A DNA stretch of 64,000 nt. Source: Acidobacteriota bacterium. Lineage in GTDB: Bacteria; Acidobacteriota; Blastocatellia; Pyrinomonadales; Pyrinomonadaceae. A program made the position numbers and the translations under genes. How positions within the stretch are numbered: position 1 is the stretch's first letter; each line of letters begins with the position of its first letter. Under the pieces are notes generated by a model that was not told the DNA's origin, ran no database searches, and was given only the letters and a program-made list of their open reading frames with translations. The stretch covers positions 1 to 64,000 of the forward strand of contig JAOAPX010000074.1 in the NCBI GenBank assembly GCA_025463125.1, read 5' to 3'. Positions 1 through 64,000 of this stretch are shown piece by piece.

Positions 1-2105
1 TCGACATTTTCTAAAAATGACGCCAGCGCCGGTTTTTCACCCGTTCCGTCTTCTAAACTCGCGGCGCAGATCATTCCCTGCGATTCGAGCCCGCGCATTT
101 TGCGAGGTTTTAAGTTGGCGACGACGACTACTTTGCGACCGACGAGCGTTTCCGGTTCGTAATATTCGGCTAAACCGGCTAAGATTTGTCGCGGTTTTTC
201 TTCGCCTAAATCTATTTCGAAACGAAGCAGCTTGTCGGCTTTCGGGATGCGCTCGGCGACCTTGATTTCGCCGACGCGAAGCTCGACTTTCAGAAAATCG
301 TCGATTGTAATGAATTGCTCTTCGTTGTTTTGAGCCTGCTCTTCGGTTGGCGGCTGCGGCGACGCTGCCGTCGTTTGATTTTCGGTTGTTTGTTTTTCGG
401 TTGTTTGTTTTTCTGTTTTTTCGGCAGGCTGCTCGCCCGCTCCTGTCTGTTCGCTAATTTCACTCATAACTTTATTTTTATCTATGCGCGGAAAGACGGC
501 TTGCGTTTCGCCGATTTTTGTTCCCGCCTGCAATTCTCCCCATTTTAAATTTTCCGGATTAAACGTCGAAACGTCTCCGCTTAGCCCGATCTGCGAATAA
601 ATTTTCGGCATCGCTTCCGGCATCAACGGGTAAAGCAGAACGCAAAGCCAGCGCAGCGTTTCGGTTGCGCGGTATAAAACGGCGTTCAGCGTTTCGGCTT
701 GATTTTCATCTTTGACAAGTTCCCAGGGCTTTGCGTCGGAAATCATCTTATCTATTCTGGCGATCACCGTCCAGACGGTTTCGAGCGCCTGGCTGAATTC
801 GAAATTGTCGAATCTCCTGATAAATTCGTCGCGCGCGTGTTCGAGAACCGAAACGAGCTCCTGCTCGTCCGGACTGATCCCGGCGCGTTTCGCGTTCAAA
901 TAATTCGGTTCGCTGATTTTCGCTTCCGGGATTTCCCCGCCGCGATATTTCGTTATCATCGAAAGCGTGCGGCTCGACAAATTGCCCAGACCGCTCGCCA
1001 GATCGGCATTTGCCCGCTCGATCAGATTTTCGTAACTGAATTTTCCGTCCTGCCCGAAAACCATTTCGCGCAAAACGAAATAACGAATCGAGTCGACGGA
1101 AAAATGTTTTTGCAGCACGTCTATTTCAATCACGTTTCCGACGGTTTTGCCCATTTTTCGCCCGTCCGCGTCGAGCCACATTCCGTGCGCGTAGACGGTT
1201 TGCGGCAGATTCAGATTCGCCGCGAGCAGAAAAGACCACCAGTAAACCGTGTGAAAACGCAAAATATCTTTGCCGACCAGATGCGTCACGTCGCTCCAGT
1301 ATTTTTCGAAGCCGACGCCGGCTTTTTCAGCATTGCCGTAACCGATTGCCGTCGCGTAATTCGAAAGCGCGTCGAGCCAGACGTACATCACGTGGTTTTC
1401 ATCGCCCGGAACCGGAACGCCCCAGGCGACCGATTTTTTTTCGCGCGAAATCGATAAATCCTGCAAGCCGCTTTTTATAAATGAAACGACTTCGTTGCGC
1501 CTGGCTTCGGGTCGAATGCGGTTCGGGTCTTTTTCGATAATCTTTAAAAGAGTTTCATCGTAATCTGAAAGGCGGAAAAAATAGCTTTCTTCGGAAACCT
1601 TATCGAGCGGTCGTTCGTGAATCTTGCAAAGCGGGACGTCGGAATCTTCCTTTGTGTAATATTCATCTTCGCTTTTGAATTCGGCGCACGGAGCGCAAAA
1701 CCAGCCTTCGTAAAAACCTTTATAAATCGTTTCGTTGCCTTTCGGAGTTTTGTTTTTCGCGATTTCCTGCCAGAGCTTCTGCACGCCTTCATAATGAAAC
1801 GGCTCGGTGGTGCGCATAAAAATATCGTAGCCGCCGTGCGTCGTATCAAGGCGAAAATCGGCGAACATTCTTTTCAGCTCGCCCGAAATATAATCGACCT
1901 GCTGCTTGGGCGTGCGATTATTTTTATCGGCGGCGCGCTGAATGTTTATGCCGTGCTCGTCTGTCCCGGTCAGAAAATACGTGTCGAAACCGCGCTGTTT
2001 TTTATAGCGATTAATGGTATCGGCAACGATCGTCGTGTAGAGATGTCCGAGATGAGGCAGGCTGTTGGCATAATAAATCGGCGTTGTAATGTAAAAGGTT
2101 TTCAT
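1..2105 (-). CDS. metG: Methionyl-tRNA synthetase, C-terminus cut by window edge
   Basis: Charges initiator and elongator tRNA-Met with methionine in the cytoplasm. The reading frame starts at ATG 2105-2103 and stays open to base 1, giving about 700 residues. The N-terminus has the class I signature ITTPIYYANSLPHLGH. A CAPC knuckle followed by CKIH suggests one zinc site of CCCH type. The KMSKS loop reads KMGKT (near base 1150). After the anticodon-binding helices comes a Thr/Glu/Gln-rich linker with a short tandem repeat (about 375-420), then a Trbp111-like tRNA-binding domain starting at VELRVGEIKVAERIPKADK. Only the last residues of that domain are missing. It lies downstream of the M28 peptidase gene, separated by a palindromic element. 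Confidence 0.96.
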   Translation of the reverse strand, partial: MKTFYITTPIYYANSLPHLGHLYTTIVADTINRYKKQRGFDTYFLTGTDEHGINIQRAADKNNRTPKQQVDYISGELKRMFADFRLDTTHGGYDIFMRTTEPFHYEGVQKLWQEIAKNKTPKGNETIYKGFYEGWFCAPCAEFKSEDEYYTKEDSDVPLCKIHERPLDKVSEESYFFRLSDYDETLLKIIEKDPNRIRPEARRNEVVSFIKSGLQDLSISREKKSVAWGVPVPGDENHVMYVWLDALSNYATAIGYGNAEKAGVGFEKYWSDVTHLVGKDILRFHTVYWWSFLLAANLNLPQTVYAHGMWLDADGRKMGKTVGNVIEIDVLQKHFSVDSIRYFVLREMVFGQDGKFSYENLIERANADLASGLGNLSSRTLSMITKYRGGEIPEAKISEPNYLNAKRAGISPDEQELVSVLEHARDEFIRRFDNFEFSQALETVWTVIARIDKMISDAKPWELVKDENQAETLNAVLYRATETLRWLCVLLYPLMPEAMPKIYSQIGLSGDVSTFNPENLKWGELQAGTKIGETQAVFPRIDKNKVMSEISEQTGAGEQPAEKTEKQTTEKQTTENQTTAASPQPPTEEQAQNNEEQFITIDDFLKVELRVGEIKVAERIPKADKLLRFEIDLGEEKPRQILAGLAEYYEPETLVGRKVVVVANLKPRKMRGLESQGMICAASLEDGTGEKPALASFLENV

Positions 2106-2120
2106 AAATCAGACATTTAA

Positions 2121-2198
2121 AACCACAGATTAACACAGAAGATGAACCCTGATTAAATAATACATAAAATCCGTGTTTATCCGCGTCCGTCTGTGGTT
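2121..2198. repeat. Imperfect palindromic intergenic element
   Basis: The 9-base arms aaccacaga (2121-2129) and tctgtggtt (2190-2198) are perfect inverted repeats, with a second inner pair aacac/gtgtt (2132-2136 and 2173-2177). The 78-base unit fills most of the gap between the M28 peptidase stop and metG. It has no T-run typical of a terminator. It resembles dispersed palindromic repeats of bacterial intergenic regions; similar-sized elements occur at 7891-7961 and 13319-13389. Confidence 0.6.
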
Positions 2199-2231
2199 AT
2201 TTTTTACTGTAACTTTTCCCGGGATTTTTAT

Positions 2232-3893
2232 TTACTTTCTGTCCGGCTGCGCCCGCGCAAATTCGTCGGACGGTTTATATGCAGGCAGCTTCGGCGCGTT
2301 TGACGCTTTCAAACCGATCGCCAACGAAATGTCGAGCATTTGCGTCATCCCGTCAAAACGCCATTCGTCGCGAAACTCGTCGGACGGCTGGTGATAATGC
2401 TTCTGATTGAACTCGGAAAATAATTTTTCACTGAAATCTTTCGTTTTGCCGACGTATTCGTCGCCGTTCCGTATGCTCAGAGCCGGTACGCCCATTTTCG
2501 CGAACGGAAAATGATCCGAGCGGAAAAACGAGCCCTGCTCGGGGTGAGCGTCGGGCACATAAGTCATATTTCTTTCTTTGAGCACATCGTTGACAAACGG
2601 TTCGAGGCTCGAACGCTCGGATCCGAGAGCGCCGTAATTGGTCGTCAAGCCGTAAAAATTGCCGCCGTCGATATTAATGTTCGCCGCCGTTTTCGTTAAC
2701 GGAAAGACGGGTTTTTCGGCATACCATTCAGCGCCCAAAAGCCCCTGTTCTTCGGCGGTCGTAAATAAAAACACCTGCGAGCGTTTCGGCTGTTCCCGCG
2801 CGGGCAGTTTCGTAAACGCTTCAGCAAGCGCGAGAACCTGCGCGATGCCGGAGGCGTTATCCAGCGCGCCGTTGTAAATCGAATCGCCTTTTTCGTTCGG
2901 CGCGCCGACGCCTAAATGATCCCAGTGCGCCGTGTAAACAACGTATTCGTCTTTCAAATTCGAATCGCTTCCCTGCCAGACGCCGACGACGTTATTAGAA
3001 TCAAGCCGTTTAAGCTCGCTGCCAATGTCGATTTTCGCCGTCAAACCTAATTTAACCGGCTGAAAGTTTCTGGATTTCGCGGCTTCGCGCAGCTGATCGA
3101 GATTTTTTCCGGCTTGCGCGAAAACTTTCCGCGCCGTGTCCTCGGTCATCCACGAACGCATCTGCAAAAACGGCGTTTTGCTTTCCGGCGTTTGCGCGAT
3201 ATCGAAACGCCAGCTGCCGTTTGAAGTGCGCACGACGTTCCAGCCGTAACCGGCGCTTTCGGTCGTGTGAATCAAAATCACGCCCGCCGCGCCTTTTCGC
3301 GCCGCTTCTTCGAATTTATAAGTCCAGCGCCCGTAATAAGTCAGAGCCTTTGCCCCGAAAAGATTCGGTTCCGCGGCGGTCGCGGGCGGATCGTTGACCA
3401 TCATTACTAAGATCTTGCCACGGTAATCAGCCGCGTCGCCCTTGTAATCGTTCCATTTCTGTTCGGGCGCATCGATCCCGTAACCGACGTAAACGAGCTC
3501 GGCGTTTAAATTGACGTTTTCTTTTTGCGCTCCGGTAAAAGCGACGAATTCATCGGCAAATTTGTATGAAGCGCTTGTATTGTTGCCGGAAATATTCAAG
3601 GTCGTGTTCGGATTCGCTTTGACGGCGACCAGCGAAACGGGCTGAAAGTACGAACCGTTGTTTCCGGGTTTAACGCCGATCATTTCGAGTTGATTGGCGA
3701 TGTATTTCGCCGCCAGCTCGCCGCCTCGCGAACCGGGCGCGCGTCCTTCGAAACCGTCGTCGGACAAAAATTTAACGGTTGATTTCAGTTTTTCCTCGCT
3801 GAAAAGCGAAGTGTATTTTCCGCTCGTTTGCGCGTAATTCAGCGTTGAAGAAAAAAGCGTCAGCAGCAAAATTGAAAATAATTTTTTATTCAT
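2232..3893 (-). CDS. Secreted M28 family zinc aminopeptidase
   Basis: Predicted exported metallopeptidase that removes N-terminal residues from peptides. Residues 1-22 are a signal peptide ending near NYAQT. A PA-type inserted domain spans roughly residues 130-290. The co-catalytic zinc motifs are in order: AHWDHLG (about 322), DNASG (about 341), the general-base Glu in TAEEQG (about 381), NIDGG (about 409) and HYHQPSDEF (about 499). At 553 residues it fits M28 proteins with a PA insertion. It follows folE by 36 bases on the same strand and may be cotranscribed with larC-folE. Substrate specificity cannot be read from sequence. Confidence 0.93.
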   Translation of the reverse strand: MNKKLFSILLLTLFSSTLNYAQTSGKYTSLFSEEKLKSTVKFLSDDGFEGRAPGSRGGELAAKYIANQLEMIGVKPGNNGSYFQPVSLVAVKANPNTTLNISGNNTSASYKFADEFVAFTGAQKENVNLNAELVYVGYGIDAPEQKWNDYKGDAADYRGKILVMMVNDPPATAAEPNLFGAKALTYYGRWTYKFEEAARKGAAGVILIHTTESAGYGWNVVRTSNGSWRFDIAQTPESKTPFLQMRSWMTEDTARKVFAQAGKNLDQLREAAKSRNFQPVKLGLTAKIDIGSELKRLDSNNVVGVWQGSDSNLKDEYVVYTAHWDHLGVGAPNEKGDSIYNGALDNASGIAQVLALAEAFTKLPAREQPKRSQVFLFTTAEEQGLLGAEWYAEKPVFPLTKTAANINIDGGNFYGLTTNYGALGSERSSLEPFVNDVLKERNMTYVPDAHPEQGSFFRSDHFPFAKMGVPALSIRNGDEYVGKTKDFSEKLFSEFNQKHYHQPSDEFRDEWRFDGMTQMLDISLAIGLKASNAPKLPAYKPSDEFARAQPDRK

Positions 3894-3929
3894 TAATTTG
3901 TCCTCAATCCTTTTTCGATTCTTGATTCA

Positions 3930-4511
3930 TCACCCCTTGATTAAACTCATCGCTTCGGCGCGGGTTCGCGCATCCGAGCGAAATCCGCCCAAAACGCTGG
4001 AAGTTATGGTTTTGGCGCCCGGTTTTTTCACTCCGCGCAGAGTCATACAGGTATGTTCGGCTTCCATTACGACCATCACGCCGAGCGGCTGGAGCTCATC
4101 GAAAAGAGTCTGCGCGATCTGCTGCGTCAGGCGTTCCTGAACCTGCAGCCGGCGAGCGAAAATTTCGGCGATCCGCGCGAGTTTGGAAAGTCCTACGATG
4201 CGCCCGCCTTTCGGAATGTATGCGATGTGGACTTTTCCGACAAACGGCGCCAGATGATGCTCGCACACCGAAGCGATCGAAATATCCTTGACGATCACCA
4301 TTTCGTCGTGCGAATCGCCCGGCAGCGGAACGATGTGTTCAGCCGCGTTTTCCCACATTCCTTCGGTCAGTTCGGCGTAAAAGTCAGCTACGCGTTCCGG
4401 AGTTTTCAGCAAACCTTCTCTTTCCGGGTCTTCGCCCATTCCTTCGAGCATCAAACGAACGCCCCGCGCGATTTTCTCTAAATCGACCTTTTTATCTTGT
4501 TGTGTAACCAA
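3930..4511 (-). CDS. folE: GTP cyclohydrolase I
   Basis: Converts GTP to 7,8-dihydroneopterin triphosphate, the first step of tetrahydrofolate (and possibly pterin or queuosine) synthesis. Of 193 residues, the zinc site is visible as CEHH (about residue 83) and the Cys in EHTCMTLRG (about 153). GLSKLARI and QERLTQQIA are family signatures. The start is TTG at 4511-4509: it is preceded by an AAGGAA ribosome-binding site 8 bases upstream, and the next in-frame ATG would remove conserved sequence. It lies 14 bases after larC and 36 bases before the M28 peptidase, so a shared transcript is likely. Confidence 0.97.
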   Translation of the reverse strand: MVTQQDKKVDLEKIARGVRLMLEGMGEDPEREGLLKTPERVADFYAELTEGMWENAAEHIVPLPGDSHDEMVIVKDISIASVCEHHLAPFVGKVHIAYIPKGGRIVGLSKLARIAEIFARRLQVQERLTQQIAQTLFDELQPLGVMVVMEAEHTCMTLRGVKKPGAKTITSSVLGGFRSDARTRAEAMSLIKG

Positions 4512-4525
4512 TTTATTTTCCTTCT

Positions 4526-5785
4526 TTAAATTCCTGATTTTTCAATTATAATTTTTTCTATTTCTCTGAGCGGAATGTTAAATTTTATCGCAATTTCACG
4601 CAATTGGTCATATTCGGGTTTCGCATTAACCGTTTTTCCGTCGTATTTAGCGATTTTAACATCAATCTCGCCGAATTCGGTTTCAACTTTAATAATTTCA
4701 CGCTCGAGGCAGCTTCTTTCAATTTTCGTAACGCGAACGCCGAGCGTGGAAGTTTCTTTATAAAGCATTTCGGTCAAAGCAGCTTTTTCGTCTTCGCCGC
4801 ACAAAATCGAAATCATTGTTGCGGGTCGGTTTTTCTTCATCTGAATCGGCGTAAACCAGCAATCGAAAGCGCCGAATTCAAACGCGCGCTCCATCACGAA
4901 GCCCAGAATCTGCGGCGACAAATCGTCGATATTCGTTTCGAGCAAAGTTAAAAACTGAGCCGCGGTTTTTGAACTTTGCTCGCCTTTTAAACTCTGCTCG
5001 CTTTTTAATTCGTGTTCCCGCGTGTTTATCTGCGGATTATTTTCTTTGCTCGAATTTGTTTTCGCCTCGGCGGTTTCGCCGACGATTAGACGCAAAACGT
5101 TCGGAAAATCTTTATATTCGCGAGTTCCCGCGCCGTACGCGGTTTTTTCGACGATCATTTCGGGAATCGTTCCGAACTGCTCGCAAACGGTCGCGATGAT
5201 CGCCGCGCCGGTCGGCGTGATCAATTCGCCTTCGATTTCGGTCGAATAAATCGGTGCGCCCTGCAAAAGCTCGGCGACCGCCGGCGGCGGAACCGGAAAT
5301 GTTCCGTGAGCCATTTTCGCGAATCCGCTGCCGACGTGAATTTTCGAACAGGCGAATTTTTCGATTCCGAGCATTTCAAAACCGATGCATGCGCCGACGA
5401 CATCGATAATCGCGTCCATCGCGCCGACTTCGTGAAAGTGAACTTTTTTCACGTCGATTCCGTGAATTTTCGCTTCTGCTTCGGCAAGTTTCGTAAAAAT
5501 CTCGATCGCGCGTTTTTTGATCGAATCCGACAAATCCGAATCGTTTATTATTTTTTCGATCGTGTGCAGATGCCTGTGCGCGTGTTCGTGCGGAACTTTG
5601 ACATCGGCGTGAACGGCTGAAATTCCCGATTTATCTACGGTTTTCACTTCAACGGCGAAATCGGAAATATTTAATAATTTTATACGTTCGATTAATTCGT
5701 TTTCATTAACGCCGAGCGCGATAAGCGCGCCGAGAATCATATTCCCGCTCGCGCCGGCAAAACAATCAAAATAAAGTGTTTTCAT
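4526..5785 (-). CDS. larC: LarC-type nickel-pincer cofactor insertion protein
   Basis: LarC is a CTP-dependent cyclometallase that inserts nickel into the pyridinium pincer cofactor used by lactate racemase and related LarA-like epimerases. The protein starts MKTLYFDCFAGASGNM; the frame is open 12 codons further upstream to 5821, but ATG 5785 matches the family N-terminus. A His-rich stretch EHAHRHLHTIEK (about 80) and a Glu/Ser/Lys-rich linker between the LarC1 and LarC2 halves (about 255-285) are visible. It is one continuous ORF, unlike the frameshifted lactobacillal larC. No larA, larB or larE lies in this window, so the client enzyme is unknown. Confidence 0.92.
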   Translation of the reverse strand: MKTLYFDCFAGASGNMILGALIALGVNENELIERIKLLNISDFAVEVKTVDKSGISAVHADVKVPHEHAHRHLHTIEKIINDSDLSDSIKKRAIEIFTKLAEAEAKIHGIDVKKVHFHEVGAMDAIIDVVGACIGFEMLGIEKFACSKIHVGSGFAKMAHGTFPVPPPAVAELLQGAPIYSTEIEGELITPTGAAIIATVCEQFGTIPEMIVEKTAYGAGTREYKDFPNVLRLIVGETAEAKTNSSKENNPQINTREHELKSEQSLKGEQSSKTAAQFLTLLETNIDDLSPQILGFVMERAFEFGAFDCWFTPIQMKKNRPATMISILCGEDEKAALTEMLYKETSTLGVRVTKIERSCLEREIIKVETEFGEIDVKIAKYDGKTVNAKPEYDQLREIAIKFNIPLREIEKIIIEKSGI

Positions 5786-5869
5786 CAGTAAAAGTCTAAA
5801 TTTCAAACAGGCAAAGGTCAAAGCGCCGGTTTCGTTCTTTGGCGATTCATTGTTATACTTTGATTTTTT

Positions 5870-7885
5870 ATGAATCTAAGCCAGTTACAACATTCTTTAC
5901 GAGAAAAGGTTATTGAAACCGCCAACGCCAGTTTCGGCATCGAGCTCGAACAAATCGCCGCCGAAGTTCCGCCGAAAACCGAGCTCGGCGATTTGGCTTT
6001 CCCCGTCGCTTTCGAACTCGCCAAGCGCATAAAACAAGCTACCGGCGAAAAGAAAAATCCGCGCGAAATTGCCGAAAACTTAAAATCGGCGCTCGAATCT
6101 TTCGACTTCATCGAAAAAGTCGAAGTCGCCGGCGCCGGTTATTTAAATGTTTTTTACAATCGCGCGAGCTTTTTATCCGGCGTTCCAAACGCCGAGCCTT
6201 TGCCGAAACTCAAGCTTTCCCGCGATGAAAATTCCGTAAAAGTCTGCGTCGAGCACACTTCCGTTAACCCGAACAAAGCGGCGCATATCGGTCATATCCG
6301 CAATTCGATTATGGGCGACACGTTCATGCGGATTTTGCGGGCGAACGGTCAGCGCGTCGAAACGCAGAATTACATCGATAATACGGGCGTTCAGGTCGCT
6401 GACGTTGTAATCGGTTTTATTTACGTTGAAAAATTGACGCTCGCCGAAATCGTCGAACTCGATAAAAAGCTGCTCGCCGAAAACAAAACTTTTGATTATT
6501 ACTGCTGGGATTTGTACGCGAAAGTCGGGCAGGAATACCAGCGCGACGAGGAATTAAAAGCGAAACGCGCCGAAGTTCTTCATTTGGTAGAAGAAGGCGG
6601 AAACGAAACGTCCGAGCTCGCCGATTACGTCGTTCTGCGCAACGTGCAGAGCATTATCGCGACGATGGAGCGTCTTTCGATTCGCTACGATTTGCTGCCG
6701 CGCGAATCCGACATCCTGCATCTTCATTTCTGGAAAAAAGCTTTTGAAAAAATGAAAGAGATCGGCGTGATTCATCTCGAAAAGGAAGGCAAAAACGCAG
6801 GCTGCTGGGTGATGCCGGTCGATTCGCACACGGGCAGCGACGAGCACGAAGCAGATAAGATTCTCGTTCGCTCAAACGGAACCGTGACATATACGGGCAA
6901 AGACATCGCTTATCAAATGTGGAAGCTCGGGCTGCTCGGTCTCGATTTTTATTACGAGCTTTTTCATACTTACGGCGACGGCAAAGAAGTTTGGGCGACA
7001 ACCAGCGAAAAGCCCGAAAAAGCCGCGCGCAATCCGGCTTTCGGCAGCGGCGAAAAAGTCTACAACGTGATCGATTCGCGCCAGTCTTACCCGCAGGAAG
7101 TCGTCAAAAAAGGCGTTTCGTTGATCGCGCCGGAACGAGGCGAACAAGCGAGCGTTCATTTAAGCTATGAAATGGTTGCGCTTTCGCCTGCCGCGGCTGA
7201 AGAATTGGGTTTCGAGCTGACCGAAGAAGACCGCAAACGACCGTTTATCGAAATGAGCGGGCGCAAAGGTTTGGGAGTTAAAGCCGACGATTTGATTACG
7301 CGTCTCGAAGCGAACGCCCTTGAAGAAGTCAAAAAACGTCACGCCGATTTGCCGGAAGAAGAGCAAATAAAAACCGCTCACATAATCGCCGTCGGGGCTC
7401 TGCGTTATTTTCTCTTAAAATTTACGCGCAACACGATTATCGTTTTCGACTTCAAAGAAGCGCTTTCTTTTGAAGGCGAAACCGGCATTTTTTGCCAGTA
7501 TTCGGCGGTTCGCGCAAATTCAATTTTCAGGAAACTTCAGGAAACCGATTTGCAAACGGCGACGAAAACGGTTTTAGACGAAACGGAAAAAGTTGCAGGA
7601 GTTTTCAATTCGGAAATCGGCAACGAAATCTGGTCGCTTTTAACGCTTGCATCAAGGCTCGAAGAAACCGTCGCCCAAGCCGCGACGGCAAACGAACCGG
7701 CGATCTTAGCGAAATACGCGTTTAATTTGTCGAAAGCGTTTAATTTGTTTTATCACAATCATCGTATTGTCGCCGAAGAAAACGCGGTCAAACGCGCCGT
7801 TTTAATTATCATCGCCGATGCGGCGCGCCGCGCCTTAACATCGGCTTTAAACACAATGGGAATCGAAGTTCCGGAAAGAATGTGA
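5870..7885 (+). CDS. argS: Arginyl-tRNA synthetase
   Basis: Ligates arginine to tRNA-Arg in the cytoplasm. The protein has 671 residues, longer than the usual 550-590. An N-terminal additional domain spans about residues 1-115. The HIGH motif lies in HTSVNPNKAAHIGH (about residues 129-142), and the second class I motif reads EMSGRKGLGVKADDL (about 461). A DALR-type anticodon-binding domain forms the C-terminus, ending in NTMGIEVPERM. The extra length sits mainly before the second motif (about residues 370-450). It is divergent from larC with 84 bases between starts, which must hold both promoters. No strong Shine-Dalgarno sequence is seen. Confidence 0.97.
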   Translation: MNLSQLQHSLREKVIETANASFGIELEQIAAEVPPKTELGDLAFPVAFELAKRIKQATGEKKNPREIAENLKSALESFDFIEKVEVAGAGYLNVFYNRASFLSGVPNAEPLPKLKLSRDENSVKVCVEHTSVNPNKAAHIGHIRNSIMGDTFMRILRANGQRVETQNYIDNTGVQVADVVIGFIYVEKLTLAEIVELDKKLLAENKTFDYYCWDLYAKVGQEYQRDEELKAKRAEVLHLVEEGGNETSELADYVVLRNVQSIIATMERLSIRYDLLPRESDILHLHFWKKAFEKMKEIGVIHLEKEGKNAGCWVMPVDSHTGSDEHEADKILVRSNGTVTYTGKDIAYQMWKLGLLGLDFYYELFHTYGDGKEVWATTSEKPEKAARNPAFGSGEKVYNVIDSRQSYPQEVVKKGVSLIAPERGEQASVHLSYEMVALSPAAAEELGFELTEEDRKRPFIEMSGRKGLGVKADDLITRLEANALEEVKKRHADLPEEEQIKTAHIIAVGALRYFLLKFTRNTIIVFDFKEALSFEGETGIFCQYSAVRANSIFRKLQETDLQTATKTVLDETEKVAGVFNSEIGNEIWSLLTLASRLEETVAQAATANEPAILAKYAFNLSKAFNLFYHNHRIVAEENAVKRAVLIIIADAARRALTSALNTMGIEVPERM

Positions 7886-7890
7886 GAAAA

Positions 7891-7961
7891 AGATGTCGGA
7901 TGTCAGTATCGGAAACAAAAACCGGTTTTCACTAGTATCTAACATCTGACATCCGACATCT
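7891..7961. repeat. Perfect 16-base inverted repeat element
   Basis: The arms agatgtcggatgtcag (7891-7906) and ctgacatccgacatct (7946-7961) are exact reverse complements around a 39-base loop, which itself holds the self-complementary aaaaccggtttt. It sits 5 bases after the argS stop and 28 bases before the DAHP synthase start. No T-run follows, so it is better read as a dispersed palindromic element than as a canonical terminator, although it could still attenuate transcription or stabilise the argS 3' end. Confidence 0.75.
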
Positions 7962-7989
7962 TCGAAAATTTCAGCAAGAAAAAAAATAT

Positions 7990-9021
7990 ATGTTAATTGT
8001 AATGAAAGCCGATGCGGTGCAGGAAGATATCGACCGCGTTTTGGAAGTAATAGAAAAACTCGGATTCCGACCGCACGCAATGCCGGGCGCGAGCCGAACG
8101 GCAATCGGGATTACGGGCAATAACGGCTCGGTCGATCCGGCGCATTTTGAAAATCTTTCGGGCGTAGCCGAAGCGATTCGCGTGACAAAGCCTTATAAGC
8201 TTATTTCAAAGGACTTGCGCCCGGAAAAATCCGTTATAAAAATCGGAAATTCTTCGATCGGCGGCGACGAACTGGCAATCATCGCCGGTCCGTGCGCCAT
8301 CGAAACGCAGGAACAGGTTTTTAAGGTCGCCGAAGCGGTGGCAAAAAGCGGCGCGAAATTCTTTCGCGGCGGCGCGTTCAAACCGCGCACATCGCCTTAC
8401 GCTTTTCAGGGCAAAGGCGAAGACGGTTTGAAAATTATGGCTGAAGTTCGCGAACGATACGGCTTGAACATCGTGACCGAAGCGATGGACGAGCGCGGCG
8501 TCGATCTCGTCGAAAAATACGGCGACTGCATCCAGATCGGCGCGCGCAATATGCAGAACTTTTCGCTTTTAAAATACGTCGGGCAAACGCGCAAACCGGT
8601 TTTGTTAAAACGCGGGCTTTCGGCAACGCTCGATGAATTTCTGCTCGCCGCCGAATATATTATGGCGGAGGGAAATTACGATGTGATTTTATGCGAGCGC
8701 GGCATCAGAACCTTCGCCGATCACGCGCGCAACACGATGGATTTATCGATCGTCCCGGCGGTTAATCGCCTGACGCATCTGCCGATTATCATCGATCCTT
8801 CGCACGGAACCGGAAGAAATTATATGGTCAACCCGCTCGCTCGCGCAGGCGTCGCGGTCGGAGCCGACGGCTTGATTATCGAAGTGCATCCGTGCCCGGA
8901 AGAAGCTCTGTGCGACGGCGCGCAGGCTTTAACGCTCGATCAATACGCGGAACTTTACGCGCAGGTCAACGCGATTCACGAAATTTTGGCGAAAGAAGAA
9001 ATGAGTATCGCCGTTTCTTAA
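7990..9021 (+). CDS. aroF: 3-deoxy-7-phosphoheptulonate (DAHP) synthase, type I-beta
   Basis: Condenses phosphoenolpyruvate and erythrose 4-phosphate, the first step of the shikimate pathway. Residues 1-70 form a ferredoxin-like N-terminal domain, known in Thermotoga-type enzymes as an aromatic amino acid feedback site. The TIM barrel follows, with IIAGPCAIE (about residues 96-104), [14 protein letters not shown], the KRGLSAT motif, DPSHGTGR and [14 protein letters not shown]; the Cys, His, Glu and Asp metal ligands lie in these motifs. At 343 residues it matches the family. It is followed by a strong hairpin terminator, so transcription seems to end here. Confidence 0.96.
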
Positions 9022-9055
9022 ATCGGTAAAATTTCCCTTTAACGGTTAAATAAAA

Positions 9056-9088
9056 AATCCGCGCTCATTCCCGAAATGAGCGCGGATT
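9056..9088. terminator. Rho-independent terminator, bidirectional
   Basis: A perfect 14-base-pair stem (9056-9069 with 9075-9088) has a 5-base loop and is followed by cgtttttcgttttg. A run of A on the left side gives a U-run on the minus strand too. It separates the plus-strand DAHP synthase from the convergent minus-strand gene that ends at 9111. Confidence 0.9.
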
Positions 9089-9110
9089 CGTTTTTCGTTT
9101 TGCCTATTGC

Positions 9111-9515
9111 CTATTTTGCCAAACGAAGTTTGAAAAAACCGTAAAACTGTAGATAGCAGCTCAGCATAGTCGTGACGATTAAAAGTGTCATCGGCAGGAA
9201 ACGAAATGTTTCCGGCAGCACGACGCCCAGAGTTTGCTTGAACATATAGCCAGCCAGAACCGCGAAAATAACAATAAAGGTTCTGCCTAAAAGCCAGTTG
9301 CCGAACGGCTCTCTGTTGTTGGCTATTAAAACATACGGCAAGATTAACAACATCAGAAGCGTCGTTAATAATAAAACCGTATCGAGTGTAAACGCCCCAA
9401 AGTTTTGCCCGAATTCGACCGCTAAAAAGAACAGCACAAAAGTCGTATCGACTACAAATCCTTTGTCACAATTCGTTTCCGCCTCTATTGATTCAACGCG
9501 CGCAAATGGCTTCAT
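9111..9515 (-). CDS. Small membrane protein of unknown function
   Basis: A 134-residue protein with no recognised family. Three hydrophobic segments are visible: about residues 43-65 (rich in Leu, TVLLLTTLLMLLILPYVLI), about 79-95 (TFIVIFAVLAGYMF) and about 107-127. The first 40 residues are only moderately hydrophobic, and the C-terminus is short and basic (KLRLAK). It lies 70 bases downstream of the XRE regulator gene and is probably on the same transcript. The context suggests it belongs to the regulator's unit, but nothing in the sequence gives a role. Confidence 0.7.
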   Translation of the reverse strand: MKPFARVESIEAETNCDKGFVVDTTFVLFFLAVEFGQNFGAFTLDTVLLLTTLLMLLILPYVLIANNREPFGNWLLGRTFIVIFAVLAGYMFKQTLGVVLPETFRFLPMTLLIVTTMLSCYLQFYGFFKLRLAK

Positions 9516-9585
9516 ATATTTTCATTTGTATGGAATTCAAACACTAAAAATCATGCCTCAGCTTCCAGCAATTTTAATGCCTGAA

Positions 9586-9978
9586 TTATTTTCCCGAGTT
9601 GCTGAACTGCGAATAAGCCACGCGGAAAAGCTCTGACAGGGCTTTTGCCGTTTCGGGCGATAAATTTTTATCCGCGCGCAGATGCGCTTCGACAATTTCA
9701 GGCGTCGCTTCGTGCGGGTAATAAACCACCGCTTCGACATCTTCCTGATTGCGGTTTTTCATCACGCGGTCAACCGGCATATCCAGCCAGTTTGTCAATC
9801 GCGCGATGTTGTCAGCATCGGGTTTTCCGGTTCCGTTCTCGATTCTGGAAAGCGTCGAAGCCGACACGTTTGTTACGTCCGCGACATCGCGAAGACTTAA
9901 TTTCAATTCTTCGCGACGACGCTTGATTGCTCTTCCGAGTTCGATTGTGTTTATAAGAGTTTCGTTTTTGTAAGCCAT
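9586..9978 (-). CDS. XRE-family helix-turn-helix transcriptional regulator
   Basis: A 130-residue DNA-binding protein. Residues 10-68 form a Cro/cI-type HTH: LGRAIKRRREELKLSLRDVA, then SASTLSRIENGTGKPDADNI, where the SxSTLSRIENG part is the recognition helix region. The C-terminal 60 residues are not a recognised domain. An AGATGAGGAAATT ribosome-binding region precedes ATG 9978. It is divergent from the SWIM-Rad52 gene; two matching palindromes in the shared intergenic region are good candidates for its operators. Repression of the divergent gene and of itself is inferred from operator position, not shown. Confidence 0.9.
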   Translation of the reverse strand: MAYKNETLINTIELGRAIKRRREELKLSLRDVADVTNVSASTLSRIENGTGKPDADNIARLTNWLDMPVDRVMKNRNQEDVEAVVYYPHEATPEIVEAHLRADKNLSPETAKALSELFRVAYSQFSNSGK

Positions 9979-10042
9979 AATTTCCTCATCTCCACGTTTA
10001 ACTTTTTAAGTGCCGTAGATGCACCGTCCATGTCACGCATAA

Positions 10043-10071
10043 AACATAACATAGTGATTTTTTAAATGCAA
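10043..10071 (-). promoter_or_regulatory. Predicted promoter for the XRE regulator
   Basis: On the minus strand TTGCAT (10071-10066) and TATGTT (10048-10043) are separated by 17 bases, close to the sigma-70 consensus. The predicted transcript has a leader of about 55 bases before ATG 9978. Confidence 0.5.
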
Positions 10072-10077
10072 CACCGC

Positions 10078-10093
10078 GTTTCACACTTGCAAC
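10078..10093. promoter_or_regulatory. Candidate operator O1 (imperfect palindrome)
   Basis: GTTTCACACTTGCAAC matches the perfect palindrome at 10116-10131 at 12 of 16 positions and is itself a near-palindrome (GTTTCA against GTTGCA on the other strand). It covers the -35 hexamer of the predicted plus-strand promoter. Its centre is 38 bases from the second operator. Confidence 0.5.
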
Positions 10094-10115
10094 AAATAAA
10101 ATTGTTTGATACACT
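10087..10115 (+). promoter_or_regulatory. Predicted sigma-70 promoter of the SWIM-Rad52 gene
   Basis: TTGCAA (10087-10092) and TACACT (10110-10115) lie 17 bases apart. Transcription would start near 10122, inside the palindrome at 10116-10131. The leader carries an AAGGAG ribosome-binding site at 10188-10193, six bases before the start codon. Confidence 0.6.
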
Positions 10116-10131
10116 GTTTCATAGATGAAAC
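10116..10131. promoter_or_regulatory. Candidate operator O2 (perfect palindrome)
   Basis: GTTTCATAGATGAAAC consists of two perfect 7-base half-sites around a 2-base centre. It directly follows the -10 hexamer and covers the predicted start point, which is the classical position for a repressor site. The divergent XRE protein is the obvious candidate to bind it. Confidence 0.6.
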
Positions 10132-10199
10132 GAGGGCGTTTTATTCTTTACTTAAACTAAGGAGTATCGACAGTTCGAGTAAGTTCCAAGGAGAAGATA

Positions 10200-11444
10200 A
10201 TGGCAGTAGCGGTAGCAGATAAAAATACAACGGAAAAACGCGAGAAAAGAGCTAAATCGATCGCGGCGATGGGACTTGTCAATCGCGAAGGCGACAAGTT
10301 CACGGTTTCGACGCCGAGTCTTCGCGGTCGTCAATCGGTTTACGATGTCTGGCGAGATGAAAACGGGAAAATTCGTTGTAATTGTTTAGAGTACGAAGAA
10401 GCGTCTGTTACGGATCCGGGATTTCGTTGCGAACACATTTTAGCGGTGAAATACGCTCTTGTGTCGAAGAATACCGAATCGGTCACGAAACAGCCGCCTG
10501 TAAATAACGACTTTACGGCGAAAGCGGAAGTTAATTCACAGGCAGTTTCAACAGACAAAAGCACAACTGAGTCACGCGAGTCCACGCGCGGCGAACAGAA
10601 GACTGAACGAGTCGCGGCGGATGTTTCAGCAAAAGGACAGGCTGAAGCAAACGAAGCCGAAACTCTTCAACTTGCAGATACACAAGGAGACAAAAAAGTG
10701 AAACAAGAAATTTATAAACAAGTTTCGCCGGAAGCGGCGGAAGCGGCGACAACAGAAACTGCTGTTGAAACAATCGAGGTTGCGAATAACGTCTTGAATT
10801 TTACGACAACATTAAAAGAATTACGCAAGAATGTCGATCCGAACCTGATCAAGCAGCGCGAAGGCTGGCGCGACCGCAACGGAAATACGCATTACGTCGA
10901 TTACGTCGAATGGCACACGGTTGCGGACATTTTGGATGAAACCGCGCCGAACTGGTCGCATACGATTCGCGACATCAAACAAATCGGCGATATCTTCACC
11001 GTCACGGTCGCAATCATGATCGACGGCATTACGCGCGAAGGCATCGGAACCGGCAGCGCCGAATCCGAACTCGGAATCAAGAAAGCCGAACACGATGCTC
11101 TGAAACGAGCCGCCGTAAAATTCGGTATCGCCCGCGATCTATACAAAAAGGAATCGGACGTTATCGAACGAGAAGGCGCGGTTCCGGCGCAAAATGACGG
11201 CGGCTTTCCGGCAAACCCGATTGCCCGGAGCTTGTCTGATTTAGTCACGGCGAAACAGCTCGGAATGATTCGCGCGATCGCCCGCGAAATGGGAATCGAT
11301 GCCGACGAAGAATGCAATAATGTCGTGCAGTGCAAAACCGATGAGCTTTCCAAAAAAGCCGCTTCGACCTTTATTCAGCACTTGCAGGACATGCAAAAAG
11401 GACAACAGTCGAATTCGGCGCAGCCGATGCGCCGTGCCGGTTAA
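10200..11444 (+). CDS. SWIM zinc-finger / Rad52-family single-strand annealing protein fusion
   Basis: Predicted recombination mediator of 414 residues. Residues 60-79 have the SWIM zinc-finger pattern C-x-C-x14-C-x-H (C60, C62, C77, H79). A low-complexity Gln/Glu/Ser/Thr/Ala-rich linker follows (about 90-195). Residues 197-317 resemble the Rad52/Rad22 annealing domain: YVEWHTVADILDETAPNW, a central strand-rich region, EGIGTGSAES, then KAEHDALKRAAVKFG. The C-terminal part (about 343-400: TAKQLGMIRAIAREMGID) is helical and resembles tails of phage annealing proteins. Rad52-like proteins anneal complementary single strands; SWIM modules in Sws1/Shu-type proteins support recombination. The fusion, the divergent XRE gene and the operators suggest a regulated, perhaps phage-derived, repair function. 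Confidence 0.82.
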   Translation: MAVAVADKNTTEKREKRAKSIAAMGLVNREGDKFTVSTPSLRGRQSVYDVWRDENGKIRCNCLEYEEASVTDPGFRCEHILAVKYALVSKNTESVTKQPPVNNDFTAKAEVNSQAVSTDKSTTESRESTRGEQKTERVAADVSAKGQAEANEAETLQLADTQGDKKVKQEIYKQVSPEAAEAATTETAVETIEVANNVLNFTTTLKELRKNVDPNLIKQREGWRDRNGNTHYVDYVEWHTVADILDETAPNWSHTIRDIKQIGDIFTVTVAIMIDGITREGIGTGSAESELGIKKAEHDALKRAAVKFGIARDLYKKESDVIEREGAVPAQNDGGFPANPIARSLSDLVTAKQLGMIRAIAREMGIDADEECNNVVQCKTDELSKKAASTFIQHLQDMQKGQQSNSAQPMRRAG

Positions 11445-11466
11445 TTAAGTTTCCTCACCAAAAAGA

Positions 11467-11533
11467 GTTTTGAGTTGCGCAAACCGTCCTGCTTTCTCCA
11501 CGGAGCCAGCAAATCTCACGCGCAACTCAAAAC
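11467..11533. other. Nested stem-loop downstream of the SWIM-Rad52 gene
   Basis: Perfect 14-base arms gttttgagttgcgc (11467-11480) and gcgcaactcaaaac (11520-11533) enclose an inner stem made of tgct/agca and ctcc/ggag. It is 22 bases after the stop codon and 17 bases before the terminator hairpin, so it would form the 3' end of the mRNA or of a small RNA. No known RNA family was recognised. Confidence 0.5.
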
Positions 11534-11549
11534 CGCTTTTCATACAAAT

Positions 11550-11581
11550 AAAAAAGGTGAGCTACGAAACTCACCTTTTTT
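11550..11581. terminator. Rho-independent terminator between convergent genes
   Basis: The stem aaaaaaggtgag/ctcacctttttt (11550-11561 with 11570-11581) has an 8-base loop, with T-rich sequence on both strands. It can end the plus-strand SWIM-Rad52 transcript and the minus-strand M16 transcript. Confidence 0.85.
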
Positions 11582-11591
11582 ATTTCTTCTT

Positions 11592-13298
11592 TTATTTCTC
11601 GCGACTTCCTGAAAAGTTTAGCGGCATCGGAATCATCGGCGCGGTCAAAGAGCCGCTCATCGAATCGTTTTCGACATTCCCGCTGATTGTCAATTCAACG
11701 GATTGTCCTTGAATTTCCGATTTGGCGGTGGCTGAAAATTTATCGCCCTTAACCTTTCCGTCCTGTACGACGCCTTCGCCGAGCATTGATTCAAGTTTTC
11801 CCGAAACCGTTCCGTCAGATTGTTCTAAAACCAGGGAAACCGGGAAAGATTGCCCTTGAAAATCAACGGTTAAGCTCCATTTTCCGGCGACATTCGCCGT
11901 TTCTTTTGTTTCCGACTGCATATATTCCTCAATCTCCTTCGGGTTTCCGTCCGTATCGAAAATTTCGATTTTTGTCGCGTAGCTTTGCGCCTGCGGCAGA
12001 ATCTCTTCGGCATCGCCGACGATTACAATAGCCATCCGGTCGGGATGAATATATTTTTTGGCGATGTTTTCAACATCCTCGATCGTAACGGCGCTTACGT
12101 TTTCGCGGTAAGTTTGCAGATAATCGTCGGGCAAATTATAAAGTTTTTGCGAGACGATCAGCGAAGTCAAACCTTCCTGCGTTTCTGCGCGGATCGGGAA
12201 AACGCCTGTCAGAAAGTTTTGCGCGTCCTGCAATTCCTGCTCGGAAACCTTTTCGTCTTTAATCCGGTCGAGCTCGTAAAAGAATTCGCGCAAGGAATCG
12301 CCCGTCACAGGCGTTCGCACTTCAGCCGTCGCTTCGAAATCTCCGGCTAAACGCTTCGTATCGATTCTGGTGTACGCGCCGTATGTATAGCCTTTTTCTT
12401 CGCGCAGATTCATAAAAACGCGCGAAGAAGCGCCTGCGCCCAGAACTTGATTCATGACGATAAACGAAAAATAATCCGGATTCGTTCGTTCGAAAGCCAG
12501 GCTTGAAATAACGATATTCGACTGCGCGGAGCCCGGTCGATCGACTATCGTTAAAGTTCTTTCACGGCGCTCGGGCAATTGCGGAAATTCAGCCTGTTGT
12601 TTATCGCCTTTTTGCCATTTACCGAAAAGGTCTTTGATTTCATTGATCAAAGTTTCGGTTTCCACATCGCCGACTATTATAAAAATCGCGTCGTTCGGAA
12701 TGAAAATCTTTTTATGCTGATCGATTAACCGTTCACGTGAAAGCTTTTCAATATCAGAGGCTTTCGAAGAGATTGCCGCATAAGGATGCTCGCCGTACAA
12801 AATACGGGCGGTTTGTTCGTTTGCCAGGAACGAAGCCTGCGAACGCTGGTATTTTAAATTTTCAATCGTGTTTTGTTTATAAAGATCGAGTTCTTTCTCG
12901 GGAAAAGTCGGAGTAAAAACCATCTCCGACATCAAACGCAGAATATCCGAGTTGTAAAGCGAAAGACCGGAAGCGGCGACGATTGTAAAATCATCCGAAG
13001 CGCTCGCGGAGATGCTTGCGCCGAGCCGCTCGATTTCTTCGGCAAACCGGCGGCTTGTGTAGTTTTTGGTTCCTTCGCTCAGCATCGACGCCATCGCCGA
13101 AGTCAAACCGATCGCGTCCTGCGGGTCATTAATATCACCTGAATTAAAAGCCAAACGATAACTGACAAGCGGCAAACGTTTATTTTCAAAAATAACGATT
13201 TTCAAACCGTTGTCCAAAGTGGTTTCAAACGGTTTGCCGATATTAAAAGGAACGGGCGCAAGAGGTTCCGGCGCATTTTTACGAAATTCTTCTGACAT
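11592..13298 (-). CDS. M16-family peptidase-like protein lacking the zinc motif
   Basis: A 568-residue member of the M16 (mitochondrial processing peptidase) fold. At the place of the HxxEH zinc motif it reads GLTSAMASMLSEGT, so it should not bind zinc. Such proteins are usually the non-catalytic partner of an active M16 subunit, here the product of the gene just upstream. Two M16 halves span about residues 15-430. An added C-terminal part (about 455-568) is strand-rich (GKWSLTVDFQGQSFPVSLVL and further Gly/Ser-rich repeats) and looks like a small beta-barrel domain. No signal peptide is seen although M16 pairs of this type often act in the envelope. The stop is 11 bases from the shared terminator. 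Confidence 0.9.
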   Translation of the reverse strand: MSEEFRKNAPEPLAPVPFNIGKPFETTLDNGLKIVIFENKRLPLVSYRLAFNSGDINDPQDAIGLTSAMASMLSEGTKNYTSRRFAEEIERLGASISASASDDFTIVAASGLSLYNSDILRLMSEMVFTPTFPEKELDLYKQNTIENLKYQRSQASFLANEQTARILYGEHPYAAISSKASDIEKLSRERLIDQHKKIFIPNDAIFIIVGDVETETLINEIKDLFGKWQKGDKQQAEFPQLPERRERTLTIVDRPGSAQSNIVISSLAFERTNPDYFSFIVMNQVLGAGASSRVFMNLREEKGYTYGAYTRIDTKRLAGDFEATAEVRTPVTGDSLREFFYELDRIKDEKVSEQELQDAQNFLTGVFPIRAETQEGLTSLIVSQKLYNLPDDYLQTYRENVSAVTIEDVENIAKKYIHPDRMAIVIVGDAEEILPQAQSYATKIEIFDTDGNPKEIEEYMQSETKETANVAGKWSLTVDFQGQSFPVSLVLEQSDGTVSGKLESMLGEGVVQDGKVKGDKFSATAKSEIQGQSVELTISGNVENDSMSGSLTAPMIPMPLNFSGSREK

Positions 13299-13318
13299 AA
13301 AGTTTTGTTTTCAATGGT

Positions 13319-13389
13319 GAAGGATTAATGGTGAACGGCGAATTAACAAAAACATAATTTCTTCGTTAAACATTCACCATTAATCCTTC
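13319..13389. repeat. Perfect 17-base inverted repeat element
   Basis: The arms gaaggattaatggtgaa (13319-13335) and ttcaccattaatccttc (13373-13389) are exact reverse complements around a 37-base loop. It lies between the two M16 peptidase genes and is 71 bases long, the same as the element at 7891-7961. No U-run follows on the minus strand. Confidence 0.75.
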
Positions 13390-13422
13390 TTCTACCCTTT
13401 TCCGAATTCTACCCTTTTCCGA
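13390..13422. repeat. 17-base tandem duplication over the M16 stop codon
   Basis: ttctacccttttccga occurs at 13390-13405 and 13407-13422, a direct repeat of period 17. It duplicates the last codons and stop codon of the upstream M16 gene, so the second copy is a silent relic after the stop. It abuts the inverted-repeat element. Confidence 0.85.
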
Positions 13423-14686
13423 CCGGAACGATGTCGAGCAAAGCTCGATTTTCAGTGTTCAGATATTCGGCGACAGCCGCTTGAATCTGCTGCGGAGTAA
13501 TTTGCAGCAATTCATCGAGCTCGGAATTTACCAGCTCCGGGCTGCCGTCATAAAGCGCGAACTCGGCGATGTGCTGCGCTCGCGACATAGACGACTGGCG
13601 CATCCTGATAACATCGTTGAGCAATTGATTTTGTATTTTCTGCATTTCTTCGGCTCTCACGCCGTTTGTCGCCAAATCATTTATTTCGCTCATAATAACG
13701 TCGCGAATCTTGCTCAAATCCTTTTCGGGTTTCGGAATCGCTCCGATAAAAATGCTCGAAGGTCCGCGCCGTTCGTCCGTGAAACCGAAAAGCTGGACGA
13801 CCGATTCCTCGCCTTTGACGAGTTTTTGATAAAGACGCGAGCTTTCGCCGTCGTACAGCAATTTTCCGGCTAAATAAAGCGCGTTAAATTCCGGCGAGCG
13901 GCGCGGCGGAATTTTCCAGCCGATCAAAAACGCCGGAAAAGGCGCGAGTTTATCTTCATAAACTTTGTAGGTTTCCGAAACTTCGCGCGGCTCGCTGACG
14001 TCGAGCGCAGGCGGAAGCGGCTGATTCGGTATCGATCCGAAATATTTTTCGACCAATTCCTTAACCGTTTCTTTTTCAAACGAACCGGAAATAACCAGAA
14101 CGGCGTTGTTCGGGGCGTAATAAACGCGGAAAAATTCCTGAACGTCTTCGACCGTCGCGTCGTCCAAATCTTCCATCGAACCGATGGTCGAGTGCGAATT
14201 GGCGAAGTTTTTGTAAACCATCGAATTGATCAGATCGAAAATCTGCCCGTAAGGCTGGTTGTCGTAGCGCAGACGTTTTTCTTCTTTGACGGCGTCGCGC
14301 TGGTTATCGAGATTTTCCTGCGTTACGGCGAGCGTTCGCATACGGTCCGATTCCAGCCAGAGAGCCAGCGGCAATTGATTCGCGGGCAAACTTTCAAAAT
14401 AATTCGTGCGCTCGGACGAAGTCGTTCCGTTCATCGTTCCGCCCGCTTTCATTATAAATTGAAAATGCTCGGCTTTTTTGACGTTTTCCGAGCCTTGAAA
14501 CATCATATGCTCGAACAGATGCGCAAAGCCGGTGCGACCTTCGCGCTCGTTGCGCGAACCGACGTCGTAATAAACCGCAACGGCGACGACCGGAATCGCC
14601 GGATCGTGATTAAGCACGACGCGCAGACCGTTTCCCAGCGTAAATTGTTCGATTTCTAAAGGCGTTAATTTGAATTGTTCTGACAT
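13409..14686 (-). CDS. M16-family zinc metallopeptidase, catalytic subunit
   Basis: A 425-residue processing-type peptidase. The inverted zinc motif HLFEH (about residues 56-60, in GFAHLFEHMMFQGS) is intact, as is the downstream Glu region (about 125-140, NLDNQRDAVKEEKRLRYDN). It covers one active M16 module plus one C-terminal M16 module. It is followed after 110 bases by the non-catalytic M16 gene, and the two products probably form a heterodimer like mitochondrial processing peptidase. No signal peptide is evident. The 3' end carries a tandem duplication. Natural substrates are unknown. Confidence 0.94.
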   Translation of the reverse strand: MSEQFKLTPLEIEQFTLGNGLRVVLNHDPAIPVVAVAVYYDVGSRNEREGRTGFAHLFEHMMFQGSENVKKAEHFQFIMKAGGTMNGTTSSERTNYFESLPANQLPLALWLESDRMRTLAVTQENLDNQRDAVKEEKRLRYDNQPYGQIFDLINSMVYKNFANSHSTIGSMEDLDDATVEDVQEFFRVYYAPNNAVLVISGSFEKETVKELVEKYFGSIPNQPLPPALDVSEPREVSETYKVYEDKLAPFPAFLIGWKIPPRRSPEFNALYLAGKLLYDGESSRLYQKLVKGEESVVQLFGFTDERRGPSSIFIGAIPKPEKDLSKIRDVIMSEINDLATNGVRAEEMQKIQNQLLNDVIRMRQSSMSRAQHIAEFALYDGSPELVNSELDELLQITPQQIQAAVAEYLNTENRALLDIVPVGKG

Positions 14687-14792
14687 AAATCTTTTTAGTT
14701 TTCCTGCTATTACGTAGAAATATCAAACCATTTTGTCTTGAAAAATGCAACGGGTAATTCAGCCGCGTATTTTCTCAAATATTTTTTATGGA

Positions 14793-15599
14793 TTAGATAT
14801 TAGTTTGACGCGCCGGGTTTTCCTGATTTTCTTTGGCAATCGCGTAGAGCGCGGATTTAACCTGAAAAGGCGTTAAATCCGGGTAAGCTTCGAGAAGAAG
14901 CGCGATTATTCCCGCGATATGCGGGCAGGCAAAACTATTTCCCGTCAGGTTCCTGTAACCTTTGCCGAGCCATGGCGTTCGCACATTGACGCCCGGCGCG
15001 GTCAGCTCGATTATTTCGCCGTAATGAAAACCGAAATTATAAGGGTCGGTTTCCGCGCTTTTTATAACGGAAATTAAAGAAGAGGAAAAAACCGAGGGAA
15101 AACTCGGCTGAGGCAGATTGTTTGCGGCGGCAACGACGATGCAGCCCGCCTGGTATGCGCGGTCGAGCAAATCGTGAAGCGGCGCGAAAAATTGAGGCTT
15201 TGTCGTTCCGAGACTTAAATTAATGACGCGGTAACGCTTTTTTATCGAATACTCCAAGCCGGCAAGAAACGTCTGCCCGTCGCCGATTCCGCCCGCGCCT
15301 AAAACCTTTACGCTGTGCAGCTGCGCGTCTGGAGCGATTTTTGCGATAATGCCGGCGCAGGCTGTTCCGTGCCCTGCCGAATCGCCCGTTTCGGAAGGCT
15401 CGAAAACGATTCTTTTATTCTCCCGCTGCGCTTCGACCGATTCTTTGATCTTCCCGTGCAAATCCGGATGCTCGACGTCGATTCCGCTGTCGATGATCGC
15501 GACGCTGACGCCTTTGCCCGTCAGTTTCTTCCAGTTATCGTCGATCTGAAAGAGATTGGAAGAACCGGAATTTGATTCGGAAACGATTACGTCTGTCAT
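14793..15599 (-). CDS. S8 family (subtilisin-like) serine protease without prodomain
   Basis: A compact 268-residue subtilase. The triad is visible: Asp in AIIDSGIDVEHPDL (about 36), His in GHGTACAGI (about 78), Ser in GNSFACPHIAG (about 222). The oxyanion Asn is in AAANNLPQPSFPS (about 160). There is no signal peptide and no inhibitory propeptide: the catalytic domain begins about 25 residues from the start. It is therefore likely cytoplasmic and must be controlled another way. It lies 9 bases downstream of the GAF-domain gene, which suggests that the GAF protein partners with or regulates it. Confidence 0.92.
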   Translation of the reverse strand: MTDVIVSESNSGSSNLFQIDDNWKKLTGKGVSVAIIDSGIDVEHPDLHGKIKESVEAQRENKRIVFEPSETGDSAGHGTACAGIIAKIAPDAQLHSVKVLGAGGIGDGQTFLAGLEYSIKKRYRVINLSLGTTKPQFFAPLHDLLDRAYQAGCIVVAAANNLPQPSFPSVFSSSLISVIKSAETDPYNFGFHYGEIIELTAPGVNVRTPWLGKGYRNLTGNSFACPHIAGIIALLLEAYPDLTPFQVKSALYAIAKENQENPARQTNI

Positions 15600-15608
15600 A
15601 GCAAAAAA

Positions 15609-16385
15609 CTAAAAACTTAAAAGACTCGTTTCCGTTTTCGTATCGGAAAAACGCAGTATGGATTCGAGTAATTCACGACACAATTGGCGTTCGCCGTCGC
15701 CTCGCGAAGATACTTCGCGCAGCAGAATCGCCAGATCCATCATTTCACGATGTTCAGCCGAATCACGAAGTGTTTCCAGCCAGCGGCGGACTTCCGTATA
15801 ATCGGTTTCGTTTTTATTTTTGATAATTTTGTTATCAAGTTCCTGAAAAAGCTTTGTCGATCCGTAAGCGTGTACGAGCGTGGAAATCGCTTCGGCGAAT
15901 AAAGCGGCGCTGTCCATTTCGGCTGGCGTAAACGGCTCGAAAGGCGGATCGCCGATGCGGTTGACGTATTCGAGAACGCCGATTATTTCATCGTTATAAC
16001 GCAGCGGCGTGGCGAGAATCGTTTGCGTTGAATAACCCGTGGATTTATCAACTTCATCATAAAAGAACGATTCATCGCCGACGTTTGCGACCGCCATCGG
16101 CTGCCCGGATGAAAGCACGAAACCGGCAATTCCCTTTCCGGCAGGCACTTTTAGATTAAGAATTTTTCCGGCTACCTTCCCGATCGCCGAAAGAAAACGC
16201 AAATCGCCCTGATCGCCGTCGCGTATTAAAACCGATGCTTCCTCTGAATTCATCGCCGCGGCGGAAATGCGCAGCAGATTTTCGATGGAATTAGTGATCG
16301 GTTCGGTCAAAACATTTGCGACATCAATTGTTTCGATCAGAGACTGAAGTTTTATCTGCAAATTATTTTCGTTCGTTGCCGACAT
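15609..16385 (-). CDS. GAF-domain protein paired with an S8 protease
   Basis: A 258-residue cytoplasmic protein. Residues about 20-180 form a GAF domain (SEEASVLIRD, LRFLSAIGKVAGKIL, VPAGKGIAGFVLSSGQPM, LATPLRYNDEIIGVLEYVNR), a fold that binds small ligands such as cyclic nucleotides, haem or other signals. The C-terminal 75 residues are helical and acidic (TDYTEVRRWLETLRDS and so on) with no recognised output domain. The gene is 9 bases upstream of a prodomain-less subtilase. The parsimonious reading is a sensor subunit that controls the protease. The ligand cannot be predicted. Confidence 0.88.
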   Translation of the reverse strand: MSATNENNLQIKLQSLIETIDVANVLTEPITNSIENLLRISAAAMNSEEASVLIRDGDQGDLRFLSAIGKVAGKILNLKVPAGKGIAGFVLSSGQPMAVANVGDESFFYDEVDKSTGYSTQTILATPLRYNDEIIGVLEYVNRIGDPPFEPFTPAEMDSAALFAEAISTLVHAYGSTKLFQELDNKIIKNKNETDYTEVRRWLETLRDSAEHREMMDLAILLREVSSRGDGERQLCRELLESILRFSDTKTETSLLSF

Positions 16386-16623
16386 AAAAATTGATTTTCC
16401 CTGAATTTTACAGGTTTTTCAAACAAACCGTTTGGATATTAAAATAGATTTGGAAACCTTTGTCTATTAATACTTTTCAAACAGCAAATAAAATTTGATT
16501 TTGGCGGAAGAAATGCGCCTTTTCGGTTGCATTCGTGCGGATCGGTTTGTAACATTCGCAGCAATAGCCGATTGTTTATCGCGCCTAGCGCGGCGATGCA
16601 TTTCGCTTTGAGGATTTTCGAGT

Positions 16624-18339
16624 ATGTGGAAAAGATACGCTTTCATCTTTGTGGTTTTTTCTTGTTCGATTTCGTTTGCTTTCGGGCAAAAAAACGAAAA
16701 AACCATTTCTCAATTGCCGGACGTCGAACCGTTTGTCATCAGCCGCGGCAAATCGTTCTCCGCCTCAAGCTCCGCTCAGCCGAAATCATTTAACACGCGC
16801 TCAAACCACGATTCAATCACCGAAGATTTTAAGCAAGCGATGGAAATCATCCGCGCCAATCACGTCAGCGGAAAAAAAGCTGATTACAATCGCCTAACGA
16901 AATCTTCTATTTCGGCGATGCTGCGAACGCTCGATCCGCATTCAAACTACTTCGACGCAAACGATTACGAAGAACTTTTAACCGATCAGAAAAGCGAATA
17001 CTCCGGCATCGGAGCGACAATCGTAAACTTTGAAAAAAACGGCGAAACCGATGTTTTTGTTGTTTCGACTTTCCCCGATTCGACAGCCAGCCGCGCGCAT
17101 TTAAGATTCGGCGATAAGATTTTAGCCGTCGACGGTGAAAAGGTTTCGGGAAAAGACTCGGCGACGGTGCGTGACAAAGTGCGCGGTCGGCTCGGTTCGA
17201 TTGTCCGCCTGACAATTGAACGCGCCGATACCGGCAAGATGGAAACGATTGAAATAAAAAGAAACCGTGTTCCGCAGCCGTCGCTTCCCGACGCTTATAT
17301 TCTTCGCCCCGGCGTCGGTTACATCGATCTCTCTCAAGGGTTTAACTACACGACGTCTGACGAGCTTGAAGCAGCCTTGAAAGAGCTGCGCGCTCGGGGA
17401 ATGAATTCCTTAGTGCTTGATCTGCGCGGCAATCCGGGCGGAATTTTGGATCAGGCAATCAAAGTCGCGGAGAAATTTCTTCCGGCTGAAAGCCTTATAG
17501 TTTCGCAGCGCGGGCGATACCGGTTGGACAGCCGCGTATGGACTTCGAGCAATCGTCACGCGGACAATCTCCCGCTTGTCGTTTTAGTTAACGACGGCAG
17601 CGCTTCGGCTTCGGAAATTGTTGCCGGAGCGCTTCAGGACCACGACCGCGCTCTTATAATCGGCGAAAAGACTTTCGGAAAAGGACTCGTACAAAGCATT
17701 GTCAATCTTCCATACGGTTCGGGTTTGACTTTAACGACGGCGCGTTATTTTACGCCTTCGGGACGCTCGATTCAGCGCGATTACCAACACGTCAACCTCT
17801 ACGATTATTTTAATCATAAAGCGAGTCTTTCGAGCGCGGATAAAAACAAAACAATTGCGACGACCGTTACCGGAAGGAAAGTTTTCGGCGGTGACGGAAT
17901 TATGCCCGATCAAACAATCAAAAAAGCCGAACTGAATCCGTTCCAAATCAAGCTGCTCGACCCGATTTTCTTTTTCGTGCGCGAAACCGTCAACGGCAGA
18001 ATTCGCGGCTTCGAAAACTATAAAGCGCAAAACACGCCGAATCTCTACGGTCAACGGATAAAGCCGGGCGACGCGGTTTTGACCAGAGAGCTTTTCAACG
18101 CATTCGCTTCGTATTTGGCGCAAAACCCCGAATGGAAACTTAAAACGCCGTATCTCGAAAAAGAAAAAGATTTTATCAGGCAGCGCCTTCGTTATTATTT
18201 AATAATGGCAACTTTCGGAAACGTTTCGGCAAATCAAGTTTTAATAGAAGAAGATCCGCAGGTGGCGAAAGCGGTAGAAGTGTTGCCGTCGGCGCGGCAA
18301 TTAGCCCAAACGGCAAGAAAATCCTCTCATAACAAATAA
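16624..18339 (+). CDS. S41 family C-terminal processing peptidase
   Basis: A 571-residue exported CtpA-type protease. A signal peptide covers residues 1-21 (cleavage after SFAFG). A PDZ domain lies at about 115-205 (YSGIGATIVN, AHLRFGDKILAVDGEKVSG). The S41 core has LDLRGNPGGILDQAI, NDGSASASEIVAGAL with the catalytic Ser (about 341), and GEKTFGKGLVQ with the Lys (about 366). The C-terminal 150 residues, including LYGQRIKPGD and a helical tail, exceed the minimal family length. It acts in the periplasm on C-termini of envelope proteins. It is divergent from the GAF gene with 238 bases between, in which no confident promoter was assigned. Confidence 0.95.
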   Translation: MWKRYAFIFVVFSCSISFAFGQKNEKTISQLPDVEPFVISRGKSFSASSSAQPKSFNTRSNHDSITEDFKQAMEIIRANHVSGKKADYNRLTKSSISAMLRTLDPHSNYFDANDYEELLTDQKSEYSGIGATIVNFEKNGETDVFVVSTFPDSTASRAHLRFGDKILAVDGEKVSGKDSATVRDKVRGRLGSIVRLTIERADTGKMETIEIKRNRVPQPSLPDAYILRPGVGYIDLSQGFNYTTSDELEAALKELRARGMNSLVLDLRGNPGGILDQAIKVAEKFLPAESLIVSQRGRYRLDSRVWTSSNRHADNLPLVVLVNDGSASASEIVAGALQDHDRALIIGEKTFGKGLVQSIVNLPYGSGLTLTTARYFTPSGRSIQRDYQHVNLYDYFNHKASLSSADKNKTIATTVTGRKVFGGDGIMPDQTIKKAELNPFQIKLLDPIFFFVRETVNGRIRGFENYKAQNTPNLYGQRIKPGDAVLTRELFNAFASYLAQNPEWKLKTPYLEKEKDFIRQRLRYYLIMATFGNVSANQVLIEEDPQVAKAVEVLPSARQLAQTARKSSHNK

Positions 18340-18344
18340 AAAAA

Positions 18345-18371
18345 ACTCGCTGAGTCGTATTCTCAACGAGT
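18345..18371. terminator. Hairpin after the S41 peptidase gene
   Basis: actcgctgag pairs with ctcaacgagt apart from one mismatch. There is no T-run on the plus strand; on the minus strand the stem is followed by eight or more T. It may end residual minus-strand read-through and protect the plus-strand 3' end. Confidence 0.55.
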
Positions 18372-18594
18372 ATAAAAGAAACAGGAGGAATCAGAAAGAC
18401 TTTAAGTCGAAACTAAAATGCTCGCAAAATCAAAAAGCTCGACTCACTGCCCGTTAATAATGATGCTCCGAAAACATCTTTTAGTTGCTTTGGCAAAAAA
18501 AACTCAATAATTTTTCAGGATCGAATTTTCGAACTTTCTTTGTAAAAAACCAAATTTCACATAAATTATTTTCAACACATTCCTTTTCAAAAAA

Positions 18595-18622
18595 AACTCG
18601 CCTAAATTTCTTTAGACGAGTT
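18595..18622 (-). terminator. Rho-independent terminator of the TonB-dependent receptor gene
   Basis: aactcg-c-ctaaa pairs with tttag-a-cgagtt around a 4-base loop, and on the minus strand the stem runs into a tract of T (complement of 18588-18596). It is 24 bases past the receptor stop codon. Confidence 0.8.
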
Positions 18623-18645
18623 TAAGAATTCCAAAGTTAAATCTT

Positions 18646-21600
18646 TTAGAAAAGGAATCTAAATCCAAATCGCACAGACCTAGGTGATTGGAAGGTGAAA
18701 GGCTTATTGTATCTTGCGTCCTGCCGGTCAGCTCGCTCATTAATAAAACCCAAAATGCGAGGCAAAAGCGTGCCGTTTTGATAACCGATGTTATATTCTC
18801 TGTTAGTTATTCCGAGAGCATTGCCGTAAGTTATACCTTGATTCATTGTAGTCCAGACGCTCGTTACCGTATCCTGATCGAAAAGGTTCAAAACATTGAC
18901 ATCGAAAGCCATTGTGAAACGATTATCTCTGCCGAATCTATAGCGATGAGTTGCAGACAGATCGGTCTGTGAAAAGACCGGACTCCGCCCTAAATCTCCT
19001 CGACCGTATAATATTTGCGGTGTTGTACCTGATGAACCGTAAATGGTGGTAGTCTGCAAAGTTCCGGAAGTCACGGTCTGGAAAGCGGATATTTCGGTTG
19101 AATTAGTTCGACTGCCTCTCCAATCAAAGATATAAGCTCCGTAGATATTAAAGACGTGCGGTCTATCGGTTGGGAGCCGACCGTTATCCGGTTCGCCTTT
19201 AGCAGTAAAGCCAACCAGCGGCAGATCAAAGGCACGAGAGGTATTCGGTGCAAGCCTTCCGCCCGTTAAATGCGGCTCGTCTGAGCTAACCAGCCCAGAA
19301 TAGTTTCCATATAAACGGCTGTATGTGTAGTTTGCGTTAAAATACCAGTTATTTGAGAGTCTCTTTTCAAGTACAAATTCCAAGCCGTCATAGCGGCGTT
19401 GAACATCTGCAACTTTCGGATATTCTTCTTGCTGCAGTAGTTCAAGGATCAATCCTCTTCCCGGATTTCCAATAATAGAAGCAACCCGCCCGGTCGTAGT
19501 AGGAGTTCTGTCAATTATTTGCACATCTTCAATAGTCTCATCGAGATTTTTGAGAGTGTAACGAACGCGGAATAGATAATTTTGGCTTAACTCACGCTCT
19601 AAGCCAATTGTAAACTCAGTCTGTTGAAACGGATTAGCATTAGGATCCACTGCCCCGTTGCCGGCAAACGGAGAAGATGCCGGTCCGTTCGAACTTATAA
19701 ATAAATTTTGTTGGCAACGACTGAGCGCGCCCGAAGCAATAAAGCCAGTGGTCGGACAAGGGCTGGGTCCTGTAAAACCATTGACAATTGTATTTATGTT
19801 GAATTTACCGATTGTATCACCGGGAAATACTTCGAAATAATCTCTAAGATTTATAGTCCCGCCGAACAAGCCACGCGGCAAGGAAAATTTCACCCGGTCG
19901 AAAAACCTTCCGTAACTTCCAAAGAGTTTTGTTTTGCCGTCACCAAAAACATCGAGAGCAAATCCAAGGCGAGGCGCAATCTTATCCCGCCAGTCGAAGT
20001 TTAAACTGCTCGGAAATTCGTTAAATGAAGGCAGATTCTCCTTCTCGGTCCGAACACCGAGATTTAACGTTAAACGCTGAGAAGGCTGATATTTATCTTG
20101 TATAAAAACACCTTGGCTTAAACTGATTCCTCGCCCGAAAGTGCCGGTACGCGAAAAAATACCAAATCCGATAGCGCCCGGGGTCTTCGTGATTCCAATT
20201 GAAGTTAAATCGCTGCTGAAATTAAAACTTATCGATCCAATGGCATTATTACCTTGCTGTACATCATTTAAAGTTTCATATCTCTGATAGCCACCCTTCA
20301 ATTCATGCCGTCCGCCGGCATTAAAGATATATGTGCCGGAAAAGTCATAGGTTTCTCGAATTGAAATGTCTCTTGTCGTAATGGAATTTCCGCCGGTATT
20401 TACGCATCCAAAACCGGCAGGTTGCCCTGAACCGCAAGTCAAACCAATTTGTACCGGGACAAAATAGTTACCTAATTTTTCGTTCAAATACCCACGGTTG
20501 TAACGTCCTTCAACCACAATGTTATTGCTTGGCGTATATACACCAGCAAAAGTAACTAAATTTGAAGTTTGGCGTCCACCCTGAAGAGAGGCATATTGGT
20601 TTCCCCTCAAAGTGCCGATATTACCACCATAATTATTGATTGGCAGTCCGGTGCCGAAATTAATCGTATCCGGAATAGCCCCTTGTTGAACAACGGGGTT
20701 CCAGAGGAACGTGCCTGTCAATCTCAGATTATTAAACGGATTTGCATCGAGCCTGGCAAAAGCATATTCATATTTTGTAGTTCTGCTGTATTGTTCCGTG
20801 GTAATCAAGGTTCTTGTTGCGGCAGGAGCATTAGTAAAATATGGGGCTTCAACATTAGTATTGAAAACCTGAGGTGAGTAACTAGTGAAGAACCAAAGGC
20901 GGTCTTTGATAATCGGACCGCTGAGATTAGCAGTGTAATAAACATCAGCCCCGCCTGTTTTAGGTGGAGTGATAAACTCGACAGTTTGGACAAAAGGGTT
21001 GGTCGTACTTCCAAATGTACCGGACGTAAACCGGCGAAGATCAGGGCGCGGATTGCCCCTAAATTTTGGTGGTTCGAACTGGATGCCAAACTCTCCGTGT
21101 ATATCATTGTTGCCGCCTCGCGTCGCAACGCTTATCACGCCTCCCGTAGCGCCGCCGTATTGTGCCTCAAAACCGCTCGACTTTACCTGTATCTCTTGTA
21201 CTAACTGTGTGGGAATGTTGTAGGTTTCATTCAGCGTTCCTGTACGGTAATTTGTTACTTCCTGACCATCAATGACAAAAACGTTTTCGCCGCCGGAAGC
21301 GCCATCTACCGAGAAACCGCCGGAACGGCTTTCAGGGCGCGTTCCGGGAACTGTCCTTAACACGCTTGAAAAACCGGTACCCTTTGGAATTAACTCGATT
21401 TTTTGAGCGTTGATGGTTGTTTGAATTGAAGTGTTGGTCGTGTCAATAGGAGGCGCCTCCGAGACATTAACATCTACGGTATTTACTGTCGTACCCGGGT
21501 TAACTGTTACATCTAACTGAGTATTTCTCCCAATAGCAACAGTTATATTTTCATATCTTGCTTCTCCGAATCCGCTCGATGCGTCTGTAACTAATACGTA

Positions 21601-21870
21601 TGTTCCGGGCGGAACTTGTAAAAGGCGGAAAAAGCCCTCTTCATTCGTTGTCAATGTGCGTCTGAACCCCGACCCCGCGCCGGTCGTGGTCGTTCCGCTT
21701 GCAGCGATATTCGCGCTCGTTACGGTTACGGTTACATTAGGGACGACCGCGCCTGCCGGATCCTTTACAGTTCCTTCTATTCCGCCTGTCGTTTCTTGTC
21801 CGAAATTTGTTGCAGCCAAACAAAAAACAAACAGCAGAATTAGTTTTAAATATATTAAACTCTTTTTCAT
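18646..21870 (-). CDS. TonB-dependent receptor with carboxypeptidase-regulatory-like domain
   Basis: A 1,074-residue outer-membrane receptor of the acidobacterial Oar-like type. A signal peptide covers residues 1-24 (KSLIYLKLILLFVFCLAAT region). Residues about 28-125 form a carboxypeptidase-regulatory-like fold (GGIEGTVKDPAGAVVPNVTV, then EEGFFRLLQVPPGTYVL). A plug domain follows (about 140-250, with FVIDGQEVTNYRTG and GGVISVATRGGNN), then a beta-barrel ending in the aromatic SVRFGFRFLF. A good AAGGAG site precedes ATG 21870. The gene has a long AT-rich upstream region and its own terminator, so it is probably transcribed alone. Its codon use looks less GC-rich at third positions than its neighbours (by eye). 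Substrate unknown. Confidence 0.93.
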   Translation of the reverse strand: MKKSLIYLKLILLFVFCLAATNFGQETTGGIEGTVKDPAGAVVPNVTVTVTSANIAASGTTTTGAGSGFRRTLTTNEEGFFRLLQVPPGTYVLVTDASSGFGEARYENITVAIGRNTQLDVTVNPGTTVNTVDVNVSEAPPIDTTNTSIQTTINAQKIELIPKGTGFSSVLRTVPGTRPESRSGGFSVDGASGGENVFVIDGQEVTNYRTGTLNETYNIPTQLVQEIQVKSSGFEAQYGGATGGVISVATRGGNNDIHGEFGIQFEPPKFRGNPRPDLRRFTSGTFGSTTNPFVQTVEFITPPKTGGADVYYTANLSGPIIKDRLWFFTSYSPQVFNTNVEAPYFTNAPAATRTLITTEQYSRTTKYEYAFARLDANPFNNLRLTGTFLWNPVVQQGAIPDTINFGTGLPINNYGGNIGTLRGNQYASLQGGRQTSNLVTFAGVYTPSNNIVVEGRYNRGYLNEKLGNYFVPVQIGLTCGSGQPAGFGCVNTGGNSITTRDISIRETYDFSGTYIFNAGGRHELKGGYQRYETLNDVQQGNNAIGSISFNFSSDLTSIGITKTPGAIGFGIFSRTGTFGRGISLSQGVFIQDKYQPSQRLTLNLGVRTEKENLPSFNEFPSSLNFDWRDKIAPRLGFALDVFGDGKTKLFGSYGRFFDRVKFSLPRGLFGGTINLRDYFEVFPGDTIGKFNINTIVNGFTGPSPCPTTGFIASGALSRCQQNLFISSNGPASSPFAGNGAVDPNANPFQQTEFTIGLERELSQNYLFRVRYTLKNLDETIEDVQIIDRTPTTTGRVASIIGNPGRGLILELLQQEEYPKVADVQRRYDGLEFVLEKRLSNNWYFNANYTYSRLYGNYSGLVSSDEPHLTGGRLAPNTSRAFDLPLVGFTAKGEPDNGRLPTDRPHVFNIYGAYIFDWRGSRTNSTEISAFQTVTSGTLQTTTIYGSSGTTPQILYGRGDLGRSPVFSQTDLSATHRYRFGRDNRFTMAFDVNVLNLFDQDTVTSVWTTMNQGITYGNALGITNREYNIGYQNGTLLPRILGFINERADRQDARYNKPFTFQSPRSVRFGFRFLF

Positions 21871-22661
21871 CTCTCGCTCCTTTGATAGGTTAATGTGTAC
21901 ATATCCGGTTAATTTGTAGTTAAATCCGGGACTGGAATTTCATTTTTCAATCTGCAGTTGTTTAAAATTTCGCAAACGTTAAAGTCGGGATAGAACTCGC
22001 CCGAATTCTATTTGTATTTCAAACGACTGTTTTACAACTAAATAGTATTTTTATTAATTTCCGAGCGCCCGAGTAATACAAGTGAAGTGTCGATTACTAT
22101 TTCAGGCGTTTAACGCGAATTTAATTAGTTTTAGATAAAGCGAAAAACTATTTTTAATCTGAATTTATTTAAATCCTTTTTATTAGAATTGATATTTACT
22201 TTAATTGATTTACGAAACACTTTTGAAAGTTTTCCTAGTTATATATAAATATCTTTAATTTTTATATAGAGTTGAATAACTGCTCTCATCCAGATGATTT
22301 ATGAGAAAAATCTGCAAGCTCTCAATTTAATATTCTTTAATATTCTGTTTTGCTTCCGGATTATTTTTCGGATTGCCGCCCTCATTTATTCGACAGCTTT
22401 TTTGACATTAATTTTCCGTATCATTTTACGGGGACGCGTTTTATGGTTTTATACCCGGCAATCTTTAGAAACAATAAAATTTTTCGAACGGCATTGAAAC
22501 GATTTTTTACGTGTCTTAAGAGTTGAAGGTTTTCATTTTATAAAGAAAATTGATTACAGAATTGATTTGAACAAAAATTATTGATGTAAGATAACACAAT
22601 TTTTTATAAAAGTGTACAAAAATTTAGGTGAATTTTTGTACATAATCTATATTTTGAGAAA
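21871..22661. other. 791-base AT-rich intergenic region
   Basis: It separates the TonB-dependent receptor gene from the Ycf48-like gene, both on the minus strand. It is strongly AT-rich compared with the genes around it. The single 67-codon ORF inside (22294-22497, plus) has no ribosome-binding site and an unconvincing composition. A hairpin at 22613-22642 is described separately. The receptor promoter should lie here, but no clear hexamer pair was found. Confidence 0.6.
22613..22642 (-). terminator. Hairpin downstream of the Ycf48-like gene
   Basis: tgtacaaaaatt (22613-22624) and aatttttgtaca (22631-22642) form a perfect 12-base-pair, AT-rich stem with a 6-base loop, 20 bases past the stop. 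On the minus strand an AT-rich tail follows. It may be a weak terminator or a palindromic protein-binding site. Confidence 0.55.
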
Positions 22662-23630
22662 TCATCTTTCGTAGGTAAGAATAATGCCGCCGGCGCCGAC
22701 CGACCAGCCGAACTTTTTGACCATAAAAAGCCCGTATAAATTTTGCATCGTGTTGCTTTCCTGCCTGATCCAGCTTCTGCCGCGATCTCCCGAACGCAGA
22801 ATCGTACCGCCGTAGCCGACGATCCATCCGTTTTTATCATCTGTGAAATTTACGCGCATAAAGGTGTTGGGAAATTCGGTTTTTACCAGCTGCCAGGCGG
22901 CGCCGCCGTTTTCCGTTCGCAGAATCGTGCCTTTTCCGCCGACGGCGTAGCCTTCCGAGTCGTCACGAAAATCTACATTGTACAAATCTCTGTTCGTGCC
23001 TGATTTTTGCATCTGAAAACTGTTTCCGCCGTTATCTGAAAATAAGATCACTCCGCCGTTGCCGACGATCCAACAGCGCGAGCTGCCGGCGAAATCAAGA
23101 TGATAAAGCTCGGCTTTTGTCGGAACATTGATGCGCCGCCAGTTTTCGCCCCCGTCGTCGGTGCGCATAACGAGCGAATCGACGACTTCTTCTTTGCGGT
23201 TGAGAAGCGACCCGACAATTATTCCGCGTTTTTTATCGGCAAAGCGAATGCTCAAAAACTCGGGCGAGACGTTTTTAAAGTCAGCGGGATTATAAATTTG
23301 AGTTTCCTGCCAGGTTTGTCCGCCGTTGCGCGTTATGAACATTTTTTTCCCGGCAACAAGGTACCCGTTATCGTCATTTCGAAAGTAGATCTCGTTAATG
23401 CTTTCTTTTGTCGCGAGTTCTTGTTTTATCCAGCTTTTGCCGCCGTCGATGGTAAAGGCGAGATAACCGTTATCGCCCGCGACCCAGCCCTTTTCGCTCG
23501 AGGTAAAAAAGACGGCGACCAGATCACCGCTTCCGTTTGCGCGATTGACGGTCCAGCCCTGCGCATTTGTGTATTGAATTTGCAGAAAAAAACAAAGCAA
23601 TAAAAAAAGTAATTTCTTGTGAAACGACAT
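22662..23630 (-). CDS. Secreted Ycf48-like/BNR-repeat beta-propeller protein
   Basis: A 322-residue exported protein: signal peptide at residues 1-24 (cleavage after YTNAQ), then about six repeats of the form GW-VG-x-G-x-I/L-x-x-T-x-DGG-x-x-W, for example KGWVAGDNGYLAFTIDGG, KNGWIVGYGGTILRSGDRG and GWSVGAGGIILTYER. This is the fold of the photosystem II assembly factor Ycf48 and of BNR/sialidase-type propellers. In non-photosynthetic bacteria such proteins are envelope-associated with unknown roles. Neighbouring genes also code for secreted proteins. There is no catalytic motif to support a sialidase. Confidence 0.85.
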   Translation of the reverse strand: MSFHKKLLFLLLCFFLQIQYTNAQGWTVNRANGSGDLVAVFFTSSEKGWVAGDNGYLAFTIDGGKSWIKQELATKESINEIYFRNDDNGYLVAGKKMFITRNGGQTWQETQIYNPADFKNVSPEFLSIRFADKKRGIIVGSLLNRKEEVVDSLVMRTDDGGENWRRINVPTKAELYHLDFAGSSRCWIVGNGGVILFSDNGGNSFQMQKSGTNRDLYNVDFRDDSEGYAVGGKGTILRTENGGAAWQLVKTEFPNTFMRVNFTDDKNGWIVGYGGTILRSGDRGRSWIRQESNTMQNLYGLFMVKKFGWSVGAGGIILTYER

Positions 23631-23782
23631 TTATAAAACTCCCGATTCAAAATAATTGTAAAAGGTGATTTCGGCAAAACTTTTGATAACTTTATCTTAC
23701 GATGATTATCACCTTTAGCCAAATATCACCTTTTGAAGACGAAAGTGAAAATTCCTTCTTTACTCGAATTTACTCGCGCCTT

Positions 23783-26023
23783 TTACTTTATTACTTTATA
23801 AATTTTCCCGTCGAAAACGACGATCACCTGCTCGCCGACGGCGAAAAACCTGGCTAAATCTTTTTCTTTACCGATAGCCTCGAAATATTCGTTTTCGGCG
23901 AACCGCAGTTTGACTTCGGGCAATTTCAATTCCTCTCTATATTCCGAATCCGTCCACACGCCGTTTTCCAGATAAAAGGTTTTCGCACCGATTTTTTTTA
24001 TTGTTCCGGATACGAGGCTTTTATCAACCGCCGCGCCAACGGTTACGGCTTTTTGTTTTTCCATCGCGTCCATGCTGGCTCGGACGGCATCCTGCCCTGT
24101 TGAAGACATCGATTTCGCGGAATTTCTTAACGAAGTTACAGCCTCTCTGCGCGAAGGCGCGAGCGCGCTGATATTATTTTTAACCGCGGCGGCATTTCCT
24201 TCAATCGCAAGGAAAGAGGTGTAAGGCGTGACGATGCCGTAACGAGTTCCAAGATCGACGATTTCGTCGCGCAATTCCTTGTTTTCGCCGTTCGAGCGAA
24301 TCTGTTCGACGAGCCAGCCGACGCGGCGCGTCGCCCAAAGCCTCGGCAGAAAATCGTTTTTGTCAGCCCGCAAAGGAAATTCATTATTCGGGTAAGCGTA
24401 AACCCTGGTTTGACTGCCGGTTTTTCCGCGAAGCTGAAGCCGAATTTTTGCGAGGTCGCTCTGATTTTTGTAGCGTCCGATGACGACGAGCTGGGAACCT
24501 TTAAATATATCGGTCGGTTTGCGCGGGTAAAGTAAATCGGTTTGCGCTCCGCCGAAATCAATTTCTAAATCTGTTAAAACCGGTGAATTAACTTTTGTAA
24601 AAAAGTTCGAAACTTTTACTTCCAGATTTTCTTTCGGCTCGATGTATTCAGCCGCCCCGGAATTTTCTGCGGCGAGACGGTCGAGCAGCCGCGTGTTCAC
24701 ATCGTAGCCGACGCCGAAAGTAAACATCCTTAATCCCTCGATTTTTGCTTCTTTCGCGTTTAGCAGAATTTTCTCAACGTTCGACTCGCCGACAGTCGGC
24801 AATCCGTCAGTCATAAACACGATCATTTTCGGTCTGTCCGACGAAACGATTTGGCGCATTGCCGCTCGAACGGCATCGTTTATATTCGTGCCGCCGCTTG
24901 GCGCTAGTTTTTTGACAAATTCTTCTCCGCGTTTTTTACCTTCCGCGTTTGCGTAAATCAATTTGTTTTCTAAAAGATGCTCTTCGCCCGAGAAATTTAT
25001 GACATTAAACCGGTCGCCTTCGCGCAATCCGCGAATTCCGAACAGAAGCGCCGAGCGCGCTTTATCCATTTTTCCTTCGTCAGCCATCGACCCCGATGTG
25101 TCTATAACGAAAACTATATCTTTATTTACAAGCTCGCTTTCGGTCACGTTGTCTTTCGGCGAAAGCATCAAAAGAAAATAACCGTCTTTTCCGGGCTCTC
25201 TGTAAGTCAAAAGCGACATTCCGAAATCGTTGCTCGATAACCCGTAAAAAAGCTGAAAATCATTGTCGCTGGAATTCGTTTCAAACGAAACGATCGCGCC
25301 GGTCTCGCTTTTATTGCTGACGTCTATCGAGTGCGTCGGCGAATAAATATTTCGCAAAGCTTCTTTCCCGACGATTTCTATTTTTCCCGAAACCGTACCG
25401 AATTTCTGCGCCGGAAAATTCGGACGTGCGTTTTCCGCGGCGCCGCCGCGCGCCCACAAATTTCTGCCCGTGCCGAGCGGGTAACGATACGCGACGGTTC
25501 CCGACTCGGCTTTTAAGATTTGCGAGAAAACAAGCTCCAGTTTTTTATCGGAATCGGGCGGAATCGGAAAAATCGACGCTTGAAACAAATCTTTACCGGC
25601 GTATTCGAGAAGTCCCGGGTCGCGCTGCCGTCGAACGATATCGTCGTAAATTCGCCGCGCTTCTTCGCGCGAGCGCGCTTCGCCGACTAATTTCCTGCCG
25701 TTTTCCCAGACGGCAAACTCGACGATTGCTGCCGTTTCGGGGATCGGGAAAAAATACGTGCCTTCGAGCGTGTGCGGCGTATCGTTTCGAAAAACCTGTT
25801 CGACACGCGTCGTCGCGACTTGCCCGTCGATGCGCGTGTCGATTTTTATGGATTTAACCGGAAGAACATTCGGAAGCGGAAGCGGGCGCGGGCGCGGAAT
25901 GGGGCGGCACGGTCGTATTTCGCAGACGATCGGAATAATTACGCCCTGCGCGTTTGCGGAAACGGCTAAAAACAGTGACGCGTAGATCAGACAAAAGACG
26001 CTTGCAAAGATTTTCAGTTTCAT
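23783..26023 (-). CDS. Secreted VIT and VWA domain protein
   Basis: A 746-residue inter-alpha-trypsin-inhibitor-like protein. The start was placed at ATG 26023, which has an AAGGAG site 6 bases upstream and begins a signal peptide (KLKIFASVFCLIYASLFLAVSANA); the frame stays open 31 codons upstream without such features. A Pro-rich stretch follows, then a VIT domain (about residues 45-170, with TRVEQVFRNDTPHTLEGTYFFPIPETA in pieces), then a VWA domain with the MIDAS motif DTSGSM (about 310) and TDGLPT (about 400). The C-terminal 150 residues are unassigned. VIT/VWA proteins bind metal and matrix or partner proteins at the cell surface. Confidence 0.92.
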   Translation of the reverse strand: MKLKIFASVFCLIYASLFLAVSANAQGVIIPIVCEIRPCRPIPRPRPLPLPNVLPVKSIKIDTRIDGQVATTRVEQVFRNDTPHTLEGTYFFPIPETAAIVEFAVWENGRKLVGEARSREEARRIYDDIVRRQRDPGLLEYAGKDLFQASIFPIPPDSDKKLELVFSQILKAESGTVAYRYPLGTGRNLWARGGAAENARPNFPAQKFGTVSGKIEIVGKEALRNIYSPTHSIDVSNKSETGAIVSFETNSSDNDFQLFYGLSSNDFGMSLLTYREPGKDGYFLLMLSPKDNVTESELVNKDIVFVIDTSGSMADEGKMDKARSALLFGIRGLREGDRFNVINFSGEEHLLENKLIYANAEGKKRGEEFVKKLAPSGGTNINDAVRAAMRQIVSSDRPKMIVFMTDGLPTVGESNVEKILLNAKEAKIEGLRMFTFGVGYDVNTRLLDRLAAENSGAAEYIEPKENLEVKVSNFFTKVNSPVLTDLEIDFGGAQTDLLYPRKPTDIFKGSQLVVIGRYKNQSDLAKIRLQLRGKTGSQTRVYAYPNNEFPLRADKNDFLPRLWATRRVGWLVEQIRSNGENKELRDEIVDLGTRYGIVTPYTSFLAIEGNAAAVKNNISALAPSRREAVTSLRNSAKSMSSTGQDAVRASMDAMEKQKAVTVGAAVDKSLVSGTIKKIGAKTFYLENGVWTDSEYREELKLPEVKLRFAENEYFEAIGKEKDLARFFAVGEQVIVVFDGKIYKVIK

Positions 26024-26175
26024 ATATTTCTCCTTGTAGGAATTAAAAAACGGGCGATCAAACCGCGTTTTTTTTCGGCGTAAATAATGAACGGGCGCGA
26101 TCCGCACGCCTTGCATTTATTTTTTAACTTTCGCGTACACAATAATTAATCGCTTCTTTTTAATCGTTTTTTTAA

Positions 26176-27003
26176 ATGTCTCGCTGCCGACTCTTTATGT
26201 TTTACGTGAAGTTTGCGACAATCACTATCGTGAAAATTTCCGCCGTCATCGTTGCTTTCAATGAAGAAGAAAAAATAGCCGACGCCGTCAAATCCGTACA
26301 ATGGGCGGATGAGGTTTTAGTCGTCGATTCAGAAAGCTCGGACCGGACAAGAGAAATCGCCGAAAATCTAGGCGCGAAAGTGATCGTGCAAAAATGGCTC
26401 GGCTTTTCAAAACAAAAACAATTTGCCGCCGATTCGGCTCGATATGATTGGATTTTAAGCCTCGACGCCGACGAAAGAGTTTCCGAGCGGCTTTTACTGG
26501 AAATAGAAAAAATCAAAAATCTTCCTGCCGGCGAAGTCGCCGACGGTTACCGCATCTCGCGTCTTAATTTTTATATGAATCGCCCGATCCGTCATTGCGG
26601 CTGGTATCCCGATTGGCAGATGCGTTTTTTCAACCGCGCGAAAGGAAAATGGAGCGACAGCCTGATTCACGAATCTTTTCGGCTGCGGCAGGACGCGAAA
26701 ACATCCAGATTAAAAGCCGATATTCTGCATTTAAGCGTCGAAAACGCGGCTCATCACCACAAGATGATCGGCGAAAGATACGCGCCTTTAGCCGCCCGCC
26801 AGATGTTCGAGCGCGGAAAAAAAACTTCCGTTTTGAAAGTGATGACCGCCGGATTCACCGCTTTTTTTCAAACTTATTTCGTTAAAGCGGGATTTCTCGA
26901 CGGCTTTCCGGGATTTTGCATCTCGCGCTTTGCCGCTCATCACGCCTTTCTCAAACATCTTTTATTGTGGGAGTTACAAAATAAAAACAAAGATCGGAAA
27001 TAA
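26176..27003 (+). CDS. Family 2 glycosyltransferase (WaaE/KdtX-like)
   Basis: Probable sugar transferase acting on LPS core or another envelope glycan. The GT-A nucleotide-binding core is VKISAVIVAFNEEEKIADAV, then VVDSESSDRT, with the metal-binding Asp motif in ILSLDADERVS (about residue 100). RPIRHCGWYPDWQMRFFNR and the helical C-terminus are typical of the beta-1,4-glucosyltransferase group. The first 18 residues are atypical; the true start may be GTG at 26230 (VKISAV). It is the only GT in the window, divergent from the VIT/VWA gene and followed by secreted-protein genes. Confidence 0.88.
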   Translation: MSRCRLFMFYVKFATITIVKISAVIVAFNEEEKIADAVKSVQWADEVLVVDSESSDRTREIAENLGAKVIVQKWLGFSKQKQFAADSARYDWILSLDADERVSERLLLEIEKIKNLPAGEVADGYRISRLNFYMNRPIRHCGWYPDWQMRFFNRAKGKWSDSLIHESFRLRQDAKTSRLKADILHLSVENAAHHHKMIGERYAPLAARQMFERGKKTSVLKVMTAGFTAFFQTYFVKAGFLDGFPGFCISRFAAHHAFLKHLLLWELQNKNKDRK

Positions 27004-27136
27004 CGCCGCTTTTTATTAATTACCCGCGCCGTCCCGCCTTTACAACCATTCAATTTTTCACGACATCAAACCTTTTGTTTTACGCCTGTTTCAGCTATAT
27101 TTTTTACTATCGCTTGGCTAAAGCGAAAATGAATTT

Positions 27137-27763
27137 ATGAAAAAGACTTTACCGATAATTTTCGCTTTTATAATATTTTCCACCGTTTCTTTCGGGCAAA
27201 AAGGCGTAGACCCGCAAACGCGGAGAATACGGCAGGAAAGCGTCAAAACCAACACCGGAAACAACGATAACGCGACGGCTCGCTCGTTTGATTGGGGAAA
27301 AGGCAAAACCAAAACCCGGGAAATGCTGGCGAATCCTTATCGTTTAAATTCACGGCGCGATGTTTTGATTGGAAATATCATTTCAACATTAAAGGAAAGA
27401 AAGATTTTAATTGATGATGCGGCATCGCGAACGAATGACGGGATCATCATCACGCAGCCGTTCGTCTTTGCAAAAGGCGCGGTTATTTCTCAAAACGAAA
27501 TAAATCGTTACGCCGTTTTGCAGGCTTCGGATACGACCTGGACGCGCGGGCAATACACTTTAACGATCGAAGTTCAGTCGATCGACGGCATTCAAAACAA
27601 CGTTTCCGTAACGGCTAAAGTCGAAGGACGTTCGGGCAACGGCTTGACGACCGAATGGACGACTTTGCAAAGCTCCGGAATCGCCGAAGATGAATTTTTA
27701 TCAAAACTGATCGAAACCGTCACGGGAAATTCGCCGGACGCGCCGCAGGTTATCAACCCGTAA
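27137..27763 (+). CDS. Secreted protein of unknown function
   Basis: A 208-residue exported protein with signal peptide at residues 1-20 (cleavage after VSFGQ). The next 50 residues are polar and basic. From about residue 70 a folded domain begins: RRDVLIGNIISTLKERKILI, then a strand-rich part (YTLTIEVQSIDGIQNNVSVTAK broken by turns) and an acidic C-terminal helix before a Pro-rich end. The helix-then-strands pattern loosely recalls the helix-grip domains of BamC-like lipoproteins, but there is no lipobox Cys, so no function is given. It lies 26 bases upstream of another secreted-protein gene. Confidence 0.75.
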   Translation: MKKTLPIIFAFIIFSTVSFGQKGVDPQTRRIRQESVKTNTGNNDNATARSFDWGKGKTKTREMLANPYRLNSRRDVLIGNIISTLKERKILIDDAASRTNDGIIITQPFVFAKGAVISQNEINRYAVLQASDTTWTRGQYTLTIEVQSIDGIQNNVSVTAKVEGRSGNGLTTEWTTLQSSGIAEDEFLSKLIETVTGNSPDAPQVINP

Positions 27764-27789
27764 GTTTTAAAATTTTTTCGCCGGATTTT

Positions 27790-28344
27790 ATGGTAAATAA
27801 ATTTTTAAAATACTTCTTTGCATTTGCCTTTCTCATTTTGACGGCAATCGGCGTCAGCGCGCAAAGCGATGCGAGCACTGCGAACGGGCGCGCGCCTGAA
27901 AAAGAAGATATACCGAAAAACATCAAGGAATCGCTGGTAAAACACAGGATCGAGAAAGAAAAGAAAGATCACGACGAAATGATCGAGCGCGGTGAAGAAG
28001 CTTTAAAGCTGTCTGAAGAGCTGGAAAAATCGGTTCGGGAGACAAATCGCCTGACTGCTCAGGATCAGGCAAAACTATCGCGCATTGAAAAAATCGTCAA
28101 AAAGATTCGTAGCGAATTAGGCGGCGATGATGACGGCGACGCGCTGCCCGTTGATAACGCGGAAAACAAAGAATTGATTGAAAAGCCTTCCGCTTTAACG
28201 ACTGCCGTAAAACATCTGCAATCGACCGCGTCAAAGCTTCTCGATGAGTTGAAAAAGACCACGCGCTTTTCCGTTTCGGTCGTCGCTATTCAAAGTTCGA
28301 ATTCCGTTTTGAATGTCCTGAAATTCATCAGGTTTACAAAATAA
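27790..28344 (+). CDS. Secreted coiled-coil protein of unknown function
   Basis: A 184-residue protein with a signal peptide (residues 1-24, ending IGVSAQ). Residues about 40-110 are highly charged and helical (HRIEKEKKDHDEMIERGEE, ALKLSEELEKSVRETNRL), likely coiled coil, followed by an acidic Asp/Gly-rich turn and a second helical region (about 135-165). The C-terminus is less polar. It follows the previous gene by 26 bases and is probably cotranscribed with it. Not recognised as a known family. Confidence 0.72.
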   Translation: MVNKFLKYFFAFAFLILTAIGVSAQSDASTANGRAPEKEDIPKNIKESLVKHRIEKEKKDHDEMIERGEEALKLSEELEKSVRETNRLTAQDQAKLSRIEKIVKKIRSELGGDDDGDALPVDNAENKELIEKPSALTTAVKHLQSTASKLLDELKKTTRFSVSVVAIQSSNSVLNVLKFIRFTK

Positions 28345-28551
28345 AAGAAGTTAAAGGTTTATAGAAACTTGAGGCGGATTTTTTGCCGGATAAGCTGAAT
28401 AAAAAATTTACTTCGCGATTAATTCAATTTGTTTTGCGCGTTTCGCGGGAAATGAAATTTTATGACTCTTTAACCGGCATTTCCATCTAAAAAGGTGTTG
28501 TTTCAAAAGTCTTTTATTTCATTCGGATATTTCACCGGGCGGCTTATTTTT

Positions 28552-29454
28552 ATGGGAAATTTTCGGCTTTACCTCGCTGCGTTTTTTTGCCTTTTATTTT
28601 TTTCACACGCCGTTTTTGCTCAGGACGGCGAAGATGAAGTTATCAAAATCGATACTTCCCTGATTCTCGTCAACGCCACAATCACCGACGCCGACGGAAA
28701 ACCCGCAGCGGGATTAAAACGCGGGCAGTTTCGCATTTTCGAAGACGGAGCGGAACAGGAAATTTCCGTATTTGAAACGCAGGAAACTCCGTTTGCCGCC
28801 GTTATTCTGCTCGACACTTCCGGCAGTATGGAAGCTCGCGTCAGCCTTGCGCGCTCAGCCGCCATTAATTTTCTCGACGGGCTGCGCCCGGACGATTCCG
28901 CAGCAATTTATAATTTCGACACGAAAGTTTCGCTCGTACAGGATTTTTCGAACAGTCGAGATATTGCCGAAAAGGTTTTTGATTTAAAGGCTGCGGGATA
29001 TACGGCAATGAATGACGCGATATTTAAAGCCGCTCAGGAGCTTGGAAAACGCGCTGAAAAACGCAAAGCGATCATCGTTCTTTCCGACGGCGCGGATAAT
29101 CGAAGCGGGCGCTCGGCAGACAAAGCGCTGAAAGCCGCAAGCGCAGCTAACGCAACGATTTATACAGTCGATATGTCCGCTCTAGACACGGGCGGGAAAG
29201 AAAGAATGCAAAGTCAGGGCGCGCTTAAAAATTTCGCAGAGAAAACCGGCGGCGTTTTTATCCCGACGCCCGGCGGAAACGCTCTAAGAAATGCTTTCAC
29301 AAACATCGTCAAAGAACTCGGCGTTCAATACACTGTCGGTTACCAATCAACGAATACCAAAAAAGACGGCAAATGGCGGGCGATCGAAATAAAGGTTGCG
29401 CGTCCGAACTTAAATATCCGAACGCGAAAAGGCTATAACGCGCCTAAAAATTAA
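28552..29454 (+). CDS. Secreted VWFA-related domain protein
   Basis: A 300-residue exported protein of the VWFA-related type that is expanded in acidobacteria. ATG 28552 starts a signal peptide (NFRLYLAAFFCLLFFSHAVFA); an in-frame GTG lies 57 bases upstream but without signal-like sequence. A short strand-rich domain (VNATITDADGKPAAGLKRGQ, FRIFEDGAEQEIS) precedes the VWA domain with MIDAS motif LLDTSGSM (about 85), the Thr in YTAMNDAI and VLSDGADNRSG. The C-terminal QYTVGYQSTN and NIRTRKGY are typical endings of this family. Molecular role unknown. Confidence 0.92.
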   Translation: MGNFRLYLAAFFCLLFFSHAVFAQDGEDEVIKIDTSLILVNATITDADGKPAAGLKRGQFRIFEDGAEQEISVFETQETPFAAVILLDTSGSMEARVSLARSAAINFLDGLRPDDSAAIYNFDTKVSLVQDFSNSRDIAEKVFDLKAAGYTAMNDAIFKAAQELGKRAEKRKAIIVLSDGADNRSGRSADKALKAASAANATIYTVDMSALDTGGKERMQSQGALKNFAEKTGGVFIPTPGGNALRNAFTNIVKELGVQYTVGYQSTNTKKDGKWRAIEIKVARPNLNIRTRKGYNAPKN

Positions 29455-29513
29455 AACCTTAAAAATTAAAACTTTAATACCAGGCGAAAAAGCATTCGCC
29501 CGAAATCAAACCT

Positions 29514-30647
29514 TTAAAAACTCGTTTTATTTCTCGATTTATCTTTGTGCCTTTCAATTGCAAAAGTAATTAATGAATCGATCACCTCGGAGAATTTCAT
29601 TCCCGTTCCAGCCCACATTTTCGGAAAGCCGGAAGCATCGGTCAAACCGGGCAAAGTGTTGATTTCATTAACGAGCAGAGCGCCGGTTTTATTGACCAGA
29701 AAGAAATCGACGCGCGCCAGCCCGGAACCGTCAATCGCTTTGAAAGCCTTCACAGCCATCTGCCGGATTTTCCCGGCTAATTCGTCGGAAACCGGTGCCG
29801 GAACGACGAATTCGTTGTTTCCGGTTCCGGAGTATTTTTCCGTGTAATCGAGAAACTTCTTGCTGTCGTCGCGAATTATATATTCGCCGGGCAAACTGCC
29901 GCGCGGTTCGTCGTTTCCGATTACGGCGCATTCGATTTCGCGCATATCCAAGCCTTCTTCGATAACGATTTTACGATCGTATTCAGCGGCAAGCGCGATT
30001 GCCGCGCGCAGGGATTCATCGTCGGTCGCTTTGGAAACGCCGACTGACGAACCGAGATTCGCGGGTTTTACAAAACACGGGTAGCCTAATTGCGCGGCGG
30101 TTTGCCGAATTACGGCTTCGTTGTCGCGTTCCCATTCGCTGCGCAAAAACCATACGTATTTGCAGATCGGCAAACCGGCGTCGCGGAAAAGCGTTTTCAT
30201 CACGACTTTATCCATTCCGCACGACGACGCCAAAACTCCGCACCCGACATAAGGGATATCAGCCATTTCCAATAATCCCTGAATAGTTCCGTCTTCGCCG
30301 TAAGTGCCGTGCAAAACGGGAAAAACCACATCCAGCTCAGCCAGGCGGGTTTCGCCTTCCGAGGCTTGAAGCTTCGTCAGCCCTCGATAACGCGTGTCGC
30401 CGATCAAAGCAATGTCGCTTTTCGTGTAATCTTCGATATCATCCGACAAGTGATTTTGCGTTTCCTCCGCCAGCAATTTAACCGATTCAAAAGGGCTCAG
30501 CCAATTCCCTTCTTTTGAAATGGCGATCGGTAAAACTTCGTACTTTTCTTTGTCAATTTGTTCGATTACGGTTTTCGCCGAACGCACCGATACTTCGTGC
30601 TCACCGGAACGCCCGCCATAAATTACGCCGACTTTTGTTTTGCCCAT
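29514..30647 (-). CDS. ddl: D-alanine--D-alanine ligase
   Basis: Makes the D-Ala-D-Ala dipeptide for peptidoglycan precursors. The 377-residue ATP-grasp enzyme has the N-terminal VIYGGRSGEHEVS motif, LHGTYGEDGTIQGLLE (about residues 95-110), PCFVKPANLGSSVGVSK in the ATP-binding domain, and the metal-binding end LARVDFFLVN and VNEINTLPGLT. The length and motifs fit the VanA/DdlA branch with an omega-loop insertion. It is the last gene of a long minus-strand series, 82 bases after the arginase gene. The C-terminus is basic and polar (ERHKDKSRNKTSF). Confidence 0.97.
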   Translation of the reverse strand: MGKTKVGVIYGGRSGEHEVSVRSAKTVIEQIDKEKYEVLPIAISKEGNWLSPFESVKLLAEETQNHLSDDIEDYTKSDIALIGDTRYRGLTKLQASEGETRLAELDVVFPVLHGTYGEDGTIQGLLEMADIPYVGCGVLASSCGMDKVVMKTLFRDAGLPICKYVWFLRSEWERDNEAVIRQTAAQLGYPCFVKPANLGSSVGVSKATDDESLRAAIALAAEYDRKIVIEEGLDMREIECAVIGNDEPRGSLPGEYIIRDDSKKFLDYTEKYSGTGNNEFVVPAPVSDELAGKIRQMAVKAFKAIDGSGLARVDFFLVNKTGALLVNEINTLPGLTDASGFPKMWAGTGMKFSEVIDSLITFAIERHKDKSRNKTSF

Positions 30648-30729
30648 AAATTTTGGATTATTTTTGCAGTTGTATTAATTGGTATAAAAGAACTTTCTGC
30701 CTTTTTCAGGATTGGTTGCTACGTAGAAT

Positions 30730-31686
30730 TTATAAAATCGTTTTCCCGAGCGCGGAAAGAATTAATTCTCCGGCTAATTCGACCGTGATATTGCTTTGGT
30801 CGAGCATCGGGTTAACTTCGACAATTTCGAAAGCCCGCATTCCGCCGTGTTCCGCGATTATTTCGAGCGCGAGATGCGCTTCGCGGTAAGTCGTTCCGCC
30901 GCGAACAAGAGTTCCGGAACCGGGAGCAAAAGTCGGGTCGATCATATCGATATCGAAAGTTACGGCAAATCCGCCCGGCGCGCGCGAAGCGATTATTACG
31001 GCGTCTTTTACGCAGGCGAGCATTCCGCGACGGTCAATGTCGCTCATCGTAAAAAAGTTTTCGCGCAGTCCGAGTTCGTGAATCCGCTTCTGCTCGCCGT
31101 AATCCAAATCTCTCGCGCCGACGTGCGCGCAATACTGCGGTTTCAGCTTCGGCGCGAAACCTTCGATATTTACCAGTTCCTCTTTACCGTAACCGAGAAT
31201 TGCCGCAAGCGGCATACCGTGAATATTTCCCGTCGGCGAAGTTTCATGCGTATTTATATCGGCGTGCGCATCAAACCAGATCATACCGACATCGGTTTCC
31301 TGCTCGCGAAAAAACGAGGAGATGCCGGAAAATGTCCCGATCGCGATCGAATGATCGCCGCCTAAAATAACGGGAATCTCGCCGTTTCGCAAAATTTCTT
31401 TAACCGAATCAGCCATTAGCTGCCCGGCGATTGTCATTTCCGGCAAAAACCGCGGATTTTCGCAAACAGCCGCCGATCGATTCGGTCTCGAGATATTCAC
31501 GTCGCCGTAATCTTTTACTTCATAACCCAAATCGTGAATATGGTCGCAAAGATATTTGTCGCGAAATTTTGCAAGGCGCAGTACGGACGCGCCCAGTTCA
31601 TTTCCGGTTTTTCCGGCGCCGAAGCCGAGCGGGACGCCTAAAATTCCTACTTTTTTATCTTTACCCGGTTTGCCTGTAAAACTCAT
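30730..31686 (-). CDS. rocF: Arginase
   Basis: Hydrolyses arginine to ornithine and urea with a binuclear manganese centre. The start was set at ATG 31686, 13 bases after HPr and preceded by AGGA; upstream in-frame codons overlap the HPr gene. The metal-binding motifs are GGDHSIAIG (about residues 117-125), DAHADINT (about 143) and the TFDIDMIDP pair (about 242). SPTGNIHGMP is the substrate loop that distinguishes arginase from agmatinase. Its place directly after ptsH in the phosphotransfer cluster is notable and suggests shared expression. 318 residues, normal for the family. Confidence 0.94.
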   Translation of the reverse strand: MSFTGKPGKDKKVGILGVPLGFGAGKTGNELGASVLRLAKFRDKYLCDHIHDLGYEVKDYGDVNISRPNRSAAVCENPRFLPEMTIAGQLMADSVKEILRNGEIPVILGGDHSIAIGTFSGISSFFREQETDVGMIWFDAHADINTHETSPTGNIHGMPLAAILGYGKEELVNIEGFAPKLKPQYCAHVGARDLDYGEQKRIHELGLRENFFTMSDIDRRGMLACVKDAVIIASRAPGGFAVTFDIDMIDPTFAPGSGTLVRGGTTYREAHLALEIIAEHGGMRAFEIVEVNPMLDQSNITVELAGELILSALGKTIL

Positions 31687-31699
31687 AAATTTATCCTGG

Positions 31700-31972
31700 T
31701 TAAAGCTCGCCGAAACCGTTTGCGAAAAGGTCTGAGATCGCCTGCAATGCCGCCTGTTCATCGTCTCCGGCGACTTCGAGTTTTATCTCGGTTCCTTTGG
31801 AGGCGGCTAAGGTTAAAACGCTTAAAATCGATTTCGCATCGGAAAAAACCGCGTTATCTTCGCGAACGAGGCTGATCCGGCTTTTATACTTCGAAGCCAT
31901 TCTGACCAGCTGAGCTGCCGCGCGCGCGTGAAGCCCGAGCTGATTGATTATTTTCACCCTGGCTTCAAGCAT
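31700..31972 (-). CDS. ptsH: HPr phosphocarrier protein
   Basis: The 90-residue phosphocarrier of the PTS. His15 in QLGLHARAAAQ is the EI/EIIA phosphorylation site. Ser48 in DAKSILSVLTLAAS lies at the regulatory site phosphorylated by HPr kinase (equivalent to Ser46 of Bacillus HPr), and hprK is in the same cluster. It overlaps the EIIA gene by 8 bases, implying translational coupling. No EI gene (ptsI) and no sugar permease gene occur in the window, so a regulatory role is more likely than sugar uptake. Confidence 0.96.
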   Translation of the reverse strand: MLEARVKIINQLGLHARAAAQLVRMASKYKSRISLVREDNAVFSDAKSILSVLTLAASKGTEIKLEVAGDDEQAALQAISDLFANGFGEL

Positions 31973-32399
31973 CTTTTTTCAATTTTTGCGGCTCGAGCAG
32001 CGCGCCTGTGCGGTAAATCGACTGTTTGCCCTGTTCTTCGACTTCTTTTGCCATTTCCGTCAAAGTCGTTTCTTTATTTTGCGAAGCGAGTTTTATCACC
32101 ATCGGCAAATTAACGCCCGTCACGATCTCGACTTCATTTTCTTTAATGAACATCGCCGAAATATTGGTCGGCGTGCCGCCGAACATATCCGTGAGAAGCA
32201 GAACGCCGTTTCCGGAAGAAACCTTTTTGATCGCTCTTTGAATTTCAGCCTGTGCCAGCTCGACGTCATCGTGCCAGCCGATCGAAACCGCCGTGATATG
32301 CGATAAATTTCCGACAACCGTTTCAGCCGCCGCTAAAAGCTCATTGGCAACCTGTCCGTGTGAAACGACGACGCCGCCGATTTTTTTTATTTCACTCAT
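31965..32399 (-). CDS. PTS EIIA component, mannose family
   Basis: A 144-residue cytoplasmic phosphotransfer protein. The active His is in GVVVSHGQVANELL (about residue 14). LLLTDMFGGTPTN and VNLPMVIKLA are signatures of the EIIA-Man fold. ATG 32399 is preferred over the in-frame TTG at 32411 because an AGGAAAAT ribosome-binding site directly precedes it. It lies between rapZ (36 bases) and ptsH (overlap). Without EIIB/EIIC nearby it probably transmits the phosphorylation state of HPr to a regulatory target. Confidence 0.93.
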   Translation of the reverse strand: MSEIKKIGGVVVSHGQVANELLAAAETVVGNLSHITAVSIGWHDDVELAQAEIQRAIKKVSSGNGVLLLTDMFGGTPTNISAMFIKENEVEIVTGVNLPMVIKLASQNKETTLTEMAKEVEEQGKQSIYRTGALLEPQKLKKDA

Positions 32400-32435
32400 A
32401 TTTTCCTGCAAATCGTCTTTCTAAACCTGTTCCTT

Positions 32436-33332
32436 TTACTTTTGAACGTCGCGGTGAACGACGGAAATATCGTAATCTTTTTTCTTGATGCTTTTCCCGA
32501 TGCGATTTGCCACCATAACCGAACGATGCCGCCCGCCAGTGCAGCCGACGCCGATCGTTAAATAAGATTTTCCTTCCCGGCGATATAACGGCAAAAGATA
32601 GGCGAGCAAATCAACAAAACGACTGACCGTTTCCTGCACGTCTTCCTGTTTTTCCAGAAAATTGATAACCTCAGGATCGCTTCCGGGCAAATGCTTCAAA
32701 TTTTTATCGAAATAAGGATTCGGCAAATGTCGAACGTCGAAAAGCAGATCGACTTCGCGCGGAACCCCGTATTTATGCCCGAAACTGATTATCTGAACTT
32801 TAAGCGGCGAGCCTTCTCCGGACGCGCCGAATTTCTGCACGATCAATCGCCGCAAAGTGTGAACCGTATGTTCCGAGCTGTCAATAATCAAGTCCGACGT
32901 TTCTCGCACCTTTTCCAGTGCCGCTTTTTCGGCGCGAATGGCTGAGAGCAAACCGTCGCCCGTATCTGCCGGGTGCGGGCGGCGCGTTTCCGAAAAACGC
33001 CGCTGCAAAACATCGTCGGAAGCTTCGAAAAACATCACGAACGGAGGCAGAATTTCCTCGCGCAACTTGTTTAACTCTTCGGGAAACTCCGATAAAAAAT
33101 GTCGCTCGCGAATATTGATGACCAGCGCGGCTTTTTCAATCGCAACGACTTCTTCCTTGTTCGGAACGAGCAGCCGCGAAAAAGTGGAAAGCATCGTCAA
33201 AGGCAGATTATCCACGCAGAAATAGCCTAAATCTTCAAAGGCTTTCATCGCCGAGCTCATCCCCGAGCCGCTTAATCCAGTTATGATTATAAAATTTGGG
33301 AAGTCTTTCCTGTTTTGTTTGCCGGTCGCCAT
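32436..33332 (-). CDS. rapZ: RapZ/YvcJ family nucleotide-binding RNase adapter
   Basis: A 298-residue RapZ-family protein; in Enterobacteria RapZ guides a small RNA to RNase E, and in Bacillus YvcJ is a GTP/ATP-binding protein. The N-terminal P-loop region is ITGLSGSGMSSAMKAFEDLG: the Walker A lysine is replaced by Met (codon ATG at about 33258). The C-terminal signatures VQIISFGHKYGVPREVDLLFD, DVRHLPNPY and IGVGCTGGRHRSV are intact. The gene sits between hprK and EIIA-Man as in many Gram-negative rpoN clusters. The Lys loss may abolish nucleotide hydrolysis but leave the C-terminal RNA/phosphate-binding function. Confidence 0.95.
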   Translation of the reverse strand: MATGKQNRKDFPNFIIITGLSGSGMSSAMKAFEDLGYFCVDNLPLTMLSTFSRLLVPNKEEVVAIEKAALVINIRERHFLSEFPEELNKLREEILPPFVMFFEASDDVLQRRFSETRRPHPADTGDGLLSAIRAEKAALEKVRETSDLIIDSSEHTVHTLRRLIVQKFGASGEGSPLKVQIISFGHKYGVPREVDLLFDVRHLPNPYFDKNLKHLPGSDPEVINFLEKQEDVQETVSRFVDLLAYLLPLYRREGKSYLTIGVGCTGGRHRSVMVANRIGKSIKKKDYDISVVHRDVQK

Positions 33333-33434
33333 AAAAAAGGTGATTTATATTCTACATCAAATTTGTTGATATTGTTTAATAGAAATTTGAGGAAAAAACG
33401 GTAATTTTTATCTCGAATACCGAGTATCGAAAAA

Positions 33435-34394
33435 TCAACGGTTTTCGGTTAATTTCGCCGTGTGTTTCTCGATCAATTTACGAGCGGCGTCGTAGCCGAA
33501 ACCGCGCAGAAGGTGAACGCGAACCGCCGTTTCGACCAGAGTCGAAAGATTTCTTCCCGAGCTTACCGGCAAAACGACTTTCGGAAGCTGAACGCCGAAA
33601 ATCGTTTCCTCGCGCACATCAAGCCCGGTTCGTTCGATTTCTTCGACTTCGTTCCATCTTTTCAATTCTATGCAAAGCTCGATCGATTTGTATCTCGCGA
33701 TCGCTGAAACTCCGAACAAATCGCGAATATTCAGAATTCCGAGCCCGCGGATTTCTATATGCTCGTAAGTCAGCTCCGGAGAATGTCCTTCGAGCCGTTT
33801 GCCGACTTTTTTTATACAAACCGAATCGTCGGAAATAAGGCTGTGTCCGCGCGTAATCAAATCGAGCGCGCATTCGGATTTTCCGATGCCCGATTCGCCT
33901 TTTATCAAAACGCCGATGCCGTACATTCCGAGCAAAACCCCGTGAATAGTCACGTGCGGAGCCAGATTTTCCTGTAAACAATTTGTGACGAGATTTATAG
34001 CCTTCGAGCTGACGAGCGGCGTTTTCAGCAGCGGAAGATTTTTTTCGACGGCGATTTCCAGAAGCTCAGCCGGCGGTTCCAGATTTTTGGTTACCAGGAT
34101 ACAGCTGATTTTTTCAGCATCGAGATGATTGAGCGCTTCGTGTTTTTGTTCTTTATTTAATTGTCTTAAGTAGGCGATTTCGCTTTGCCCGACAATTTGA
34201 ACGCGACCTTTGTGAACGTAGTGAGAAAATCCCGCAAGCGCGAGACCGAGTTTTTGAATGCGTTCGGAATCTATGAATTTATCCGTTAAACCTTGATCGC
34301 CTGCCAGAACTACGAGATCGAGTTCGGCAGGCGCTTTTTCGACAAATTCCGCAACGGTTATCTGCGGCTTGTCGTTTTTGTTATTAATCGGCAT
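33435..34394 (-). CDS. hprK: HPr kinase/phosphorylase
   Basis: Phosphorylates and dephosphorylates HPr on its regulatory serine. The 319-residue protein has the N-terminal HprK domain (to about residue 130), His in IHGVLLGMYG, the P-loop KGESGIGKSECA (about 155-166), RGHSLISDD and the family signature EIRGLGILNIRDLFG (about 203). It follows hpf by 6 bases and precedes rapZ. Together with HPr Ser48 this gives a complete serine-phosphorylation branch, which in Gram-negative bacteria usually controls EIIA-dependent regulation rather than CcpA. Confidence 0.97.
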   Translation of the reverse strand: MPINNKNDKPQITVAEFVEKAPAELDLVVLAGDQGLTDKFIDSERIQKLGLALAGFSHYVHKGRVQIVGQSEIAYLRQLNKEQKHEALNHLDAEKISCILVTKNLEPPAELLEIAVEKNLPLLKTPLVSSKAINLVTNCLQENLAPHVTIHGVLLGMYGIGVLIKGESGIGKSECALDLITRGHSLISDDSVCIKKVGKRLEGHSPELTYEHIEIRGLGILNIRDLFGVSAIARYKSIELCIELKRWNEVEEIERTGLDVREETIFGVQLPKVVLPVSSGRNLSTLVETAVRVHLLRGFGYDAARKLIEKHTAKLTENR

Positions 34395-34400
34395 CTGATT

Positions 34401-34931
34401 TTATGGCTGAATCAAACCGTAATTACCGTCTTTTCGCTTATAAATGACTGAAATCTTTTCATTATCGGCGTTACGAAACACGAGAAACTGGTTTTCTTCT
34501 TCATCGAGCCGCATTACCGCTTCTTCATCGGTTAAAGGCTTTACGGCGTATCTACGCGCGGAAACGATTCTCGGCGACGGCGGCGCGGGTTTTACTTCGC
34601 CGTTTGCGGGCGTGATCGTGCTTACTTTTTTCGCCCGGTGCGATTTGTCGATAATCTTGTTTTTTAATTTCAGCGCCTGTTTTTCGATTTTTGCGATCGT
34701 TTGCGTGAGCGATTGATACATATCGGAAACGCTCGAATTGGCGGTCAGTACATCATTGCGCCATTTTACTATAATCTCGGAACGGTGCCTGCCTCGTTCG
34801 ACTTCTATAATTACGTGCGCGTGCGCCGGTTTGCCGTCAAAAAGATGACTTATTCGTCCAAAATATTCTTCTACATGGGCGCGCAAAGCAGGTGTGACAT
34901 CAATATGTCTTCCCGTATACTCAAATTTCAT
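34401..34931 (-). CDS. hpf: Long-form ribosome hibernation promoting factor
   Basis: Binds the 30S decoding region and dimerises 70S ribosomes to 100S in starved cells. ATG 34931 is preferred: it follows a strong AGGGGGGAT ribosome-binding site and starts with MKFEYTGRHIDVTPALR; the frame is open 14 codons further upstream. The N-terminal S30AE domain (1-100) and the C-terminal dimerisation domain (RRYAVKPLTDEEAVMRLDEE, then FLVFRNADNEKISVIYKRKDG) are both present, the 176-residue long form. It follows rpoN by 128 bases, the usual rpoN-hpf order. Confidence 0.96.
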   Translation of the reverse strand: MKFEYTGRHIDVTPALRAHVEEYFGRISHLFDGKPAHAHVIIEVERGRHRSEIIVKWRNDVLTANSSVSDMYQSLTQTIAKIEKQALKLKNKIIDKSHRAKKVSTITPANGEVKPAPPSPRIVSARRYAVKPLTDEEAVMRLDEEENQFLVFRNADNEKISVIYKRKDGNYGLIQP

Positions 34932-35059
34932 AAAAATCCCCCCTAAGTTAGTTAATGATAAATCAAACCCCAAAATTTAAGGGATGAAGAAACAAAGCTG
35001 AGAGATGTTCAATTTCGACCGTTTACTCTTCGACTTCATTCTTCACCCCTTTTAAATTC

Positions 35060-36643
35060 TTAAATAACGGTTTTTCTTTCGCGCGAACCGGCAATCTGCA
35101 TCTGGTCGCGATATTTCGCAACCGTTCGGCGCGATAATTTAATGCCTTCTTTGCTGAGCACCTTGGCAATCTGATCGTCGGTCAGAGGTTTTTTCGTGTC
35201 CTCTTCTTCGATCATCTTCTTGATGCGAAGTTTCAGGATTCGCGTCGAAACTTCTTCGCCGTCTTCATTCAGCATGCCTTCGGAGAAAAACCGGCGCAAT
35301 TCGATGACGCCCTGCGGCGTGTGCGCGTATTTGCGATTGACGACGCGCGAAATCGTCGAAAGATGCATTCCGATGTCTTCAGCAACGTCTTTGAGCATCA
35401 TCGGCTTAATATGCTGCACGCCTTTATCGAGAAATTCGTGCTGGCGATTGACGATGCATTCGACGACGCGGTAAATCGTCTGCCGCCGGTGCTCGATGTT
35501 TCGCAGCAAATCTACGGCTGAGCGAAATTTATCCTTAATAAAATCTTTTGTTTCTTTCGACGTATCGTTTTGATCTAAAAGACTGTGATACGTCTGGCTG
35601 ATGCGCAGGCGCGGGCTTCCGTCATCCGTAAAATAAATGACGTAATCGTCTTCGACCTTTTCGATATAAACTTCCGGCGCCACATAAATCGGTTCTTCCG
35701 AAGAATAACCGCGCCCCGGATACGGATTCAGCACGCGAATTTTATTAATCTCTTCGTTTAGAGCGTGCAGTTCGACGCCCGTATCTTTGGATAAATGCTG
35801 AAGCCTGTGCGGCTGCAAATCTTCCAGGTGATTGCGAACGAGTTCCGCCGCAAGGCTTTCGCCCTCGCCGTTTACCTCGAGCTGAACGAGAAGACATTCG
35901 TTGACGTCGCGCGCGCCGCAGCCGACCGGGTCGAGACGCATGACGATCTGTCGGGCTTTTTCCACCGTCTCGACCGAGCAGCCGCACATCTCGGCGATTT
36001 CTTCACTCGCGGTCGTCAGGCGCCCGTCTTCGTCGAGGTTTCCGATAATGCAGCAGCCGACATCTTCCAATCTTTCGCTGATCTGCTGCAGATTGAGCTG
36101 CCATTCCAGATGCTCGATCAGCGAAGGCGAATGAGACAAAAACTGCTCGAAGCTCGGCGCGTCTTCCTTGTATTCGAATTCCTGCGTTTTATACCCGGGA
36201 TCGAGATAATCCTGAAACTCTCTGCCGTAATCAATTTCTTCGAAAGCATCGGATTTTTCGCCGACGTATGTTTCCTCGTCCGCGTCGTAATCCGACGTCT
36301 TGCCTTCCTCAAAACCATTTTCCGACGGATTCTCGGGCGAATAGCTTTCGGCTAAATTTTCGAGATTCGCGATGTTCTCAATCGAACCGGAAAACTCCGG
36401 CTCGGCGCTGTTTTCAAAGGATTCCGGCTGCCCGTCCGCATTTTGATCGAGAATATTACTCGATATTTCCTGAATTTCGTCGCCTGATTGTACTTCTTCG
36501 AGAACCGGATTCGAGATTAACTCGGTTTGGATGAGCTCGCTTAATTCCATCGAGGTCATCTGCAACATCTCGATTCGCTGCCGCAGCTGCGGCGTGAGAA
36601 CCATTCCCTGTCTTAAAGTTGTTTGAAGTCTTAAGGATGACAT
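35060..36643 (-). CDS. rpoN: RNA polymerase sigma-54 factor
   Basis: Directs RNA polymerase to -24/-12 promoters that need enhancer-binding ATPases. Region I is Gln/Leu-rich (SLRLQTTLRQGMVLTPQLRQ, then MLQMTSMELSELIQ). Region II is long and acidic (about residues 60-150). The core-binding and helix-turn-helix regions follow, and the RpoN box reads SRRTVAKYRDQM (about 507) near the C-terminus. At 527 residues it is slightly longer than usual because of the acidic region. It is in the classic lptB-rpoN-hpf order. No enhancer-binding protein gene was seen in the window. Confidence 0.97.
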   Translation of the reverse strand: MSSLRLQTTLRQGMVLTPQLRQRIEMLQMTSMELSELIQTELISNPVLEEVQSGDEIQEISSNILDQNADGQPESFENSAEPEFSGSIENIANLENLAESYSPENPSENGFEEGKTSDYDADEETYVGEKSDAFEEIDYGREFQDYLDPGYKTQEFEYKEDAPSFEQFLSHSPSLIEHLEWQLNLQQISERLEDVGCCIIGNLDEDGRLTTASEEIAEMCGCSVETVEKARQIVMRLDPVGCGARDVNECLLVQLEVNGEGESLAAELVRNHLEDLQPHRLQHLSKDTGVELHALNEEINKIRVLNPYPGRGYSSEEPIYVAPEVYIEKVEDDYVIYFTDDGSPRLRISQTYHSLLDQNDTSKETKDFIKDKFRSAVDLLRNIEHRRQTIYRVVECIVNRQHEFLDKGVQHIKPMMLKDVAEDIGMHLSTISRVVNRKYAHTPQGVIELRRFFSEGMLNEDGEEVSTRILKLRIKKMIEEEDTKKPLTDDQIAKVLSKEGIKLSRRTVAKYRDQMQIAGSRERKTVI

Positions 36644-36753
36644 ATTTATGGCTTAAACACATTAATTTGAACTTCCCTTTTAAGTTTCAAATTAAAGAAC
36701 TCTTACTTAATAAATTATAACCGATTTGTCAGGGAAAAGTGAAAAACTAAATG

Positions 36754-37539
36754 CTATAAGCTGAACCTCTCGCCTAAATAAAGTCGGCGAACATCGGCAT
36801 CTTCAACCAGCTGTTGAGGATTGCCCGCACGCAAAATTTTCCCTTCAGTCATTATAAAAGCGCGATCGGTAATTCCGAGAGTTTCCCGGACGTTGTGGTC
36901 TGTTATCAATATACCGATACCCTGATTTTTCAGATAAAGAATGATTTCGCGTATGTCATCGATAGCCAGCGGATCAATCCCCGCAAACGGCTCGTCCAAA
37001 AGTATAAACCGCGGCTCGGTGGCAAGACATCTGGCGATTTCGACACGCCTGCGTTCTCCGCCCGAAAGCGCGTCGCCGCGCGTTTTCCTGACGTGCGTTA
37101 TGCCGAATTCCTCAAGCAGCTCTTCGAGACGCGCGAACCGTTCGCCGCGCGACATTTTCATCGTTTCCAAAATCGCCAGGACGTTTTGTTCGGCTGTCAT
37201 TTTTCTGAAAATCGAAGGTTCCTGCGGCAGGTAACCGAGTCCGAGGCGCGCTCGAAGATACATCGGCAAGCCGGTTACCTCCTGCCCGTTGAGCATGATC
37301 CGCCCTTTTTCCGGGTGTTCGAGACCGACGAGCATATAAAAGGTCGTTGTTTTCCCTGCACCGTTTGCCCCTAAAAGCCCGACTACTTCGCCCTGGCTGA
37401 CCGAAAGATTTACGTCGTCGACGACGCGCCTGCGCCCGTATGACTTTTGCAGATTAAAAGCCGCCAAAGATTCGCCGGGCACTTTATCATAATTGCCGTT
37501 CGGGTTTTTATCTTCGCTGTATTCAAATGTGCCGGTCAT
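36754..37539 (-). CDS. lptB: LPS export ABC transporter ATP-binding protein
   Basis: The ATPase of the LptB2FGC transporter that extracts LPS from the inner membrane. Walker A is [10 protein letters not shown] (about residue 55), the signature [16 protein letters not shown], Walker [14 protein letters not shown], and the switch His lies in [11 protein letters not shown]. The 261 residues include a short 20-residue N-terminal extension. It begins 3 bases after the LptC-LptA fusion gene, so the two are certainly cotranscribed; rpoN follows after 110 bases. Together they supply three Lpt functions from two genes. Confidence 0.97.
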
Positions 37540-37542
37540 TAT

Positions 37543-40293
37543 TTAATTATTTTTGACTTTATAAACCGAGCGAATTCTGCCCGCCGCGTTTTGTTTGGTT
37601 TTGCCTTCGCCGACGACGCGGTTTTCGCGCAAATAAACCGTTACCTGTCCGCCCTGCGAGCTGCCGTTTTCGGCATCTTCGATTCGCGCCGGGTTTCCTC
37701 TTAAAGTAACGATTTCGTCCGAGGCGTTGTACTGCGCGTAATCGCCGGCGGCGCGCCGTTTCGGCTGCGTAACGACGACGTTGTTTTCCGCGACGGTTTG
37801 CGAAACGTCGTTGCGCTCGTTCAAATAAACATTGGCGACGCCCGCCGTAATGCGGTCGGTTCCCTGCCGGATGTCAACGTCCGTTTCGTAACGCAAAACG
37901 CGATTATCGCGATTAAATATTAATTTTTGGGCAGACGCGTAAACCGGAATATTGGTTTCGCGAGCGCCTTCTTTTCGCTTTGCGTTATATAAAAGACTTT
38001 GCACGCCGCCTTCGGCTACGAGCTGCCCTTGCCTCTGCCGCAGCATTAAACGGTCGGCGCGAACGTAATTATTTTCCTGCCATGCGCGCGCGTTTCCCGT
38101 ATATACGCCGACTTCTTCGCGATGATCAAATTCCGCCGCGTGTGCCGTTACGAAAACGGGCTTGTTCGAATCGCTGAAAGGCGCCGCGCCGCCGGTTTGT
38201 TTTTGATTGTAATAAGTCGTGCTGACCTCGCCGCGCAAAGCCGTTTTTTCGGCTCGCGTATCCCAATCGATCTCATTTGCTTTTGCGCGGGCGCGCGAAT
38301 CCCAAACCGTCGGCTCGCCTCCGCGCAGACGGACCACTTCATCATTCGCCGTAAAACTGATCCGTTCGGCGACGCCGTTGCGGTCAAGCTCTGTAAACTT
38401 CGTATTCCCGGAAGCGTCAAACCGCTCGATATCCTGGGTTTGCGGATCGAATGAGGCGTTTAAGCCGTCGGCTAAAAGCGTTTGTGTTCCGCGCTCTTCG
38501 CTCTGGGCAAGCGGCGTGCGAATCGTCCTGGTTTTTCCGCTTGCAGAGCAGTTTTTCGCATTGTTTCCAATCGGGAAGAATTCACAGTCAAAGCGCGGCG
38601 CGTTTACGGTTGTTTTATAATTTTCCGCCGAGTTTTTCAGCGGTTCGACAAACAATTCGGCGTTTCCCGCCGCTTCGGCTCGCGCCAAATCTTTGCCGTT
38701 CGGATTGAAAACGGTTTTTACAGTATCGGCGGTTAAGCGTTTGTTCGCCGCGTTCGGCGCTTCGCTCGGCGCGTTAAGCTGAATCGTCGTGCGTCCCTGC
38801 GTCTGCATCTGATCGAGCAAGCCCGCGCCTTTAAAGTTCAGGCGAATCGAATTTGCGGCGGAGAGCGTGACGCGTGAATATTCATTCGACCGCGCCGGAA
38901 TCAGCACGGCGTTTCCATTGCCGACGGCGTTTGCGGTTTGAAGCTGTTGGTTGTCGTTGTAATTTACGTTCAGTTCGCGCGCGGAAATTTCCGTCGTCCG
39001 TTCGGGCGTTGTTTGTTTTAGATACGAATTGCCTTTTGCCAGCGCAAAGCGCAGTTTTTTGTTCGGGAAAAGCTCGACAAATAAATTATCGCCTTTAATT
39101 AAATCGTTTCCCTGCGCGACCTCCGCGTTTCCGCTAAGAGAGATTTTCCCGTTCGACTGCTCGTAAATCGCCTCGTTTGCTCGAACATTCGTCGGTTGAT
39201 CGTCTTCAATCGTGACGATATGCACCGCGTGTTTCAACTCAAAACGATCTGCGTCTTTTTCGTAAACGGCGTAACCGGAATTTATCCTGGTCGGTTTGTT
39301 GTCATTGACGGTCGTTTCGATTTCCACATTATCGAAAAGCTCGAGTCGTTTAAGTTCGCGTTCGATCTTCGCGGTCGCGCGATTTGCGCGTGTTTTCGTC
39401 CATTTCGCGCTCGCGGGTGTCGCTTTTTGATAAACTTCGACGCCGCCGTTCAAATCGATCTGCCTGATCTCTTTATCTGTAAAAAAGGCGGTCGCGCGGT
39501 CGGACTTGATGTCGGTCGGCTGCTGCAGATTATCGTTTTGACCGCTTGGAATGATGTTTATAAAAACGTTTTCGCTCAGCTCAATCTTGCCCGCGCCTTG
39601 ATCGAACACCGCGTAATTCGAAGTAATTCGAGCGCTTTGCAGATTATTTCGCGCCATCTCATCGCCGGGACCGGCGGCGGCGTAAGCGTCGATTTCGACC
39701 TGCTTCATTAATTCGAGTCTTTTTTCACGCGTATAAACGAGCGCGCCGTAAGATTTGCCTTTTATGTTTTCGCGCTCGAATTCGACAAGCTCTTCGGCTT
39801 CAGCGGTTTCCGTCGCTTTTTTATAAGCGATCTGCTCGGTTTTAACCTTTAAGCCGTCGCGAGTTTCGATATTCACGCTGCCGGCGAAATAAGCCGTAAA
39901 ATTTTTGTTTTCTTCGGGAATATAGATGGCTTTGGCGGCGGTTATCCTGTCGTTTTGCTCGCCCGTTTCGTCGAATACCTGCAAAAAGACGTTTTCCATT
40001 TCCTGGTGATTGTCGGCGTAAGTTCTGACGCGGTCGGCTTTTATAAAGTATTTTTTGACGTCGCCCTCGGTTTCCGTTCGCTCGTAGCCGTTGATTTCCG
40101 CAACGACGTCTTTTGAAAGCTCGGTCGGAAAACCTTTCATTCTGAATTCCTGGTTATTGCGGGCGCGATAAAACCCGATTCCGACGATCAGCACGGTTGC
40201 GATCAAAGCGAATATCGCCGCGACGCGAAAATATTTCGGCAGTTTGGCGCGGGCTTGAAGCTTTTTGATGTCCGGGCGTTTGTTTTCGGGCAC
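37543..40293 (-). CDS. lptC/lptA: LptC-LptA fusion, LPS periplasmic bridge protein
   Basis: A 916-residue protein joining two usually separate LPS-transport parts. Residues 20-41 are a single membrane anchor (YFRVAAIFALIATVLIVGIGFY). The LptC domain follows (about 50-200), then a long series of OstA/LptA-type beta-jellyroll units (about 200-880), recognisable by repeated phrases such as GNAEVAQGNDLIKGDNLFVELF and NARAWQENNYVRADRLMLRQ. LptA is normally about 180 residues, so this is far longer and could span the periplasm without oligomerising. The start is GTG 40293, 4 bases after recJ. It ends 3 bases before lptB. The basic C-terminus reads RIRSVYKVKNN. Confidence 0.88.
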   Translation of the reverse strand: MPENKRPDIKKLQARAKLPKYFRVAAIFALIATVLIVGIGFYRARNNQEFRMKGFPTELSKDVVAEINGYERTETEGDVKKYFIKADRVRTYADNHQEMENVFLQVFDETGEQNDRITAAKAIYIPEENKNFTAYFAGSVNIETRDGLKVKTEQIAYKKATETAEAEELVEFERENIKGKSYGALVYTREKRLELMKQVEIDAYAAAGPGDEMARNNLQSARITSNYAVFDQGAGKIELSENVFINIIPSGQNDNLQQPTDIKSDRATAFFTDKEIRQIDLNGGVEVYQKATPASAKWTKTRANRATAKIERELKRLELFDNVEIETTVNDNKPTRINSGYAVYEKDADRFELKHAVHIVTIEDDQPTNVRANEAIYEQSNGKISLSGNAEVAQGNDLIKGDNLFVELFPNKKLRFALAKGNSYLKQTTPERTTEISARELNVNYNDNQQLQTANAVGNGNAVLIPARSNEYSRVTLSAANSIRLNFKGAGLLDQMQTQGRTTIQLNAPSEAPNAANKRLTADTVKTVFNPNGKDLARAEAAGNAELFVEPLKNSAENYKTTVNAPRFDCEFFPIGNNAKNCSASGKTRTIRTPLAQSEERGTQTLLADGLNASFDPQTQDIERFDASGNTKFTELDRNGVAERISFTANDEVVRLRGGEPTVWDSRARAKANEIDWDTRAEKTALRGEVSTTYYNQKQTGGAAPFSDSNKPVFVTAHAAEFDHREEVGVYTGNARAWQENNYVRADRLMLRQRQGQLVAEGGVQSLLYNAKRKEGARETNIPVYASAQKLIFNRDNRVLRYETDVDIRQGTDRITAGVANVYLNERNDVSQTVAENNVVVTQPKRRAAGDYAQYNASDEIVTLRGNPARIEDAENGSSQGGQVTVYLRENRVVGEGKTKQNAAGRIRSVYKVKNN

Positions 40294-40297
40294 TACA

Positions 40298-42007
40298 TTA
40301 ATTATCCGTTCTTAAATCTTCGACGACAAGTTGAAGCCGCGTATTTCCGTTCCAGGAGTTTGCTTCAGGCGTATAGGCTAATTCGATGCGGCTTTGTGCT
40401 TTGAGAGTTTGCTCTTTTGATTTCTCGACGCCGTCCCACCAAACCGCTTCAAATTGCTTGCCGGAAGCGTCTCTGAGCTTTAATTTCAGGTGTTTTTCTT
40501 TCATCACGAACGGGTCGGTTTGCAGAAACAAATCTTTCGTCACAAAAGTCGGTTTTTTGTTTCCCATACCGAAAGGCTCGAGCTGCTTTAAATCTTCGAC
40601 CAGAGACAAACCGAGCGTGTTTGAAGAAACCATCGCGTCGATTTTAAGTTCGGGGATAAAGTCTTCCTCGGTCAGATTTTCCAAAGCGTGGCGATTAATT
40701 ACTTCGCGCAGCCGGTCGATATTTTCAGCCCTGATTTTCATTCCGGCGGCAGCCGCGTGTCCGCCGAACTGTTCCATCAAATCGCCGCACGTTTCCAAGC
40801 CGCTCAGCAGATGATAATTGGCGATGGAACGCGCCGAGCCGTGTCCGATGCCGTTTTCGAGCGAGATGACGATCGCCGGTCGATTGATTCTTTCGCTGAT
40901 TTTTGAAGCCGCCAGACCGATGACGCCCCGATGCCAGCCTTCGCCCGCGACGACAGCGACGTGCGGCTGTTTTTCTCTGCCGCCGTTTTCAAGATATTCA
41001 AACAAAGCGAGCTCGGTTATCTCGCGCTGAATTTTCTGGCGCTCGCGGTTTCGGCTGTCGAGAATTTCGGCTAATTCGCGCGCTTTTTCAAAACTGTCGG
41101 CTTCGAAAAGCTCAACGACCTGCCGGGCGCTTTCCATTCTTCCGGCGGCATTGATGCGCGGCGCGATGCGAAAACCGATATGATAACTCGTCATTTCCGA
41201 GCTGCAATCGGAAACTTCCATCAATGCTCTAAGCCCGTAATTATGCGCTTTCGGCAAATCCCGCAGCCCTTGCGCGACGATCGCGCGGTTTTCGCCCGTC
41301 AATTTCATAATATCGGCGATCGTCCCGATGGCAACGACTTTCAGAAAACCTTTGACGAGGTTTTCCCTGCCTTTTTCACGCAAAAGCGCGTGCACGAGTT
41401 TGAACGCGACGCCGACTCCAGCAAGATTTTTGTCCGGGTATTCGCAGCCCGGCTGGTTTGGATTGACGACGACGTACGCGGGCGGATTTCCCCTGGCTTC
41501 ATCCGACAGGTGATGATCTGTAACGATCACATCCATCCCGTTCTCTTTCGCCCAGGTTAAAGGCTCAAAGCTTCTGATACCGCAATCGGCGCTAATGACA
41601 AGCGAAAACCCTTTTTCCCTGGCGACTTGAAGCGCCGGAATATTGATTCCGTAACCTTCGGTAAAACGATTCGGCACGTGGAAACCGGTTTGCGCTCCGA
41701 GAAGTTCCAGCCCTTTTCGCAAAACGACGGTGCCGGTTGTTCCGTCAACGTCGTAGTCGCCCCAAATTAAAATCTTCTCGTTGTTTTCGACCGCTTTTAA
41801 GATGCGTTCGACCGCCTCTTTCATTCCCTTCATCAAAAAAGGCTCGTGAATATGGTCGTAAGAAGGATTTAAAAAGGTGTGCGCCTGTTCGACCGAATCG
41901 TAACCGCGTGAAATCAGTAAAGCGGCGACGATCGGCGAAACTTTTAAAGCGCCGGAGATAACTTTTATCTGATCGTAATTATGTTTTTTGATTGTCCAGC
42001 GCTTCAT
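40298..42007 (-). CDS. recJ: Single-stranded-DNA exonuclease RecJ
   Basis: A 5'-3' exonuclease on single-stranded DNA for recombination and mismatch repair. ATG 42007 (MKRWTIKKHNYDQ) was chosen because upstream in-frame codons run into uppP and are unlike the family. DHH motifs: WGDYDVDGTTGT (about residue 81), DCGIRS, VTDHHLSD, and the DHHA1 part with EGWHRGVIGLAASKI and GGHAAAAGMKI. A C-terminal OB-like domain (FVTKDLFLQ, LKLKLRDASGKQFEAVWWDG) completes the 569-residue protein. It starts the tightly packed recJ-lptCA-lptB unit. Confidence 0.97.
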   Translation of the reverse strand: MKRWTIKKHNYDQIKVISGALKVSPIVAALLISRGYDSVEQAHTFLNPSYDHIHEPFLMKGMKEAVERILKAVENNEKILIWGDYDVDGTTGTVVLRKGLELLGAQTGFHVPNRFTEGYGINIPALQVAREKGFSLVISADCGIRSFEPLTWAKENGMDVIVTDHHLSDEARGNPPAYVVVNPNQPGCEYPDKNLAGVGVAFKLVHALLREKGRENLVKGFLKVVAIGTIADIMKLTGENRAIVAQGLRDLPKAHNYGLRALMEVSDCSSEMTSYHIGFRIAPRINAAGRMESARQVVELFEADSFEKARELAEILDSRNRERQKIQREITELALFEYLENGGREKQPHVAVVAGEGWHRGVIGLAASKISERINRPAIVISLENGIGHGSARSIANYHLLSGLETCGDLMEQFGGHAAAAGMKIRAENIDRLREVINRHALENLTEEDFIPELKIDAMVSSNTLGLSLVEDLKQLEPFGMGNKKPTFVTKDLFLQTDPFVMKEKHLKLKLRDASGKQFEAVWWDGVEKSKEQTLKAQSRIELAYTPEANSWNGNTRLQLVVEDLRTDN

Positions 42008-42093
42008 TTTGTATACCGATCGATTCCTATTCGCTTTAATTCCATTAAAACAGTTACATAAAACGTTTACTGATGAAAATAAACGTCTAGATT

Positions 42094-42984
42094 TTAGATT
42101 TGCGGCGAAATAACGCCCTGCCAAAGCAAAACTAAAATTACGGCACCTAATATGATGCGATAGCCGATAAAAACGGCTGTCGAATTTTTGCGCAGAAAGG
42201 CGAGCAGAAACCAGATCGAAAGGTAACCGACAACGCCGGATACGATCGTTCCGACAAGCAGCGGAACGAAGCTGTCGGGCGGTAAAATTTCAATCGCTTC
42301 TTTTAATTGAAGCAAACCGCTCGCCGAAATTGCCGGGATAGAAAGCAGAAAGGAAAATCGGGCGGCGGCTTCGCGTTTTTGCCCGGCGAAAAGCCCGCCC
42401 ATAATTGTCGTGCCCGAACGGCTCGCGCCGGGCATTAAAGCTAAAACCTGCGAAAATCCGACAACGAGCGAATCAATTAAACCGAAGTCTTTCACCGCTT
42501 TTCTCTGGCTTCCGACAATCTCGGCGATGCCGAGCAGAACGGCGACCGAAATAAGCATTATCGCGATAAACCATAAATTCTTTGTTCCAGAGCCTTCGAT
42601 AAAGTCCTTGAACAAAATCCCGACAACGCCGATCGGGATCGAACCGATGATAATGAGCCAGCCGAGCCAGGATTCTTCAGAAAGCCAGATCGGGCGCACG
42701 CCGTGCGTGCCGGAAAACCGCATTCCGCGTTTTCCTCTTACCAAACGCCAGTGGTCTCGAACGAAAGCGGCGATAATGCTCAGAATATCGGACGCGAAGT
42801 AAACGAAAACGGCGGCGAGCGTGCCGAGTTGAATAACGGCAATCGTCGCTGTAATTTGATCGGGATTTCCTTCGTAGAGATTCGTCAAGCGGCTCGCAAA
42901 GACCAGATGTGCGGTTGAACTTATCGGAATAAATTCAGTTAACCCCTGGACAATGCCAAGAATAATTGCTTGTAAAAGATTCAT
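42094..42984 (-). CDS. uppP: Undecaprenyl-diphosphatase
   Basis: An integral membrane enzyme (BacA family) that recycles undecaprenyl pyrophosphate to the lipid carrier used for peptidoglycan and LPS O-antigen. The two conserved motifs are GLTEFIPISSTAHLVF (residues 15-30) and PGASRSGTTIMGGL (about 190-203), with the catalytic Glu and Arg. Seven to eight hydrophobic segments are visible in the 296 residues. It lies 86 bases upstream of recJ. Over-expression of this family gives bacitracin tolerance in other bacteria. Confidence 0.97.
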   Translation of the reverse strand: MNLLQAIILGIVQGLTEFIPISSTAHLVFASRLTNLYEGNPDQITATIAVIQLGTLAAVFVYFASDILSIIAAFVRDHWRLVRGKRGMRFSGTHGVRPIWLSEESWLGWLIIIGSIPIGVVGILFKDFIEGSGTKNLWFIAIMLISVAVLLGIAEIVGSQRKAVKDFGLIDSLVVGFSQVLALMPGASRSGTTIMGGLFAGQKREAAARFSFLLSIPAISASGLLQLKEAIEILPPDSFVPLLVGTIVSGVVGYLSIWFLLAFLRKNSTAVFIGYRIILGAVILVLLWQGVISPQI

Positions 42985-43072
42985 AAATTGTTTGGTAAAA
43001 GCGGAATTATTTACTGCTTACTTAAGAAAAATCATTACAGCAATTTACCATTAACCCGCTGCCATTAACAAA

Positions 43073-43843
43073 CTACTCGCGGTATTTCGCGCCGCCCGCA
43101 ATTTTGTCGTAAAGCCATGCCGGAAAAAATTTTCCAGCCCGCACAATGGTCGCGAGCTGCCATGGGAAAGCGGCAAATTTCTTTTTCTTTTCTATCGCCC
43201 GCAGAAAATGCGGAATTGAAGCATTGAGTTCCATCAAAAACGGCATTTTGTTTTCTCTGCCGGAGGTCAGAGGAGTTTTGATAAATCCCGGCTGAATAAT
43301 CGTAACGGCGACGCCGCGATCCTGGATGTCTAAACGAACGCTTTCGAAATACGCCGTCATTCCCGCTTTCGAAGCGCAGTAAGCCGCCGATTTCGGAAGC
43401 CCTCGAAACCCTGCGAGACTGGAGATCGCCACTAATTGCCCGCTTCCGCGCCTGACCATTTCCGGCAAAACGGCGGCGACCGAATTGACCGCGCCGCTCA
43501 AATTCGTGTTTATGACGCGATTAAAATCCTGCGGTTTCAGATTTTCGGCGCTTTGAGAGTTCCCGCCGATTCCCGCGTTGGCGATCAAAATATCGATTTT
43601 ACCGAATTCGCTTCTCAAACTTTCCGCCGCAGCACGGACAGCCGTTTCATCGGTAATATCAAGCGGAAAAGCTCTCGCCGTCGCGCTTTCTTTTTCGCAT
43701 TTGCCGACCAGATCGCGCAGAAGGCTTTCGCGCCTCGCGATCAAACCGAGAATAGCGCCGCGCTTTGCAAGCTCTATCGTGATTGCTTCGCCGATCCCGC
43801 TCGAAGCTCCGGTTAAAAGTACGACTTTTCCTTTCCAGAACAT
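43073..43843 (-). CDS. Short-chain dehydrogenase/reductase
   Basis: A 256-residue NAD(P)-dependent oxidoreductase with a Rossmann fold. The cofactor motif is TGASSGIG (residues 11-18), followed by LIARRESLL, where the Arg-Arg pair suggests NADPH. NAG is in LIANAGIGG (about 91). The catalytic Ser is in VAISSLAG and the Tyr-Lys pair in AAYCASKAGM (about 156-160). The C-terminal stretch with RAIEKKKKFAAFPWQLAT is of the type seen in bacterial DltE/YqjQ-like SDRs. Substrate unknown. It lies 88 bases upstream of uppP. Confidence 0.93.
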   Translation of the reverse strand: MFWKGKVVLLTGASSGIGEAITIELAKRGAILGLIARRESLLRDLVGKCEKESATARAFPLDITDETAVRAAAESLRSEFGKIDILIANAGIGGNSQSAENLKPQDFNRVINTNLSGAVNSVAAVLPEMVRRGSGQLVAISSLAGFRGLPKSAAYCASKAGMTAYFESVRLDIQDRGVAVTIIQPGFIKTPLTSGRENKMPFLMELNASIPHFLRAIEKKKKFAAFPWQLATIVRAGKFFPAWLYDKIAGGAKYRE

Positions 43844-43922
43844 AATTTTGATGCAAAAACGGAAAGTTCAGAACAGAAAATCAAAATTCTATTCAACGAT
43901 TGAGATGACGCGGGCGCGGCGC

Positions 43923-43987
43923 ACGCAACTTTAAATCCTTTGAACGTCGCTGCCGCGCCTCGCGTTCATTGATTTGTTATGTTGCGT
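43923..43987. other. Bipartite imperfect hairpin, weakly attC-like
   Basis: Three paired blocks are arranged symmetrically: acgcaac/gttgcgt (43923-43929, 43981-43987), aaatc/gattt (43933-43937, 43971-43975) and tgaacg/cgttca (43941-43946, 43963-43968), with short unpaired spacers. Outer 7-base boxes ending AAC and starting GTT, a 65-base size and unequal spacers recall integron attC sites, but the boxes miss the RYYYAAC/GTTRRRY consensus at one position, and no integrase is present. It could also be a terminator-like structure. Confidence 0.3.
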
Positions 43988-44004
43988 CGTTATTTTCACC
44001 ATGC

Positions 44005-44070
44005 CGACTTAACCTAAAAGCCTGTTTGAGTTTATCACGCAACGTTGATGATTTTTCACCGTTAAAGTCG
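44005..44070. other. Imperfect inverted repeat downstream of the zinc-ribbon gene
   Basis: cgacttaac (44005-44013) pairs with gttaaagtcg (44061-44070) with one bulged base, 66 bases overall, and contains a small inner palindrome caacgttg. It is 45 bases past the stop of the minus-strand zinc-ribbon gene and next to the hairpin at 43923-43987. Confidence 0.35.
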
Positions 44071-44114
44071 TAACTTGAAAAACAAAATAATGCTTTCGCT
44101 AGCTTTCACACAAG

Positions 44115-44486
44115 CTAAGATTTAACTGAGCTTTCCGCCGAAATAGAACCAACTGTTTTACCGCACGCGGCACAAAAAGCGGCTTGCGGTGTTCGCAAAG
44201 GTTTGCCGCAGTTTTCACACGCTTCACCGTAAAGAGAGATTCTGTGGTGCATAATTGCATTGTGATTTGTTTCTACGAAACCTGTAATTCTTTCGTAGGC
44301 TTCGCAAACAGGCTTGAAACGGTCTGCAAGACGATTTTCTTCACGCGCCAGCGAAGCGCAATTTACGCGCTTTGGCATTTTGACGCTTTTGAAACACTCG
44401 CCATAAATTCTGTGAATTTCGGCATATTCAGCTTCATCAAGCATCGGAACATCCATTTTGCAACGCCAGCACCACAAAACTTTCAC
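44115..44486 (-). CDS. Small double zinc-ribbon protein of unknown function
   Basis: A 123-residue protein. CWRC near the N-terminus (residues 6-9) and CENCGKPLRTPQAAFCAACG near the C-terminus (about 92-111) are Cys-pair knuckles; the latter is a complete four-Cys zinc ribbon. The middle is helical and charged (DEAEYAEIHRIYGECFKS, then ENRLADRFKPVCEAYERITG). The start is GTG 44486, with a GAGG ribosome-binding site 8 bases upstream and a stop codon closing the frame just above it. Isolated between non-operonic neighbours. Similar small proteins occur scattered in bacterial genomes; no role is known to me. Confidence 0.75.
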   Translation of the reverse strand: MKVLWCWRCKMDVPMLDEAEYAEIHRIYGECFKSVKMPKRVNCASLAREENRLADRFKPVCEAYERITGFVETNHNAIMHHRISLYGEACENCGKPLRTPQAAFCAACGKTVGSISAESSVKS

Positions 44487-44623
44487 GACTTGAACCTCAG
44501 ATTACAAAAAGAAACATAACTTTCTATTTAAGGCAATACATCATTCACTGAGATTGCCCGCGAATTACGCGAAAGGCACGAAAAAGGAAAATCAATTCAA
44601 CTGGTTAAATAGGAGAAAGTTGC

Positions 44624-44653
44624 AAAACAAAATCGATTTTGGCGATTTGTTTT
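44624..44653 (-). terminator. Hairpin downstream of the ACT-domain gene
   Basis: aaaacaaaatcg pairs with cgatttgtttt with one bulge, giving an 11-base-pair AT-rich stem 15 bases after the stop. The T-rich left arm on the minus strand fits a modest intrinsic terminator for the RNase J-ACT unit. Confidence 0.5.
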
Positions 44654-44667
44654 ATTTAACGAAGTTT

Positions 44668-45102
44668 TTAGCAAAGCTCTTCGACGTGTTCGCCTAAAAC
44701 CTTCAGAGCATTTGCCAAATCTGTTTGTTTTATCAAAAGGTGATCGCGCGAAAATGCCGAAAGAGATACGATGGAAATTCCCGCTTCAGCCAGAATTCGC
44801 GAAACTTCGGCTAAGAATCCGACGATTGTAAAATCAAGTTCGATATCGAAGCTTAAAAGGCGAAAACCGCTTTGAGTTTTGGCGCTTAAAACGGCGTATC
44901 GAATCGTTTGAAAATCAACGTCGTCGAGCAAAAGCGTGACTTCCCATTTATCGGAAAAGATCATAAACGGCGCGGTCATTCGCGGTGAAAGTTCGGGGTT
45001 TTCCAGAAGCTTGCGCCAATCTTCGTGTTGCAGTGAAACAAGAGTATATGTTTCGGGCGCGACTTCAACTCTTGTTTTACTGAGCAGTTCTTTTGAATTC
45101 AT
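44668..45102 (-). CDS. ACT-domain protein linked to RNase J
   Basis: A 144-residue protein of the small ACT-domain group related to proteins that bind amino acids. The N-terminal half (about 10-75) and the C-terminal ACT fold (FRLLSFDIELDFTIVGFLAE, then VSRILAEAGISIVSLSAFSRDH) are recognisable; ILAEAGISIVSLSAF is the ligand-loop region. No catalytic domain is attached, so it is a stand-alone sensor. Its ATG touches the RNase J stop codon with no base between, implying translational coupling. Which amino acid it binds and whether it acts on RNase J are open. Confidence 0.85.
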   Translation of the reverse strand: MNSKELLSKTRVEVAPETYTLVSLQHEDWRKLLENPELSPRMTAPFMIFSDKWEVTLLLDDVDFQTIRYAVLSAKTQSGFRLLSFDIELDFTIVGFLAEVSRILAEAGISIVSLSAFSRDHLLIKQTDLANALKVLGEHVEELC

Positions 45103-46764
45103 TTATATTTCGACGATCGTCGTCACAATAACGGGCTTTGTGCCGATTTCTTTTTGCACGAACCTTTTCAGGTGAACGCGAAGTTTCTCCTGAAAACCTT
45201 TTTTATCGGCGATTTCTTCTTTTTTCATAGCGAAAATCGCGTCCGTTATCGCCTGCCGAGCCTCGCCCGTAAATCCGTTCGAAAAATCTATATTGGCAAC
45301 GCCCTGATAAGAAATTTGCGGCTCGCCGATGATTTCCTTCGATTGCTTGTCGATTGTTACGACGAGCGAAATCGCGCCGCCGTAAGCGAGTTTTTTGCGC
45401 TCGCGAATAACGTCGTATTCGATTTCGGCAAGCGATTCTTCATCGATAAACGATTTTTCGAGATTATTGCTCTCGACGATTCGCGCGCCCCATTCGTCGA
45501 TCTCCAGAAGATCGCCGTTTTCTATCAAAATGACGTTTTCGTCGTTGTACCCGGGAATATGATTCTTCACGTATTCCTTGTGGCGAAACAGCATACGGTA
45601 TTCGCCGTGAATCGGAATCAAATATTTCGGGCGCGCCGTTTCGGTCAGAATTTTTATGTCTTCCTGCGAAGCGTGACCGGAAACATGCACGAGACGGCGT
45701 TTTTCCTCGATAATATTCGCGCCGTGCTTGTATAAATGTCCGATCAGGCGCGAAATGTTTCTTTCATTGCCGGGAATGATTCTGGCTGAAAGTATGACCG
45801 TATCGCCTTTTTGGATTCCCAAGCCTTTATAAGACGAGGTCGCCATATTCCAGAGCGCGGCGCGCGGCTCGCCCTGCGAACCGGTTACGAGATAAACGAT
45901 TTCGTCGTCGTTTAGAGTGCGGGATTCGCCCAAACCGACAAGCGTTTCGCGCGGAATTCGCAAAAGTCCCTGTTCTTCGGCAATTTCGACGTTTTTTTGC
46001 ATTGATCGCCCGAGAACGCAGACTTTTCTGTCGTATTCATCGGCGACGTCGAAAATCACCTGCAAACGATGCAGCGAAGAGGAAAACGTCGCGACGATGA
46101 TGCGCCCTTCCGCGTGCGAAAAAATCTCTTCGAATGCCGGAATAACGGCTTGTTCCGAGGGCGTTCTGCCTTCGACCGTCGCGTTCGTCGAATCGCCCAA
46201 AAGCGCGAGCACGCCCTGGTCGCCGTATCTGGCGAGAGTTTTCAAATCATACGGCTTGCCGATGACGGGCGTATCGTCGATCTTGTAATCGCCGGTATGA
46301 ATAATCGTGCCGAGCGGCGTCGTGATCGCCAGCGAGAAACAATCGATAAGCGAATGCGACGCGTGTATGAACTCTATTTTAAAGTTGCCGATTTCGATGA
46401 CATCATTTGCCTCGACGCGGTGCAGCAAAACGTTGTCGAGCATTCTATGCTCGTCAAGCCGCTTTTCCGCTAGGGCGAGCGTAAAACGAGAGCCGTAAAC
46501 CGGCAAATTAAATTTCTTCAGAATATAGGAAAGCGCGCCTATATGATCTTCGTGCCCGTGCGTTAAGATCAGCGCGGTTAAATCGGAACGATACTGCTCC
46601 AGAAAATCAAAGTTCGGTATCGAAATATCGACGCCGTAAGGCGTTTCTTCGGGAAACCCCATTCCGGCGTCAACAACAATCATTTCATCACCGTAACGAA
46701 TTCCCATACAGTTCATTCCGAATTCGCCGATGCCGCCAAGCGGTATAATTTCTATTTTATTCAC
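45103..46764 (-). CDS. rnj: Ribonuclease J
   Basis: A metallo-beta-lactamase/beta-CASP ribonuclease with 5'-3' exo- and endonuclease activity in RNA decay and rRNA processing. Metal motifs: THGHEDHIGAL (about residue 71), HASHSLIDCF, HTGDYKID (about 158), GDSTNA, and the beta-CASP motif VHVSGHASQEDI (about 360); IPIHGEYRML completes it. The C-terminal domain (about 450-553) is present. The start is GTG 46764. The gene pairs with an ACT-domain gene. Divergent from the manganese riboswitch-terC unit, with 391 bases between the starts. Confidence 0.96.
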   Translation of the reverse strand: MNKIEIIPLGGIGEFGMNCMGIRYGDEMIVVDAGMGFPEETPYGVDISIPNFDFLEQYRSDLTALILTHGHEDHIGALSYILKKFNLPVYGSRFTLALAEKRLDEHRMLDNVLLHRVEANDVIEIGNFKIEFIHASHSLIDCFSLAITTPLGTIIHTGDYKIDDTPVIGKPYDLKTLARYGDQGVLALLGDSTNATVEGRTPSEQAVIPAFEEIFSHAEGRIIVATFSSSLHRLQVIFDVADEYDRKVCVLGRSMQKNVEIAEEQGLLRIPRETLVGLGESRTLNDDEIVYLVTGSQGEPRAALWNMATSSYKGLGIQKGDTVILSARIIPGNERNISRLIGHLYKHGANIIEEKRRLVHVSGHASQEDIKILTETARPKYLIPIHGEYRMLFRHKEYVKNHIPGYNDENVILIENGDLLEIDEWGARIVESNNLEKSFIDEESLAEIEYDVIRERKKLAYGGAISLVVTIDKQSKEIIGEPQISYQGVANIDFSNGFTGEARQAITDAIFAMKKEEIADKKGFQEKLRVHLKRFVQKEIGTKPVIVTTIVEI

Positions 46765-46916
46765 AATAAGTTATTCCCTATAATATGAAATTACCATAAA
46801 ACCGCAAACTATTACACATCCGCTAAAACGGTTTGCAGCCGCAAGCCGTTTTGAGTTTCGCCGGCGATTTCGGGTTTTAATCGAATCACGTTATTGTTTA
46901 TAAAAAATTCTAATTC

Positions 46917-46945
46917 TTGACACAAGTTTTTTGTATTTTTATACT
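46917..46945 (+). promoter_or_regulatory. Sigma-70 promoter of the terC riboswitch transcript
   Basis: A consensus TTGACA (46917-46922) and TATACT (46940-46945) are separated by exactly 17 bases. The predicted start point is near 46952, about 10 bases before the riboswitch, leaving a 200-base leader before terC. Confidence 0.85.
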
Positions 46946-46961
46946 AATCAGGTAACATTTT

Positions 46962-47061
46962 TTGAAGGGGAGTAGATAGCCTTTTCGGTCGGGCGATGCC
47001 GTCAATACAGTTTTCTCGAATGTAGAAAACTCGGTTCGTCAGCGTAAGTATCAAGACCTTC
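46962..47061 (+). promoter_or_regulatory. yybP-ykoY-type manganese riboswitch
   Basis: The leader contains gaaggggagtagatagcc (46964-46981) and gggcgatgccgtcaatacag (46991-47010), the two most conserved loops of the yybP-ykoY aptamer, which dock to bind Mn(II). A variable hairpin (gttttct/agaaaac) and a closing segment agcgtaagtatcaagacctt follow. GAAGG at 46964-46968 can pair with CCTTC at 47057-47061 as helix P1. The downstream TerC-family gene is a classical client. In known cases Mn(II) binding turns on exporter expression. Confidence 0.9.
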
Positions 47062-47088
47062 TGCGATGAGAAACACGCGGAAGGTCTT
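47053..47088 (+). promoter_or_regulatory. Alternative hairpin of the riboswitch expression platform
   Basis: aagaccttc (47053-47061) pairs with gaaggtctt (47080-47088), extended by tgcg/cgcg. Its left arm includes the CCTTC that closes riboswitch helix P1, so the two structures exclude each other. No U-run follows (agtgtttaaatag), so the mechanism could be weak termination or translational control. Confidence 0.65.
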
Positions 47089-47155
47089 AGTGTTTAAATA
47101 GATGTCGTTTCCGTTTGTTTTCCGTTGATTACAATTTTTTTCTGGAGAAAAAACA

Positions 47156-48148
47156 ATGGATTCTATTTTATTTCCTTTTGCCGATTACTGGTGGTTTTAC
47201 GGAGGATTCCTGGTCTTCGTACTGATTATGCTCGCTCTCGATCTGGGCGTGTTTAATAGAAAAGCTCACGTCGTTTCATTCAAGGAAGCCACCATCTGGA
47301 GCATCGTCTGGGTTACGCTCGCGCTAACTTTCAACTTTCTTTTTTATCAATACGCTTCGTCCAAATACGGCGCTGAGATCGGGCAGACGGCGGCGCTCGA
47401 ATTTCTCACCGGTTACGTTCTCGAATATTCGCTTTCGATTGACAACATTTTCGTTTTCGTTCTGGTTTTCAGTTATTTCGGCATTCCGCCTCAATACAAG
47501 CACCGCGTTTTGTTTTACGGCATTTTAGGCGCGCTGATATTTCGAGCAATTTTTATCGCCCTCGGTTCGGCGCTGATGCAGATTCACTGGATTATCTATA
47601 TTTTCGGCGCATTTTTGATCATCACCGGCATCAGGATGATGTTCACAAACAACGAGGAAATCGATCCGGACAAAAACTTTCTGATCCGAATTTTCCGAAA
47701 ATTCATGCCGGTAACGCATGAGATCGACGGCAAAAGCTTTTTTATCAAAAAAGACGGCATAACTTACGCGACGCCGCTTTTTATCGCGCTTTTATTTTTA
47801 GAAGCGACCGATATTATCTTTGCCGTCGATAGCGTTCCGGCGATTTTCGCCGTTACGAAAGAACCTCTGATTGTTTTCACATCAAACATTTTCGCAATTT
47901 TAGGACTTCGTTCGATGTATTTTATGCTCGCGGGCGTTATCAACAAATTTCATCTTTTGAAATACGGACTGGCGCTTGTTCTGATTTTCGTGGGCTTGAA
48001 AATGGTTTGGCTCAACGATGCTTTTAACGGCAAATTCCCGATCACCTGGTCGCTCGGCATAATTCTCGGAACAATTCTCATTTCGATAATCGCTTCGCTT
48101 TTATTCCCGAAAGCGGCGGAAGAAGAAATAAAAACCGCCGAACAATAA
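47156..48148 (+). CDS. TerC-family membrane protein, probable manganese exporter
   Basis: A 330-residue integral membrane protein of the TerC/Alx/MeeF group, which exports Mn(II) and metalates exoenzymes. About eight to nine membrane segments are visible. The conserved acidic motifs are GYVLEYSLSIDNIFVFVLVF (about residues 84-103) and LEATDIIFAVDSVPAIFA (about 214-231), with SNIFAILGLRSMYF after. A GGAG ribosome-binding site precedes the start. Control by the upstream manganese riboswitch supports a Mn(II) efflux role rather than tellurite resistance. The gene ends at a strong terminator. Confidence 0.95.
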   Translation: MDSILFPFADYWWFYGGFLVFVLIMLALDLGVFNRKAHVVSFKEATIWSIVWVTLALTFNFLFYQYASSKYGAEIGQTAALEFLTGYVLEYSLSIDNIFVFVLVFSYFGIPPQYKHRVLFYGILGALIFRAIFIALGSALMQIHWIIYIFGAFLIITGIRMMFTNNEEIDPDKNFLIRIFRKFMPVTHEIDGKSFFIKKDGITYATPLFIALLFLEATDIIFAVDSVPAIFAVTKEPLIVFTSNIFAILGLRSMYFMLAGVINKFHLLKYGLALVLIFVGLKMVWLNDAFNGKFPITWSLGIILGTILISIIASLLFPKAAEEEIKTAEQ

Positions 48149-48179
48149 ATTTCTCCGAAAAACGGTTTCGGTTAAAGAA

Positions 48180-48223
48180 AAAAAAGGGTTGAGAATATTT
48201 TATTTTATTCTCAACCCTTTTTT
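48180..48223. terminator. Bidirectional rho-independent terminator
   Basis: aaaaaagggttgagaata (48180-48197) pairs perfectly with its complement at 48206-48223 around an 8-base AT loop, flanked by A and T runs. It separates convergent terC and rsmA. Confidence 0.92.
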
Positions 48224-48244
48224 CTTAATCCTTTTAATCAGCAT

Positions 48245-49063
48245 TTACCCGTTTTCAATGGCAAAATAAACGTTTTCCCATTCCGAAGGATGCAAACTTT
48301 CCGCGCGGCGCGAAGGCTCGACGTCAGCGGTTTTGAAGATTTCGAGCCAGTCGATCTGCGCGCCGGAAAGGCTTTTCAATTCGGCGTTTTTCAGATTATT
48401 GTAAATCGTTTTGCGCTTTTGCATAAACGCCGCGCTGACCAGCTCGCGAAACAAGATTTGATTTTCAATTTTGATTTCGCTTTTCGGTTTGAGCCTGACG
48501 ATCGAGCTCCAGACTTTCGGCGCGGGACGAAAAGCCGACGGCGGAACGTCGAAAAGCTTTTTGCTTTCAAGATAAGCTTCGGTTAAAACCGTCAAAAATC
48601 CGCGGTCGGAATTCCCGACTTCAGCCGTAATTCGTTCGACGACTTCGCGCTGAAACATCAGGATCATTTCGGAAAACTCATTCGCCTGCTCGATCAGCTT
48701 TTGCAGAATTGCGGTGGAAATATAATAAGGCAAATTCGCGACGAGCTTTATTTTAGGATTTTCGGCTTGTGTGCCGGTCAGTTCGCTGAAATTTACTTTG
48801 AGCGCGTCGGATTCGATCAAACGAAAATTTTCCGCCGCTGAAAAACGCTCTTTTAGGACGGCAATCATATCGCGTTCGAGCTCTATGGCTGAAACATTTG
48901 CGCCCGATTCGATTAATTTTTCGGTCAAAGCGCCGCGTCCCGCGCCGATTTCCACGATCGTTTCGCCTTTTTGCGGGTTGAGCGCGGAAATGATTTTGTC
49001 GATGTAATTTTCGTCAATCAGGAAATTCTGACCGAAGGATTTTTTAGCGTAAGACTGTTTCAT
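48245..49063 (-). CDS. rsmA: 16S rRNA dimethyladenosine transferase
   Basis: Methylates two adjacent adenosines (A1518 and A1519 in E. coli numbering) near the 3' end of 16S rRNA. Motifs in 272 residues: KKSFGQNFLID, the SAM-binding VEIGAGRGALTEKL (about residues 37-50), AIELERDM, and the catalytic NLPYYIS (about 110). The C-terminal helical domain has AFRPAPKVWSSIVRL. It follows ribD by 52 bases. Loss of the enzyme in other bacteria gives kasugamycin resistance. Confidence 0.97.
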   Translation of the reverse strand: MKQSYAKKSFGQNFLIDENYIDKIISALNPQKGETIVEIGAGRGALTEKLIESGANVSAIELERDMIAVLKERFSAAENFRLIESDALKVNFSELTGTQAENPKIKLVANLPYYISTAILQKLIEQANEFSEMILMFQREVVERITAEVGNSDRGFLTVLTEAYLESKKLFDVPPSAFRPAPKVWSSIVRLKPKSEIKIENQILFRELVSAAFMQKRKTIYNNLKNAELKSLSGAQIDWLEIFKTADVEPSRRAESLHPSEWENVYFAIENG

Positions 49064-49115
49064 TGTTTAGCGACGGTTATCGCGAGTTTTCAGTTTGTTT
49101 TTCGTTTCAAGCTCG

Positions 49116-50240
49116 CTAAAAAGCAGTTGAACCGCTTACCGGATAACCCGTAACTTCAATATCCTCATCGTGTTTCGAGGTTTCCACGTCGCGCAGGCGA
49201 ATCGCCGTCGAAAGCAATTGCGAGCCTTGCCCGCCGATCGCCGTCGGCGCGTCTTTTCCGCCGATAACGATCGGCGCGATAAAAAACGAGACTTTATCAA
49301 TCAATTTGGCGTCGTTAAAAGCGCCCGCGAGCATCGTTCCGCCTTCGACCAGAACGCTCTGCAAATCGCGCTTTCCGAGCTCGTATAAAACGCCCTGCAA
49401 ATTTCTGCCGCCTTCGGCTATCTGGACGACCTCGACGCCTTCGGCTTTTAACTCTTTAATTTTTTCCGTGTCCGAGCTGTCTGTAAACAGAATCGTCGGC
49501 GTATCGCGAGCCGTGTAAACGATTTGAGCATTCAGAGAAACTTTCAGCGAATTATCGAGCACGACGCGCGCCAGTTTTCGCCTGCGTTTTTTTCCGCTCC
49601 GGTCTGTCAAACTCGGATTATCAACGACAACCGTATTTGCGCCGACCATTATCGCGTCGTATTCGTGGCGCAGCTCTTGCGATTTTTCTCTGGATTTTTC
49701 CCCGGTAATCCAGCGCGAATCGCCGGTACGCGTCGCGATTCGACCGTCGAGCGAAATAGCCATTTTCAAATGCACGAACGGTCGTTTTGTTTTGTGCCAG
49801 TGAAAAAATTTTTCGTTCAAACGCGCGGCTTCTTCCTTTAAAATGCTGTTTACGACTTCGATCCCGTTTTCACGCAAAATTCTGAAACCGTTTCCCGAAA
49901 CGAGCGGGTTCGGGTCTTCGATCGGCGCGACAACTCTTTTAATCCCCGCGTTTATTAAAGCTTCCGTGCAAGGCTTGGTTCTGCCCTGATGCGCGTGCGG
50001 TTCGAGCGAAACGTAAGCCGTGCCGCCGCGAGCGCGTTCGCCCGCCTGGTTCAAAGCGATAACTTCGGCGTGCGTGACATTGTCGTAAATATAAGTTCCC
50101 TCGCCGACCGCATCGCCGTTTTCCGCGACGATCACGCAGCCGACAAGAGGACTCGGGCTAACCTGCCCAATGCCGAAAGACGCGAGCTCCAGTGCGCGCC
50201 GCGTCCATTTTATATCGAGTTCTGAAAAATCTTGTTTCAA
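49116..50240 (-). CDS. ribD: Bifunctional riboflavin biosynthesis deaminase/reductase
   Basis: Deaminates and then reduces the pyrimidine intermediate of riboflavin synthesis. The deaminase domain (1-145) has HAEVIALNQAG, with catalytic His and Glu, then LEPHAHQGRTKPC: the first of the two zinc cysteines (usually EPC) is His here (codon cac near 50000), the second is kept. The reductase domain (about 150-374) has LKMAISLDGRIATRTGDSRW, GANTVVVDNPSLTDR and LVEGGTMLAGAFND. The start is TTG 50240, the first available start after an in-frame stop. No other rib genes are nearby. Confidence 0.94.
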   Translation of the reverse strand: MKQDFSELDIKWTRRALELASFGIGQVSPSPLVGCVIVAENGDAVGEGTYIYDNVTHAEVIALNQAGERARGGTAYVSLEPHAHQGRTKPCTEALINAGIKRVVAPIEDPNPLVSGNGFRILRENGIEVVNSILKEEAARLNEKFFHWHKTKRPFVHLKMAISLDGRIATRTGDSRWITGEKSREKSQELRHEYDAIMVGANTVVVDNPSLTDRSGKKRRRKLARVVLDNSLKVSLNAQIVYTARDTPTILFTDSSDTEKIKELKAEGVEVVQIAEGGRNLQGVLYELGKRDLQSVLVEGGTMLAGAFNDAKLIDKVSFFIAPIVIGGKDAPTAIGGQGSQLLSTAIRLRDVETSKHDEDIEVTGYPVSGSTAF

Positions 50241-50252
50241 CTTTGATCGTGA

Positions 50253-51290
50253 TTAATTGAACAGCCCGTTTACGTAGCTTTCCGGATCGAAAACCATCAG
50301 ATCGTCAACCTGTTCGCCGATGCCGACGTAGCGGATCGGGAGATTTAATTCCTTGGCGATGGCGACGGCGATTCCGCCTTTTGCGGTGCCGTCGAGTTTT
50401 GTTAAAACGATTCCGGTGACGTCAGCGGTTTTCATAAACTGGCGCGCCTGTTCGAGACCGTTCTGACCGGTTACGGCGTCGATGACGAGCAAAGTTTCGT
50501 GCGGCGCCTGCGGCACTTCGCGCCCGGCGATGCGCTTCATTTTTTCGAGCTCAGCCATCAAATTCGATTTGTTGTGCAGGCGTCCGGCTGTGTCAACGAT
50601 TAAAACGTCTGCGTTTCGCGATTTCGCGGCTCGAAGCGAATCGAAAAGCACGGCTGCCGGGTCGGTTCCCTGTTTTTGCTGAATGATCGGAACGCCGGCG
50701 CGTTCAGCCCAGATTTCGAGCTGGTCGGAAGCGGCGGCGCGGAATGTGTCCGCGGCACAGATTAAAACGCCGTGCCCTTCGTTTTTAATGCGCTGGGCGA
50801 GCTTTCCGATCGTCGTCGTTTTGCCGACGCCGTTGACGCCGACGACCATCAGCACATAAGGCTTGATATCCAAATCGTATTTTCGCTCGTCGGCGACGCC
50901 GCGCTGCTCGGAATGATGCAGAATTTCGAGCAGTTCCTTTCTCATCGCGGCTTTGAGCGCGCCTAAATCGTTGATTTCCTGACGCGAAACGCCTTTGCGA
51001 ATCGCTTCGAGAATCTGCATCGTCGTCGCGACGCCGATGTCCGTCGAAATCAGCATTTCTTCGAGTTCGTCAAGAAAAGCTTCGTCGATCTGCTTGCGAC
51101 CTTCGAAAATCGTGTCGAGTTTATTGTTGATCGAATCGCGCGTTTTTTCGATTGCTTTCGTAAAACGCACGCCGATTTCCCGCTCGACGGCTTCTTCCTG
51201 AGCTTTGAGTTCTTCGAGAGATTTATCTAATCCTAGAATCGAGCTTGAGAATTTGTCTTCGTCTTTTTTTCTGCGCCAAAAAAATGCCAT
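50253..51290 (-). CDS. ftsY: Signal recognition particle receptor FtsY
   Basis: The membrane-associated SRP-GTPase that receives ribosome-nascent chains for the Sec translocon. The short charged N-terminus ([16 protein letters not shown]) replaces the long acidic A-domain of E. coli. The NG domain has the P-loop [16 protein letters not shown] (about residues 150-165), [38 protein letters not shown] (about 299) and [13 protein letters not shown]. 345 residues, complete. It begins 12 bases from ribD on the same strand. Confidence 0.97.
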
Positions 51291-51613
51291 ATATTGTTTC
51301 GGACTTTAGAGTCTGGATTCCGGATTTATTTTCCGAAATTATAATCTAATTAATAATGCCTTTATAAAAAAATTTAGTAACAAACCAAAGTTTCGATTAT
51401 AAAAAAGAATCGCACGCTTCGGCAAACGTGCGATTTCTTATGTTGATTCCGGATGTTTCGGGCAAAACTTAAACGCCTCGCTTAAACGATTGCCGCAATA
51501 ATATTATTCAACTTCCTGTTTAATCACCCGCGATACGATTTTAGTTTATCGGCATTCTCGAATAGCGCCTAACCCGAAATGCGGGAAAACGCGAACATAA
51601 AATAAAAAACGAA
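51291..51613. other. 323-base intergenic region with one hairpin
   Basis: Between ftsY and the GYF/zinc-finger gene. AT-rich and without a convincing ORF. It holds the terminator hairpin at 51408-51435; the ftsY promoter should lie left of that hairpin. Confidence 0.6.
51408..51435 (-). terminator. Rho-independent terminator
   Basis: aatcgcacg/cgtgcgatt (51408-51416 with 51427-51435) forms a 9-base-pair GC-rich stem, and on the minus strand it is followed by cttttttataatc. It lies 178 bases past the stop of the 51614-53170 gene and upstream of ftsY. Confidence 0.8.
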
Positions 51614-53170
51614 TTACGCGGTTAAGGCGATTTCCTTTCTGCGCAGAACGGCGCCGAGAATGTTTGAAAAAACCAGCCAGAGATAGAAAAACAAAAAACT
51701 CCCGATGATTAAAGACCCGATCGCGCCGAGCAGAGGCAGGTTTGCGCCGGAAAAGCCTGCGTAAACGCCGTAAACCACAGCTGCGAGCGCTGCCATAAAA
51801 ATCATCGTCAGGAAAATGATTTTTATGTAATCGAAGCCGCATTTTTTTATCGCATTAAAGGCTTGTAATAAATTGAGCGTTTTTGAAAAGGAACGCGTCG
51901 AGCCCGATACGAGACTGACCGCCGGAAATAAAAGAAAACCGAGAATAAACGCGAAAAACAAAGGCATCTGGAAATATATCGAAAGCCGCATAAACGATTT
52001 GAAAACTTTTTCGATCTGCGTCGTATCGGCTAAATAATTGCCGCCTAAAAACGAATCAGATTGACGTTCAAGACTGACTTTTACTTTTTCCCGGACATTC
52101 CCGGCATCGACCGCGAGCTTTTCGCCCGGATGAGCCGAATTAAGAGTTGAATTTATTTTGTTATTCGATGAAAGCACTTCCGTTTCGACATTTTCAAGGT
52201 GATCCGCGAAGGTAACCCACGCGTAGGCTCCGGCTCCGATTGAAATTCCGATAAACAAACCGAAAGTGGTAATTACGACCGCGATGCTCAGCAAAAACGG
52301 GTGAATAAAGTCTTCCCAGAAAGTAAAACGTTTAAGGCGCGCCGCGAAATTCGCCTCGGGCTTGTTCTGAACTGAATTTTCTATCGTCTTAAACATCACG
52401 GAAAACAATAAAACACCCGAAAGAACAGAAACCGCCGCCGATAAAATCAAAAGCCTTGTTCCGCCAACCGCCAGAATTGCTTTCCCGACGATCAACGCGG
52501 CAAAAAAGACCGCGCAAATCGTCAAGCTCAGCGGAAACCGCAGCGGATGCCTGAAAGATTCGATAAAATCCGCCGCCCGCATTTTCGGCTCGGATGGTTT
52601 CGCGGTTTCTTCGGCAGGCATTTCAAGGCGCGGGTACGGCTTGTTTATCGAACCGACAACTTTACTGCCGGATAATTCGAATGCACTGGAAGTAACGCAT
52701 AAACCGCCGCAATTCAGACAAAGTTTAACGCTGCTTCCGAATGTGTTCGGGCAAGTTTTGCAAAAATACGTTTCGCAGATTTCGCAAACATAATTGTACG
52801 GTCGTTCCGGGTGAACCGAGCAAACCGGCAAATCAACCTGCTCTTCAATATTTTTCCCTGTTGCCGAGTTCGAAAATGCTGAATGCCCGGCGGGCTTTAT
52901 TTTCGAGCTGACGACGAAAGAATTTGCCTGCGAATCATTTTGCAAACCCGCTGTTTCCGCCGAAACTTCAGCCTGGTTTTCGGCGCGCTGTTCAAGAAAA
53001 TATTTATGAAGTTCGGGAATTTTGCCCGCGCTCAGCCACCGCAGATTTCCGCGCCTGACCTGATCTTCGGGCAAAACCGAGCCTTCTTTTATCCATTGAA
53101 TCAGTTCCTCAATTTCCGCTTCGTAGACGCGTTCCTGCACCAGCACCTGCCAGCTTTTATGGGAGTACAT
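51614..53170 (-). CDS. GYF-like/zinc-finger polytopic membrane protein
   Basis: A 518-residue protein. Residues 1-60 resemble a GYF_2-type peptide-binding domain (VYEAEIEELIQWIKEGSV, NLRWLSAGKIPELHKYF). A B-box-like zinc finger spans about 117-157: CSVHPERPYNYVCEICETYFC, then CLNCGGLC. The remainder (about 210-510) has six or more hydrophobic segments arranged like YIP1/DUF-type membrane proteins, with a soluble loop at about 330-390. A GAGGTAAGG ribosome-binding site precedes the start. It is 26 bases downstream of the HD-GYP gene, suggesting cotranscription. No known function; the soluble domains suggest protein recruitment at the membrane. Confidence 0.82.
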   Translation of the reverse strand: MYSHKSWQVLVQERVYEAEIEELIQWIKEGSVLPEDQVRRGNLRWLSAGKIPELHKYFLEQRAENQAEVSAETAGLQNDSQANSFVVSSKIKPAGHSAFSNSATGKNIEEQVDLPVCSVHPERPYNYVCEICETYFCKTCPNTFGSSVKLCLNCGGLCVTSSAFELSGSKVVGSINKPYPRLEMPAEETAKPSEPKMRAADFIESFRHPLRFPLSLTICAVFFAALIVGKAILAVGGTRLLILSAAVSVLSGVLLFSVMFKTIENSVQNKPEANFAARLKRFTFWEDFIHPFLLSIAVVITTFGLFIGISIGAGAYAWVTFADHLENVETEVLSSNNKINSTLNSAHPGEKLAVDAGNVREKVKVSLERQSDSFLGGNYLADTTQIEKVFKSFMRLSIYFQMPLFFAFILGFLLFPAVSLVSGSTRSFSKTLNLLQAFNAIKKCGFDYIKIIFLTMIFMAALAAVVYGVYAGFSGANLPLLGAIGSLIIGSFLFFYLWLVFSNILGAVLRRKEIALTA

Positions 53171-53196
53171 TTTTCCTTACCTCTAGTAATAAAAGA

Positions 53197-55017
53197 TTAA
53201 GCTACCGATAAGCCGCGTTTTTCCGCCAACGGATGTTTTTCCGGCAAAGGAGCGTTAACCGCCGACTTTAGGCGGACGACTCCGATGCCGATTTGCCCGT
53301 CGCTACAGGCTTCAACCAAAGCCTGTACGACTTTTCCGTCATATCGCGTTCCGGTAAAACTTTTGATTCTGTCCAAAGCCGCGTCGAGGGTCATCCCTTT
53401 CTGGTAAGGTCGGTCAATGGTCATTGCGTCGAAAGTGTCTGCAACAGAAATAATTTTTGCCTGGAGAGGAATCTGGTGATCGGTTAAAGCCTGAGGATAG
53501 CCTTGCCCGTTAACCATTTCATGATGCATATAAATGCCCGGCAAAAAGTCTTTCATCGCCGGAATCTGCGACAGGATTTTATAGCCCCTCTGCGGATGAG
53601 TTTTCATTATTTCAAACTCATCATTGGTCAGAGCCGCCGGTTTCTTCAAAATCGCGTCGTCGATCGCGATTTTTCCGACGTCGTGCAAAAGCGCGCTGAT
53701 ACGTAAAGTTTCAAGTTCCTGAGCCTGTAGTCCCATTCGCTGCCCGATTGCTACCGACACGCGGGAAACTCTTTCGGAATGACCGCGCGTGTAATGATCT
53801 TTCCCGTCAATCGCCGCCGCCAGAGCTTTAACCGTGCCGACGAATAGCTCGCGGTTTTCTTCGGCGGCTTTGGCAAGCCGCGCGACGTGTTCCTGAACAT
53901 TGTCGCTCATTAAATTGAACGCTTTGCCGAGCATCCCGATTTCCGTAATATTCTGCGTTTCAACGCGGGTCGAGAAATCGCCTGCCGCGATTTTTTCGGC
54001 AGCGAACGCTAATTTCAAAAGCGGTGAAGTCAGCTTTCTGCTTAATACGAAACCGATTATCAGCGCAATGAAAGCGAAAGCGAGGCTTATTATCCAGGTC
54101 TGCTGCTTCATTTCACCGACCGATGCCAGAGCCTTTGTTTCATCCTGCATTGTGATAACGCCGAAATTCAGGTTTTTGCTGAAGCTGACGGTTGAATAAG
54201 CGCCGATCATATCGTGCTTTGTGCCGTTGTATTCGGCTGAAAATGGCACGAGAGCCGATTGAATCTGTTTGTTGGCTTCGAGCCATTCCTGTACGATTCG
54301 AAGCTCGCCGAGCGATTGCTGATTGGATACAAAATTCGTGTTCGGATGAAAAACCGCGCGTCCTTTATCATCGACGACAAAAACAATCGGCAGCCCGGAT
54401 TTCCAAAGCTCGTCTTCGGTCATAGGTTTCGCGCCGACGATGCTTCGGGAAATCTCTTTCATCGAAACGATGGCGACAACAGCTGCAGCCGTATGCTGAT
54501 TAATAATCACAGGCGATGCAACCGTTAAAACCATCTCGCCGCTCGAAGAAACTTTTTGCGGCTGACCGAAAATCAGCTTTTGATTCGAAATATTTGAAAG
54601 CGGTTCTTTTGAAAGCAATTCAATCTCGTCTTTATTTATCGACTCGGAACGAAAAACCGAAAGCGATTCCGCATCGATCGGTTTTACGTAAAGCGCCAGC
54701 AAATTCGGATTTTCCTTGAGCGTCGCGCCGAGCTTTTTCTCGGTTTGCGCGGAAGACAGAATCGAAAGATCGTTTGAAAGTTCGAGCGCCGAAGCAAAAC
54801 CGGCGACTAAATTGCCGTTTTTCTGAGCGAATATTTCGATTTGCCGCGCCTTTTCCTGTACAAGCTGTGTTTGATACCGATTTTCTACCGCCCGCAATTC
54901 CTTCGCGCTTCGTTCGGACAAAAACCATCCGGTCAAAACAAGCGGAACCAACCCGACCAGTAAAAGCGTAAATATGACGAAGTAAATTAAATTTAGTTTG
55001 TTTTGTTTTGGAGGCAT
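53197..55017 (-). CDS. Membrane HD-GYP domain signalling protein
   Basis: A 606-residue sensor: membrane segment at about 10-30, extracytoplasmic Cache-like sensor (about 35-310), second membrane segment (IISLAFAFIALIIGFVLS, about 314-331), HAMP linker (SRKLTSPLLKLAFAAEKIAAGDF in pieces), then an HD-GYP domain. The HD motif is LLHDVGKIAI (about 445) and the GYP motif reads HHEMVNGQGYP (about 499), with Asn where most family members have Asp before Gly. HD-GYP domains degrade cyclic di-GMP. Activity is likely but not certain. It is divergent from the giant kinase gene, with 269 bases between. Confidence 0.93.
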   Translation of the reverse strand: MPPKQNKLNLIYFVIFTLLLVGLVPLVLTGWFLSERSAKELRAVENRYQTQLVQEKARQIEIFAQKNGNLVAGFASALELSNDLSILSSAQTEKKLGATLKENPNLLALYVKPIDAESLSVFRSESINKDEIELLSKEPLSNISNQKLIFGQPQKVSSSGEMVLTVASPVIINQHTAAAVVAIVSMKEISRSIVGAKPMTEDELWKSGLPIVFVVDDKGRAVFHPNTNFVSNQQSLGELRIVQEWLEANKQIQSALVPFSAEYNGTKHDMIGAYSTVSFSKNLNFGVITMQDETKALASVGEMKQQTWIISLAFAFIALIIGFVLSRKLTSPLLKLAFAAEKIAAGDFSTRVETQNITEIGMLGKAFNLMSDNVQEHVARLAKAAEENRELFVGTVKALAAAIDGKDHYTRGHSERVSRVSVAIGQRMGLQAQELETLRISALLHDVGKIAIDDAILKKPAALTNDEFEIMKTHPQRGYKILSQIPAMKDFLPGIYMHHEMVNGQGYPQALTDHQIPLQAKIISVADTFDAMTIDRPYQKGMTLDAALDRIKSFTGTRYDGKVVQALVEACSDGQIGIGVVRLKSAVNAPLPEKHPLAEKRGLSVA

Positions 55018-55286
55018 GGAAATGATTGTAGAAATGCGAAGAAGATCGCTCTTTAATTCTAAGTTAAATTATCACGTTTGGTCAACAGCTTTTAACAATG
55101 TTTTGCTTTTATTTTATAAATTATATTTGCCTGTTTTACTCAATCCCGTCCGCACGGTTTCCCAGGCATTGCAGTAAAGGTTAAATTTGAGTAATTTAAA
55201 TTTGTTACAACCCTTTTAATAACAATCGACGGTTTTTAGCAATCGTATCCGCGAAAGTTTAATTTTCGGATATATAACGCACTCAA

Positions 55287-58200
55287 ATGTCACCTGACCG
55301 CTGGCAACAGATCGAAGCTGTTTTTCAATCGGCGCTTGACCTTGCGCCCGATAAGCGCGAGCTTTATCTCGCCGAGCATTGCCGCGACGACGACGAACTT
55401 CGGCGCGAAGTAGCCAAATTGCTTTCCGATTACGATTCAGCCGACAGTTTTATCGAATCCCCGGTCTGGACCGACAGCCGCTTTCTCAATTCATCCGCGA
55501 AAAAGGTTTTGTCCGAGTCGTTTAACGAAGACGCGCACAACGCGAATACGGATTTTTTGAACGGAAAACGAATCGGAGTTTATCGTTTAACGCGGGAAAT
55601 CGGGCGCGGCGGAATGGGCACGGTTTTTCTTGCCGAACGCGCAGACGGAGAGTTTTCTCAGAAAGTGGCGATAAAACTTATCAAACGCGGCATGGATTCG
55701 GATTTTATCATTCGCCGTTTTCGCCACGAACGTCAAATCCTGGCTTCGTTTGAACACCCGTTTATCGCTCGCCTGCTCGACGGCGGAACGACCGCGGAAA
55801 ATCTGCCGTATTTCGTGATGGAGTATATCGAGGGCGACACGCTTTATAATTTCTGCGATAAAAAAAGCCTTAACGTCAAAGAACGCTTAAAAATATTTCA
55901 AAAAGTCTGTTCCGCTCTTCAATACGCGCACGAAAATCAAATCATTCATCGAGACATAAAGCCGAGCAATATTCTGGTCACCCGTCACGACGTTCCGAAG
56001 CTGCTTGATTTCGGCATCGCCAAAGTTCTCAACCCGGATTTAATTCACGAATCCATCAATCCGACGGCTTCGATTATGCGTTTGATGACGCCCGATTACG
56101 CTTCGCCTGAACAGGTTTGCGGCGGCGAAGTAACGGCATCGAGCGATATCTACAGCCTCGGAATTCTGCTTTACGAACTTTTAACCGGACATCGACCGTA
56201 TAATTTCAACGGGCGAGCCTTGCACGAAGTTTCGCGCGTAATTTGCGAGGTCGCGCCCGAGCTTCCGAGCGCAATTATCGGAAAAAGCGGAAATCTTCTG
56301 CCGCAATACGCGGAATATTCCGATAAATTCGCTCGCCTTCGTTCAACCGAACCGGACGCTTTAAAACGCGAGCTCGCGGGCAATCTCGACAACATAATTC
56401 TAAAAGCGCTGGGAAAAGAAATTTCCGACAGATACGATTCGGCTCAGGAATTTTCCGAGGATATTTCTCGTCATTTGCGCGGAGAAAGCGTTTTAGCTAA
56501 ACCGTTTTTCCCGAAAACTCAAACGAAAACATTAAAGCCGCTATCGGAAATTCCCGGGAAATCGCTCGCTGTTTTGCCGTTTAAATTCATAAATTTAAAT
56601 CCTTCGGATAATACCGGCGATAGTTTTTTAGGTTTGGGATTGACCGATGCCCTGATCGCGCGTCTCAGCCAGGTGCGGCGTTTTGTCGTTCGCCCGACGA
56701 GTTCGGTTCTGCAATTTCAGGACAGCTTGAGCGATCCGATAAAAGCCGGAAAAGATCTTGGCGTCGATTACATTCTCGACGGGAACATTAAAAAAGCGAA
56801 TGACCGTTTGCGGGTAACGGTTCAATTATTGAGCGTTGCGGAAAACGCCACGATCTGGGCAACTTCGATTGACGAAACGCTCGCCGATGTTTTCGCGCTT
56901 GAAGACACGCTTTCCAATAAAATGATAGAAGTTTTACTGCCGCAGCTTACGGGCAGCGAACGCGAAGAGTTTTCCAGGCGAGGAACGAGCAACGCCGAAG
57001 CGTTCGAGAAATACCTGCGCGGCAGATATTATTTTAATTCATTCACGGAAGACGGTTTCGCCAAAGCGTTCATCAGCTTTCACGAAGCCATCGCCGCCGA
57101 CCCGGAATACGCGCACGCATACGCCGGAATCGCGGATTATTACAACTGGCTCGGAATTTTCGGAGTTTTGCCGCCGCAGGATTGTTTTCAATCGGCAATT
57201 TCAGCCGCGACAAAAGCGATCGAGCTCGACGAGGAACTTTCCGAAGGACACGCGAGCCTTGGATTTTCGCTGCACGCCGGAAATTACGATTGGTCGAAAG
57301 CCGAGCAACATCTTTCGCGCGCGCTTGAATTGAATCCGAACAATGCAACGGCTTACGTCTGGTACTCGATTGTGCTTTACACGGAAGCGAGATTTACAGA
57401 AGGATTGGAGCTTGCGCGGCGCGGCGTCGAGCTCGATCCTTTGACGCCGTTTAACATTCACAATCTCGGCTGGGGATTTTATTACGCGCGGCGTTTTGAA
57501 GACGGCATTAATCAATACAAAAAACTGATCGCAGATTTTTCGACTTACGGTCTCGCTTATTACGGTTTGAGCAAAATTTATCGCATTACAGGAAAAACGG
57601 CGGAATCGGTCGATGAAATTCAGAAAGCGAAAGAATTGTTCAACGACAGCGTTTTTTCGCTTTTGTCCGAAGCCGAAAGCTATGCCGCAGACGGGCAGCG
57701 CGACAAAGCCGAAGATAAATTAAACAAGCTGCTCGAACTTTCAAAAACCCGCTACGTTTCGCCTTACCAGCTTTCGCTCGTATATTGTTATTTGAACGAA
57801 AAGGAAAAAGCTCTTGAACTTCTCGAAAAAGCGTTTGAAATAAAAGAAGCGTGGACCAACTGGATGGGCGTCGAACCGGCTTTCGACCCGCTTCGGTCCG
57901 ACGAGCGTTTTCAGAAAATCCTCGAAAAAACGGGCTACCATCATTTCTTTAATAATTTTCCGGTCAGCAGCAACTATCCCGGCAAAACGACGGACGGAAG
58001 CAAAACCGGCGATAATCTCAAACAGCTATCTCCGACGACTCAAAGTTATAGCTTTCATAACGAAACGACTTTAAACCTCCAAGGATTAGAGGAAACAAGC
58101 GAAGGCAAAGAAAAAACAGTTTCGCCGAAGCGCAAAAACTCTCGCCGAAAAACTTTTACTTACGCCGCAGCCGGAGTTTTAGCAGTCCTTTTCGGAGCCG

Positions 58201-59666
58201 CGATCGGGCAGTTTTATATGCCAAACGGATTTTTTAATAAGACTCCGGCAGAGACTGTTTCCGCTATTAAAACTTTTCAAAATCCTTCGATCGTCATACT
58301 TCCTTTCAAAGACGACGATGTTTCGCGGGAAAACGTGGGCGTCGGGTTTGCCGACGCTTTAACGCGAAAGATCGGTAATATAAAGCGCCTGACGGTGATT
58401 TCATCAAGCACCGGACGCCTGATTGCCGATGCCGATCTGCCGACCATAAACAAGGAGCTCGGTTTGGTTTTCGTCATTCGCGGAACAATGACCAAAAAAG
58501 GCAGCGGAATCAATATCGCGTCGGAAATGGTTAATTCTTCAACCGGCGACGTTTTGTGGAGCGAATCTTTTTCCGATGAAAAAAGCGATTTGTTCGTTTT
58601 ACAAACGAAACTTGCCGAAAAAATTCTGGCAAGCTTATCGATCGAGCCGCTTCCGCTTGAAAAAGAACAGATTTACCGCAGTTACACAAGCAATTTGCTC
58701 GCTTACCAGCTTTTTCTTGTCGGTCGGTATCAAATGACGAACCGTTCGCCGGAAAATCTGCGAAAAGCCATAAACGCTTTTTCCCAATCGCTGAATGAAG
58801 ATCCGAACTTCGCCCTGGCGCACGTCGGTCTTGCAGACGCGTATCTTTTATTAAATCTTTACGACGTAGAACCGCCGCCGGACGCGTATCCGAGAGCTGA
58901 ACAAGCGGCTCTGCGAGCTATCTCGATCGACGACAATCTGGCTGCCGCTCACACTTCGCTCGGATATATAAAGTTTTTCAACAAACGAGATCGCGCAGGC
59001 GCCGAACTTGAATTCCGCCGCGCAATTCAAATCAATCCTTCATACGCGCAGGCACACCACTGGTTTTCTTTAACGCTTTCGGCGATGAAACGACCGACCG
59101 AAGCGATCAGCGAAGCCCGGACAGCCGAACGCCTCGACCCGCTTTCATCCGCCGTGAAGACGGCTTTATGCGCCGCTTATTATTATGGAAAGCAGTACGA
59201 GCAGGCTCTTGCGACGTGTGATAAAGCTTTAGCTCTGAATCAGGACTTTGTTCCCGCGCATAAAACAAAACGCTGGATTTATCTCGCGACAGGCGAATAC
59301 CAGCCGGCTCTCGATTCTTTCAGAAAAGAATACAGCTACAGCGGCGGCAATAATGAACCGGGCTGGACGATTATAAAATCGCAGGTCGAAGCGCTCGGCA
59401 GCAATCGCGAAAAAGCCGTTCTGGAATTGAAACAAGCGATTGAAGCGCCGGAAATAAAAAATAATCCGTTCGTTTACGCCGAAGAAATAGCCCTGGCTTT
59501 TAACGCTTTAGGCGATCGGGAAAACGCGCTTTTATGGCTGGAAAGAGCCGAAGCAGCCAATAACCACGGCTTTAATTTTATATTTGCTCATCCGCGTTTT
59601 GAAAATCTCGAAAACGAGCCTCGCTTTCAAGCTCTTTTGAAAATCGTGCGGGAACCGAAACATTAA
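55287..59666 (+). CDS. Giant Ser/Thr protein kinase with two TolB-like/TPR modules
   Basis: A 1,459-residue protein. Residues 1-60 are a helical region common before acidobacterial kinases. The kinase domain (about 94-400) has GRGGMGTVFLAE, the Lys of VAIKLI (about 130), HRDIKPSN (about 221) and LDFGIAK (about 241), so it should be active. A TolB-like domain (about 424-557, AVLPFKFINLN and VDYILDGNIKK) and TPRs (about 571-890) follow. Then one membrane segment (about 957-977), a second TolB-like domain (about 998-1117, IVILPFKDDD, FVIRGTMTKKG) and more TPRs (about 1134-1451). The same module thus lies on both sides of the membrane. Confidence 0.9.
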   Translation: MSPDRWQQIEAVFQSALDLAPDKRELYLAEHCRDDDELRREVAKLLSDYDSADSFIESPVWTDSRFLNSSAKKVLSESFNEDAHNANTDFLNGKRIGVYRLTREIGRGGMGTVFLAERADGEFSQKVAIKLIKRGMDSDFIIRRFRHERQILASFEHPFIARLLDGGTTAENLPYFVMEYIEGDTLYNFCDKKSLNVKERLKIFQKVCSALQYAHENQIIHRDIKPSNILVTRHDVPKLLDFGIAKVLNPDLIHESINPTASIMRLMTPDYASPEQVCGGEVTASSDIYSLGILLYELLTGHRPYNFNGRALHEVSRVICEVAPELPSAIIGKSGNLLPQYAEYSDKFARLRSTEPDALKRELAGNLDNIILKALGKEISDRYDSAQEFSEDISRHLRGESVLAKPFFPKTQTKTLKPLSEIPGKSLAVLPFKFINLNPSDNTGDSFLGLGLTDALIARLSQVRRFVVRPTSSVLQFQDSLSDPIKAGKDLGVDYILDGNIKKANDRLRVTVQLLSVAENATIWATSIDETLADVFALEDTLSNKMIEVLLPQLTGSEREEFSRRGTSNAEAFEKYLRGRYYFNSFTEDGFAKAFISFHEAIAADPEYAHAYAGIADYYNWLGIFGVLPPQDCFQSAISAATKAIELDEELSEGHASLGFSLHAGNYDWSKAEQHLSRALELNPNNATAYVWYSIVLYTEARFTEGLELARRGVELDPLTPFNIHNLGWGFYYARRFEDGINQYKKLIADFSTYGLAYYGLSKIYRITGKTAESVDEIQKAKELFNDSVFSLLSEAESYAADGQRDKAEDKLNKLLELSKTRYVSPYQLSLVYCYLNEKEKALELLEKAFEIKEAWTNWMGVEPAFDPLRSDERFQKILEKTGYHHFFNNFPVSSNYPGKTTDGSKTGDNLKQLSPTTQSYSFHNETTLNLQGLEETSEGKEKTVSPKRKNSRRKTFTYAAAGVLAVLFGAAIGQFYMPNGFFNKTPAETVSAIKTFQNPSIVILPFKDDDVSRENVGVGFADALTRKIGNIKRLTVISSSTGRLIADADLPTINKELGLVFVIRGTMTKKGSGINIASEMVNSSTGDVLWSESFSDEKSDLFVLQTKLAEKILASLSIEPLPLEKEQIYRSYTSNLLAYQLFLVGRYQMTNRSPENLRKAINAFSQSLNEDPNFALAHVGLADAYLLLNLYDVEPPPDAYPRAEQAALRAISIDDNLAAAHTSLGYIKFFNKRDRAGAELEFRRAIQINPSYAQAHHWFSLTLSAMKRPTEAISEARTAERLDPLSSAVKTALCAAYYYGKQYEQALATCDKALALNQDFVPAHKTKRWIYLATGEYQPALDSFRKEYSYSGGNNEPGWTIIKSQVEALGSNREKAVLELKQAIEAPEIKNNPFVYAEEIALAFNALGDRENALLWLERAEAANNHGFNFIFAHPRFENLENEPRFQALLKIVREPKH

Positions 59667-59986
59667 AACTTTCATCGCTTTCTTTTTATCAATAAATTTT
59701 TATCAATAAATAAAGAGCCCGGCGCAATTCGGCACTGAGTTGATTGCGCCGCACAAATTGAATCGAAAACGCAGGAAAGCGCAGGACGGCGGAAAACTTC
59801 GCCGCTGCAACAAACGGCGCTGGAAGATTGAGCGCCTTTTCGCGCGTCAGCAAAATTTCCGCCGGGTTTTCGGCTCGTTTCGATTATCCTGACGCCAATT
59901 ATTTAGGCTTTTTTCACCTGGCTTGTATCGTTGTTTTGTTAAGAAATTATTTTTGCAACAGCTTCTAAATGTAGAAAGAAACTTCC
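59667..59986. other. 320-base intergenic region with two hairpins
   Basis: Between convergent kinase and rimO genes. One perfect stem cggcgcaat/attgcgccg (59720-59728, 59743-59751), and one short stem ggcgct/agcgcc (59816-59821, 59831-59836) followed by TTTT, which is the likelier terminator of the kinase transcript. No ORF or known RNA was recognised. Confidence 0.55.
59816..59840 (+). terminator. Weak intrinsic terminator candidate
   Basis: A six-base GC stem with a 9-base loop followed by four T, 150 bases after the kinase stop. The stem is short, so confidence is limited. Confidence 0.4.
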
Positions 59987-61336
59987 TTAAATAATTTCGC
60001 CGACTAAATCGTAATTGTGAGCTTCTGAGATGCGTACGTCATAGATGGCTCCGATTTCGGGTTCGAAATTTTCCGGCATATCGTTAATTAAAATATACCC
60101 GTCGATTTCCTGCGCCTGCCCTTCAAGGCGACCCTGGAAAAGCAAATCGGATTCCTGCGATACGCCTTCAAACAGCAATTTATAAACGTTGCCGATTTTA
60201 GCTTTATTTTTTCGCTTGGAAATTTTCGCCTGTTCTTTCATCAAACGGGCGCGCCGCTGTTTCGCGGTCCTTGCATCTACTTTATTCGGCAAATCAAACG
60301 CGGCGGTTCCTTCTTCGTCGGAATATGTAAAAACGCCAACGTTGTCGAATTCGCAGTTTCTGACAAAAGCCATTAATTCTTCAAAGTCTTCTTCGGTTTC
60401 TCCGGGAAAGCCCGTGATAAACGTCGTTCGAATCGTGATATTCGGGATTCTCTCGCGAACTCTTTTTATCAGTTTTTCGAGGCTTTCACGAGTTCCGCCG
60501 CGTTTCATCAATTTTAAAACGTTGCGCGAAGCGTGTTGAAGCGGCATATCGAGATACTTGACGGCTTTCGGAGTTTCGGCGATGGCGGCGAGAAAAGCGT
60601 CTGAAATATGAGTCGGGTATGCGTACATCACGCGAATCCATTCCAAACCCTCGATTTCACCGAGGGCGCGGACAAGCTTTGCAAGCGCATCGACTTCGCC
60701 TAAATCTTCACCGAAACGCGATGAATCCTGAGCGATTAAAACAATTTCCCTAACGCCTTGTTTCGCCAGATCCTCAGCTTCTTTTAAGATCGAACCGAAA
60801 CGGCGCGAGCGAAAAGAACCGCGCATTCCCGGGATCGAACAAAAAGCGCACGGGCGGTCGCAGCCTTCGGCAATTTTGATAAACGCCGTGTGCGATTCGG
60901 TCGCACGATACCTGGGCGTGTCGAAATCGTATAGATAAGTGGCGGTTTTATTGCCGATTTGCAGCAAAGGCAATTCCCTGAAGTTTTTCGTTTCGTCGGC
61001 GGCTTCCAAAATTCTGCCGATTTCGTTCGTCCCGATAAAAGCATCGACTTCCGGCAATTCGTTTATTAAATCATCGCGGTAACGCTCAACTAAACAACCG
61101 GCGACGACTACTCTCTGCGCTTTCCCGTTTGCTTTCGCGCCGGTCGCTTCCAAAATCGCGTCAATCGATTCCTGTTTCGCCGATTCGATAAAACCGCACG
61201 TATTGACGACAATCGTTTCGGCTTCGTCTGCATTATTCGTGATTTCGTATCCGGCTTCTTTTAATTGTCCCATCATCACTTCAGAATCAACGAGATTCTT
61301 CGGACATCCGAGACTGACAAATCCTACTTTTTTCAT
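59987..61336 (-). CDS. rimO: Ribosomal protein S12 methylthiotransferase
   Basis: A radical-SAM enzyme that adds a methylthio group to the conserved Asp of ribosomal protein S12. The N-terminal UPF0004 domain has SLGCPKNLVDSE, NTCGFIESAKQES and AGCLVERYRDDL, supplying the first cluster cysteines (about 10, 46, 81). The radical SAM CxxxCxxC motif is EGCDRPCAFCSIPGMRG (about 156). YLDMPLQHAS, TFITGFPGETEEDF and a C-terminal TRAM domain complete the 449 residues. RimO rather than MiaB is supported by the SLGCPKNLVDSE start and the IPGMRG sequence. Confidence 0.97.
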   Translation of the reverse strand: MKKVGFVSLGCPKNLVDSEVMMGQLKEAGYEITNNADEAETIVVNTCGFIESAKQESIDAILEATGAKANGKAQRVVVAGCLVERYRDDLINELPEVDAFIGTNEIGRILEAADETKNFRELPLLQIGNKTATYLYDFDTPRYRATESHTAFIKIAEGCDRPCAFCSIPGMRGSFRSRRFGSILKEAEDLAKQGVREIVLIAQDSSRFGEDLGEVDALAKLVRALGEIEGLEWIRVMYAYPTHISDAFLAAIAETPKAVKYLDMPLQHASRNVLKLMKRGGTRESLEKLIKRVRERIPNITIRTTFITGFPGETEEDFEELMAFVRNCEFDNVGVFTYSDEEGTAAFDLPNKVDARTAKQRRARLMKEQAKISKRKNKAKIGNVYKLLFEGVSQESDLLFQGRLEGQAQEIDGYILINDMPENFEPEIGAIYDVRISEAHNYDLVGEII

Positions 61337-61387
61337 TTTTGTGTTAAATTCAACTCTAATAAATACTTTCGTTTCGCTTAAATTTGT

Positions 61388-61783
61388 ATGTCGAATATAT
61401 ATAATTACTTATCGCGATATATTCTATCCGTTTTTATTGTTATATGTTTAGCCTTTCCGATTCGCCTTTTAATTTTACCTTTCTTTGAAAGCGACCCTCA
61501 AATTTTTATGTTGTTCTTTTTCGGTTTTTGGAACGGATTAATAACAGGTTTAATTCCTTTCAAATTTGTCCGAAAATTTCATAAAGCCTTAGCTTTTAGT
61601 TTTTTGATTTCACTCTCAATCTCGATTTTTTGGGTAGTTTTCCCGCTTACATTTAATAAATTAGCCGGTTCGACTACTAATACCTATGATGCATTTATGC
61701 TTTTGATGATCTTCTACTTCGGCGCAGTCTATGCTCTGCCTAATTTTTGTTCAATATACTTACTAAAAAAACTTTTTTCTTAA
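61388..61783 (+). CDS. Small AT-rich integral membrane protein
   Basis: A 131-residue protein with four predicted membrane segments (about residues 11-30, 38-56, 67-87, 103-125), Phe/Ile/Leu-rich, and short basic loops (KFVRKFHKAL, LLKKLFS). No family recognised. It is divergent from rimO with 51 bases between starts and convergent with the transglutaminase gene. Base composition is clearly more AT-rich than its neighbours and it uses many A/T-ending codons, which may mean recent acquisition. The consistent hydrophobic pattern over the full ORF argues that it is real. Confidence 0.6.
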   Translation: MSNIYNYLSRYILSVFIVICLAFPIRLLILPFFESDPQIFMLFFFGFWNGLITGLIPFKFVRKFHKALAFSFLISLSISIFWVVFPLTFNKLAGSTTNTYDAFMLLMIFYFGAVYALPNFCSIYLLKKLFS

Positions 61784-61893
61784 TAAATTTATTGAAAGCA
61801 ATCTAAATTACAAAATATTTATTTTTTGCTATTTTTCGCGGTGAAGAAAAGGTTTTCCTGCCAGACAAATCGCCTTTCTTATACACGAAAAAT

Positions 61894-64000
61894 CTATATT
61901 TTCGCCCGCTCATCCGAATTATTTTCCAGATTTTCGAGCCAGCTTTCAATCTCTTTCGCTTCGTCGTTTGATAAATTCTTTTCGCCGAAACGCACGCGAT
62001 TATATTTTTCCGTAAGGCTTACCACTTCGGGCATTTGTATCGTGTAAGCGAATTCTAAAGGCGTTTGATGCGGTTCGCGGCGAAAACCTTTGCTTGCTAA
62101 AACCGTTTGCATTCTTTCATAAAACTCAATTACCGTCGCTTCATTTTTTTGTTTTATCCAAAAGAAAAGATTCTGCCAGATCTTTAATTTAATAATTTTA
62201 CGATAAAGAAAAATCAACAAAACCGCGCCCAAACCCGCCGCTATAAAATAAGCGATTCCATAACCGATCGCTTTCGCGCTCGTTTCAAATCCTTTGTCGC
62301 CGCGGGCTTCTTTCCACCATTCGGACAATTCTGCCTGGACGTCTTTTAACCAGGTTGAGGTTTTTGCCTGATAATCAACGAGACCGTTTTTAACCGAACG
62401 AAAAAGCGAACGCTGTCCTTGATTATCGTAGGCTACAAAGTATTGAATCCAAAACGTTTCCAGTGCTTCGACATAATTATTGAATTTGCCCAGAATTCCT
62501 GTTGAAGCATTGCTTTCCAAGGTTTGTCCGGCGAATGGCGTCGGGTCAAACGGCACCCATGCGTTTTCACCCGGAAAATAAACCTCTACCCAGGAATGCG
62601 CGTTTCGCTGCTTGACGACATATACGCCCGCCGTTTCGTTGTATTCGCCTTGCTGAAAACCGTTTACAACGCGCGTTGCGATTCCCTGCGTTCTAAGCAT
62701 AACAGCCATCGCCGTAGCGAAATATTCGCAATGTCCTTCGCGAATATTAAAAAGAAAGTCGGCGACCGGTTCGTCACCCGTCGCTTTCAAATCCAAAGTA
62801 TAACCGAAATTATTTTGCAGATATATCTCGAGCGCTTTTGCTTTATCATACCGATTAGAAGAATTTTCAGTTACCTGTTTAGCCAACTGCGAAATTCTCG
62901 AATCCATCGTATTCGGAAGCTGTAAATATCTTTGCAGCTCCGGTTTGTAACTCTCATTGTCGCGGCGAAGATTTTGCGGATTCGGACCCGTGGTATCAGA
63001 AACAACTTGATAACTGATTCTTTCCGAATTATTCGCCTGAAAACTTATTCCATCTTCCGTGTCTTTATAAACAACCGGAAAATTTCCCTGCACTATCACG
63101 GCTCTGGGCAAGGCAAACAAAACGCTCGTATCAATCGGTTCAAGATAAAAAGTCTGCGTAGCCAGATTATCTCTGCTCGTCGCGTAATTGATCTGAATGT
63201 AATCTCTTCCGCTTTTATCAAACGATTCTTTATTTATAAATCTCGATTTTTTCCAACTCCGATTATCAAAAGTATCAAGCGCGACACCTCTCCAACGGAT
63301 AAAATTGAGATTCGGATTAGCCGTTTCAAGCCGCACGCGCATAACGATTTGATCATTTTGCTGAATTTTACCGATTTCGCCTAAATTAACCGAATCGGAA
63401 AATCCAGTTGAAGTTGTTACGCTATTTTGGTTACCGCCAAGTCCCGCACCGCCCACTCGCGGCAACAGAAAAAACATCGGTAATGCCAGTAAAAAGATTA
63501 GAACTATCAATGCTGTAGCTGTTAAAGGCAATTTTTTTGCAAATACTTTTCTGGAATCGCCCCTTTCAGCAATCAATTCAGATGATGTTTTTTTCCCGGT
63601 CTTATCAGAAATAGTTTTTGAAGTTTTTCGTATCTCAAAAGCTATAATGGCACAAACCGAAACGAACAGATAAAAAATAAATGAAGCGAGATATAAAGCA
63701 CTAATACTTAAACCCGCAGCTAAAAGCACCTGAAAGAATGACATTAAATACAAAAATATCCAGTCCCGGTCAGTTTTTTTCTGAAGTATTTTAATAATCG
63801 TGAGCACTAGTATAAGCCTGGATAAAATTCCAACTACGATTAAGCCCGAGTTGGAATAACCAAAAAGCTGCATCTTCCAACCTAAATAAAATAGAGGAAT
63901 CGCCAGAATGATCAGAATTGTCCCGAATCGCTCCGAAAGTTGCCAGCGAGTTTCCTCTATAAGCCATCCGGTTAAAAACAAGCCTGAGATAAGGAAAGCT
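61894..64000 (-). CDS. TgpA-like membrane transglutaminase, N-terminus cut by window edge
   Basis: A bacterial transglutaminase-like membrane protein. The frame is open to base 64000 (upstream codons read AFLISG), so the TTG at 63981 is only internal. Four or more N-terminal membrane segments (DUF3488-type) precede a large extracytoplasmic part. The transglutaminase core has the catalytic Cys in REGHCEYFATAMAVMLR, His in KQRNAHSWVEVYF and Asp in WVPFDPTPF. A further membrane segment (IAYFIAAGLGAVLLIFLYR) leads to a cytoplasmic tail with a DUF4129-like end (EPHQTPLEFAY). TgpA of Pseudomonas is essential, with an unresolved role in the periplasm. Confidence 0.93.
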   Translation of the reverse strand, partial: AFLISGLFLTGWLIEETRWQLSERFGTILIILAIPLFYLGWKMQLFGYSNSGLIVVGILSRLILVLTIIKILQKKTDRDWIFLYLMSFFQVLLAAGLSISALYLASFIFYLFVSVCAIIAFEIRKTSKTISDKTGKKTSSELIAERGDSRKVFAKKLPLTATALIVLIFLLALPMFFLLPRVGGAGLGGNQNSVTTSTGFSDSVNLGEIGKIQQNDQIVMRVRLETANPNLNFIRWRGVALDTFDNRSWKKSRFINKESFDKSGRDYIQINYATSRDNLATQTFYLEPIDTSVLFALPRAVIVQGNFPVVYKDTEDGISFQANNSERISYQVVSDTTGPNPQNLRRDNESYKPELQRYLQLPNTMDSRISQLAKQVTENSSNRYDKAKALEIYLQNNFGYTLDLKATGDEPVADFLFNIREGHCEYFATAMAVMLRTQGIATRVVNGFQQGEYNETAGVYVVKQRNAHSWVEVYFPGENAWVPFDPTPFAGQTLESNASTGILGKFNNYVEALETFWIQYFVAYDNQGQRSLFRSVKNGLVDYQAKTSTWLKDVQAELSEWWKEARGDKGFETSAKAIGYGIAYFIAAGLGAVLLIFLYRKIIKLKIWQNLFFWIKQKNEATVIEFYERMQTVLASKGFRREPHQTPLEFAYTIQMPEVVSLTEKYNRVRFGEKNLSNDEAKEIESWLENLENNSDERAKI

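Follow-up and report, generated by a model that had tools for sequence, protein, structure and literature searches.

The window, the whole 64,000-nucleotide stretch of DNA that was analysed, carries the gene xre and a gene for a Rad52-like protein (rad52) in divergent orientation, with palindromic sites between them. The features are listed below; promoter boxes were placed by eye.

9586–9978, minus strand: xre, an XRE/HTH_3 protein of 130 aa, the proposed regulon repressor (Pfam HTH_3, E = 1.8e-15)
10030–10045, no strand: O0, a weaker third operator, ATGTCACGCATAAAAC, starting 48 bp from O1 on the xre side (matrix score 10.7)
10043–10048, minus strand: proposed xre -10 box, TATGTT, 17 bp from the -35 box (by eye; mean 1.35 bits, 62 loci)
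10066–10071, minus strand: proposed xre -35 box, TTGCAT (by eye; mean 1.54 bits, 62 loci)
10078–10093, no strand: O1 operator, GTTTCACACTTGCAAC, between the two proposed -35 boxes (mean information 1.60 bits, 62 loci)
10087–10092, plus strand: proposed rad52 -35 box, TTGCAA, inside O1 (by eye; positions at 1.9 bits, 62 loci)
10110–10115, plus strand: proposed rad52 -10 box, TACACT, 17 bp past the -35 box (by eye; mean 1.43 bits, 62 loci)
10116–10131, no strand: O2 operator, GTTTCATAGATGAAAC, directly after the -10 box and over the expected start point (mean information 1.48 bits, 62 loci)
10200–11444, plus strand: rad52, a Rad52/22-type single-strand-annealing protein with a SWIM-like zinc finger, 414 aa (Rad52_Rad22, E = 5.2e-10)

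The HTH_3 match bears out the initial annotation of the divergent gene as a cI/Cro-type HTH protein. The N-terminal HTH is followed by conserved C-terminal helices, with a conserved block, IVEAHLRAD..LSPETAKALSELFRVAYSQF, in an alignment of 19 sequences, and XRE orthologues were found in 42 of 60 genomes (E <= 4e-11). The Rad52-like protein matched an Erf-like annealing protein in PHROG (E = 6e-8); the match to the SWIM finger (E = 0.0023) lies under the Pfam cut-off.

The twin palindromes that had been reported from the letters alone were found in place, with 12 of 16 letters identical and a spacing of 38 bp. The placement of one over a -35 box and of the other on the expected start point also held, with the boxes set by eye and the hexamer regions kept across 62 relatives. 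By position, O0 overlies the proposed xre -10 region. A scan of 9960–10260 for strict sigma-70 consensus promoters and terminators gave no match; the promoter boxes are based on inspection and conservation. Within the window, O1 and O2 are the two top-scoring sites (23.1 and 22.3, with the next best at 12.7) for a matrix that was trained on relatives and included the window's own pair among its training sites. Allowing up to three mismatches, O2 matches in the window only its own position (on both strands) and one place with three mismatches. The third-best operator-like site, GTTTTACAAACGAAAC (score 12.7), is located at 58596–58611.

Distribution of the operator among relatives and repair genes

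An XRE alignment was used to scan a species-genome collection. This confirmed 117 relatives, of which the best 80 loci were retained; exclusion of two cut-off loci left 78 usable. The titles of these best 80 of 117 loci name Acidobacteria/Acidobacteriota, Pyrinomonadaceae, Blastocatellia, Chloracidobacterium, Aridibacter or Pyrinomonas. A pair was defined as two sites each scoring at least 8, and rad52 was counted as adjacent when a Rad52-like gene lay within 1.3 kb of the XRE gene. Among the best 80 of 117 relatives, the pair was present in 62 of 68 loci with an adjacent rad52 (61 at a spacing of 38 bp, one at 39 bp) and in none of the 10 loci without one (Fisher p = 6e-9, kinship ignored). 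Non-conservation of the palindromes where the gene pair is kept, one of the outcomes that would have spoken against the initial annotation, is hence excluded. At +38, five of the six exceptional rad52-adjacent loci retain a degraded sequence that can still be recognised (scores 4.1–6.5). Averaged over the 62 loci, the information per position in O1 and O2 (1.60 and 1.48 bits) compares with 0.12 bits for the 40 bp behind O2.

A third site scoring at least 8 lies on the xre side of O1 in a number of the 62 pair-bearing loci; its distance is 48 bp in 25 of them, 51 bp in 6 and 41 bp in 2. Several loci lacking both rad52 and O2 retain one site near xre, as autoregulation predicts. The description of the region as operators in a divergent repressor/promoter layout therefore stands in so far as the sites look like operators and are conserved with the gene pair; its phage-like switch component does not. 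In many relatives (L046–L053 and others) a small conserved, coiled-coil-like gene (..IWETFD.LFKT..RQ.RRVEELEARI), missing from the window, separates the operator from rad52.

The same palindrome was found at other repair genes. The strict pattern GTTTCAN4TGAAAC gave 6 matches in the window's genome and 10 in the genome G006, and the reversed control pattern gave 0 in each. In ten close genomes, the relaxed pattern GTTKCAN4TGMAAC gave 75 sites versus 12 for its reversed control, and 59 of the 75 lie upstream of marker genes, xre included, at a distance of no more than 450 bp; this proportion is descriptive, as the marker list was drawn from the sites themselves. The number of these ten genomes with a site at a given gene is recA 10, xre 9, ruvA 6, the SWIM-Rad52 gene 6, a Sak4-like gene 6, a DinB-family gene 6, a short Rad52-like gene 4, a gene without a Pfam match 4, topoisomerase IB 3, a second ruvB 2 and an XPB-like helicase 1. 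The other 16 of the 75 sites lie outside the marker set, some of them within genes.

The independent test used recA, with a matrix trained solely on xre-rad52 sites and a threshold of at least 12 bits in the 250 bp preceding the gene. A site was present in 29 of 31 genomes of the same family versus 0 of 21 genomes from elsewhere in the class, where the best score was -0.7 (the test left out the family genomes G007, G012, G024, G028, G031 and G036, and G053 and G059 among the others). The two exceptions in the family are G009, scoring 9.4, and G021, scoring -5.4. The matrix scan also gave no recA site in genomes that carry XRE but lie outside the family; it seems that recA joined the regulon only inside the family.

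A second twin-operator promoter, with a spacing of 39 bp, was found at the gene for the Sak4-like NTPase (PHROG 124) in four genomes (at 846 and 885 in L094, and in L100, L119 and L124). In the window's own genome, the short rad52 is without an upstream site, its best score of 15.0 falling downstream, and the irrE-like gene has a weak upstream site (8.9). Among the loci examined, irrE-like genes distant from xre had no strong site (best 9.9).

Several further observations were made in these scans. The gene without a Pfam match (MTKNLFEMEEQ..) has the operator upstream in four genomes (L097, 4098–4640, minus strand; L109; L120; L122) and is divergent from topoisomerase IB in three genomes. A small gene of no assigned family (MKITVKxKQAGRKHALxE..; L113, L126) has an operator 44–57 bp upstream in two genomes. 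The recA frames of G008 (L224) and G041:C111 are 756 and 720 aa long, and the interruption of the match after residue 212 points to an insertion or an intein.

A probable M78 partner of XRE

The initial annotation had noted that no ImmA-like protease is nearby. This is correct for the locus and incorrect for the genome as a whole, since the window's genome has a gene for an M78 (IrrE/ImmA-type) protein on a separate contig, and many relatives have one next to xre. Over 60 genomes, 40 have both XRE and the M78 protein, 2 have XRE only, 2 have M78 only and 16 have neither (Fisher p = 1.4e-10, kinship ignored). The genomes with a single partner are G032 (incomplete) and G051 for XRE, and G001 and G004 (both incomplete) for M78. 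In 24 of the 40 genomes with both proteins, no more than about 4 kb separates the M78 gene from xre.

The partner matches Peptidase_M78 at 57.7 bits (cut-off 22) and, at 202–219 aa, is too short for a GAF-like domain. A structure model (pLDDT 82.5, from 18 sequences) gave CapP as its best fold match (Z 12.5), followed by PprI (10.7 and 10.5), Mycobacterium tuberculosis regulator entries (10.2–10.5) and IrrE (9.5 and 9.4), and the next match below these M78-type entries falls to Z 4.3. By inspection, the predicted C-terminal HTH is placed in the same order as in PprI. In 20 of 20 xre-adjacent copies, and in the copy of the window's genome (MEExxH), the motif is EExxH rather than HExxH, the first histidine being absent. 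Conservation of the altered motif argues for a function. PprI and CapP reportedly cleave their repressors in response to ssDNA (PMC10904395); for the present partner, judging by its sequence, proteolysis by the known HExxH route is not assured.

Candidate binders of the palindrome

The palindrome could be bound by XRE or by another regulator. LexA is the second-ranked candidate, behind XRE: the palindrome would then be a LexA SOS box over recA, ruvA and xre-rad52, with xre as one regulated gene or XRE as a local regulator, a reading that we consider unlikely. It draws on the SOS-like target set and on a match to the LexA DNA-binding domain in 47 of 60 genomes. It also draws on recA, which is without a site in non-family XRE genomes that have no or a weak LexA match (G037, G041, G048, G049, G051, G056 and G057). 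Other family members have a LexA that retains every cleavage residue, which was counted against an XRE/M78 regulon. Although LexA usually controls its own gene, an operator of 12 bits was found in 0 of 26 lexA promoters examined (best 8.8). Moreover, the site beside xre persists in G037, G048, G051 and G057, which have XRE and no LexA match, and in G056, where the sole LexA match is weak and lies in an 842-aa frame. As the site is absent from lexA promoters and present beside xre in genomes without a LexA match, XRE is the likelier binder.

The state of LexA in the window's clade bears on the same question. Across the clade lexA loci L211–L220 (G000, G001, G006, G023, G027, G032, G014, G017, G033 and G018, respectively), the Ala-Gly bond is lost in 10 of 10 genomes and the catalytic serine in 7 of 10. 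The complete set for self-cleavage (Ala-Gly, Ser, Lys) is accordingly found in 0 of 10 genomes of the clade, as compared with 16 of 16 other LexA loci examined. Yet all 10 clade genomes whose LexA is without the cleavage bond keep the recA site, with scores of 12.8 to 25.5.

Still less probable, in our estimate, is a purely local divergent switch, in which XRE would control only itself and rad52 and the other palindromes would be the similar site of another regulator. The occurrence of the local site without a recA site outside the family fits such a switch, as does the O1 of many relatives (GTTTTA..TTGCAAC), which is slightly unlike the distal sites. Against it, a matrix built from local sites alone scores recA sites at up to 25.5, and in four genomes the Sak4-like gene has twin sites arranged likewise, with a spacing of 39 bp.

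The phage-like repression switch of the initial annotation, or more broadly a phage or mobile-element immunity switch of the cI/Cro or ImmR/ImmA type, whole or remnant, was rejected as very improbable: the cI/Cro-type HTH, the divergent promoters with several operators, the ImmA-type partner and the relation of the annealing proteins to phage families speak for it, but the locus occurs across a bacterial family, tblastn of the XRE and Rad52-like proteins against 50,697 phage records gave no match for either, the same palindrome lies at recA, ruvA and further core repair genes, and an IrrE/ImmA-type partner is encoded in the genome. Neighbouring ORFs in the window, named by eye, include DAHP-synthase-like and arginyl-tRNA-synthetase-like genes.

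A proposed damage regulon and its relation to known systems

In Deinococcus, as described in PMC8072749, the DdrO/IrrE (PprI) system consists of an XRE repressor of ~130 aa with a C-terminal domain and an M78-type partner, coexists with LexA, and acts at a palindrome near start points, targeting recA, ruvB and the repressor gene itself. The present system resembles it in the size and layout of XRE (HTH and C-terminal domain), in the M78 partner and in the coexisting LexA, as well as in having one palindrome upstream of recA, of other repair genes and of the repressor gene. It is unlike DdrO/IrrE in its phylum and in its partner, which has EExxH rather than HExxH and no room for a GAF-like domain. 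The Rad52-like annealing target parallels ddrA of Deinococcus, whose product is Rad52-like. The operator presumably differs from the Deinococcus RDRM. DdrO chains match XRE in HTH residues only (E about 1e-5), and a fold comparison of XRE, covering mainly HTH residues 7–78, had no DdrO among the 50 matches listed, which weighs neither way. The XRE/M78 system thus works like DdrO/IrrE and is not filed as a member of it: three of the traits were found, and the HEXXH motif was not.

From the sites computed here, their conservation and spread over repair genes, the co-occurrence of XRE and M78, the predicted M78 fold and the loss of LexA residues, we infer that XRE and its M78 partner probably run a DdrO/IrrE-like, SOS-independent DNA-damage regulon in Pyrinomonadaceae. 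Its working, as pieced together from the anatomy of the locus and the Deinococcus precedent (PMC8072749), would involve binding by XRE, inactivation of the repressor and induction by damage. XRE would bind the palindromes and repress its own gene via O0 and O1, and the divergent rad52-like gene through O1 over the -35 box and O2 over the start point. Repressor dimers bound at O1 would obstruct the rad52 -35 box and crowd that of xre, and those bound at O2 and O0 would cover both start regions. XRE would also repress a scattered regulon of recA, ruvA(B), the second ruvB, and the Sak4-like, short Rad52-like, topoisomerase IB and DinB-type genes. Upon DNA damage, the IrrE/PprI-like M78 partner, perhaps sensing ssDNA, would inactivate XRE, and removal of the repressor would induce the regulon, scattered single sites included. 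This response would run alongside LexA, whose self-cleavage bond is missing in the window's clade.

More tentatively, we suggest that Pyrinomonadaceae may have replaced the SOS response independently: LexA self-cleavage would have been lost, and XRE with an EExxH M78 sensor would control recA, ruvAB and three kinds of single-strand-annealing protein, XRE being inactivated perhaps without HExxH chemistry. A literature search over titles and the openings of abstracts found no description of a regulon of this kind for Acidobacteriota. If the proposed regulon is real, a DdrO/IrrE-type response, which controls recA in Deinococcus and relatives, also governs core repair in another, very common soil phylum, in a version whose operator is its own and whose protease motif is altered. 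The regulon would further offer a route to testing the replacement of LexA, and sequence would predict damage-responsive genes in bacteria about which almost nothing is known.

Other known systems share parts of this arrangement. As in the LexA/RecA SOS system, recA and ruvA share one palindromic operator; unlike in that system, lexA is without the operator and the LexA of the clade is without its cleavage bond. DdiA of Myxococcus xanthus is likewise an XRE regulator of a LexA-independent damage response, but differs from XRE here in that it activates dnaE2 and inhibits recX, and the available part of PMC12288472 mentions no M78 partner for it. ImmR/ImmA of Bacillus subtilis mobile elements is also a pair of an XRE protein and an M78 antirepressor (PMC8072749), whereas at the present locus a mobile element is not indicated and the targets are chromosomal repair genes. 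CapH/CapP of CBASS similarly combines an XRE-type repressor with an M78-type protease, which is ssDNA-activated (PMC10904395). Unlike CapH/CapP, which controls a defence pathway, the present pair has core repair genes as its targets; CapP is the best structural match of the modelled M78 partner.

Follow-up and report, generated by a model that had tools for sequence, protein, structure and literature searches.

Background

Of the Rad52-type proteins that bacteria encode on their chromosomes, those outside Deinococcus are little understood. The best-characterised bacterial example, the Deinococcus protein DdrA, binds 3′ ssDNA ends and showed no annealing when tested (PMC515370), and in the same genus the XRE-family protein DdrO is the repressor of ddrA, recA and ruvB, acting via a palindromic box (PMC8072749). 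Phage Sak4 is a RadB/Rad51-paralog-like protein, and is an ATP-dependent annealase that works with its SSB on ssDNA (PMC5928155). In the Shu complex of eukaryotes, SWIM proteins work with Rad51 paralogs, and CxC..CxHxxA is given as the signature of the Shu2/SWS1 family (PMC6316741).

Here we analysed a gene of an acidobacterial genome of the family Pyrinomonadaceae whose product carries both a SWIM-type motif and a Rad52-type domain, a combination for which we found no description in the literature searchable here. The gene lies in a window of 64,000 nt, by which we mean the whole stretch of DNA analysed. We considered it rather probable that its product is a single-strand annealing protein owned by the host, a bacterial analogue of Rad52 from that superfamily, and that it belongs to a recombination and DNA-damage regulon; the SWIM finger would serve the protein as a docking module.

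Organisation of the locus

The features of the locus are the following, with window coordinates, strand and the evidence used:

9586-9978, minus strand: divergent regulator of the XRE/HTH_3 type, 130 aa, which may act on the boxes (Pfam; synteny)
10078-10093, no strand: second operator box, GTTTCACACTTGCAAC, 38 bp from the proximal box (genome-wide pattern search)
10116-10131, no strand: proximal operator box, GTTTCATAGATGAAAC (sequence; genome-wide pattern search)
10188-10193, plus strand: ribosome-binding site AAGGAG (sequence)
10200-11444, plus strand: gene of the putative SWIM-Rad52 annealing protein, 414 aa (ORF with ATG start; orthologs)
10227-10487, plus strand: N-terminal SWIM-containing domain, residues 10-96 (AlphaFold2 pLDDT about 93-97 at residues 11-90 in the full-length model; second model)
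10377-10436, plus strand: SWIM ligands C60, C62, C77 and H79, as CNC-x14-CEH followed by A82 (46 homologs; Pfam PF04434)
10488-10781, plus strand: variable linker, predicted to be disordered, residues 97-194 (pLDDT <50 at 97-176 and 186-190)
10806-11156, plus strand: Rad52/Rad22 annealing domain, residues 203-319, signature GIKKAEHDALKRAAVKFG (Pfam; Foldseek; PHROG Erf-like)
11190-11417, plus strand: C-terminal helical domain, residues 331-406 (pLDDT about 95-98 at residues 341-400; matches to a Sak4-type ATPase and phrog_11717)

The AlphaFold2 model of the full-length protein contained three confident domains, with disorder between the first two. A preliminary description of this DNA, made from the sequence, had proposed that one bacterial protein carries a SWIM finger and a Rad52 domain joined by a disordered linker: both domains are real by profiles and conservation, and the low pLDDT of the linker agrees with the disorder proposed. 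That description had missed the third domain, the paired upstream operator and the divergent XRE regulator. No PDB sequence was matched, whether the search was made with the whole protein or with profiles of the family and of the N-domain.

The SWIM finger

Residues 60-79 had been read as C-x-C-x14-C-x-H, a numbering that proved exact. The four ligands, together with E78 and A82, were found without exception in 46 different homologs; apart from the three ligand cysteines, the 414-aa protein has only C372 and C378. By residue shuffling of the window protein, the probability of obtaining a CxC-x5..25-CxH pattern was about 1e-4. The Pfam SWIM profile (PF04434) gave a divided answer to the profile search that had been suggested: the window protein itself, matched at residues 49-87 (E=0.0023), scored 17.8 bits and hence fell below the curated cut-off of 19.6, which ortholog L034 passed with 22.7 bits, as one among the orthologs tested individually. 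When 60 members of the family were scanned, a sample that includes 19 SWIM-less orthologs, 35 matched the profile at E<0.05, the best at 4.5e-5.

According to DSSP, the N-domain has in both models a layout of strands, the CxC, a short helix and the CxH opening the last helix, with a further helix ahead of the beta strands. Foldseek with the N-domain alone returned no PDB match at E<0.001. Residues 12-87 could be aligned with a DDE transposase of another genome of the family, G034, over the SWIM domain of that transposase (33% identity, E=4e-7 for a single comparison), which itself scores 28.7 bits with the Pfam SWIM profile. On profile and conservation, a SWIM-type motif is present at the N-terminus, and zinc binding is predicted.

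The Rad52 core and the C-terminal domain

The Rad52-type domain, previously placed at about residues 197-317, was located by the Rad52_Rad22 profile (PF04098) at residues 203-319, well above the cut-off (39.9 bits vs 20.3, E=5.2e-10), and the profile matched all 60 family members scanned. Within this core, matches were also found to PHROG families of Erf-like and SSAP proteins, phrog_1097 (E=6e-8) and phrog_3290 (E=1.7e-5). The expected Rad52 fold, a beta sheet packed by helix, was recovered as well, since Foldseek, run with the AlphaFold2 model, matched the Rad52 part to human RAD52 (E=2e-8) and to Mgm101.

The C-terminal domain (about residues 331-406) resembles the C-terminus of a Sak4-type AAA_24 ATPase of genome G003, with 40% identity over 67 residues (E=4e-8, for a single comparison), and it also matches phrog_11717. 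Because of these two matches, the domain looks like a module that annealing proteins of the Rad52 and Sak4 types have in common.

Distribution and history of the gene

Orthologs were found across Pyrinomonadaceae and in other Blastocatellia, which are soil bacteria, whereas the Rad52 domains outside Blastocatellia, in a sample of 297 Acidobacteriota genomes, were without SWIM; the fusion, for which a survey across acidobacteria had been proposed, is hence found in Blastocatellia and nowhere else in the sampled phylum. Among the plasmid, phage and IMG/VR relatives searched, none had a SWIM in the same ORF.

The divergent XRE gene adjoins the annealase gene in 47 of 48 oriented loci, and the other kept neighbours are a DAHP synthase upstream and M16 peptidases downstream. 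The annealase gene is a stable gene of the host: it lies on the chromosome, keeps its synteny and has been passed on vertically in Blastocatellia. In the gene tree, drawn with a midpoint root for display only, the SWIM-less orthologs form mostly one derived clade nested within the SWIM-bearing ones. The SWIM is thus most simply regarded as ancestral in the family and lost mainly once, and, since one clade of orthologs is without it, it is not essential to the core function. Five orthologs that had at first been miscounted as SWIM-less (L055, L068, L073, L088 and L100) each reach a contig end and were discarded as losses. A split SWIM gene beside the SWIM-less orthologs was also considered and rejected, as these loci gave no match at E<=1 to a profile made from the SWIM domains of the family.

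As regards the phage or plasmid origin that the preliminary description had put forward, a recent acquisition disagrees with the chromosomal, syntenic and vertical inheritance, but a phage-type origin is plausible, because viral contig L176 (IMGVR_UViG_3300009177_000006) encodes a SWIM-less relative that is 49% identical, the C-terminal domain included. Its placement in the tree is unsettled. A SWIM-like ORF also lies on this contig, separately and some 2.2 kb upstream, and there are QueC-like and ParB-like genes as well. On two other viral contigs, L183 (3136-4016) and L184 (4442-5322), only 3 bp separate a Rad52-type gene from the stand-alone ORF of 90 aa, with a SWIM motif, that comes after it. 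Overall, three viral SWIM ORFs beside an SSAP, from two independent phages, were counted against a shuffle mean of 0.47, which is suggestive only.

Operator boxes and the candidate regulon

The region between the XRE and annealase genes contains, before the latter, two GTTKCA-N4-TGMAAC palindromes. The box was found as the proximal sequence given above. In the rest of the genome, near-matches to it were seen upstream of recA, of ruvB and of the gene for a Sak4-like ATPase, and at a topoisomerase IB locus, and the box was then refined by aligning recA promoters. In the 3.79 Mb genome the refined pattern has nine exact sites, vs one for the reversed control pattern. Two of the nine are in the annealase promoter and two before the Sak4-like gene; recA, ruvAB, a second ruvB and a gene transcribed divergently from topoisomerase IB have one each, and the last site is in a coding sequence, so that eight of the nine are at recombination-type promoters.

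In the family, the box was exact in 23 of 26 recA promoters and present with at most one mismatch in 25, figures that are partly by construction, because the refined box came from recA promoters themselves; those for the Sak4-like, ruvAB and lexA genes are not. With at most one mismatch it occurred in 28 of 30 Sak4-like promoters, 19 of which have two boxes, and in 25 of 28 XRE/SSAP intergenic regions (21 exact). The three box-less regions belong to genomes in which either no SSAP was found or the C-terminal domain was the only match. Single boxes are present before ruvA in two other genomes.

Two further sets of genes were noted in this survey. A second, small and stand-alone Rad52/Erf-like protein of about 140-154 aa (L173, at G000:C78 about 10978-11373, and L161) is encoded downstream of a methylmalonyl-CoA-mutase-like gene, and in genome G006 a small stand-alone Rad52-type paralog has its own box in front. 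At L140 (G000:C185) there are a second ruvB paralog and a gene for a 180-aa protein, the latter divergent from topoisomerase IB, each with a recA-type box.

From these promoter sequences, the shared box looks like the mark of a candidate DNA-recombination regulon, so far undescribed, which it would define for the whole acidobacterial family; among the carriers of the annealase gene there is a strain with a name, Pyrinomonas methylaliphatogenes K22. A response of the boxes to DNA damage may be presumed from the gene list only. The role of recombination mediator proposed for the protein in the preliminary description gains support from its co-regulation with recA, ruvAB and the Sak4-like ATPase. 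This regulon and the link with Sak4 are the main additions of the present analysis.

Candidate box-binding factor

We considered the adjacent XRE protein as the candidate regulator of the boxes. It is single-copy in 28 of 31 family genomes, with 65-92% identity. Autoregulation of the XRE gene was rejected as a proof that XRE binds the boxes: in G003, G029 and G030, three genomes in which the search gave no intact SSAP, the region upstream of XRE is box-less, hence it is the annealase, and not XRE, that the boxes go with. A small membrane-like protein without Pfam match is encoded downstream of XRE, at 9111-9515 on the minus strand of the window, and its relatives can be recognised in G014 and G018 at the corresponding position.

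LexA is disfavoured as box binder. In fact, none of 28 lexA-like genes had a box upstream with at most one mismatch, and in G009, a genome 99% complete, the LexA match is marginal (E=5.5e-4), yet an exact box precedes ruvA. A link with an IrrE/ImmA metallopeptidase was set aside too: the sole M78 (ImmA/IrrE-like) peptidase found, L134 (G000:C155), is encoded elsewhere in the genome, and its canonical HExxH appears to read EEICH.

The Sak4-like ATPase

The Sak4-like ATPase of the window genome (L136/L304, G000:C36:1004-2038) has two boxes 39 bp apart in front of its gene; its assignment to Sak4 relies on a phrog_124 match (E=1.2e-8) over the first 100 residues. The gene was found in 36 of 119 family genomes and in none of genus g9, of which the twelve members surveyed all have SWIM-less orthologs. 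It accompanies the SWIM-SSAP in 17 of 25 genomes vs 0 of 13 SWIM-less ones (Fisher p = 6e-5, a naive value that ignores phylogeny, the SWIM-less genomes amounting to about two independent losses).

Four genomes with the Sak4-like gene and no detected SWIM-SSAP (G001, G004, G024 and G031) are either incomplete or genomes in which a contig end truncates the gene; they were counted among the surveyed genomes, while SWIM status covers the genomes of the SSAP survey. In G014, G017 and G018, which have no Sak4-like gene, the Rad52 signature is degenerate. As eight SWIM-bearing genomes are without the Sak4-like gene, the partner of the SWIM may be other than this ATPase. By analogy, the parallel between the Sak4-like/SWIM pair and the Shu proteins with Rad51 paralogs is suggestive.

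Discussion

Under the reading that we prefer, the gene would be induced together with recA, and the Rad52 core would oligomerise on ssDNA, as coats or rings, in order to anneal complementary strands or to protect ssDNA. The helical domain at the C-terminus would mediate interactions, as a module that phage-type annealing proteins have in common. The linker would act as a flexible tether for the N-terminal SWIM finger, to which a partner would dock; the co-regulated Sak4-like ATPase is the most plausible one, otherwise DNA or RecA. In this scheme we infer that the protein anneals strands and binds zinc, that DNA damage induces the gene and which partner the SWIM has, and annealing, in particular, cannot be assumed, given that DdrA was without it when tested (PMC515370).

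This last point leads to the reading in which the protein, like DdrA, would bind 3′ ssDNA ends and shield them from nucleases instead of annealing them, with the SWIM adding DNA binding. DdrA too is Rad52-like and encoded on the chromosome, and its gene stands with recA and ruvB under the XRE-family DdrO in a similar layout (PMC515370, PMC8072749); we nevertheless regarded this alternative as unlikely. For the SWIM part only, and compatibly with our reading of the core, the domain could be a general DNA-binding or structural add-on, taken from a transposase-type SWIM domain and without a specific partner, as the alignment of residues 12-87 with the transposase of G034 and the loss of the domain in one clade would suggest. 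On the contrary, the four ligands persist in the 46 homologs, even in those only about 40% identical, although the linker varies freely, and there is the linkage with the Sak4-like gene; we judged the add-on a serious possibility, though one that falls somewhat short of even chances.

It is instead quite improbable, in our opinion, that we are dealing with a recently captured phage annealing protein of Sak/Erf/Rad52 type, in which the SWIM would be the remnant of a phage module with no integrated host role. The Erf-like and SSAP matches, the viral relative on L176 and the SWIM-motif ORFs on L183 and L184 speak in its favour, but the chromosomal synteny, the vertical tree, the ordinary housekeeping neighbours in the family and the recA-type operator kept in the promoter do not agree with it.

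A more ambitious version of the preferred reading is that of a bacterial counterpart of Rad52-plus-Shu, in which the SWIM-Rad52 annealase would dock the Sak4/RadB-like ATPase and both would be co-induced with recA and ruvAB by a LexA-independent DNA-damage regulon under the adjacent XRE. Taken as a whole, we hold this version to be a rather long shot. Independently of it, a vertically inherited Rad52-type protein that has a SWIM finger, a recA/ruvAB operator and a link with a Rad51-paralog-like ATPase would offer a simple bacterial system for the role of SWIM domains beside Rad51 paralogs, which is still open for the Shu complex.

Comparison with known systems

The annealing-domain profile and the fold of Rad52/Rad22, human RAD52 and yeast Mgm101 match the window protein, which has no match to the C-terminal half of eukaryotic Rad52 and differs in being bacterial and in having the extra N-terminal SWIM finger and C-terminal helical module. 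Sws1/Shu2 have the same SWIM signature, CxC..CxHxxA (PMC6316741), but Sws1 is a separate eukaryotic protein without a Rad52 domain, and its likeness to the window protein is in the motif only. The Shu complex works with Rad51 paralogs, and in the regulon proposed here it is the Sak4-like (RadB-like) ATPase that shares the operator.

Deinococcus DdrA was likened by description, being, as the window protein is, a chromosomal bacterial Rad52-like protein; in the DdrA paper a SWIM or zinc finger is unmentioned (PMC515370), while the window protein has a SWIM motif. The DdrO regulon, with an XRE repressor and ddrA, recA and ruvB, has a layout like that of the regulon proposed here, in which the XRE regulator is a candidate. 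The RDRM box of Deinococcus differs from GTTKCA-N4-TGMAAC. Finally, the phage Sak, Erf and Sak4 proteins have in common with the window protein the Rad52-type core (phrog_1097, phrog_3290) and, through the Sak4-type ATPase, the C-terminal module, whereas the genes described here are chromosomal, scattered and share their operator with recA and ruvAB.
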